A stretch of 38,687 nt of DNA from Planctomycetota bacterium (GTDB lineage: Bacteria > Planctomycetota > Phycisphaerae > WQYP01): NCBI GenBank assembly GCA_021810145.1, contig JAJZJL010000031.1, positions 1 through 38,687 of the forward strand. The letters run 5' to 3'. Below the pieces are notes generated by a model. It did no database searches. It was not told the DNA's origin and was given only the letters and a program-made list of their open reading frames with translations. The position numbers and the translations under genes were made by a program. Positions 1 through 38,687 of the stretch are shown one piece after another. How positions within the stretch are numbered: the stretch's first letter is position 1; every line of letters begins with the position of its first letter.

Positions 1-1011
1 ATCGTTAAACCCCATGGCGACGATCAGGCGTAGGATCTGGACAACGCGTTCATCAATCAGGCGGATGGAAAGCTTATGCTTTGCGAGCAAACCACTTATA
101 GCCGCGAGCGAATATTTATTGGTTGCCGGCATTTCGAGGTTAAGTCCGGCGGTAAGATTCCGCCGCGTGTTGTATACGCAACCCCAGTCGGACATCGCCA
201 AGCCTTTAAATCCCCACTTTTTTCGCAAAATATCAGTCAACAAAAAATGATTTTCCGAGCCATATTCACCATTGATGCGATTGCATGCCGTCATCAACGC
301 CCACGCCCGTCCCTCAAGCACGGCGGCCCGGAATGGCGGCAGATAGATTTCTTCCAATGCGCGCCGGCTGATGATGCAATTAATCCATGGCCGCATGGTT
401 TCAATTTCATTGCCCACAAAGTGTTTGCAGCACGCCGCCACATCCTCTGATTGCAGGCCCTTGACGTACGGCACGACCATTTGGGCCGCCAGAAATGGAT
501 CTTCGCCTCCAATGTATTCCATGCTGCGGCCATTCTGCGGCTGACGCAGCAGATTCAGCCCGGGACCCAGCAGAATTCCAACATGCTTGGCACGGGCGTC
601 AATGCCGATGTGCCGACCCTCGCGCCGGGCCAATTGCCGATCCCAACTGGACGTCAGGCATGGAGCCGCGGGATAGGCTGTCGAAGCCCCCCAATCCACC
701 ACCCCCACCGTTGCGTCACTGACTTTTATGGACGGGATACCCACACCCTTTATGGAATGCAAAGCCTCGTGGCTGTTACCTGAAAGAAGCCGCACCTTTT
801 CCGCCAGTGTCATACGCCGCATAAGCGACTCCGCCCGCCGGTTAATCTGTGCGGTCGTCAGACCCAGTGGCGAATATTCACTGTCCAGGGCGAACGATTG
901 CTTTGCCGAAATCATGCCGAAAAGCAAAATTGACAACAACAGAATGCGGCACCCAGTGCGGTCACTATATGACTTAAAAATGCCGGTAAAGGGCAGCACC
1001 CCTTTTCGCAT
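1..1011 (-). CDS. Glycoside hydrolase family 3 (beta-glucosidase-like), 5' part, truncated by window edge
   Basis: Manual reverse-strand translation from ATG at 1011 is open to base 1 (337 codons): MRKGVLPFTGIFKSYSDRTGCRILLLSILLFGM...LMRRMTLAEKVRLLSGN...GPGLNLLRQPQNGRSMEYIGGEDPFLAAQMVVPYVKGLQSEDVAACCKHFVGNE...KWGFKGLAMSDWG. These are typical GH3 N-domain motifs including KHF and the SDW nucleophile. Not in the supplied ORF list. Confidence 0.9.
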   Translation of the reverse strand, partial: MRKGVLPFTGIFKSYSDRTGCRILLLSILLFGMISAKQSFALDSEYSPLGLTTAQINRRAESLMRRMTLAEKVRLLSGNSHEALHSIKGVGIPSIKVSDATVGVVDWGASTAYPAAPCLTSSWDRQLARREGRHIGIDARAKHVGILLGPGLNLLRQPQNGRSMEYIGGEDPFLAAQMVVPYVKGLQSEDVAACCKHFVGNEIETMRPWINCIISRRALEEIYLPPFRAAVLEGRAWALMTACNRINGEYGSENHFLLTDILRKKWGFKGLAMSDWGCVYNTRRNLTAGLNLEMPATNKYSLAAISGLLAKHKLSIRLIDERVVQILRLIVAMGFND

Positions 1012-1124
1012 AACAAACTCCTGAAAATGCTGATCACAAAAGATCAAATACCAAACGCCGAACAACGACACCGCACGTTGCACACACGACCATTCGGGAG
1101 ACTCAATGCCGAATATAGCAACAT

Positions 1125-4100
1125 TTATGCCCCGCCTGTCCGCCACCGAACACGCCGAGACAGCAGGCCCATACCTCCGACAACGAGAAGACACAACGTG
1201 GCCGGTTCGGGAACGGCGGCAACATTCAGCATTTCGGCCACGTTGGAATTAGCCAAACTCAGCGTGTAACTGCTGGAACCGAGGGAAAACATTTCGGTGT
1301 GGCTGCCATTGCCAAACAGGAAGGTGCCCGTCAGGCCACCATTAGCATCACTGATCAGGTTATATAGACCACTGTGCAAGGTAGTTCCCAGAGCGGAGAT
1401 AGAGATGATATTCGTTCCGCTGACCGCCGCTGTTCCTTGAATGACAATATTGCTGGCATTTCCGTTGGAATTCAGGGCAACATCGATGGTAGCACCCGAG
1501 AATTTCAGGTTATTATTAAACGTCAGCGTTCCGGTTGAACCAGTTGAGCCCGGCCGCAGCGTTCCGTACGCGGCCAGATTGCCCAGAACCGAACCAGCAC
1601 CAAGCAGGCTCTGATGACTGCCAATGGTGTAGCCCCCCGGCAGGGACGAAACGTCAAAAGTGGCACCTGAATTCACGATAATTGCCGAGCTGTCAGCAAT
1701 CGAACCGGCCTGGGTAACCCTGCTTCCATTGCCGCTGGTGTAACTGTATGTCCCCAATGCCAGTGTTCCGGATTGTATGGTGGTAGGGCCGGTGTAGGTA
1801 TTGGCGTTGGCCAGAGTCACCGTTCCGCCTCCCGTAATTGTCAATCCTCCATCCGTGCCGGACGTTACTCCTGAAACAATCGGAGCCGCAACAAGCAGAT
1901 TGTAGGTTTCGCCAATCTGATTGTTCGTTGTGCCATTGGGGTTGCCGGGATTGGCAACATTGAACTGACCGCTGTCGTTAATTGTGGCACCACCGGCCAA
2001 CAATTGGACCGTAACGTGGTTGGTAATCCATGCCCCGGAGGGATTGGTGAACGGACCATTTTCCAAGGTTCCACCATTAATATTCAGAAAATCCGTGGTG
2101 GAGTTAATCGTTCCACCGCTGGAATGCACCAAACTCGCCGCCAGGGTTCCACCACTGTTGACGTTGACAACCGCCGCGCCGCCGTTGGTTCCGATGCGAG
2201 TCTGGTACGATTCCACCACACCACCCTGGTTGATGTTGATCGCTCCGGGACCACCGCCCAACGAAACAAGCCATTCGCCCGTATTGGTGGCGGTGCCATC
2301 AACATTAAGCGTACCTTGAATCATCGAATAAAAGCCCGCGTTAAATGTGGCCCCGGTATCCACATTCATCGTGGAGTTGACACCAAGAAACGCTCCCCAA
2401 GTTTGGTTGGGGCTGGCGTTAAGTGTCACACCTTTGCCCAGCGTAAAAGTGCCGCCGGGGATGGTGATGTTGGCCGAACCGGATGCATCACTCGCGCCTC
2501 CCGCAGTAACCGTCAAGCTTGCCGGGGTATTGGAAGTGTTTTCAACCAGTACGCTTCCGTTATTGTTGATACTTTGCACGCGCAAAGCTTCAACCGACTG
2601 ATTGTTGCCATGCAGGTCCAGCGACACAGGCGAATTCCCATTGTTGAAGTCGGCCGAATACAGTGACAGGGTCCCACTGGTCGGCAGCGTGTTGGCACCG
2701 CCATTGAGCACGACGACGGTTCCATCTGCATACGAACCGATCAGGGTATTACCAGTATAGGTTTCCTGGTTATTGAGGTTGAAGGTCTGCACAACATTAT
2801 TGGCATCGCTTTGACCCCAGAGATTTAGTTGGCCGACGGTTCCACTGATTGCACCGTTGAGATTCACAGTGGTGTTAATCCCATCGTTGAATATCTGCGT
2901 CTGCGTGTTATTGGAACTGCCGAGGCTGATATTTCCATTGTCGTTATAGACCTGATTATTGCCGGTGAATTGCAGCGCTCCGTTGCTGTTGGCCACACCA
3001 AAGCCGTTGCTGACATTCCCATTGATGCTGATGGCATTGCTTAGAGCCCCAGTGCCGTTGTTACTGTTGAGCACCAAGCTCGCGCCGGTATCCACGGTGA
3101 CGTTCCCGGTTCCCAACGGTGCTGAGAAATTTCCACTGCTGGCACCCGTGGGCTGCGACACGTACAGCGTTCCTGCCGTCACGGTCGTTCCAGTGCTGTT
3201 GACATTGTTACCAGTTAAGGTCAACTGCTTCCCGCCGGTGAGATTCAACCCATTGGTGAATATTGTATTGGCCGAGATGGTGGCGTTGGCATTGGCTACA
3301 ACAGACGCCCCTGTAAGCGTTAACGTGTATGAACCACTGTTCGCGATGGTATAGTTACCGCTGGTGGCTGGATTGAACGTCAGCCCACCAGCTTTTATGT
3401 TGGCCCCCAGAGAGATCGTTCCGGCGGCACCATTATTGGTGCCAAATGTGGCGATGTTCTGCGGTGGCACGCCGTTGGGGACCGCGAGATTCAGATAGCT
3501 GAAATTTCCGCGCACCCAGTAGGCCCATTCGTTATTTGTGCGGTCGGTCGCGTTGACTGTGCCGCCGACAAAGGTAAGCTGGCTGTTATTAAGCAGTTGC
3601 TTATCCGAGCTCGATAGCAGTCCAATTCCTTCACCGAAGGAAAAACCAAGATTATTCGCACCGATCGATTCCTGGCTGGCCAGACTCCAGTTGGAGTTGA
3701 AAAAACTGAGTTGCATACTGCTATCGCCGATTGGAGTAGTTGCGATCGGCGTGGTGTTGGCGACGACAATAAACTGACTTGTGGCGGCATTGTACGCCAT
3801 ATCCAGAGAGTATCCGCCCACCAGAGAAGGGGAAAAACTGCTCACGGTGGTGTAGTTTGAAAACGTGGGCGAGGCGGAACGAATAACTTGAATGGTATCC
3901 GCCGCGCCGTTGCCCTGTGCATCGGTGTATATCATGTACCAATAACCATCATTGGCACGAACCACCGCCGGCTGTCCGGTACCGTATGCGTTCGAATCAA
4001 TCGGAGAAGCCGGCGCAATTAGCGAGTAGCCACTGGCGCTATTGCCGGCATACACAGGAGTGAACGTGGCCCCACCGTTGGTGGACTCCGCGATGCCGAT

Positions 4101-4691
4101 GCGTGTCGTTTCTGAAAGCTTCGTACCGTTGGTATTACCGTCATACGCCATGTAATAAATGCCGGTATTTGGATCCACGTAAACATTGGGATCACAGACA
4201 TCCAGAGAATTGAAATAAGACGGATTGCTGTAATTAGGGGCCAACGCCGTTGTTACCGGCGCGTTTGCCAAACCTGCCAGCGTGGAGGATTCCATAAATC
4301 CGATATGGTCACCACCGGGCATCGATGGCGTGTTGTAACACATCCAGACCTTATACATCCCGTCCGTGGGATCGTACATGAATGAGGGGCAATACATGTA
4401 ATTAAACGAGCTGTTGGATTCCAATGTACCTGAACCCAGCACCGAACTATAGGGGCTGCCGCCGGTAAATGTATTACCCCAACCGGAGTCCGTTGTTCCA
4501 TTCGACCAATTGGCCGTGGCAGTACTCCAGATGCCGCCGCCGTCGCTGGGCGCAGCGGGATTTGAGCCGCTGGCATCCCATACATAGCCTCCGCCTGCGG
4601 CATGTGCCACGGAACCGGTTAAAACAAAACCAACCGCGATGGCCAGTACTCTTATCACGACCCTTTCTTTCTCGTCAGCATTTTTACACAT
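1125..4691 (-). CDS. PEP-CTERM surface protein with autotransporter-type beta-strand repeats and an inserted GH43/GH32-like propeller domain
   Basis: ORF 1125..4706; likely start MCKNADE at 4691. C-terminus VPEPATLCLLVVGGMGLLSRRVRWR is a PEP-CTERM signal. Repeats such as GGGTVTLANANTYTGPTTIQSGTLALG. N-terminal third has SFMYDPTDGMYKVWMCYNT and DPNVYVDPNTGIYYMAYDG (propeller-like). Confidence 0.85.
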   Translation of the reverse strand: MCKNADEKERVVIRVLAIAVGFVLTGSVAHAAGGGYVWDASGSNPAAPSDGGGIWSTATANWSNGTTDSGWGNTFTGGSPYSSVLGSGTLESNSSFNYMYCPSFMYDPTDGMYKVWMCYNTPSMPGGDHIGFMESSTLAGLANAPVTTALAPNYSNPSYFNSLDVCDPNVYVDPNTGIYYMAYDGNTNGTKLSETTRIGIAESTNGGATFTPVYAGNSASGYSLIAPASPIDSNAYGTGQPAVVRANDGYWYMIYTDAQGNGAADTIQVIRSASPTFSNYTTVSSFSPSLVGGYSLDMAYNAATSQFIVVANTTPIATTPIGDSSMQLSFFNSNWSLASQESIGANNLGFSFGEGIGLLSSSDKQLLNNSQLTFVGGTVNATDRTNNEWAYWVRGNFSYLNLAVPNGVPPQNIATFGTNNGAAGTISLGANIKAGGLTFNPATSGNYTIANSGSYTLTLTGASVVANANATISANTIFTNGLNLTGGKQLTLTGNNVNSTGTTVTAGTLYVSQPTGASSGNFSAPLGTGNVTVDTGASLVLNSNNGTGALSNAISINGNVSNGFGVANSNGALQFTGNNQVYNDNGNISLGSSNNTQTQIFNDGINTTVNLNGAISGTVGQLNLWGQSDANNVVQTFNLNNQETYTGNTLIGSYADGTVVVLNGGANTLPTSGTLSLYSADFNNGNSPVSLDLHGNNQSVEALRVQSINNNGSVLVENTSNTPASLTVTAGGASDASGSANITIPGGTFTLGKGVTLNASPNQTWGAFLGVNSTMNVDTGATFNAGFYSMIQGTLNVDGTATNTGEWLVSLGGGPGAININQGGVVESYQTRIGTNGGAAVVNVNSGGTLAASLVHSSGGTINSTTDFLNINGGTLENGPFTNPSGAWITNHVTVQLLAGGATINDSGQFNVANPGNPNGTTNNQIGETYNLLVAAPIVSGVTSGTDGGLTITGGGTVTLANANTYTGPTTIQSGTLALGTYSYTSGNGSRVTQAGSIADSSAIIVNSGATFDVSSLPGGYTIGSHQSLLGAGSVLGNLAAYGTLRPGSTGSTGTLTFNNNLKFSGATIDVALNSNGNASNIVIQGTAAVSGTNIISISALGTTLHSGLYNLISDANGGLTGTFLFGNGSHTEMFSLGSSSYTLSLANSNVAEMLNVAAVPEPATLCLLVVGGMGLLSRRVRWRTGGA

Positions 4692-4729
4692 GACCAAACC
4701 CTCCAAAAGGAAATATTCAAATACAGGGA

Positions 4730-6079
4730 CTATTTCGTAGCGGCTGCCTTGCGACCAAGCCGCCGGGCCAGGATCAGTCGATGGTAGAGACGAATCTCGT
4801 GGCGTGTCAGGTTGGTATAGAAAAAGCCCCAGCCGCTGGGTCGGTGCGATCCCAATTCGGTCATCAGTGTGGGCTCCATATCGTTGCTCAAATTCACGCT
4901 GTACTGATCCGGCGGTTCAAATTCATTCCACTGGCATAAAAACAGGAAATGGGGTAGATATTTATCCGCTACACGCCATTGCGTACGGTATGTTTCGCCA
5001 TAATTCTTTCCACCTGCGCCAGGTCCGAGCCAGTTATTGAGATCCTTGCCAGGCGGACGTATGGCCGGATAACCACTGGCCACGGTAAGCGCCTCCGCTC
5101 TTCCATGATAGAGTGTTGGTGTTGCCTTCTGGTCATACCAGGACCACACCCCATAGCGTTGCTCCCTGGTGTATTGCAGCCAGGCACCAACATAGCGAAT
5201 GGTAAACCGCGAATCCCGCACCACCGGTGGATGCGAAGTACGCGGCCCGTTCAGGTATAAAAGTAACAACGGCTTGCCGTGATACTGCAAATAGATGTTC
5301 CGATACTTGGGATTATGGATGTAATGCCGGTACACGTAATTAATCTGTTTCCTGTACCAGGGGCCGGTGTAGGGCGTGGTATGATTTATCCAATAGTTAT
5401 GCTCCGGCCCCATAAGAAAAACGATTTTGGGATGCTGCCGCATGTGCGCATAAAGATGAAACAGCGCATTGTTCGCGGCGATGCACTCACGGGCCGGGGC
5501 GTCGGGAAAGGGTTTGGTCAGATTGTTCGTCCAGTCCGTCTCCACAAAATTAATACCCATCTGGTTGAACCACAGCGCCTGCTGCCGAAGTATACGTGGA
5601 TCCAGCGAACTATAACGCCCTAAAACAGGCTCGGCTTCCTCATGGCCCCATTGGGCGTAACCGGGACCAAACCAGACTTCATATTCCATGCCAATCAAAT
5701 GTTTGGGATCGGTAACGATGTTAAAGAGCCGCCGTTTAACCAGCACCGTCAGTGGTGGGGAAGTGATTTTGCCGCTACGCACGGTAATGACGTTGTTCCC
5801 CACCTCCGGTAACGGCAAGAGCAGATGCGCCACCCCGGAGGGCAGTGTCCTCTCACTGGCGCACCATGGTTTGCCGTTAACCAAAGCTCGAAGTTTTACA
5901 CCAGCGGCAGGCTGACCGTCAGACGTTTTTGCGGTGGCGGTTGCGACAACGCACTGGCCTTCCAATATTACCGGACGGTTAACGTGGATGATAAGAGATT
6001 GAACGGTTGCGGCCTTGGCCGCGACAGAAATTACACCAGACAATGCTATGCATACGATCACTGAAATGGATCTTATCAT
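4730..6079 (-). CDS. Secreted protein, GH71/GH99-like or DUF-type glycosidase candidate
   Basis: ORF 4730..6151; start MIRSISVIVCIALSGVISVAAKA at 6079 preceded by AGGGGAAA. Signal peptide, Ig-like N-domain, then IGMEYEVWFGPGYAQWGHEEAEPVLGRYSS...GINFVETDWTNN. Confidence 0.6.
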   Translation of the reverse strand: MIRSISVIVCIALSGVISVAAKAATVQSLIIHVNRPVILEGQCVVATATAKTSDGQPAAGVKLRALVNGKPWCASERTLPSGVAHLLLPLPEVGNNVITVRSGKITSPPLTVLVKRRLFNIVTDPKHLIGMEYEVWFGPGYAQWGHEEAEPVLGRYSSLDPRILRQQALWFNQMGINFVETDWTNNLTKPFPDAPARECIAANNALFHLYAHMRQHPKIVFLMGPEHNYWINHTTPYTGPWYRKQINYVYRHYIHNPKYRNIYLQYHGKPLLLLYLNGPRTSHPPVVRDSRFTIRYVGAWLQYTREQRYGVWSWYDQKATPTLYHGRAEALTVASGYPAIRPPGKDLNNWLGPGAGGKNYGETYRTQWRVADKYLPHFLFLCQWNEFEPPDQYSVNLSNDMEPTLMTELGSHRPSGWGFFYTNLTRHEIRLYHRLILARRLGRKAAATK

Positions 6080-6242
6080 CAATATTTCCCCTGACGCCCA
6101 CTTAGTGTGTGCCAACATCCTCCGCGCTCTTGCGGTAACAAGGAACTGCAAACTTGTTCACCCATGGAGCAATGATATTTTTCCAAGCGCGAGGCAAAAA
6201 CACGGCTTTCTCATGCCGAAACGAGATAATAAAGCGGCCCAT

Positions 6243-7175
6243 TTACCAGCCCATGACCAGTCCCGCCTGAACTTCGATCCTGGGATGTATCTGCGACATC
6301 GGTTGCCACACTACCGCACCATCGTTATATAACTCGTGCGCGCCGGTTGGCAGGTCGTTGTTGTTCTCTGTAACATGATCCGAGCTCACGTCACCCGAAG
6401 ACGGGAAATTGGCCAATCCTCTCAACCCAACGGGTCCTTGGAAAAAAACCTCATCCGTCAACAGTATCGTACCGGGCGCGGAACGCGGATTGGTAGCAGG
6501 TTTGTGTTCTGTTTTATAATAATCCGGCAGGTAGACATAAGAGCTTACATAGGCGTTCGCCGGCTCACCTACCTGCTGCAGATAAGCGCCCGCCTGGTCC
6601 TCACCGGGACTGTAGGAATCTTTATCCCGATCTAGCCAGTAACAATATCCGCTATAGGAGTCGCTCCAGTTGGTGGCCAACCCATTGGTATAAAAATTTG
6701 CAGGAAAAAAGGCTGATTGGTTGAATCCTCCGGGTTGCGTGGAAAACATTAGAGACAACCCCTGCGGACTGGGGGTGAGGATACCCGGTCGTGGATTGAC
6801 CATGGTATCGCCAACGGTTCCAAAAGAATCGTAGTAAAGCAGACCGAATCCCCATGTCGGATAATTTGTCCAAACCCCCTTGGCGGAATCGTATCCCCCA
6901 TAGGTTCCAAATGGCCAGTCGCCGGTATTGGAAAGTGGGTACACCCCTCTGAATTCATTAGCGTACTCTTGCATAGCGATCCCGTCCTGTTGCATATTGG
7001 AAGCACACTGGATTCGCAATGCCAAGCTTTTCGCCCGCGCCAAGGCCGGCAGCAGCAACGCAATCAACAGGGCGATAATCGAAATCACAACCAAAAGCTC
7101 TATGAGAGTAAAACCCTTGCTTAAATTCCGGTTCGAAGCAACCCTGCGATACGGGTAAAGTTCAGAAATGATCAT
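6243..7175 (-). CDS. Prepilin-type N-terminal cleavage/methylation domain protein (DUF1559-like pseudopilin)
   Basis: [30 protein letters not shown] near N-terminus; [13 protein letters not shown] and [23 protein letters not shown]-terminal family motifs. Confidence 0.9.
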
Positions 7176-7303
7176 AGTCAGTCACCTTTCATTGAAAAAA
7201 GGACAAAAAGCTTGCCGACATACACCGCCAAATATCTGGATTTACAATATGCAACAAACCATTCTCATAACGAACGCCTGCCTTAATTCCGTTTTCTTTA
7301 ACT

Positions 7304-7340
7304 ACACCTTGCCACAACATTCCATGTCATGGCAAGGTGT
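7304..7340. terminator. Long inverted repeat downstream of a PEP-CTERM gene (terminator- or stabiliser-like hairpin)
   Basis: ACACCTTGCCA (7304-7314) and TGGCAAGGTGT (7330-7340): perfect 11-bp arms with a 15-nt loop, 16 nt past the stop of the 7356..9593 gene. No clear U-tract follows. Confidence 0.5.
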
Positions 7341-7355
7341 CAAGGTGCAACGCAA

Positions 7356-9593
7356 TCAGGCGCGGCGCAACCTGGTTTTCCGGGTTACCAGCAATGCCAA
7401 ACCGCTGATGGCAAGCAGACCCAGTGTGGCTGGCTCAGGAACCGGTACAGCAGCACCGATATTAAGTGTCTCCGCAGTGCTGGAGTTCCCAAGCGTAAGC
7501 ATGTAGCTGTCGGAACCCAAAAGGTATTTCTCTGTATTCGTGCCGTTCCCGAAGAGGAATGTCCCGGTCAATCCGCCGCTGGCATCAGCCAGCAAATTGT
7601 AAGTACCCGGAGTCAGGGCGGTCACACCGGAGGCCGCCGCGAAGCTGATGGTGTTGCTGCCGGTGATTGTTGCGGCGGAACTCACGACAAGGCTCGAAAC
7701 ATTTCCGCCAGCATCCATCGCCACATCAATGGTTCCGCCGGAAAGATTCAGACCCTTGAGGGTGGTCGGTGCCGCGGTGATGGCCGAAATGTCGAGACCC
7801 CCGCCGGACTTTATGGTAACCAGCGAGCTGTCAGCGATCGAACCGGTAGAGCCCAAAGCCAGTGTCCCGGAGGCAATTGTGGTTGGACCCGTGTAGGTAT
7901 TGGCGGCAGCCAGCACCACCGTACCTCCGCCTGCCACCGTGATTCCACCCGTGCTGCTATTCGGGCCTTGCAGGAACGGTGAGTCCACGACACCCTGGAC
8001 TCCGGAGGCAACATTGAGCGTCACGCCCTGATTCAACACATTCAGCGTAATGCCGGGGGTTATCCAAGTCGAACCCGTTACGGGTGAATTTGCCGTCATG
8101 GCCAAAGTCCCGTCAAGATTCACTGTAGCCACACCTGTGCCAGTGGTGGTAATTCCGTTTGAGGCTAACGTGCCACCATTGAGGTTAAAGGTGGCGTTGC
8201 TGTTATTTGCGGCAAGGTACAAATTCAGCGGCGCACTGAATGTAACGCCACTGGCCAAGTTGACAGTCGTTCCACCATAAACAGCTACCCCATCATTGAC
8301 GCTGCTATCGGTGAAGTTAGTCAAAAAATTGAGCGTTCCTCCGCTGACAATGTTGGCGTAGGCCGCCACCGTCCCCGGCTTGGAAGTGCCGGGGCCCGTA
8401 CCCGTCATGGTCAGTGTGGCACCGGAATTGGTGGAGTCTTTGACAGTGACTATGCTGCCGGGTCCACCGATATTGGTTACATTAAGCATCGCCACATCCT
8501 GGTTGTTGCCGTGGAGATCAACGACCAACGGACTGGCCTGACCATTCCATATCCCGTTTTCCAAATTCAGGCTCGTACCGGCGGGCAGCGTGTTGGTACC
8601 ACCGTTGAGAGTAACCAGCGTGCTGGCGGCATAAGAATAAATCTGTGTGCTGCCGGTGTAGGTTTCGGCGGCGTTCAAATTAATTGTTTGCTTAGAGGCA
8701 GTGCCGCCCCCTTGTCCGTTGATAGTGAAATTGCCATTTCCGCTTATGACCCCGTTGAAATTACCCACCACTCCGGTGCTCCCATTGAGCATGATTTGCG
8801 CGTCGCTGTTGGGGCCTCCGTTAACAAGGGTAATCGGACCGGTTAAATCGTACGTAATATTCGCACCTTGAAGCGTCAGCGCGCCTGATCCGGCACCTAT
8901 TCCCGCAATGGACAACGCATTGGCGAGTGTTCCGGTAGAACTCCCACCACTTAGATTAAGTATTCCTCCGCTATTTACCGTTACTTGGCCGGTGCCCAGC
9001 GGAGCGCCATAATTCGCGTTCGTCAAGCCGTTGAGGTTTGACATGTTCAGGGTTACCCCGCCCCCAACCGTTGTGCCTACCGTATTCGTGTTGGTCTGTC
9101 CAGCGAAAGACAGTTGCATGCCGCTCCCGCCCGTCAGGTTAAGCCCCTGTTGGAACGTGGTGTTAGCGGAGAGCGTGAGAGACGCATTAACAACCACCGA
9201 GGAACCCGTCAATGTAAGACCGTAGCTCCCGCTGCCCGCAATGGTGTAAGTCGTTCCAGCGTACGCCGCATTGGATTCCAATCCGCCAGCGGTGATATTG
9301 CTGCCGAGCTTTACCGTGCCGGCATCGTTGGCCGAACCCACGACATAACTTCCAAAAGACGCCATGTATCCGCCGTCGGTTGTGTTGTTCCAGACGACAT
9401 CCGTCGTGCCATTGGACCAGTTCGCGTAGGCACCCGCGCTGGCACTCCAAGTGCCTGGACCATCAACCGGGGCGGTGGGAGTCGTGGCGCTACTATCCCA
9501 AGTCAGCGTTGTAGCCGTCACAACGCCTGATGCCGTGAACATTGCTCCCATCGCCAATGCCGCCAGAGTTTTTTGTACGACTTTCGTTGCCAT
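7356..9593 (-). CDS. PEP-CTERM autotransporter-associated beta-strand repeat protein
   Basis: Start MATKVVQKTLAALAMGAMFTASGV at 9593 after GGAGG. Repeats GGGTVVLAAANTYTGPTTIASGTLALG; C-terminus VPVPEPATLGLLAISGLALLVTRKTRLRRA. Confidence 0.88.
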   Translation of the reverse strand: MATKVVQKTLAALAMGAMFTASGVVTATTLTWDSSATTPTAPVDGPGTWSASAGAYANWSNGTTDVVWNNTTDGGYMASFGSYVVGSANDAGTVKLGSNITAGGLESNAAYAGTTYTIAGSGSYGLTLTGSSVVVNASLTLSANTTFQQGLNLTGGSGMQLSFAGQTNTNTVGTTVGGGVTLNMSNLNGLTNANYGAPLGTGQVTVNSGGILNLSGGSSTGTLANALSIAGIGAGSGALTLQGANITYDLTGPITLVNGGPNSDAQIMLNGSTGVVGNFNGVISGNGNFTINGQGGGTASKQTINLNAAETYTGSTQIYSYAASTLVTLNGGTNTLPAGTSLNLENGIWNGQASPLVVDLHGNNQDVAMLNVTNIGGPGSIVTVKDSTNSGATLTMTGTGPGTSKPGTVAAYANIVSGGTLNFLTNFTDSSVNDGVAVYGGTTVNLASGVTFSAPLNLYLAANNSNATFNLNGGTLASNGITTTGTGVATVNLDGTLAMTANSPVTGSTWITPGITLNVLNQGVTLNVASGVQGVVDSPFLQGPNSSTGGITVAGGGTVVLAAANTYTGPTTIASGTLALGSTGSIADSSLVTIKSGGGLDISAITAAPTTLKGLNLSGGTIDVAMDAGGNVSSLVVSSAATITGSNTISFAAASGVTALTPGTYNLLADASGGLTGTFLFGNGTNTEKYLLGSDSYMLTLGNSSTAETLNIGAAVPVPEPATLGLLAISGLALLVTRKTRLRRA

Positions 9594-9673
9594 GATATTG
9601 ATACCTCCAAAACCTCTTGCGATATTCTTTAGGAAGACCGCAACACCACCAACAAACCGGATGGAAACGGTCA

Positions 9674-9692
9674 TGCCGCGTGACATGCGGCA
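9674..9692. promoter_or_regulatory. Inverted repeat upstream of PEP-CTERM gene (possible operator or 5'UTR hairpin)
   Basis: TGCCGC-GTGACAT-GCGGCA, perfect 6-bp arms, about 80 bp upstream of the ATG at 9593. Confidence 0.35.
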
Positions 9693-9878
9693 CAGATTCT
9701 TTCTTTTCTTCCTTCAAATCAAACGGGATGTTACAAGAAAACACCCGAAGGTCTTAAACACGCTCATTTGCTTACGTGTCCGACAACCTTAATAAGAGGC
9801 TAATACATCACATCGGCAAAGTCAAGAAAAATAAGAAAGAATATCCTGTATATTTGCGACATCTCGTTTATCAGTGTA

Positions 9879-9890
9879 ATATCATGATAT
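9879..9890. promoter_or_regulatory. Palindrome in the AraC-gene upstream region
   Basis: ATATCATGATAT, perfect 12-bp palindrome 41 bp before the proposed ATG at 9932. Confidence 0.25.
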
Positions 9891-9931
9891 ATGGACATAT
9901 TGGATCAATATCTTTAATAATTGGGTGTATT

Positions 9932-10855
9932 ATGCACGACAAAAGCGACACACTTCACGCTTATTTTCCCGTCAATGAAGAGGCCATTGCCATCGGGCTT
10001 TACATCACCGGCGTCGGAACCGAGCACTTTGGGGTCAATCAACCCTATCCAAATCCATCGCACCCGGATATGTATGAATTCTCATGGAATATCGGACGCG
10101 TGCTGCCGGAATACCAACTGGTTTACATTGACAAGGGTGAAGGGGAATTTGAATCCGCCAGTGCGGGAAAACACAAGATTCACGCGGGTATGGTCATGAT
10201 GCTCATGCCCGACGAATGGCATCGTTACCGCCCCAACCCGAAGACCGGCTGGCTGGAATATTGGGTCTCATTCAACGGGCATCTGCCGCACCTTTGGCAG
10301 CAGAACGGCGTTGTTGTCCCAGCCCACCCGGTGCGATCGGTTATTCAACGCGATGCTTTGGCCAACGCCTTTCACAAAATCATCCAAATCGCCAGGGAAT
10401 GCCCCAAAGAAGAATTGACGGCCTCGTTTGAAGGTTTGGCCCTGCTGGCGACAATGTTTACAGCCATTACACCGCGCGCTGATGTCACGGCAACCGGCAA
10501 CGCGTCGAACCGATGGCAATTGGATGATGCGCTGGCGGGTGAGGCCCTGGACTTGATATGGAACTACAGCCACAGGAGCCTATCGGTCGGCGGTATCGCA
10601 AAAAGCCTGGGTGTGACACGACGAACATTGGAACGACGATTCCGATCCGCCCGTAAAAGAACCGTGATTGAGGAACTGACCGCATGCCGACTCTCCCGGG
10701 CGCAGCGGCTGCTTCGTGAGACTCATTTGTCCGTCAAACAAATCGCATCTCTGACCGGCTTTTCCAGTCCCGATTATTTGGCAACGGTCTTTCGCAAAAA
10801 GTTGAACATGCCGCCCCGCGGCTATCGACACAGACAGCGGAAACAGGCCTCCTGA
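9932..10855 (+). CDS. AraC-family transcriptional regulator (cupin-like sensor + AraC HTH)
   Basis: ORF 9776..10855; likely start MHDKSDTLHAYFPVNEEAIAIG at 9932. C-terminal LSVGGIAKSLGVTRRTLERRFRSARKRTVIEELTACRLSRAQRLLRETHLSVKQIASLTGFSSPDYLATVFRKKLNMPPRGYR is a double AraC HTH. Confidence 0.92.
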   Translation: MHDKSDTLHAYFPVNEEAIAIGLYITGVGTEHFGVNQPYPNPSHPDMYEFSWNIGRVLPEYQLVYIDKGEGEFESASAGKHKIHAGMVMMLMPDEWHRYRPNPKTGWLEYWVSFNGHLPHLWQQNGVVVPAHPVRSVIQRDALANAFHKIIQIARECPKEELTASFEGLALLATMFTAITPRADVTATGNASNRWQLDDALAGEALDLIWNYSHRSLSVGGIAKSLGVTRRTLERRFRSARKRTVIEELTACRLSRAQRLLRETHLSVKQIASLTGFSSPDYLATVFRKKLNMPPRGYRHRQRKQAS

Positions 10856-10970
10856 CTTTTTTTCAACAGCTCACACAACTCCATGCGACGTATCAACACG
10901 GCGGCCCAGGGGTGCCTGCCCTTATTTTCTGTCGCCATGCCGGTGTTGGTATTGGTGGCGGTGTAAACAC

Positions 10971-11338
10971 TTATGGCACAAAACCAACGGAACGAATTTT
11001 AACCCGTGCTCCGCGCTGGCCGGTGAGAACCGGATCAATCCGCAGTTGCGCAATGGAGCCATGATAGAATTTGTTGCCCGAGAGTCGAATGGCGTAAAGA
11101 TAGTATCTCCCGTCCCCTTTTACGGGAAACTCCACCCGCGATTCCGGCGAAAAGCCGGTTTCCTTAAACCCCCGCCAATAAGGAAGTTCCCGCAAACGCA
11201 CCAATGGTTACCTGGCAAGCCGTGATCGATGCGAGCAGGAATAGTCCATTGGACCGATGCGCCAATCTGCGGACCACACGGAGTATTCCATTGCTGCGGA
11301 TTGTCACAATCCGGCATTATTGATATTGCCCGGCGCAT
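10971..11338 (-). pseudogene. Degraded fragment of a secreted/carbohydrate-binding-type protein C-terminus, in two frames
   Basis: Overlapping minus ORFs 11120..11338 (NPQQWNTPCGPQIGASVQWTIPARIDHGLPGNHW) and 10971..11204 (WRGFKETGFSPESRVEFPVKGDGRYYLYAIRLSGNKFYHGSIAQLRIDPVLTGQRGARVKIRSVGFVP) look like consecutive pieces of one protein. Confidence 0.4.
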
Positions 11339-11356
11339 TGTTATCGGAGCATGGTA

Positions 11357-12763
11357 TCAGATAAATTCCATGCGCATAACCCGGGCAAAGCGTTTGAGCA
11401 AGCCCAGATGATGTCCCTCAAAAACAACCACATGATGCGGCATACCGTGGTGGCACAGGTCATCGAACCACTGGCGCGGATCCTGGCTCTGCAACTGAAC
11501 CAGGCCGTTGGTACCCATGAGATGGCGCCGGGGTTGAATCGTCCGGCCCTCCCGCGCAGAGAGGTAATATTTCCCGTCACAACGCCAGAATCGCAGGACT
11601 GTAACCGGCATTCTGGCGCGAAGTGTGGCTTCAATAATCGCCGGCTTCTTGATATTAAAATGCCGCGCAATGACCGGTGCTCCCGGTTCGCCGGCCCTTG
11701 CGCACAGCGACATGGGTGCCGCCCCGCCGTGCCACACCGTAATTGTTTCCGCATCGTGCTCAAGCCAATCGGTTAAATAGCACCGTCCCATGCCCAGTGA
11801 TTCTCCTATCCAGGCGGTCATGGCACCGTCGGCATCGCCTTCGCAGGCCACCGCACGACCTTCATCCGTGAGCCGGGCGATGCCCAGATACGGCCACTGA
11901 CCAAAATTATTGGGTATTTCGGGCCATTCCCGAATGGTCATGGCATCCAGTGACTCATGGTTCATGAACCAGCGCATCGCCAGATAGAGCCGCGAGGCCA
12001 TCGGCAGGTCTTCGTCACTGGTGTCCTTATGTTTCAAATCCATATTTTTAACCGCTTCGACATCCGCAGCCACTTCGGCGTCTTTGAATCCCAGCACCAC
12101 ATCCGCAAACTCCATGAGACTGAAAGTCTGCATTTGCACCCCCAGACCGTGGTGAACCGAAAAAGGATCCGCGCCCATAGCAAAGTAGCCCGGAGCCTGA
12201 CCACCGATCACTCCCAGGCGGGCCGTTCGAAGCCGCCGAACCGTTGCAGCCAGACGCACAGCGCCGGTCAAGCTCTGTTGCGTTGCCGGCGATTGCGGGT
12301 CACCATAAACCATTTCGTAGCTGTGGCCCATTTGACGGAAGGTCGATGCCCAGCAATGCACACCAACGAGAGAGCAGGAACTGATCATATCCCCCTGCGG
12401 ATTTTCAGGTGTGGCCCAAAGCACCGGCGGATCCGGCCAGAACTGCGCCACAGTGGGGGCAAGCCGTCCATCAGCCATCGTGGTCTGCAATAACAAGAGA
12501 ACTTCCACCTCACGGGCTTTACACGCGGCCACCGCCTGTTGCAGGGATTTGTCATCAACGGCCTTGTGGGGCGGCTCAAAGATGGTCATATCGGTTCCGG
12601 TCAGCGAGGCACGCACTTTTTTCTCCATCTGTGCACCCCAGGACATATCGAACCCGGGGCGTTTTCGACCGAGAAAAATAAGTCCCACTGATACGGGCCC
12701 ATTACGCAGCACCCTTGCGTCTAACTTCGGCGCAGGAAGAGTTTCCACCTGATTGCTGATCAT
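11357..12763 (-). CDS. L-fucose/L-arabinose isomerase-family protein (possible sulfosugar isomerase)
   Basis: RLGVIGGQAPGYFAMGADPF, IREWPEIPNNFGQWPYLGIARLTDEGRAVACEGDADGAMTAWIGESLG resemble the FucI/AraA fold. ATGA overlap with the upstream aldehyde dehydrogenase. Confidence 0.75.
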   Translation of the reverse strand: MISNQVETLPAPKLDARVLRNGPVSVGLIFLGRKRPGFDMSWGAQMEKKVRASLTGTDMTIFEPPHKAVDDKSLQQAVAACKAREVEVLLLLQTTMADGRLAPTVAQFWPDPPVLWATPENPQGDMISSCSLVGVHCWASTFRQMGHSYEMVYGDPQSPATQQSLTGAVRLAATVRRLRTARLGVIGGQAPGYFAMGADPFSVHHGLGVQMQTFSLMEFADVVLGFKDAEVAADVEAVKNMDLKHKDTSDEDLPMASRLYLAMRWFMNHESLDAMTIREWPEIPNNFGQWPYLGIARLTDEGRAVACEGDADGAMTAWIGESLGMGRCYLTDWLEHDAETITVWHGGAAPMSLCARAGEPGAPVIARHFNIKKPAIIEATLRARMPVTVLRFWRCDGKYYLSAREGRTIQPRRHLMGTNGLVQLQSQDPRQWFDDLCHHGMPHHVVVFEGHHLGLLKRFARVMRMEFI

Positions 12764-14187
12764 ACATGCACTCCTAATGAAATATGTTTCGTTTCCATAA
12801 AGCCGTCCAAACCCTCCATACCCAATTCACGTCCCCATCCGCTTTCCTTCACACCCCCGAACGGACATTGACTCGTTGATGGAACTGCATCATTAATGCC
12901 GACCGTGCCGGCTTCCAATGATTCCATCAGCCGCATAGTTCGATCCAGGTCTCGTGTAAACGCATAGGCCGCCAAGCCATACGGTGATGCGTTGGCCCGT
13001 TCGATCGCCTCAGATTCGGTATTAAATGAGCACACCGGGGCCACCGGCGCAAACGTTTCCTCGGACATGCACAATGCCTGATCCGGGACATCCGCGAGAA
13101 TCGTGGGTTCAAGAAAGCTGCCCTTGCGGTCAAGCCGCTTGCCGCCGCATAGCAATCTGGCACCCCGGCGAACCGCTTCGTCAATATGCTCAAGCGCCTT
13201 GGTTAAAGCGTGGTTATTAATTAACGGGCCGATCTGCACACCATCCTGCAGTCCATCGCCGACCTGCATGGCTTGTGCTTTTTTCGTGAATTGCTCGAGG
13301 AACGCATTGTAAACGGGCTTGTGCACATATATCCGGTTGGAGGCAATGCAAGATTGCCCGGTATTACGAAATTTCGTAACGATGGCACCTTCCACCGCCG
13401 CGTCCAAGTCCGCATCCTCAAAGATCAATAGCGGCGCATGGCCTCCGAGTTCCAGCGACAGTGGTTTTACGTGCGCCGCCGCTCCGTGGACTAGCGCCCT
13501 TCCCACCTCGGTCGAGCCGGTAAATGTGATTTTGCGGCAAAGAGGATTGGTTAAAAATTCCTGGGCGATATCCGCCGATGGTCCCAACACCAACTGAAAA
13601 ACCCCCGGCGGCAGTTTTGCGGCATGCACACATTCGGCTAAAGCCAGCGCGCAAAGCGGCGTGGCGCTGGCCGGTTTCAGTATAACCGTACAACCGGCGG
13701 CCAGAGCGGGCGCCACTTTGCGCAGGGCCAGAACCAGCGGAAAATTCCATGGGCTGATTGCGGCCACAACGCCTACCGGCGTTTTGAGCACCAGATGCCG
13801 CTTGCCGCGAACCTGATGCGGAATGGTTCGACCATATACGCGTCGGGCCTCCTGGGCAAACCATCGCAGGTGGTCAACGGACATGGCGACTTCCCCCCGG
13901 CTTTGTGCCAGAGGCTTGCCATTCTCCATGGTTATCGTCCGGGCGATATAATCACCCCGGCGGTCCAGTTCGTCGGCAATTTTTTCCAGGTATTCGCCGC
14001 GCTGTTTTCCGGGGATTTCGCGCCACTGCTGAAACGCCCGATGCGCAGCGGCAACGGCCTGTCCGACAGCGGCACGATCTATTGTGCAGACCTCGCTGAA
14101 GATCTCATCAAGAGCCGGATTCACAACGCCGATTTTCGTCTGCGTGTGCACCCATTGGCCATCGAGATAAAGTGGAAGAGCCTTCAT
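12760..14187 (-). CDS. NAD(P)-dependent aldehyde dehydrogenase (GabD-like; candidate sulfolactaldehyde dehydrogenase)
   Basis: VAAISPWNFPLVLALRKVAPALAAGCTVILKPASATPL, ITFTGSTEVGRAL, LELGGHAPLLIF, NTGQSCIASNRIYVH (catalytic Cys), EETFAPVAPV. ATGA overlaps on both sides. Confidence 0.92.
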   Translation of the reverse strand: MKALPLYLDGQWVHTQTKIGVVNPALDEIFSEVCTIDRAAVGQAVAAAHRAFQQWREIPGKQRGEYLEKIADELDRRGDYIARTITMENGKPLAQSRGEVAMSVDHLRWFAQEARRVYGRTIPHQVRGKRHLVLKTPVGVVAAISPWNFPLVLALRKVAPALAAGCTVILKPASATPLCALALAECVHAAKLPPGVFQLVLGPSADIAQEFLTNPLCRKITFTGSTEVGRALVHGAAAHVKPLSLELGGHAPLLIFEDADLDAAVEGAIVTKFRNTGQSCIASNRIYVHKPVYNAFLEQFTKKAQAMQVGDGLQDGVQIGPLINNHALTKALEHIDEAVRRGARLLCGGKRLDRKGSFLEPTILADVPDQALCMSEETFAPVAPVCSFNTESEAIERANASPYGLAAYAFTRDLDRTMRLMESLEAGTVGINDAVPSTSQCPFGGVKESGWGRELGMEGLDGFMETKHISLGVHV

Positions 14188-14705
14188 GAGCCTGGCACCT
14201 TTTTCCAGTCGTTGGGAAACATTTCAATGCCCGTATCGGTTAAGAGGTGCCGGTACAACTGCCGCAGTACGTCAAACCGCATGGTGCATATCTCCGCGCC
14301 CGCAAGTGCCGCTTCCAGTACATGTATCGGACGGCGCACGGCCGCCACGATAATCTCGGTCTGGAACCGATAATTACGGCAATTTGTTCTGATCTGCCGG
14401 ACCAGATCCGCTGCCAATTGAACGGTTTGTTCTCTAAACCGAGGTGACCGTACCACGGCAACGCCCTTTCCGGCTCCGCGTCCGGACAACTCCAGAGCCA
14501 TACCGTGGTGCAAACGCGTTGGCAGCACCGAATCGGGGCGCAGATATGCGACGTCCGAGGCCATGTGCATTGCCATAGTCCACGTCCGCAATACCACCGG
14601 ATCACCAACGCCCGGTAAACCGGCGACGTCCGGGAATTTTCCGTTTAACTGCGTACCGATAACCGGTGCCGGCACCATCTTTTTTTGCCTCAGCACAATC
14701 CGCAT
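14184..14705 (-). CDS. Short transaldolase-like protein: C-terminal transaldolase/FSA segment fused to an unrecognised N-terminal half
   Basis: ORF 14184..14723; possible start MRIVLRQKKM at 14705. C-terminal LAADLVRQIRTNCRNYRFQTEIIVAAVRRPIHVLEAALAGAEICTMRFDVLRQLYRHLLTDTGIEMFPNDWKKV resembles TalC/FSA-type C-termini. Residues 1-100 do not resemble the transaldolase barrel. Confidence 0.6.
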   Translation of the reverse strand: MRIVLRQKKMVPAPVIGTQLNGKFPDVAGLPGVGDPVVLRTWTMAMHMASDVAYLRPDSVLPTRLHHGMALELSGRGAGKGVAVVRSPRFREQTVQLAADLVRQIRTNCRNYRFQTEIIVAAVRRPIHVLEAALAGAEICTMRFDVLRQLYRHLLTDTGIEMFPNDWKKVPGS

Positions 14706-14715
14706 ATGTATGATC

Positions 14716-15879
14716 CTATGCACTGCGATACAGCTTGGTCAGAACAAATTCACGGTGTCCCAGCACCTCCGCGGCAGTCAGGCGGCCGTTGCACGTGCGC
14801 AACATGATTTCCAGCAACCTGTCCCCGGCCTGATCGACCGACATTTCTCCGCGGAGTATGGCGGATACATCAAGATCAATGTGTTCGCTCATGGTTGAAC
14901 AGGTCACGGGATTGGCTGAAAGCTTGATAACCGGTTCAATCGGATTACCGATGACATTTCCCTGTCCCGTGGGAAACAGATGCACCACCGCTCCCGAGGC
15001 CGCCCACAGTGTTACCGCTTCCGCAGCGGCGGATGACGTGTCCATGAACCACAAGCCTTTGCCGCCGGGGGCTTGTGCAGGTTTTAGAACACCGACAAAC
15101 CTGGTTTTTTTACCCAGTTTTTCAATATTGCCCAGCGCCTTTTCTTCAATGGTCGTAAGCCCCCCGCGAATGTTTCCCTTGGTCGGCTGGGATTCCGACA
15201 GATCGTCGGTTTTTTCTTTGAAAATCATTTCGCTGTAACTGGCCCAAACCTTCATGAAGGCTTCGGCAACTTCAGCAGTCGCGGCTTTGGATTTTACAAT
15301 ATGCTCGCCACCGGTGAGTTCGGAGGTTTCACCAAATGATGCCGTCGCACCCTGCGCCACGGTTTTATCAATAACATTACCCACCGCCGGGCAGGATCCC
15401 AGACCGGTAGTGGTATCGGACTCACCGCACTTTACCGAAATGTACAGTTCATCGATCCGGCAGTGTTCGCGTTTCAGTTCGCTGGCCCAGTGAACGTATT
15501 GCTTCGCCTGGACCGATGCGGCCGCGATGGTCTGGATATCGCCGTGACGTTCAATTGAAAAGCCCGCCACGGGCTTGCCGGTTCTGGCGATGCCATCGAC
15601 AATACGCTGCGTCCAGCCCGGTTCAATACCGATCACCACACATGCCGCGACATTGGGATTCGCGCCGGTTCCGATCATCGTGCGGAAAAACAATTCGAGA
15701 TCTTCGCCGAACTGCAGCCGCCCGTACGCGTGCGGCAGCGCCAGCGTTCCTTTGATATTATTCGCAACGGCCTCGCATGCCGCATTGGAAATGTCGTCCA
15801 CCGGCAGGATCACGACATGATTGCGGATGCCAACCCGGCCATTTTCGCGGCGATAACCACTGAATGAAGCGTCAACCAT
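14716..15879 (-). CDS. suyB: UxaA-family lyase large subunit, best match from memory (2R)-sulfolactate sulfo-lyase beta subunit
   Basis: Start [89 protein letters not shown]... at 15879; [56 protein letters not shown]. UxaA family is certain; the SuyB subtype is by remembered similarity. Confidence 0.78.
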
Positions 15880-15883
15880 TGTT

Positions 15884-16162
15884 TTACCACCTCTTGGTTT
15901 TGAGATTGTGAACATGAACATGCTCGCCGGTCTTGATCGGCGCAACAACTTTACCGATATCACAGCCGTATTTAATGATCGTGTCACCGGGTTGAAAATC
16001 GCGCAGCGCGATTTTGTGACCCAGTGGAATATCCATCCGTGCCTTGACGCGCGGCGCAGCCTGACCATGCAGTGCGGCCCCCTGCACCTCCTGTCCGGCC
16101 TTGATGTCAATAACCGCGACGCCGACGCCGTCTTGCGCATCGTGCAGCAGAAACGCCTTCAT
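15884..16162 (-). CDS. suyA: UxaA N-terminal SAF-domain small subunit, candidate sulfolactate sulfo-lyase alpha subunit
   Basis: [28 protein letters not shown]...[49 protein letters not shown]; start 16162 preceded by AAGGAG; ends 4 nt before the large subunit start. Confidence 0.78.
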
Positions 16163-16579
16163 GTGTATCACTCCTTACCTGCCGGCTTTGTATGCATGCG
16201 TGACCGGGCGATCCGGCCGGACGCACAGTGTTCTTCCGCGGCCGATGCTCCAGCCGGGATGCATCTCAAAGCCTGTTAACTTCCAGTGTCAGTAAACATA
16301 CTTCCCCCACCCACAAAGGGAAGTTCCGAATTTAATCAATTACAGTGCTCATTTTCGTCAGGGCGATACCATTGCCATCCTGCCGGTTTTGGTCGGGAAG
16401 GCCAGGCACCGGCCCGCGCCGGCTGGTGGGCATTGATTATCGCACCTTACATGCCCCTCGCACGCGTGCATTGCCGCACGACGCAATCAACCATCCTTTC
16501 TCACCGCCTGAACCCGCGTGCAGCACGCAAGTCACTGGCTGAAAGACACTTTCCCATCATTGGGAAGTGAATACAAGTC

Positions 16580-16614
16580 CCACTTTTCATCAAGTGCTGT
16601 ACCACTTTTAATCA
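16580..16614 (-). promoter_or_regulatory. Tandem direct-repeat operator, copy A (upstream of suyAB-like operon)
   Basis: Plus strand CCACTTTTCATCA-agtgctgta-CCACTTTTAATCA, 22-bp period; 418 bp upstream of the ATG at 16162. No -10-like hexamer at the position seen in the other four copies. Confidence 0.7.
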
Positions 16615-16855
16615 TGCGTACATACGCCAGGCGTCAAGAAATCGTGGCTTGGGGCGGGGCACCAGGCGGCCGTCGGCAGGATGCCAGGTGCCACACGGTT
16701 CCAGCGCTACCGGGGGAAGAATACCGGTGCGAAGCTGTTGATGCGCTCCGCTTGGAATAATTATTGAGGGCGATGGGGATCCACGCCTGGCACGGCCATC
16801 AGCTCCGCACGGGATCGCGGCGGTCGCCAACGCTTCGCGCGGCTACGGGCAATTG

Positions 16856-17938
16856 TTACCACGCGAAGTAAAAACCCTTGCCGTAGGAAACTTTCTCCAT
16901 TGTGCGTACCCTGACCTGTGACATCGGCTGCCATACCACCGCGCCTTCGTTATACAGTTCGTGCACGCCATCCGGCAAATAGTTGTTATTGGATGTATCG
17001 ACGTGGTTGGATGCCGGTGTGTAAGCGGAACCTTGGCCGTTTGGGGCCTGTCCCCATGTCGCTGATTTACCCATGTACGGCGGTGCCTTGTCGGGCGAAA
17101 GCCCCAGTGGGCTTATAAGCGCGACATCGGAAGCGAGAAGCTCGCCGGGATTGGATTGCGGATTTTCCGCTGGCATGTGGCCTGTTTGGGTATTGTAGAA
17201 AGTCCAGGAGCGGTAGTTGGGCAACCTCGGATGGGGACCAGCCGCAAGCTCACGTACACGCATATCGTAGGCCTTACTGTAACCCGTTGGAAAGTTGGAG
17301 CCCGGGGGCGACCTGCCTGTTCCACGGTCCACCCAGTAGCAGTACCCGCTGTAAAAGTCCCAACGGTCAAGCAGGCCCGTGCCGGGATCGTAAAAGTTCG
17401 GCTTTATCTGGTTCGCCTGGCTGATCACGCCTGGCTGCGTGGAAAAGAGCAGCGAAATACCATTCGCACTGGGCGTAAGGATACCGGGTCGAACATCGAC
17501 CATCTGTTTATTGACCACACCAAAGCTTTCATTGTAAAGCAGGGAAAATCCCCATTGTGCAACAACGTTTCTCCTCGTACTGGTGCGGAATCCACCGAAG
17601 GGGAGCATATTATCGTTCGTCACGGGATAACCCCCGTACTCATTGAAATATTCCTGCATCGCGACGCCGATTTGCCGCAGGTTTGAAGCACAGCCGATTT
17701 GCAGCGCCAAATCCCGCGCCCGTACGATAGCCGGCAACAGCAACGCAATCAGCAGGCCAATAATGGCGGTAACGACCAGCAATTCTGTGACGGTAAACGC
17801 CGGCGGCCGCGGCGACCTCAGTGGCCAAGGAGCAACGATCAATGAACCGGATGGCAGCGCCAGTCTTAACATTGGATGAACGCCTATGTTACTAATCTGC
17901 GGCTCACCATCCAGATTCGCGCGATGTCCGATTTTCAT
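16856..17938 (-). CDS. Prepilin-type (DUF1559-like) pseudopilin, atypical cleavage site
   Basis: [126 protein letters not shown]. Confidence 0.88.
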   Translation of the reverse strand: MKIGHRANLDGEPQISNIGVHPMLRLALPSGSLIVAPWPLRSPRPPAFTVTELLVVTAIIGLLIALLLPAIVRARDLALQIGCASNLRQIGVAMQEYFNEYGGYPVTNDNMLPFGGFRTSTRRNVVAQWGFSLLYNESFGVVNKQMVDVRPGILTPSANGISLLFSTQPGVISQANQIKPNFYDPGTGLLDRWDFYSGYCYWVDRGTGRSPPGSNFPTGYSKAYDMRVRELAAGPHPRLPNYRSWTFYNTQTGHMPAENPQSNPGELLASDVALISPLGLSPDKAPPYMGKSATWGQAPNGQGSAYTPASNHVDTSNNNYLPDGVHELYNEGAVVWQPMSQVRVRTMEKVSYGKGFYFAW

Positions 17939-17988
17939 TGTTCGTTCCTCAATGCGAGCGGCTCATCAGGCCTATTTTTGCTCATTGC

Positions 17989-18650
17989 TCATTGCCCATT
18001 TGGCCATTGTACCGCGTCAGTACCACCTGCAGTTTCACGATGATACGCCGCTATGTTCATCCATTGTGGGTTCATAGCCGAACGGCCAGTGGCTACGCGA
18101 TGTACAATTCCATCACGCAATTCCACAACAATGGGCGTTGTGGCGAACCACTGGTGACCGGCGTCCAGCGTTGCGTGCAGGGGGAGGTCGGAATGAAAAA
18201 GCCCTCGCGTGGAAATACCGGCACCGGATGGCACACGGATGAACGCAACATGGGCACGTTTTCCAGGAAGCGTTTCCCGTTGTGCCAACTGCTCGTAAAC
18301 CGGGATCGTCTGCTGGCATTCACCACAACCGGCATGATACAACACGATGATCCAATTGCCGGTTGCAAATTGCTGGCCCAATGGCCTGTTGCCGCGCTGG
18401 CTCACAATATGCGCCAGCACCGGAAGCCGATGGCGCAGCCATTTGTGCGGTTCCAAGATCACCAACTTTCCGCTGTCAGCCGTCGCCAGTCCGTTGGCTG
18501 CAACCGCCAATTTGGGGCGCAACATCGCCGACGCGATCCCGGCGGCCAAGCCAATTCCCAACGCTGCCACAACGGGCCATTTTCGGCTTGCCCAACGGCT
18601 TGGAGCCACAGCAGATTTGCCGCAGGCTTGGCCAGAAAAACCAGTGCCAG
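17989..18650 (-). CDS. Thioredoxin-like domain, 3' part of a split MauE-thioredoxin gene
   Basis: Within ORF 17989..18825: KWPVVAALGIGLAAGIASAM (TM), LVILEPHKWLRHRLPVLAHI, FATGNWIIVLYHAGCGECQQTIPVYEQLA (CxxC). Frame differs from the upstream MauE part; 5' boundary approximate. Confidence 0.7.
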
Positions 18651-19049
18651 AACGGCTGCGACATCCAAAACCACCGTAAACCACGGGTTCACCTTCACCT
18701 GCCCAAAGCAGCCGCAATCGGTTTTGCCGGCAAGAGCTTCGTAGAACGTGTAACACGCAAACACACTGAAACAGCCAATGGCAACCCGCCGCGCGGCTTC
18801 TGGCAGCGCTCCGCTGATAAGCCACAGACCGAGGAATAATTCGCTTCCGATCGAGGCCAGATCAAACCATGGAACGCGTTGCCGGTCGGGATGGTGAATG
18901 AATTCTATAACTTTCAGCAGTGCGGCAATAGACAAGGTCACCCCGACGGCCGGCGGTATAATGGTTACCATGAGGCTTTTCCGGAAGTCATGGCGCACAA
19001 TGAACCATCCTGCGCCAATATCCATCGGGGCTTTTTCCATGTTGTTCAT
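18459..19049 (-). CDS. MauE/DoxX-family redox-associated membrane protein (5' part of split gene)
   Basis: LLKVIEFIHHPDRQRVPWFDLASIGSELFLGLWLISGALPEAARRVAIGCFSVFACYTFYEALAGKTDCGCFGQVKVNPWFTVVLDVAAVLALVFLAKP. ATGA overlap with the DUF1573 gene stop. C-terminal about 45 aa are likely out of frame. Confidence 0.78.
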   Translation of the reverse strand: MNNMEKAPMDIGAGWFIVRHDFRKSLMVTIIPPAVGVTLSIAALLKVIEFIHHPDRQRVPWFDLASIGSELFLGLWLISGALPEAARRVAIGCFSVFACYTFYEALAGKTDCGCFGQVKVNPWFTVVLDVAAVLALVFLAKPAANLLWLQAVGQAENGPLWQRWELAWPPGSRRRCCAPNWRLQPTDWRRLTAESW

Positions 19050-20140
19050 TTTTCATCCGCCCCAATCTTGCTTTGCGGAACGACTGCGAGATACGCCACG
19101 CGAAGCGCATAATTCCGGCCGGCGTAGCCGACCGATATGGTCATTTGCCCCGTGGCGTCTCCGGAACTTTTTCCGGCAGTGTAAAAGGTAGTGACTACCG
19201 GTCTTTCTGGCGTGCCGGTGACGCGATCGGAAAACCCACGTGGATTAGAATATATAACGCCTAGGACCTTGATCGGCAGCTTTTCCGCGGCATTCGCCGG
19301 GAGGATCGAAATCCGAGATGTCGTTTGTGCTCCGCTTCGCACAGGCCCCAAAAGCACAGCGTAAGTGGAGAGGCATAATGGTCCCCGAGCATCCACCTCG
19401 ACGGGCAGGGACATCTGATAGTTTTGCGCCGTGTCATTGTTCCAAAATGTGAAGATTATATGACTGACTATCTGGCCGAGGAACTTGACTGGCTTATACG
19501 AAACGTATAGAAACCAGTGGCCTTCCCCAACGCGCCGCAGCTTGGCCTGCGATCCCCGATCATCCGACCGGCAAGTGAGGTGATTCCACTGCATCGGTAA
19601 AATGCGGCGCGAGATCGCCAAAGGTCGAAGTGCGATTGGTTGTTGCCCCATATCGACGACTCCAAGCCTCAAGGGGATGGCATTCCTGGGTATATGGAGC
19701 GGGTAGGCGGCTCGAACGCTAAGACTATAACACCATGCAACCAGCCGTCCGTTTATCTGCCCACGGAGAATCGCTCCGAGTTCTTGGCCAACCTGATATG
19801 GGGAAGGATTCACGGATAGTCGCAAGCGGGTTGCTTGTCCGGGGTAAAGCACTGTCTTGCCAAGCTCACCGCGCGTGCAGATGCATGTCGGTTGAAATTT
19901 CGTAAAGCGAAGCACCCCGCCCCATTGATTTCTGATGACAAATGTATGGGTTACCACTCTCCCCGGCAAAGCAGGGGGAAACTGGTATTCAATATTCTCA
20001 ACGATCGCCGTCCCAGGCTGCGCGCCATGGATCGCTTTTCGAGTAAACAATTTTGCCAGCACTAAGACGGTGACTGTAGTAATCGCGACACCAACGAGCC
20101 ATTTCGCAAGATCGTTCCGCCTTTTCATATTCATCGACAT
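19046..20140 (-). CDS. DUF1573 domain membrane-anchored protein
   Basis: N-terminal TM KWLVGVAITTVTVLVLAKLF; GTAIVENIEYQFPPALPGRVVTHTFVIRNQWGGVLRFTKFQPTCICTRGELGKTVLYPGQATRLRLSVNPS, DUF1573-like with Cys pair. Confidence 0.75.
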   Translation of the reverse strand: MSMNMKRRNDLAKWLVGVAITTVTVLVLAKLFTRKAIHGAQPGTAIVENIEYQFPPALPGRVVTHTFVIRNQWGGVLRFTKFQPTCICTRGELGKTVLYPGQATRLRLSVNPSPYQVGQELGAILRGQINGRLVAWCYSLSVRAAYPLHIPRNAIPLRLGVVDMGQQPIALRPLAISRRILPMQWNHLTCRSDDRGSQAKLRRVGEGHWFLYVSYKPVKFLGQIVSHIIFTFWNNDTAQNYQMSLPVEVDARGPLCLSTYAVLLGPVRSGAQTTSRISILPANAAEKLPIKVLGVIYSNPRGFSDRVTGTPERPVVTTFYTAGKSSGDATGQMTISVGYAGRNYALRVAYLAVVPQSKIGADEK

Positions 20141-20235
20141 TTTCCGATACTCAAAGATCGCTTAAGAAGTTCAGTCTGGTCTCGACAAATCGCATCCGAG
20201 AATAATGCTGTAGCTTCCACGATTGAGATCTAGAC

Positions 20236-21342
20236 CTACCGGTGCCGGATACGCTTGTAGAGAAAAAATATCAACGCTCCGCCACCGATCACAATGGCTG
20301 CACAAGCTAGCCCGAACGTGGGCCACCATGATGCCATTGGCTCCCAAATGGCCGCAGACGGCGGTCGGAGGCCGCCGCGCGCGTAAACCTCTCGCCCCCG
20401 CGTTTTCCCGGTTGTAATGGTAAAAATCCGCTGGGCAAGTCTGAAATCAACAGAGAAATCACCATCAGGCAACCGCTTATTAAAGACGCATTTTTGCACA
20501 TCCGTGCGCGAATCGACACAAACTTGGCCCTGCTGGGTATAACCGCGTAACCGTCCGGATTTCATCCAATAGAATGGGTGACCATTAATTATTGTTTTCG
20601 CATACGACAAAATGTCGTAGCGCCAAATCGGGCCGCCGCCCTTGCGATAAACTGATTCCACACGAATGGGAAGGTAGGCCACGTCCCGTCCGAAGAATAT
20701 TTTGAAGAGAAACGGTCGTTTATTCATCGTCCCATTGGCCGGAACTTCCGCAACGGCGCTGTAGCCCGGAGGGACGTATTGCTCCCAATGGGCAACCGCA
20801 ATAATGCGATTTTCCGTCTTTCGGCTGCGCGCTTGCCAGAGCATTATTGCGTAGGAAAACCGTTGATCACTGGTAGTATCGAGGAAACTAACGGGGTAGA
20901 AAAATGGATTCGGTGAAAGCACCGGGCAACTCCGCATGTCCTTGGTGCGAAAGTAAAGGTTACCATCTGCCCGGTCGAAAAAATCATATTGGTGACCGTT
21001 ATAAGTAATGATATAACTTCCTCCAGCAACAAAACCGGGCGATGGTACGGTCTTAACGTAATATTTCCGCCCCTCCGCCTTGTAATGCCAACGAAGGGTG
21101 CCGATGCTCGTTCTTCCGGGCCTCGGCACCGGCAGCAAAGAAACGTACTCTTTCTCTTCAGCTAGAGCCTTCATGTCAACTGTCTTGATCAGCCGATACT
21201 GTCCAAACAGGTTAGCCAGGCGGCCATTAAGGTCCGAGCCATATAGCCGCCCAGCCTGACCCGTATCCATAACCATCACGGCACCGACGGCAAAAAGTAG
21301 GGAGGATTTACAGAAACATGGAAAGGTAATCATTGTTTTCAC
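20236..21342 (-). CDS. Hypothetical exported protein with C-terminal TM anchor
   Basis: N-terminal signal FCKSSLLFAVGAVMVMDTGQA; C-terminal FGLACAAIVIGGGALIFFLYKRIRHR; GTG at 21342 or ATG at 21333. Confidence 0.65.
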   Translation of the reverse strand: MKTMITFPCFCKSSLLFAVGAVMVMDTGQAGRLYGSDLNGRLANLFGQYRLIKTVDMKALAEEKEYVSLLPVPRPGRTSIGTLRWHYKAEGRKYYVKTVPSPGFVAGGSYIITYNGHQYDFFDRADGNLYFRTKDMRSCPVLSPNPFFYPVSFLDTTSDQRFSYAIMLWQARSRKTENRIIAVAHWEQYVPPGYSAVAEVPANGTMNKRPFLFKIFFGRDVAYLPIRVESVYRKGGGPIWRYDILSYAKTIINGHPFYWMKSGRLRGYTQQGQVCVDSRTDVQKCVFNKRLPDGDFSVDFRLAQRIFTITTGKTRGREVYARGGLRPPSAAIWEPMASWWPTFGLACAAIVIGGGALIFFLYKRIRHR

Positions 21343-21631
21343 CCAATTTCATATCTAATTCATTGCATGGTACACCCAGGCGTTTCCCAATGGCACGATT
21401 GGAGGCTCTGCTGACTACACAGCCGGACCATCTACCGAGCGCATCCTGCCAAGCATTAAGCCGCCCCACAACAGGCATGAAAGCGTTCCACGTAGCGTTT
21501 AGTCTGAAAAGCATGTAGCAGCCGCCGAGAGTGTCGCGTCCCGAGTCAGCACTCGGCCACACTAGCCGATGCCGCTGTCAGCCGTTTCGCACGCCGAACA
21601 CATGCCGCGAACATGTCATAATTGGCCCAAA

Positions 21632-21991
21632 TCATGGGGATCCGGGCGTGGTGCATCCTATATTGGCTACAAAGCCGCCGCAATATCCCCCGTCCCACAC
21701 GCCATTTACCAAGCTGTCACCACACCCCGCTGCTCCGGCGTTGTACCCGGAGTAAATCATAGGTAGGGACGCCGCGTCCTGTCCCCCATACTGATCTAGG
21801 ATTTGACATGTTGATGTCGAGATAGAAGGACATTGGTTATTAGCGCTGTAGCACGCGGGACTAGGGATTTCCCCGCGCACCACCACGATTCCTCCGATCC
21901 CTACCGCTAGCATTGTGGCGAGGCCCTTAGCCGCATTCAGCACGGCTCTTCTACCCGTCATGTTGATTCGACTACCAATTGTCTTGAACAT
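21632..21991 (-). CDS. Small Cys-rich exported protein
   Basis: 119 aa; start preceded by AAGGAG. N-terminal RRAVLNAAKGLATMLAVGIGGIVVVRG hydrophobic leader; mature part has six Cys (ACYS, QCPS, TCQI, GCGD, YCGG, GCTT). Confidence 0.65.
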   Translation of the reverse strand: MFKTIGSRINMTGRRAVLNAAKGLATMLAVGIGGIVVVRGEIPSPACYSANNQCPSISTSTCQILDQYGGQDAASLPMIYSGYNAGAAGCGDSLVNGVWDGGYCGGFVANIGCTTPGSP

Positions 21992-22057
21992 GGGGATACT
22001 CCTTGATAGAAACCAACTATTTCACGGATTTCAGAGCATCCGAAATCCGAAATGATC

Positions 22058-22831
22058 TCAATTCGCCGCCATCTTGCGGCGCGAACCTTTTAGCCCTTTT
22101 ACAAAGTTCCGAATAGTGACGGCTTCCAAACCACGGTAATAAAAATGCATGCGGCCCCACCTCAATCCCTTTTCAATTGCCCGCGAGGTCAGTATTCCGC
22201 GCGACCTCTCGGCTGCCTCCCAGCGGCGAAACAGGTCCAAGTGGAAATAGGATTTTTCGGCTATTTGCGCCGCTTCGGAATATTTTGGTATGGAGCCGCA
22301 GCGCGCCATGCACCAACGCAGAATCGAGAGATAGGCGAACCGCTGATTGGCCGCCCATACGGCGGGGTCGCGGTGCTCCAGCAAATTCATAACATGCAAT
22401 ATTCGCCGGGTGAGGGCAAGCCCAACGCCCCCTGTCTTCCCACCGGGCGGATCATCGAACAATTTTCCGGTTGCGCATGCGGCAACCAATTGGTTCCGAA
22501 ATTCACGCCGCTGCGTCTCTCGCTCCTGCCAAGCCCGGTGGCCGAAGTAATAGGGTGCCGGGTGTTGCGAAAGCGGGTCCAACATCGCCGCCTGGAGGAT
22601 TGTATTAATGGAGTAATTTTCCGCCACGCGAATAGCCAGTTTCATCGGCCCACGCACCAGGAACCGTTTCCAGTCCCCGCCCCAGAAATTGACCACCCGG
22701 CTTTGGGCCGTTCCATGCATTCTCGCCAGCGACGCGGTGTCGAGTGAGAAGACCGTGCCAGAATGGTGGGATGCGGCCAAAGGAAGCATCGACACGACGT
22801 AGTCGCGATCGCGATTCTTCCAACATACCAT
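22058..22831 (-). CDS. Hypothetical protein
   Basis: ORF 22058..22876; likely start MVCWKNRDRDYVVSMLPLAASHHSG at 22831. Long ORF with biased composition and no recognised domain. Confidence 0.55.
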   Translation of the reverse strand: MVCWKNRDRDYVVSMLPLAASHHSGTVFSLDTASLARMHGTAQSRVVNFWGGDWKRFLVRGPMKLAIRVAENYSINTILQAAMLDPLSQHPAPYYFGHRAWQERETQRREFRNQLVAACATGKLFDDPPGGKTGGVGLALTRRILHVMNLLEHRDPAVWAANQRFAYLSILRWCMARCGSIPKYSEAAQIAEKSYFHLDLFRRWEAAERSRGILTSRAIEKGLRWGRMHFYYRGLEAVTIRNFVKGLKGSRRKMAAN

Positions 22832-22848
22832 ATTAAAATCCTTGCGCC

Positions 22849-22877
22849 TTTGGATCGAATAATGATAATTATCCAAA
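22849..22877. promoter_or_regulatory. Inverted repeat in promoter of the Cys-rich/MauE cluster
   Basis: TTTGGAT (22849-22855) and ATCCAAA (22871-22877), immediately upstream of the ATG at 22831, with AT-rich spacer. Confidence 0.3.
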
Positions 22878-22964
22878 GATGAATAATTTTATAAACCATG
22901 TCCGGTAAAAAGTCAAGGCTCGCGGATTTGTTACAGCGACCGTTTTGCCGGTCGCGGCACGCCG

Positions 22965-24140
22965 TCAGATCGATTGCAGACGAAACCGGCCGGGCGTTTG
23001 GCCGCGATATCTTTTAAAGAACCGGTTCAGATGCGACTCGGCATCGAAGCCGGTGAGTTCGGCGATGCGCGTCAACGGATAGCGGGTGTTAAGCAGCAAT
23101 CGATCGATACGATTGAGCCGCACACGGTTGATTTCCTCATACGGAGAAAATCCGGTTACCGCCATGAATCGCCTCTCGAGTGTGCAGCGGGACACCAGCA
23201 TGTTGGCATCGGCCAGATGATCCAGCACACTGTCAACCGTCAGTCCTCTGCCGGTGTACTCCCGGATATATCTCAGGGCTTTCGCCACCAGCGGGTCGGC
23301 TACGGCTATGGTATCCGTAGAGGTGCGCGTGATGACTCCCGCCGGCTGAACCAACTGCGGCCTGGTTGGCACCTTTGTGCCGCCAATAATGCTGTCAAGC
23401 ATTTCCGCCGCCTCGAAGCCGATCCGATCAGCTGCCGGATCAACACTGGTCATGGTCGGCACAGCCAACTCGCAGAGCACTTCGTCATTATCCACGCCGA
23501 CGAGCACAATTTCCTCCGGAACATGTATCCCGGCCTGCTGACAACCCGCCAGCACAAGTCGGCCGCAGATGTCATTGCACGCCATGATACCCGCCGGCTT
23601 GGGCAGGGCTTTAAGCCACGGCAACAAATTGGCATAATCAATGCTTGACCGCCAGCCCGGTGCGCGCCTCACACCGGCACCGCGCCGGCTTTGACTGATA
23701 AAGACCTGCGGGTTGAACCCTTTCCCGGACAAATACTCCTGAAAGGCTTTGGCGCGGCGTTCCGATGCCTGTTGAGACTCAAAACCGCAATACGCGAATG
23801 TTTCCAGGCCACACTGAAGCAGATGATCCGCGGCGAGCCGCGCAATGGCCTGATGGTCGCTGTGGATATTGGCTATACCCTTGGGCGGCTCCAGCGATCC
23901 CAGATCGACAATTGGCACCCGCAGGCGCCGCAGTGACGCAAACTGACGGGGGTTGCGAATCCGGCATACGACCCCTTGAAATTTTCCGCGAAAAAGCCAG
24001 CGTGGCAGATTTTCTTCCTCCATCCAGGGTTCATATTCAACAGTCCAGTTGGGGTGGGTATGCGCAAATCGTGATATTCCGCGCAGCAGACCGCTTCCAT
24101 AGCTTCCGATTGCATCGATGACCAAGGCTATATTTATCAT
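22965..24140 (-). CDS. XylR-like regulator (periplasmic-binding/LacI-type sensor + AraC HTH)
   Basis: N-terminal sugar-binding fold IALVIDAIGSYGSGLLRGISRFAHTHPNWTVEYEP...; VVCRIRNPRQFASLRRLRVPIVDLG; C-terminal RCTLERRFMAVTGFSPYEEINRVRLNRIDRLLLNTRYPLTRIAELTGFDAESHLNRFFKRYRGQTPGRFR. Confidence 0.9.
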   Translation of the reverse strand: MINIALVIDAIGSYGSGLLRGISRFAHTHPNWTVEYEPWMEEENLPRWLFRGKFQGVVCRIRNPRQFASLRRLRVPIVDLGSLEPPKGIANIHSDHQAIARLAADHLLQCGLETFAYCGFESQQASERRAKAFQEYLSGKGFNPQVFISQSRRGAGVRRAPGWRSSIDYANLLPWLKALPKPAGIMACNDICGRLVLAGCQQAGIHVPEEIVLVGVDNDEVLCELAVPTMTSVDPAADRIGFEAAEMLDSIIGGTKVPTRPQLVQPAGVITRTSTDTIAVADPLVAKALRYIREYTGRGLTVDSVLDHLADANMLVSRCTLERRFMAVTGFSPYEEINRVRLNRIDRLLLNTRYPLTRIAELTGFDAESHLNRFFKRYRGQTPGRFRLQSI

Positions 24141-24424
24141 GCGTTACGCTCTGCAAGGTTCCAGTCTGTTGGTTGCATCACCACAGACCTTTTGATTCTA
24201 CTGATTAGCGGCATCCAAAATATCATTTCCCATGTCCACGCCCCGGCCCGACCGGAGAATCCGCACCTGGAATGTTGAACCATCCATGAACGAGCCGTTG
24301 GATTCCCGCTGCCGCAGGACCACGGCACATCGCTTTCGATACAGCCTGACTGATATGTGATAGCATAGAACAAGGAGGTTGATTTAACAAATATCCGATT
24401 GCGTATAAATATCTCACCTCACGA

Positions 24425-25948
24425 TCAGGTACTGTCGGGGCCGCGGAACAGCTTTGGTTCGCGACGGTTGCGCCAGTATGATTCGATTTCCTCAAGAGTT
24501 CGGCCCTTGGTCTCGGGCAGAACGAGAATTGTAAAGAGGAAGGTTATCAGCGAACAGAGGGCATAGATCAAGTACGTCGCCGATATACCGATATCTGATT
24601 TAAGCATCGGAAAAGTCTGTGCCACCACAAATGTGGCCAGCCACAGCGCCACCACACACACGGACGCCGCCCGGCCTCGAATGCGCGCGGGGAAGATTTC
24701 CGAGATGATAATCCAGACCAGCGGCCCCATTGCCATGGTAAAGGCAACGCAGAATATCAAAATGCAGCCCAGAAGAATCCACACCTGGGCGTGGCTGAAG
24801 TGAATGGTGCTGACATGCGTTATTCGTCCCTGAAAGACTTTGGTTGTCACCACCCGATCAGCCACGGCAAATATTGTCGCCACCGATACCAGCGCCACAA
24901 CCTGGGTCGCTGTCCCGATTGCCAGCAGCATTTTTCTCCCCGCCTTATCGACCAGTGAAAAGGCGATAAAAATCGCCGGCAGTTTGGCGGTTCCCATTAT
25001 CGCGGTGTAGCCGAAGGCGTGGCCGGCCGTGACGCCCGCGGCCTCAAATATCCGGGGGGCATAGTAGATAATGGAATTGATGCCGCTGAACTGCTGGAAT
25101 ACAGCCAGAAATAATCCGATGATTAACGGCAGCCGGTAACGGGGAGTAAAAAGCTCGGAAAATCTGCCTTCCTCCCGCGCCGCGGTCTCTTTGACGATTT
25201 TAATCTCCCGATCCGCACCCGCGGAGCCGATGAAGCGTTTTAAAATATTCCGTCCATCCTCTTCGCGATCATTAATGATCAGCCATCGCGGGCTTTCCGG
25301 AACCGAGGATATCATCAGCAGAAAAATAATGGCCGGCAATGTTTCCGACCCCAGCATCCATCGCCAGCCCATGGTCTGGTTCCAGTTCATACCGCCTGCC
25401 GCAGCCTTGTGGAGATGACTCCCGGCACTGACGATCAGGAAATTGACCCAATAGACTCCGGCAATTCCAATGACAATGCCGAGTTGAAACAGTGAACCCA
25501 GTCGGCCACGATGCCGTTCGGGCGCTATTTCCGCAATATAGACCGGAGCGATCATCGAAGAAGCCCCGATAGCCAGACCGCCTGTCATCCGGGCCAGAAT
25601 CAGCTCCGTGAAGGACTGCGGTATCGCCGAGAGCACCCCCGATGCCGCAAAGAGCACCGCACAGACGATGAGCATTTTTTTGCGGCCAAATCGATCGGCC
25701 AGCGTCCCGGACAGCATCGCCCCGGGCACACATCCGAGTTCCAGGCTGGCAATCGCAAAACCCAGCTGCGCATCGCTTAAATGGAAATAGGACTGCAGAT
25801 ATCCCTGAATACCGGAAGCCACGCCGGTATCATAGCCGAACAGCAGGCCCGCCAGCGCCGCCGCGCAGACCGCAAAAACAATTGCGCCGATTCCCGGAAT
25901 GCCGCTTTCCGATGATAACGCAACGGACTGGTCTGGCATAATGGACAT
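24425..25948 (-). CDS. Sugar porter MFS transporter (XylE/GalP type)
   Basis: GLLFGYDTGVASGIQGYL, GTLADRFGRKKMLIVCAVLF, GGLAIGASSMIAPVYIAEIAPERHRGRLGSLFQLGIVIGI, FQQFSGINSIIYYAP, VLPETKGRTLEEIE. Confidence 0.95.
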   Translation of the reverse strand: MSIMPDQSVALSSESGIPGIGAIVFAVCAAALAGLLFGYDTGVASGIQGYLQSYFHLSDAQLGFAIASLELGCVPGAMLSGTLADRFGRKKMLIVCAVLFAASGVLSAIPQSFTELILARMTGGLAIGASSMIAPVYIAEIAPERHRGRLGSLFQLGIVIGIAGVYWVNFLIVSAGSHLHKAAAGGMNWNQTMGWRWMLGSETLPAIIFLLMISSVPESPRWLIINDREEDGRNILKRFIGSAGADREIKIVKETAAREEGRFSELFTPRYRLPLIIGLFLAVFQQFSGINSIIYYAPRIFEAAGVTAGHAFGYTAIMGTAKLPAIFIAFSLVDKAGRKMLLAIGTATQVVALVSVATIFAVADRVVTTKVFQGRITHVSTIHFSHAQVWILLGCILIFCVAFTMAMGPLVWIIISEIFPARIRGRAASVCVVALWLATFVVAQTFPMLKSDIGISATYLIYALCSLITFLFTILVLPETKGRTLEEIESYWRNRREPKLFRGPDST

Positions 25949-26003
25949 ACAACATCATCTCTTCCGCGATAAGCTCGCGGCAAATATTCAACCACAGTCC
26001 CGA

Positions 26004-28745
26004 TTACGACACAGAACAGGCCGTTGTGCGCAATGTCTCCGGACCACCCAGGGCGGAGGATTGATAAGCTTGCAATTCGACCTCACCGCGCAGGTGAATA
26101 TCCGCGGAGGAACTGCCGATCATTAACTTCAATGTTCCGGGCTGCAGAACAAACTTCCGGCTGCCTTCATGCCAATACCACAACGCTTGCGTATTATACG
26201 GCAAATCGAAGGTAATTTCGCGCGATTCGCCGGGCTTGAGTTCCACACGTTTGAAGCCCACCAATTCTTTGATGGGGCGCTTCACCGGCGACTTGGGTAC
26301 CGCTACATACAATTGCGCCACTTCAGCCCCGGCCAGTGAACCGGTATTGGTGACTTTACAGGATACCTTGACGCTGTGGCCGGATGACAGTTCAGTTGAT
26401 CCGAGGCGCAGATTACTGAACGCAAAGGTGGTGTAACTTAAGCCGTGGCCGAACGGATACAAAGCTTCCCCTTCGAAATACATGTACGTGCGTCCCTTGC
26501 GGATGTCATAATTATGAAACGCAGGTAACTGATCCACGGATTTATACCACGTACAGCAGGTTTTTCCGCCGGGGTTATAGTTCCCAAACAGCACATCCGC
26601 AATTGCCGTTCCCTGCGCCTGCCCGGCAAACACCGCTGCCACAATCGCGGGGAGGTTGTCCTGTTCCCAATTCACCGCGACCGTATTATTGGTGTTAAGC
26701 ACCAGTACGGTTTTGGGGTTGGCCTGATAACAGGCTTTGATGAGTTCATGCTGCACGCCGGGAAGTTGGATGTCTTTGCGATCATACCCCTCACGGTCCA
26801 CGCTCTGATCGACACCGCAAACCATAATGACCACATCCGCCCGCCGTGCCGCCTCTAAGGCTTCGGCAAACAATTGCTCATCCTTCGGCCCCATCACACT
26901 GCATCCAGGGTAATATGCTATTGTGGGATGGCCCGGACGGGGTTGCCGAACCGTTAGCGCGTGCAGCGGTTGCAGTTGGAACCACTGCACATTGCACAAA
27001 CCTCTGCCGGGGCCTGCACTTTTACCGCTGAATTTCAGAAAAACATTGTGCTTTCCGACTATTCCGCTGATCGGAGCCGATACCGTGCTCCATCTCTGCC
27101 AACTGCCGGTGTTCGGCACATGCAGCACGGCAATTTGCGGACCATCGAGGCTGTCAATGCAAACGCTTACAATCGCTCTGGCTCCAATACCGGCCATACG
27201 GATGGCGATACGATTCTTGCCGGTGAAATCCTGCGGATGATATTCCACCCAGGAACCGTCATGAATCCCCCAGATATTCCTTCCGCCTTCGCTGGATGGC
27301 TGGGTTTTAATGCCGACCTCAACGCTTTTAAGCTCATCCGGCCTGACCTGTCCATGGTGTTCGTCCACGGTAATTCCCAATGCCGCCGCAATACCCATAT
27401 ACGGTGACATGCGCACCGCCGGACGACCGCTGTAACCACCGAGATGGAATCCAGCGGTCGGGCCGATTACCACGACATTTGACAGTTTGGATTTGTCCAG
27501 TGGCAAAAACTGATGCTGATTTTTCAACAGAACTATGGACTGCCGCGCGGCGTCCAGCGCCAGAGCGCGGTGGGCCGGAGAATCCACGACGTCAAAATCG
27601 ATACGATTGAACGGAACACTTTCCGGCGGATCCATTTCACCCAGGAGAATACGGACCGTCAGCAGGCGCGTAATCGCCAAGTCCAGATCCGCAACGCTCA
27701 GGAGGTTCAGAGCCACCGCTTTGGGCAAGCTGCTGGTCAAGTCGTGTTGGCGGCCCGTGTAGCGGATCAGGTCGCAACCGGCCTGAATTCCCAATGCCGC
27801 AGCCTGATGGCGGGTTGGAACATAATGGTGCGGATTATAAATATCATAGACCGCCGGGTTATCCGAAGTAACATATCCGCGAAAGCCCCACCGCTTCCGC
27901 AATAGATCAGTCAGCAGGAAGCGGTCGCCGCAACACGGGACGCCATTGATGGCGTTATAAGCCCCCATGAACGTAAAAACATCACCTTCCAATACACATG
28001 CCTGATAAGCGCGGGTGTAATATTCCCAGAAACTCCGTGGATCCACGGTGGCTGAAACATACTGCCGATCATCATCGGTGTTGTTGCAGATAAAATGCTT
28101 GGCGCAGGCTGTCGCCTTGAGATAATTCGGGTCATCGCCCTGCATGCCGCGCACAACCTCCACTGCCCATGTTCCGGCCAGACAGGGGTCTTCTCCCGGA
28201 GCTTCTTCGCAGCGCCCCCAACGGGGATCACGGTGCAGATTCAGCGTTTGCGGGGAGTAAAAACAAAGCCCCCACTTTTCCTTTTTATGGTAGGCCCGAG
28301 CCTCATCGGATACCGCCGTATAGACACGTCGCGCCAAATCGGGATTCCAGGAACAGGCCATCGCCAGCGGCTGCGGAAACGATGTGGCCACAAATGGATC
28401 AACCAGCCCATGCAGCCCTTCATCGGAGGCATAGTTATATGGCGGCAAGCCAATGCGCGCAATGGCCGGCACGCCGTTGTGACCGTTGCATGGCCCCTGG
28501 CTGCCGGGGTTATTGACCTGCAGGAACTTCTCCGCCAATGTCATGCGCGCCACATACGCCGCCGCACGTTTCCAGGCCCGACTGTATGCCACATCAGAAA
28601 TGCCGACTCGCCCCGGCGCCGCCCCCGGTGGAGATGCTTCCGTTTTGCCAATCGACGGACCATCACCCAACCCAACCGCCACTCCCGCAGCTAAAACACC
28701 TCCGACAAACGCCCGTCTTCCGCAAACCAGATTGTCATCACCCAT
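26004..28745 (-). CDS. GH3 glycoside hydrolase (beta-xylosidase/glucosidase-like), Tat-type signal, internal CBM6-like domain, Fn3-like C-terminus
   Basis: Start MGDDNLVCGRRAFVGGVLAAG at 28745 after GAGGAAAA. MTLAEKFLQVNN; YASDEGLHGLV; ACAKHFICNN; WGFRGYVTSDNPAVYDIY; insert SSEGGRNIWGIHDGSWVEYHPQDFTGKNRIAIRMAG...; GHGLSYTTFAFSNLRLG. Confidence 0.93.
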   Translation of the reverse strand: MGDDNLVCGRRAFVGGVLAAGVAVGLGDGPSIGKTEASPPGAAPGRVGISDVAYSRAWKRAAAYVARMTLAEKFLQVNNPGSQGPCNGHNGVPAIARIGLPPYNYASDEGLHGLVDPFVATSFPQPLAMACSWNPDLARRVYTAVSDEARAYHKKEKWGLCFYSPQTLNLHRDPRWGRCEEAPGEDPCLAGTWAVEVVRGMQGDDPNYLKATACAKHFICNNTDDDRQYVSATVDPRSFWEYYTRAYQACVLEGDVFTFMGAYNAINGVPCCGDRFLLTDLLRKRWGFRGYVTSDNPAVYDIYNPHHYVPTRHQAAALGIQAGCDLIRYTGRQHDLTSSLPKAVALNLLSVADLDLAITRLLTVRILLGEMDPPESVPFNRIDFDVVDSPAHRALALDAARQSIVLLKNQHQFLPLDKSKLSNVVVIGPTAGFHLGGYSGRPAVRMSPYMGIAAALGITVDEHHGQVRPDELKSVEVGIKTQPSSEGGRNIWGIHDGSWVEYHPQDFTGKNRIAIRMAGIGARAIVSVCIDSLDGPQIAVLHVPNTGSWQRWSTVSAPISGIVGKHNVFLKFSGKSAGPGRGLCNVQWFQLQPLHALTVRQPRPGHPTIAYYPGCSVMGPKDEQLFAEALEAARRADVVIMVCGVDQSVDREGYDRKDIQLPGVQHELIKACYQANPKTVLVLNTNNTVAVNWEQDNLPAIVAAVFAGQAQGTAIADVLFGNYNPGGKTCCTWYKSVDQLPAFHNYDIRKGRTYMYFEGEALYPFGHGLSYTTFAFSNLRLGSTELSSGHSVKVSCKVTNTGSLAGAEVAQLYVAVPKSPVKRPIKELVGFKRVELKPGESREITFDLPYNTQALWYWHEGSRKFVLQPGTLKLMIGSSSADIHLRGEVELQAYQSSALGGPETLRTTACSVS

Positions 28746-28835
28746 TCCAATTTTCCTCATCAGCACATTGTATCGAAAAGCACATTATGAAAGCGGCCGT
28801 TGGATGCCATCAGTTCGCAATCATTGTCTTCGCAG

Positions 28836-29867
28836 TTACCACGCGAAGTAAAAACCCGATCCGTAAGATATTTTTTCCATTGTACGTATTTTAACCTGCG
28901 ACATTGGTTGCCATACCACCGCTCCTTCGTTGTATAATTCATGCACGCCATCCGGCAGGTAATTGTTGTTGGGCCGGTCCACGTGGTTGCTGGCCGGCGC
29001 ATAGGCCGAACCTTGACCACCCGTTCCCTGCCCCCATGTTGCCATGGCCCCCATGTATGTTCCGGGATCGGTTGGCGAAACGCCGCGCGTGCCCATCAGC
29101 GCCACATCGGAAGCCAGAATGGCACCCGGATTGGATTGCGGATTTTCCGCCGGCATGTGGCTTGTATGGGTATTGTAGAAGGTCCAAGTACTGTAGTTTG
29201 GCAATCTGGGATGGGTGCCACCCGCAAGCTCGCGCACCCGCATATCGTAGGCCTGGCTGTATCCTAATGGAAAGTTTGAATTTGGCGGCGCATTACCAAT
29301 TCCGCGGTCTACCCAATAGCAATAACCGCAATAGAAATCCCACCGATTCAGCAAGCCGGAACTCGGATCATAAAAATTCGGCCGAATCTGATTCGGCTGG
29401 CTGATCACACCGGGCTGCGTGGAAAACAAGATTGAAATACCCTTCGCATCAGGAGTAAGAATGCCTGGGCGGATATTCACCATTTTGTTGTTCACCACAC
29501 CAAAGCTTTCGTTGTAAAGCAGCGCAAAACCCCATTGTGCAACAAAGTTGGAGCTTAATGCCGTGCGGAACCCGCCGAAGGGAAGCATATCATCATTGGT
29601 CACCGGAAAGGCACCGAACTCATTGGAATATTCCTGCAGCGCCATGCCGATTTGCCGCAGATTTGATGCGCAAACCATCTGTTCGGCGGCGTACTTCGCC
29701 TTGGCCAGAGCCGGCAGCAGCAATGATATTAATAAAGCGATGATGGATATGACCACCAGCAATTCAATGAGCGTAAAAGCAGACACACTTCGCAACCTGT
29801 TGCTACTGGCCGTATTCGGATCCCACCGCTGCCGGCTGTGCAGCCGATTCAATGCCTGGCAGATCAT
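28836..29867 (-). CDS. Prepilin-type (DUF1559-like) pseudopilin
   Basis: [113 protein letters not shown]. Confidence 0.92.
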
Positions 29868-30047
29868 AGAAATCTCCTTTCGGGCTTGCTACCCGCACAA
29901 GAGAGCGCCAAACACCGGATATCGTCACCCGGTCATTTCGTGCTTCGCTTTTTACTTTTCGGATGCATTTCCTCGCATCCATCCATCACCGCCAAAATGT
30001 CACTTTGCAATTGATTATTCTATGCCAATCTTCCGCGCATCGCAGTC

Positions 30048-30082
30048 CCACTTTTCATCAAATCCTGTACCACTTTTCATCA
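30048..30082 (-). promoter_or_regulatory. Tandem direct-repeat operator, copy B (upstream of pseudopilin-GH3-MFS-XylR operon)
   Basis: Plus strand CCACTTTTCATCA-aatcctgta-CCACTTTTCATCA, 22-bp period; -10-like TAGAAT (minus) at 30017-30022, 25 nt away; 181 bp upstream of ATG 29867. Confidence 0.75.
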
Positions 30083-30161
30083 CAATAACCTTCTGCCGGT
30101 GCCGAAACAATCCCCCTTCGCCATTGAATATCCGCGCCGCTATGCCATGCTGGCAATCCGC

Positions 30162-32072
30162 TCAACATAAGGTGGCCGGGCGGTGCGGGCGTTTGCGGCC
30201 AACCAAGCCCAGGCCCATAGCGCCAATGGCCAGCAGCCCCAAAGTGGCGGGTTCGGGAACAGCGCTGACGGTCAGGGTTACGGCCGTGGCCGAATCATTC
30301 AATGTGCCCGTATACGTCATGGTGCCGACGGTCAGCGTGCCGGTGGTCGAGCCGTTCGCAAATTCAAACGTGCCGGTTAGCCCCCCGGCGGCGTCAGCGA
30401 TCAGAGTGTAGGTACCGACAGGCACATTCGTATCGCCGCCGGCACTTAAATCAGCCAGATTGATGACGTTGGTTCCACTGACCGATGCGGCAGTACCGGC
30501 CAATATCTCCTGTACGGTGCTGCCGTAAAAGCCAAAGTCAATGGTACCACCCTGCAGGTTCAGTCCGCCGACGTTAATTTGCGCCTGTACAGTGCTGGAG
30601 GAAGTCGCGGAGTTTCCGGATTGGGGGCCGGGCATGTAGTCCGTGGCAACATTAAACGTACCGCCGGAATCAATCTGCAACAGGCTGGTGTCGGCGATGG
30701 TGGCCAAACCATTAAAGCCACCAGCCGCACTGCCCGCGGTATGGCCGAGAAGTTGCAAATCAGCCCCTTGGGTGATCTCCGTCGGTCCCGTGTAAGTGTT
30801 GGCACCCGTCAGCGACAACGACCCCGGCCCACCGGTCCTGCCGGGATCACTGTTAACCACTTTCAGGCCGCCATCCGCCCCGCCACCCGTGCCATTGAGC
30901 AGCGGATTATATATCACCGTACTGAATCCATTGGTATCGATTACCGCCCCGCCAGCCAGTACATTAAGATTCGTTGGTGTATATGTATGCTCGCCGCTGC
31001 CGCCGGGATTGGCGATCAAGCCGACACTGGCATTATATTCCTGAAGCGTGCCCCCGTTGAAATTCACAACAGTGGTGTTTGGCACTGCGGCACTGGTTGT
31101 CCCATTAAGCGATTCGGTGATGTCATGAACCGAAAGCACGCCGCCGTTCAAATTGACAATTGTGGTCACCAGATGGGAATTGCTGGAGCTTCCAGAGGTG
31201 ATGGAGCCGTAATTGTTATCGGTCGCCGTAACGACCCCGCTGTCAACATTCAGTGTTCCCGTCTGCCCACTACCGCTTCCGCCCGTACTGATCTGATTGG
31301 CCGTGACGGTACCACCCGTCCCACCGGCACCGACGTTCAACTCGCTTGCGCTGTTGGCCAAATTGGAATCATTGAGAAATGCTATAGCCCCGGTTCCAGT
31401 GATAATGACGCTGCCGCCGTCGACGTTCAGCGCGTTTCCGGTGAGTTTCCCCGCGCCATAGTTAATCTGAATGCGAGCCGACTCAGAAAGGGTACCACCG
31501 CTGTTTACGTTGATCACACCCGGTGCAGCGCCCAATCCGGCCGCGATTTGTTCCCCCTTGAGATAACCGCCACTTCCGATGTTCAGTGTCGCGGTGTAGA
31601 CCTCCGAAATCCCCGTGGGATTGTTGTTGTTATAGGTGCTATTATCGATCGTCAGGTTCTGCAGGGTTGCCGTTCCACCCTTGATCGCCAGGATTCCGGA
31701 ATCAGTGAGTGTATAGGACCCGGTACCAGCGCTTTGGAACGTGTAGTTATTTTTTGCCGTGCTGCTACCGACGGTCACACCGACAGCGCTAATGCCATTG
31801 GCCACCGAAACGGTATACGTGCCGCTTCCGGAAGTGGTGAATCCCGCCGCATCGGAACTATTCCACACCACATCGGATGTTCCATTGGACCAGTACGCGC
31901 CGCTGCTGTTCCAGGTGCCACTGCCGTTACTTCCGCCGGCCGCGGTCAGACCGGGGTCCCAGTTCAGCGTGGTAACGGTCGCGTTGGCAATGCTCACCCC
32001 AGCGAAAAGCAACACCGCTCCCGCTGCACGAATTGTGATACTCTTACATGATTGGGATATTAATGAAAGCAT
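30162..32072 (-). CDS. PEP-CTERM autotransporter-associated beta-strand repeat protein
   Basis: GSLSLTGANTYTGPTEITQGADLQLLGHTAG; C-terminus AVPEPATLGLLAIGAMGLGLVGRKRPHRPATLC; start preceded by AAGGAG. Confidence 0.88.
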   Translation of the reverse strand: MLSLISQSCKSITIRAAGAVLLFAGVSIANATVTTLNWDPGLTAAGGSNGSGTWNSSGAYWSNGTSDVVWNSSDAAGFTTSGSGTYTVSVANGISAVGVTVGSSTAKNNYTFQSAGTGSYTLTDSGILAIKGGTATLQNLTIDNSTYNNNNPTGISEVYTATLNIGSGGYLKGEQIAAGLGAAPGVINVNSGGTLSESARIQINYGAGKLTGNALNVDGGSVIITGTGAIAFLNDSNLANSASELNVGAGGTGGTVTANQISTGGSGSGQTGTLNVDSGVVTATDNNYGSITSGSSSNSHLVTTIVNLNGGVLSVHDITESLNGTTSAAVPNTTVVNFNGGTLQEYNASVGLIANPGGSGEHTYTPTNLNVLAGGAVIDTNGFSTVIYNPLLNGTGGGADGGLKVVNSDPGRTGGPGSLSLTGANTYTGPTEITQGADLQLLGHTAGSAAGGFNGLATIADTSLLQIDSGGTFNVATDYMPGPQSGNSATSSSTVQAQINVGGLNLQGGTIDFGFYGSTVQEILAGTAASVSGTNVINLADLSAGGDTNVPVGTYTLIADAAGGLTGTFEFANGSTTGTLTVGTMTYTGTLNDSATAVTLTVSAVPEPATLGLLAIGAMGLGLVGRKRPHRPATLC

Positions 32073-32242
32073 TTCTCTTACTCCTTAAAAGAACCGATAA
32101 TAGACATATCCACGTTCAGAAGTTCCAGGAAGAGGTCCGCTGCTTACACGGCCGCAGCATGGTTAACACTTCCTCGCAAAAATAAACACTGCATTACTTG
32201 TGCAGATGTAAAGTATGGCACAACCCGGCGGAAGCGGAAGAG

Positions 32243-32276
32243 CCATTTTTTATCATTTTTGTACCAATTTGTATCA
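32243..32276 (-). promoter_or_regulatory. Tandem direct-repeat operator, copy E (upstream of PEP-CTERM gene)
   Basis: Plus strand CCATTTTTTATCA-tttttgta-CCAATTTGTATCA, 21-bp period; -10-like CATACT (minus) at 32212-32217, 25 nt away; 171 bp upstream of ATG 32072. Confidence 0.6.
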
Positions 32277-32527
32277 AATATCCATACGCTTTCGGGAAAT
32301 AATCTCCAAGCGATCGGGGATCGTTCCATTCGGGGGTACTGTTCTTCATGAAACTCGTGTTGCGTATTCCGGCACCGGGTGCCAGTTGGAGACGAACCAT
32401 GACAGCGGTTTGGTTTGGCCAATGTTTACACAGCCCCGGGCAAACATTGGCAACATAAACAAGTTGCCAGGCCGGAAAACTATCTGGCTTGATGCCGCCA
32501 ACTACCTGATTTTGTGGTTGATTTCGA

Positions 32528-33952
32528 TTATTGGCCAATTGGAACCAATGTATATTCGTGCGGTACAGCTTGCGCGGCCTGCCGCTCCGCCTTGGCTACC
32601 ACATGCTGCAAAGAGGAGAAGCCACGCATAATTTTATCCACCGCCCGGCGGGCCGCCGGATTTGATTCGGTATCTACCGGGAATATCGGGCCGCGCGGCG
32701 CATGGAAGAATGTCGGACGATGAAAAATGTTCGCCATTGGAAGTTGAACCTGCTGCCAACCCGCAAATCGCACTTCGGTACGTTGCCATGCCAGTGCCAA
32801 AACCCGATAAGCCTGCTCCATCATGGGTGTTACATACCGGGCCAGATTGACACCGTGCGCCAGTTCAGCACTGCTGAAGGTTCCAACCGTTTGGCCGTCA
32901 ATCCGCAATTGATATGCGGCAGCGCTTAAGTGCGTGACCTTCAGGATCTCACGATCCAAGGCATGGTAGAAACCACTGGCCTTGATCACCATGGCTGTGA
33001 CGGGATTGGTGTACTGAAAATTCGGGCTTCGGGCCGGCCACAACCTCTGCGGCGCAAAGAGCGGCCATTTGTCATGCAACGACATAATCGGCATCGGCAG
33101 GGATCCGTCCACCTGCCGCCAGGAAAGCGTGCCGTTGGTATCAGTAACGCCGTTTACTGTGGTATTGGCTGATTTTCCAACATGGCGGTCCTCGGCGTTA
33201 ATACGCACCGATGTTACGATCGCCGGTGCCCCCCACGCCTTAAGAAGCGTTTGCGCCATGACCAGATGACCGGCCGCACACGGGTGAATGCGTCCCGGAA
33301 TGATCATCCGGGCGAGTTTCAGATTTATTTTTACCGCCTTTTTGAGCACCGCAACCAGCGGGGCATTAAAATCCACCAGAAAGAGATGATCGCGTTTGGC
33401 GAGTTGCCGATTATATTGACCGTAGCGAATCAGCACATTGTTGTAGCTGCCTTTGGCCTTCCGGTCGAGCATGAAGCCTGGGGGATGGGAAAAATCATCC
33501 CACGGCGTGGAGTTGATCATCACAATGCGTGCATTAGGCAGATGAGATTTCAGGGAATGTAAAATGTGCTTTAAACCGCGGCGATAAATATCAAATAATC
33601 GTTTGGAATAGGGTCTGTAGCCGGCGTCGTTCTGACCCAGCAGATAGACAATGACATTGGGTTTGAACGGAAACACATCCCGTTTAAGCCGCTGATCAAT
33701 CGGCCCCGCCCAACCGCCGGTTACGCGGTCTCCACCTATTCCGGAATTGACAAATTTAACTTTGAGTTTTGGATAGTGCGTCAACACGTAGGTTTCCACA
33801 TCGGTGGTGTAGTACCGCTGGGCGGTAATGCTGTAACCATAAAAGCAGACGCGATCGCCATTTTTCAGAAAAAACGGATCGGCCGCCGTCGCCATTTGGC
33901 CGGCACCTAGAACCAACAGCATGAACATGACAAAACCGGAGATACGGGTCAT
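32528..33952 (-). CDS. SGNH/GDSL-hydrolase-family secreted protein with altered catalytic motifs
   Basis: FLKNGDRVCFYGYSITAQRYYTTDVETYVLTHYPKLKVKFVNSGIGGDRV; YLLGQNDAGYRPYS; IIPGRIHPCAAGHLVMAQTLLKAWGAP. Confidence 0.85.
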   Translation of the reverse strand: MTRISGFVMFMLLVLGAGQMATAADPFFLKNGDRVCFYGYSITAQRYYTTDVETYVLTHYPKLKVKFVNSGIGGDRVTGGWAGPIDQRLKRDVFPFKPNVIVYLLGQNDAGYRPYSKRLFDIYRRGLKHILHSLKSHLPNARIVMINSTPWDDFSHPPGFMLDRKAKGSYNNVLIRYGQYNRQLAKRDHLFLVDFNAPLVAVLKKAVKINLKLARMIIPGRIHPCAAGHLVMAQTLLKAWGAPAIVTSVRINAEDRHVGKSANTTVNGVTDTNGTLSWRQVDGSLPMPIMSLHDKWPLFAPQRLWPARSPNFQYTNPVTAMVIKASGFYHALDREILKVTHLSAAAYQLRIDGQTVGTFSSAELAHGVNLARYVTPMMEQAYRVLALAWQRTEVRFAGWQQVQLPMANIFHRPTFFHAPRGPIFPVDTESNPAARRAVDKIMRGFSSLQHVVAKAERQAAQAVPHEYTLVPIGQ

Positions 33953-34002
33953 CAGCGACTCCTGTTTGATGAAGTTAAAGCATTTACTAAAAAGCTAACG
34001 CA

Positions 34003-35028
34003 TTACCAGGCAAAATAGAAACTTTTGCTCAATGTGGCCTCAAGGGTTCGCACCTTTATTTTGGCCATCGGAACGAACGAGACCGAACCGTCATTGTAGA
34101 GTTCATGTTCGCCATCCGGCAGGTAATTATTATTCGGTGTGTCGACATGATTGCACGCCGGCACATACGATGAACCCAGCGTGTTTGGAGCCTGCACGGA
34201 AGCGCCCATGGTGCCGGATGGATCGGTCATAATGGCAATGTCCGACGCCAAAAGAGCGCCGGGGTTCGATTGAGGATTTTCCGCCGGCATGTGTACGGTG
34301 CTGTGGTTGTTAAAAAACTCCCAACTGCGGTAGTTCGGATCTCTGACGCCTTTAAGTTCAATCGATCTCATATCGTAAGCCATGCTGTAACCATCCGGAA
34401 GTGTTGCGCCGGGGGACATGCCTGTGCCACGATCCACCCAGTAGCAATAACCTGAATACCATGCCCAATAATCACAAAGGCCCGTGGATGCATTAAAATA
34501 CTTGGATGTCGGGTCCAACTGATTTCGTTCGGTAAACTTCAGCCCTGGCTCCGTGGAAAAGAGCATGGAGATGCCCTTGGCATCAGGTGTGAGAATTCCC
34601 GGTCGGACGTTAACCATTTTTTGATTTACAACCCCAAACGATCCGTTATAAAGCAGCGACCATCCCCATTGCGCCACACCGTTTCTGGCATCGCTGGCGC
34701 GAAATCCGCCGAAAGGCAACATATTATCATTTGTCGGCGGATAAGCCTGATATTCATTTGAATATTCCTGTATGCCAATGCCCAGCTCTCTGAGATTCGA
34801 TGCGCAGACAATCTGCTCCGCCACACTTTTTGCTTTGGCCAGAGCGGGCAGCAGCAACGCAATGAGTACCGCGATAATCGAAATCACCACCAGGAGTTCA
34901 ATTAACGTAAACCCCGCCGCCGGCATCCTCAACACACCCAGTGATCGCATGATCGTCATTTGTCCCACTTTTTCCTGCGGCCCGGAGCACCTGGAACCTG
35001 ACAATACATTGACAACACAACTTTTCAT
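34003..35028 (-). CDS. Prepilin-type (DUF1559-like) pseudopilin
   Basis: Start MKSCVV at 35028 after [110 protein letters not shown]. Confidence 0.92.
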
Positions 35029-35193
35029 TATGTCCTCCTTTCGAACATTCGATACCATTTAAGTTCACTGATTGCAGCATCCAGCGCCGTTCAGCTTCAG
35101 CTTGTCAATCTTCTTGCACGGACGGGATATTGTTGGCGAGCATCCGCGATCCGATATAAGCAACCATACACATTTCCCGCCGCGTGTGAAGTT

Positions 35194-35227
35194 CCAATTT
35201 TTATCAAAGCTGTACCACTTTTTATAA
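35194..35227 (-). promoter_or_regulatory. Tandem direct-repeat operator, copy C (upstream of pseudopilin-SGNH unit)
   Basis: Plus strand CCAATTTTTATCA-aagctgta-CCACTTTTTATAA, 21-bp period; -10-like TATGGT (minus) at 35163-35168, 25 nt away; 166 bp upstream of ATG 35028. Confidence 0.7.
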
Positions 35228-35639
35228 CAACCGAGGACACATCAATCAGATCAACGGGCGGCGGTCGCATGGCATTCATGCGGCAATCCGGTGTCACACC
35301 ACACCGCCGATGACATGAATCTTTGTCCGATCTTTTGTTCTCGCTCATATCATTCGGGGACACCCATGCTGAATCGCAATCCGGAATCTCCCCGGGGCCG
35401 GGGACGGCGCCAGTTCCGTTGCGGCACAATCCAGACGCTGACACTTTCAGCCATCTGTACATCTGCATGGAATCCGGGAATAACCCGCGTCCGCGGGGTC
35501 ACCGAGTGCGGATATTCTTACAGAATTTTTTGCGTTGCAGGCGGCATCGAGCCGTATACGAATTGGCACCGTTGGACAAATGCATGGCCGCGCACATTGC
35601 CGGCGTTTGAGCCGGGCCGAACGCCAATACCCGTCATTG

Positions 35640-36647
35640 TTATCGCCGGAGGTCGGATTGCGGAATAAATTTCATTTTCCTCAGCCATCGAACACAGTCC
35701 TCCGGCCATTGGGTGCTGTCGGTACCAACCGCACCGAGACCAAAGCCGTGCTTGCCGTGCTTAAATTCCACGAGCTTGGCCGGCACATTGTTGCGCCGCA
35801 GGGCCGCGTAAAAGCGCTTTTCGTTCTGATGGTTGACGGTGCGGTCATCATGAGCGTAAAAAATAAAAGCGGGCGGCGTCAGCGGCGTAACATTAAGCTC
35901 TCCGGAGAAATATTCTTCAACATCCAGCGGCGCATGACGGCCCAGAAGATTATGCCGTGTGCCACGGTTGGCAAGTCCCGGCATCATGGATGTGGTGGGG
36001 TAACCCAGAACGAGAAAATCCGGCCGTGTGCTGAATCGGTTGAGCGGATCCCGGGCATTGGGATTACCCGGTCGCCAGTGCACGCCGGCCAAAGTTGCCA
36101 GTGATCCTCCGGCTGAAAATCCCATTACACCCAGACGATGTGAATCAACATGCCATCGCTGCGCGTGGGCACGGATAATCTGCACGGCACGCCGCACGTC
36201 CTGCAGCGGCCAAGGTACGCCGCTGGCGGGCAGGCCCTGCTGAGGCAGGCGATATTTGAGCACATAGCAGCTTACCCCCACCTTATTGAACCAGCGGGCC
36301 ACGCGATAACCTTCCAGGGAAATCGCTTCAACGCCATAACCACCGCCAGCGCAAATAACAATTCCACAACCATTGGCCGTCTTTTCAGGGGCGGGAAAAA
36401 GCGTCAGCGTAGGCCAGAGAACCGGATGCAGGATAATACGCCCTTTGTGCTTTTTCATGAAGCTGTGTCCCGCCCGTTGTGCCGGCGTGACATGCAATCC
36501 GGGCCATACGGGAATCACGCGCGGTGCGGCGGCTGTGGTTGCCGTGACCAGCATCATAATGAAAGCACCCGAGAACCACTTCGCCTGTGATCGCACAAAT
36601 CGCAAAACATCATTGGAGCGCGGCAAGATGCTGACGAATCTACGCAA
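35640..36647 (-). CDS. Secreted alpha/beta hydrolase (acetyl-xylan-esterase-like / BD-FAE type)
   Basis: GIVICAGGGYGVEAISLEGYRVARWFNKVGVSCYVLKYRLP; RLGVMGFSAGGSLATLAGVHW (GFSAGG nucleophile elbow); FIFYAHDDRTV; KHGKHGFGL. TTG start. Confidence 0.88.
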   Translation of the reverse strand: MRRFVSILPRSNDVLRFVRSQAKWFSGAFIMMLVTATTAAAPRVIPVWPGLHVTPAQRAGHSFMKKHKGRIILHPVLWPTLTLFPAPEKTANGCGIVICAGGGYGVEAISLEGYRVARWFNKVGVSCYVLKYRLPQQGLPASGVPWPLQDVRRAVQIIRAHAQRWHVDSHRLGVMGFSAGGSLATLAGVHWRPGNPNARDPLNRFSTRPDFLVLGYPTTSMMPGLANRGTRHNLLGRHAPLDVEEYFSGELNVTPLTPPAFIFYAHDDRTVNHQNEKRFYAALRRNNVPAKLVEFKHGKHGFGLGAVGTDSTQWPEDCVRWLRKMKFIPQSDLRR

Positions 36648-36768
36648 AGGCGGCTTCCTTCTTCCGTCAAATGTGAAAAACGTGCTTGTCTACGAGAATG
36701 TGAAAACAAACTCCCCCGCGCGTTGATGCGAAGGGGATGTCTGCTCACTGAATACACTGCGTTTTGCA

Positions 36769-37827
36769 TTACCATGCATAGTAATTATGACCGTTGAAGT
36801 AATGCACTTTCATCTGCCCCTTTCCAACCCAGGCAACAGATCCATCGTTGTACAGATCATGGACACCATCGGGCAGATAGTTATTATTCGGCGTGTCGAC
36901 GTGATTGGAGAATGGAGCCAATCCGGACAATGGTCCTCCAGCGGGTCCCCAATCCCCCATGGCTCCCATCGTTCCGGTTGGATCAGTCATCAGCGCGATA
37001 TCGGATGCCAAAAGAGTGCCGGGACCCGCGGTAACATTTTCCGCGGGCATATGCGACGTGTTGGTATTGAAGTACTGCCACTTGGTCAAATCCTCCAATG
37101 GACTGATGGGGGCACCTCGGCTCTGCAGAATGTTCGACAAGTCAAAAGCCGCACTATATCCTTCCGGCGTTTTTGAAACGATACTGGAATTCGGGATCGA
37201 TCCGGGAGTGTCGCCACCGGTCCCACGATCCACCCAGTAACAATACCCGGACGAAAAGTTCCACTGTTTAAGCAGCCCGGTTGACGGAACGTAATACGAA
37301 TGAGGACCCGAGGAAATGATCTGATTCGGCTGGCTGATAACACCCGGCTGGGTGGAAAAAAGCAAGGCCACGCCCTTCGCATTGGGAGTGAGAATGCCCG
37401 GACGAATGGTCGAAGGCTCCATTTGCTTGCCATTGGGTGCCAGGCCAAAATCGTTCGCACTGCAATACAGCAACGACAATCCCCAGGCCGGAATAAGATA
37501 TCCGGGACTGGGATACCTGAATCCCCCCATGGGGTACATGGATCCAGCGTTGACGGGATAATTACCATACTCGTTGGCATATTCATGCATCGCGATGCCC
37601 AATTGCCGAAGATTTGAGGAGCAGACAACCTGCTCGGCCACATACTTCGCCCTGGCCAATGCCGGCAATAGCAGGCTGATCAGCAACGCGATAATGGAAA
37701 TAACCACCAGCAATTCAATGAGCGTAAATCCACCCGCGGAGCGAATACGTCCGGCGGAACTGATTACCGTTCTTCGGACAGTGCCGTGCCACACACGATA
37801 CTTTGCATGCGACCTCTGACTTGTCAT
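36769..37827 (-). CDS. Prepilin-type (DUF1559-like) pseudopilin
   Basis: Start MTSQRSHAKYRV at 37827. [99 protein letters not shown]. Confidence 0.92.
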   Translation of the reverse strand: MTSQRSHAKYRVWHGTVRRTVISSAGRIRSAGGFTLIELLVVISIIALLISLLLPALARAKYVAEQVVCSSNLRQLGIAMHEYANEYGNYPVNAGSMYPMGGFRYPSPGYLIPAWGLSLLYCSANDFGLAPNGKQMEPSTIRPGILTPNAKGVALLFSTQPGVISQPNQIISSGPHSYYVPSTGLLKQWNFSSGYCYWVDRGTGGDTPGSIPNSSIVSKTPEGYSAAFDLSNILQSRGAPISPLEDLTKWQYFNTNTSHMPAENVTAGPGTLLASDIALMTDPTGTMGAMGDWGPAGGPLSGLAPFSNHVDTPNNNYLPDGVHDLYNDGSVAWVGKGQMKVHYFNGHNYYAW

Positions 37828-37999
37828 AAAACTACCCTTTCCGGCTGTCGCCAGATATCGAGACCCAAAATACCGCACCACCGAACCGACGGTGCCCTGA
37901 CCAATAACTTTTCATTTTCCTCGCCGGAACCGCGACTCAGCGGCCCTGACATAAATCTGTTAATGCTTACTATACACTTCTCCCATGGCAATAGAAGTC

Positions 38000-38033
38000 C
38001 CACTTTTCATCAAACGTGTACCACTTTTTATCA
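38000..38033 (-). promoter_or_regulatory. Tandem direct-repeat operator, copy D (upstream of pseudopilin-esterase unit)
   Basis: Plus strand CCACTTTTCATCA-aacgtgta-CCACTTTTTATCA, 21-bp period; -10-like TATAGT (minus) at 37969-37974, 25 nt away; 173 bp upstream of ATG 37827. Confidence 0.75.
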
Positions 38034-38529
38034 GGTGCCATCAACACCTTTGAAGCCGCGACAGATTTGCAATCACCAGCCCCAGCCTTCTGTCCACCGC
38101 CATATTCAGGTTCACAACCCATGCTCGGTCGATGTTTCCTCCACAGGATGGATTTCCAAAGAGGCTCCGTATCCGCTGCGGCTGGCAGAGCAGTTCAGTC
38201 GGAATACCAATTTTTCTCGCGCATTTCCGGCCGGTCGGTCAATTGTCGCAGATTTGCTTAGGTCGAATATTCACACTTATTGAAATGCAATTCCTTTAGG
38301 CGAACACGTAAGGTGCCAGGTCCAGTCGACGGAAACCCGTTCAAGCTCCATTGCAGCCATTGAGTCAAGTGGCAATGGAGCGTTCAAATTGGAATATTCG
38401 CGGCAACGGACGCCGTTGGCACGAGGTGACTTGTGTGCCCGGCAAATAGGTGGTCGGTTGCCAGGATATCTGATCAAGGCCGCAGCAAAGCCGCCAGCAC
38501 ATTTGCGTTACAGGGGACGGATCATGATC

Positions 38530-38687
38530 TCACCAATCGACAACATCACGCAATGGTTCGTTGCGACTGGAGGTCCCCACGGCAATGGTGTAGGGACCGG
38601 AAGGAACTTCCCATGCGTTGAGTACGGGGTTAAAGCAGGCAAATGCCTTCCAATTCAACGTCATGGCCACAGTGCGACTTTGTCCGG
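38530..38687 (-). CDS. GH3 C-terminal Fn3-like domain, 3' end of a gene truncated by the window edge
   Basis: Manual reverse-strand translation: GQSRTVAMTLNWKAFACFNPVLNAWEVPSGPYTIAVGTSSRNEPLRDVVDW*, matching the W-x-V-x-x-G-x-Y-x-I-x-V-G-x-S-S signature of GH3 Fn3-like domains. Absent from the supplied ORF list. Confidence 0.8.
   Translation of the reverse strand, partial: GQSRTVAMTLNWKAFACFNPVLNAWEVPSGPYTIAVGTSSRNEPLRDVVDW

Follow-up and report, generated by a model that had tools for sequence, protein, structure and literature searches.

In the mau cluster, MauE and MauD mature the Cys-rich small subunit of methylamine dehydrogenase (MADH). The module analyzed here likewise combines MauE and a thioredoxin/MauD-like domain with a neighboring Cys-rich protein for export and with a propeller protein. 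It differs from mau in that there are no MADH subunits, MauE and thioredoxin (Trx) are fused, a DUF1573 protein, a LolA-like protein and a pseudopilin are added, and many copies with diversified Cys-rich proteins occur. By analogy, the module appears to work like the mau maturation genes and not as a methylamine dehydrogenase system. A second relative comes from the decRiPPter study, which in the part relevant here reports three candidate RiPP families in Streptomyces that contain mauE and have precursors with eight or more Cys, and in which a role in disulfide formation is proposed for MauE (PMC7794033). The general idea of MauE next to Cys-rich proteins therefore has a precedent, as the MauE homologs of these mauE/mauD families adjoin small Cys-rich proteins in the same way as here. 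The planctomycete module adds a large propeller, a LolA-like, likely cognate partner, DUF1573 and the fused Trx, none of which is mentioned in the decRiPPter passage (PMC7794033).

The window, i.e. the whole stretch of 38.7 kb of DNA that was analyzed, is contig C24 of a 4.47-Mb genome assembly, which its closest named relatives place with Phycisphaerae-type planctomycetes. The run of minus-strand genes listed in a preliminary description of this DNA was recovered, with every ORF at its expected position. The first ORF of the run (22058-22831, minus strand) had been regarded as a hypothetical gene of its own, which does not hold: It is the 3' remnant, the last ~260 codons, of a gene for a Reg_prop beta-propeller protein of ~900-1150 residues, and aligns to positions 741-1003 of the 1047 positions of our propeller profile (E 4e-93). 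At the syntenic locus of the species G006 (contig C293, locus L103) an intact propeller gene is followed by the gene for the Cys-rich exported protein (CRP) and then by the ortholog of the next gene. Compared to this locus the window has suffered a deletion of ~2.1 kb (L103 1662-3780) that removed the 5' part of the propeller gene; the upstream region is retained and joined to the remnant at window position 22824. For the middle and C-terminal domain of the propeller protein a medium-confidence model was obtained, which gave no significant structural match.

The CRP gene (21632-21991, minus strand) encodes 119 residues, made up of a leader of ~40 residues and a mature part that contains six Cys. 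Its ortholog in G006 is 78% identical and keeps all six mature Cys, and a dN/dS of ~0.33 between the two indicates purifying selection, so that the six-Cys ORF represents a genuine gene. The concern of the preliminary description that the ORF might not be conserved falls away, since it is both conserved and under purifying selection. Within this ortholog pair 42 of 46 residues are identical in the first mature half, compared to 24 of 40 in the leader. An even number of mature Cys was counted in 25 of 28 CRPs (binomial p 1.4e-5, the sequences not all being independent), as expected for fully disulfide-bonded proteins. A scan of 23 CRPs against Pfam and NCBIfam yielded only weak, sub-threshold matches at chance level, and no curated model of a RiPP precursor family was matched by them; as judged from sequence comparison, the CRPs appear to be covered by no Pfam or NCBIfam model. 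At two loci in other genomes (L102, G006:C11, and L104, G002:C69) three Cys-rich proteins are arranged in tandem, most of them followed by an exported partner of ~330-450 residues, and the leaders of these tandem proteins are far more alike than their mature parts.

The next gene (20236-21342, minus strand) had been described as a TM-anchored hypothetical protein. The TM segment is present as a C-terminal tail, whereas “hypothetical” gives way to an exported protein with a signal peptide and a predicted LolA/LolB-like domain. The protein has no Pfam match. A Foldseek search with its AlphaFold model (pLDDT 68) retrieved LolA, LolB and DUF1329 structures with E-values from 3e-9 to 6e-4 and TMt values mostly between 0.5 and 0.68, and the predicted LolA/LolB-like fold thereby depends on a medium-confidence model of one partner group. 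The partner proteins form several groups, some of which have no detectable sequence relation to each other. Compared to the LolA/LolB carriers, with which it shares the predicted fold, the protein is mostly 7-12% identical and much longer, has the C-terminal TM tail in its group, and occurs once per CRP gene.

This one-to-one arrangement is accompanied by a co-variation of CRP and partner. Similar CRPs have partners of the same group in 13 of 15 best pairs, compared to 2.4 expected. The Mantel correlation between mature CRPs and partners (r 0.77) is dominated by two orthologous pairs, and we therefore prefer the group permutation test without these two close orthologs (10 of 15, p 1e-4). Operons that were passed on vertically can account for part of the co-variation; a counterpoint is that the tandem clusters contain different CRP-partner pairs side by side. 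We regard the LolA-like protein as the likely cognate partner of the CRP.

The redox genes follow. The DUF1573-type protein (19046-20140, minus strand) has an N-terminal TM segment and a CxC motif (CIC, residues 86-88); its score against PF07610 was 25.5 bits for the single protein, compared to a cut-off of 26.1, and 27.5 bits in the genome scan. MauE (18459-19049, minus strand) reaches 38.5 bits against PF07291, with a Pfam cut-off of 27, and its CGCF motif is intact. The Trx domain (17989-18577, minus strand, counted from a putative internal GTG start) is membrane-anchored and only weakly matched by the Pfam thioredoxin model (E 0.12), and its CxxC is intact as GCGEC. The CGCF of MauE, the CxxC of Trx and the CxC of DUF1573 were found in every copy checked. 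As the reading frame of Trx is open up to 18825 (ORF 17989-18825), MauE and Trx overlap in two frames in the window. MauE and thioredoxin had been taken as a separate pair; in the intact copies they are a single fused protein, encoded in the paralogs by one ORF of 327-379 residues. The linker between both domains measures 26 nt in the window and 24 nt in the paralogs, and the window gene is thus split by an indel, with MauE as the 5' part ending early. A one-off sequencing error is unlikely, since the same split recurs in a second assembly, which shows 99.97% identity along 6.6 kb. Located 3' of MauE-Trx is a DUF1559 pseudopilin (16856-17938, minus strand; Pfam), whose ortholog in G006 is 90% identical with a dN/dS of 0.14. 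The window contains five DUF1559-type pseudopilin genes (6246-7181, 16856-17938, 28839-29888, 34006-35058 and 36772-37911).

With its truncated propeller gene and its split MauE-Trx, the window copy may not work; it is a real but partly decayed copy of the operon. The dN/dS values against G006, which are 0.25 for the LolA-like protein and lie between 0.14 and 0.33 for CRP, LolA-like protein, pseudopilin and Trx taken together, do not measure selection since the damage. No structured RNAs were found in the window, promoters and terminators were in no excess compared to shuffled sequence, and defence models (PADLOC) gave no match at E ≤ 0.01.

Eight MauE loci are present in the genome. Three of the paralogous clusters (contigs C21, C19 and C121) have a common order of propeller, CRP, exported protein of ~400 residues, DUF1573 and fused MauE-Trx, the propeller being ~1000-1150 residues long with Reg_prop beta-propeller repeats. 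A DUF1559 pseudopilin lies 3' of MauE-Trx in C21, in C121 and in several relatives. Two further copies, C54 and C29, are rearranged. Blocks of 540-850 bp that are 96-97% identical are common to C19, C29 and C54, which points to recombination between the clusters. These near-identical blocks (L010 6040-6574, L011 3351-4202 and L013 15470-16318) cover the upstream region and the start of the propeller gene. In the C29 copy (L010, G000:C29, 6352-6906) a deletion has joined the propeller N-terminus in frame to the Cys-rich protein. The cluster on C7 (L009, G000:C7, 623-9074) is composed differently, namely of a propeller, a thioredoxin-like protein, MauE, MauD, a 19-Cys protein and a second propeller-like protein. 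Its layout resembles mau without a match to the MADH light chain, and its 19-Cys protein gave no PDB match with phmmer.

To judge the neighborhood of CRP and MauE we considered propeller loci across genomes. The intact propeller clusters found initially via MauE-Trx all contain a CRP near the 3' end of the propeller gene; 60 further regions were then added, picked mainly by propeller similarity. To count as a CRP, an ORF had to start at a distance of up to 1.6 kb on the 3' side of the propeller, and its product had to possess a hydrophobic leader, at least six mature Cys and a mature Cys content of at least 5.5%. By this rule a CRP is present in 19 of 22 propeller loci with MauE compared to 8 of 53 without MauE (Fisher p 8e-9 for 75 loci, a value that overstates independence because the loci are related). 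The difference persists if only loci with at least 4 kb of downstream sequence are counted (16 of 19 with MauE compared to 3 of 30 without, p 2e-7), and the background frequency of CRP-like ORFs, taken from random strand windows of 1.7 kb, is 3.7%. The co-occurrence proposed as a check in the preliminary description is thereby confirmed. Among the three MauE loci missed by the rule, L009 and L089 have a Cys-rich ORF further 3', and L120 is the second propeller of a cluster that already has a CRP. Some of the eight CRP-bearing propeller loci without MauE are cut by contig ends or extend beyond the search range.

The propeller is present in 26 of the 61 genomes searched, and only one of these 26 lies outside one bacterial family, to which the close MauE-Trx clade is likewise nearly confined. 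A CRP is lacking beside the more distant MauE-Trx proteins of other families of the class and beside a stand-alone MauE-Trx on contig C173 of the genome that contains the window. This indicates that the link to the CRP is a property of one MauE-Trx clade, and that the enzyme has other substrates in the copies without CRP. The objection that MauE and DUF1573 might occur without any Cys-rich partner applies, for MauE-Trx, to these distant proteins and to C173, whereas in the close clade the link holds. In a further genome (G404), two closely similar operons (L170 and L171) contain the MauE-Trx fusion among type II secretion-like genes of the ATPase, inner-membrane and pseudopilin types. The literature searched contained nothing relevant on DUF1573 with MauE, on NVEALA or on MauE in planctomycetes.

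A chance neighborhood, in which housekeeping envelope redox genes happen to lie beside an unrelated small ORF, is hardly credible any longer. It could appeal to other MauE-Trx and DUF1559 genes of the genome that have no CRP beside them; the association across propeller loci (19 of 22 compared to 8 of 53, p 8e-9) effectively refutes it, and the gene order conserved in paralogs and relatives as well as the purifying selection on the CRP speak against it, too. We consider it quite improbable that the module corresponds in function, as a remote analogue, to methylamine or amine dehydrogenase, with a propeller subunit and a Cys-rich small subunit matured by MauE and MauD-like proteins, even though the same parts are assembled (propeller, Cys-rich small protein, MauE, Trx/MauD-like protein) and MauE is accompanied in the C7 cluster by a match to MauD (TIGR02661, 6e-12) and by a protein that has 19 Cys and a twin-Arg leader. 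Membership in the MADH system itself was rejected, as the MADH light chain (PF02975) has no match at E ≤ 10 anywhere in the genome and the propeller protein finds its matches in Reg_prop and in the propellers of sensor kinases instead of in the MADH heavy chain. Furthermore, the TTQ cofactor is made from two Trp, and is therefore impossible in the window CRP with its one Trp and in the several CRPs that have none.

Somewhat more room has to be given to a bacteriocin-like or RiPP-like system of diversified, secreted peptides, with the CRPs as precursors or effectors in which a conserved leader precedes a variable core rich in disulfides, MauE-Trx as the tailoring enzyme and the LolA-like protein serving immunity or transport. 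Between paralogs the leaders are more alike than the cores, pairs of CRP and partner stand in tandem (L102, L104), CRPs and partners appear to be matched as cognates, and the three decRiPPter candidate families, as far as described in the passage considered, unite mauE with precursors of at least eight Cys (PMC7794033); two CRPs also show a very weak match to Sublancin (best E 0.0056). We nevertheless regard this reading as unlikely: Neither a C39/ABC exporter nor any other RiPP enzyme was recognized in the clusters, no RiPP precursor family was matched, the leader resembles an ordinary signal sequence, and the first mature half is strongly conserved between orthologs (42 of 46) instead of evolving fast.

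On balance we think it fairly probable that the locus represents a multi-copy module for the oxidative folding and export of diversified CRPs, with a LolA-fold protein as cognate carrier or holder and the propeller as partner or scaffold. The CRP would be exported via its hydrophobic leader. The membrane MauE-Trx fusion, probably together with the CxC-bearing DUF1573 protein, would then form or correct its disulfides, three in the window copy and three to six in most others; this step is suggested by the part in disulfide formation that has been proposed for MauE, by the motifs and by the association. The LolA/LolB-fold protein encoded next to the CRP could serve as its periplasmic carrier or holder, as fold and pairing suggest, and the large propeller protein, deleted in the window, may be the partner or scaffold of the CRP at the envelope. 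Substrate relation, carrier role, propeller role, final location and purpose are what we infer. The adjacent pseudopilin is consistent with a putative delivery of the CRP to the surface, keeping in mind that DUF1559 proteins are numerous in the window. The pairing of a dedicated redox unit with an adjacent Cys-rich protein for export, as seen in the preliminary description, is kept across species and paralogous clusters; the disulfide-maturation/secretion module proposed from it stands insofar as this unit adjoins a conserved CRP, and narrows to one MauE-Trx clade.

A wider and more tentative interpretation, possible but in our estimate rather less probable than the module as such, is that the CRPs form an undescribed, recombining family of disulfide-rich surface or secreted proteins of one planctomycete family, with their own LolA-like escort, a MauE-Trx/DUF1573 machine and a giant propeller, in which cassettes of CRP and escort could be swapped or stacked. 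To our knowledge DUF1573 is a domain without known function, and DUF1573 as well as the MauE-Trx fusions would gain a specific candidate substrate. For the Planctomycetota this would mean a diversified system of exported proteins outside all Pfam and NCBIfam models, and the pairing of CRP and LolA-like protein suggests that the LolA fold may escort disulfide-rich proteins.
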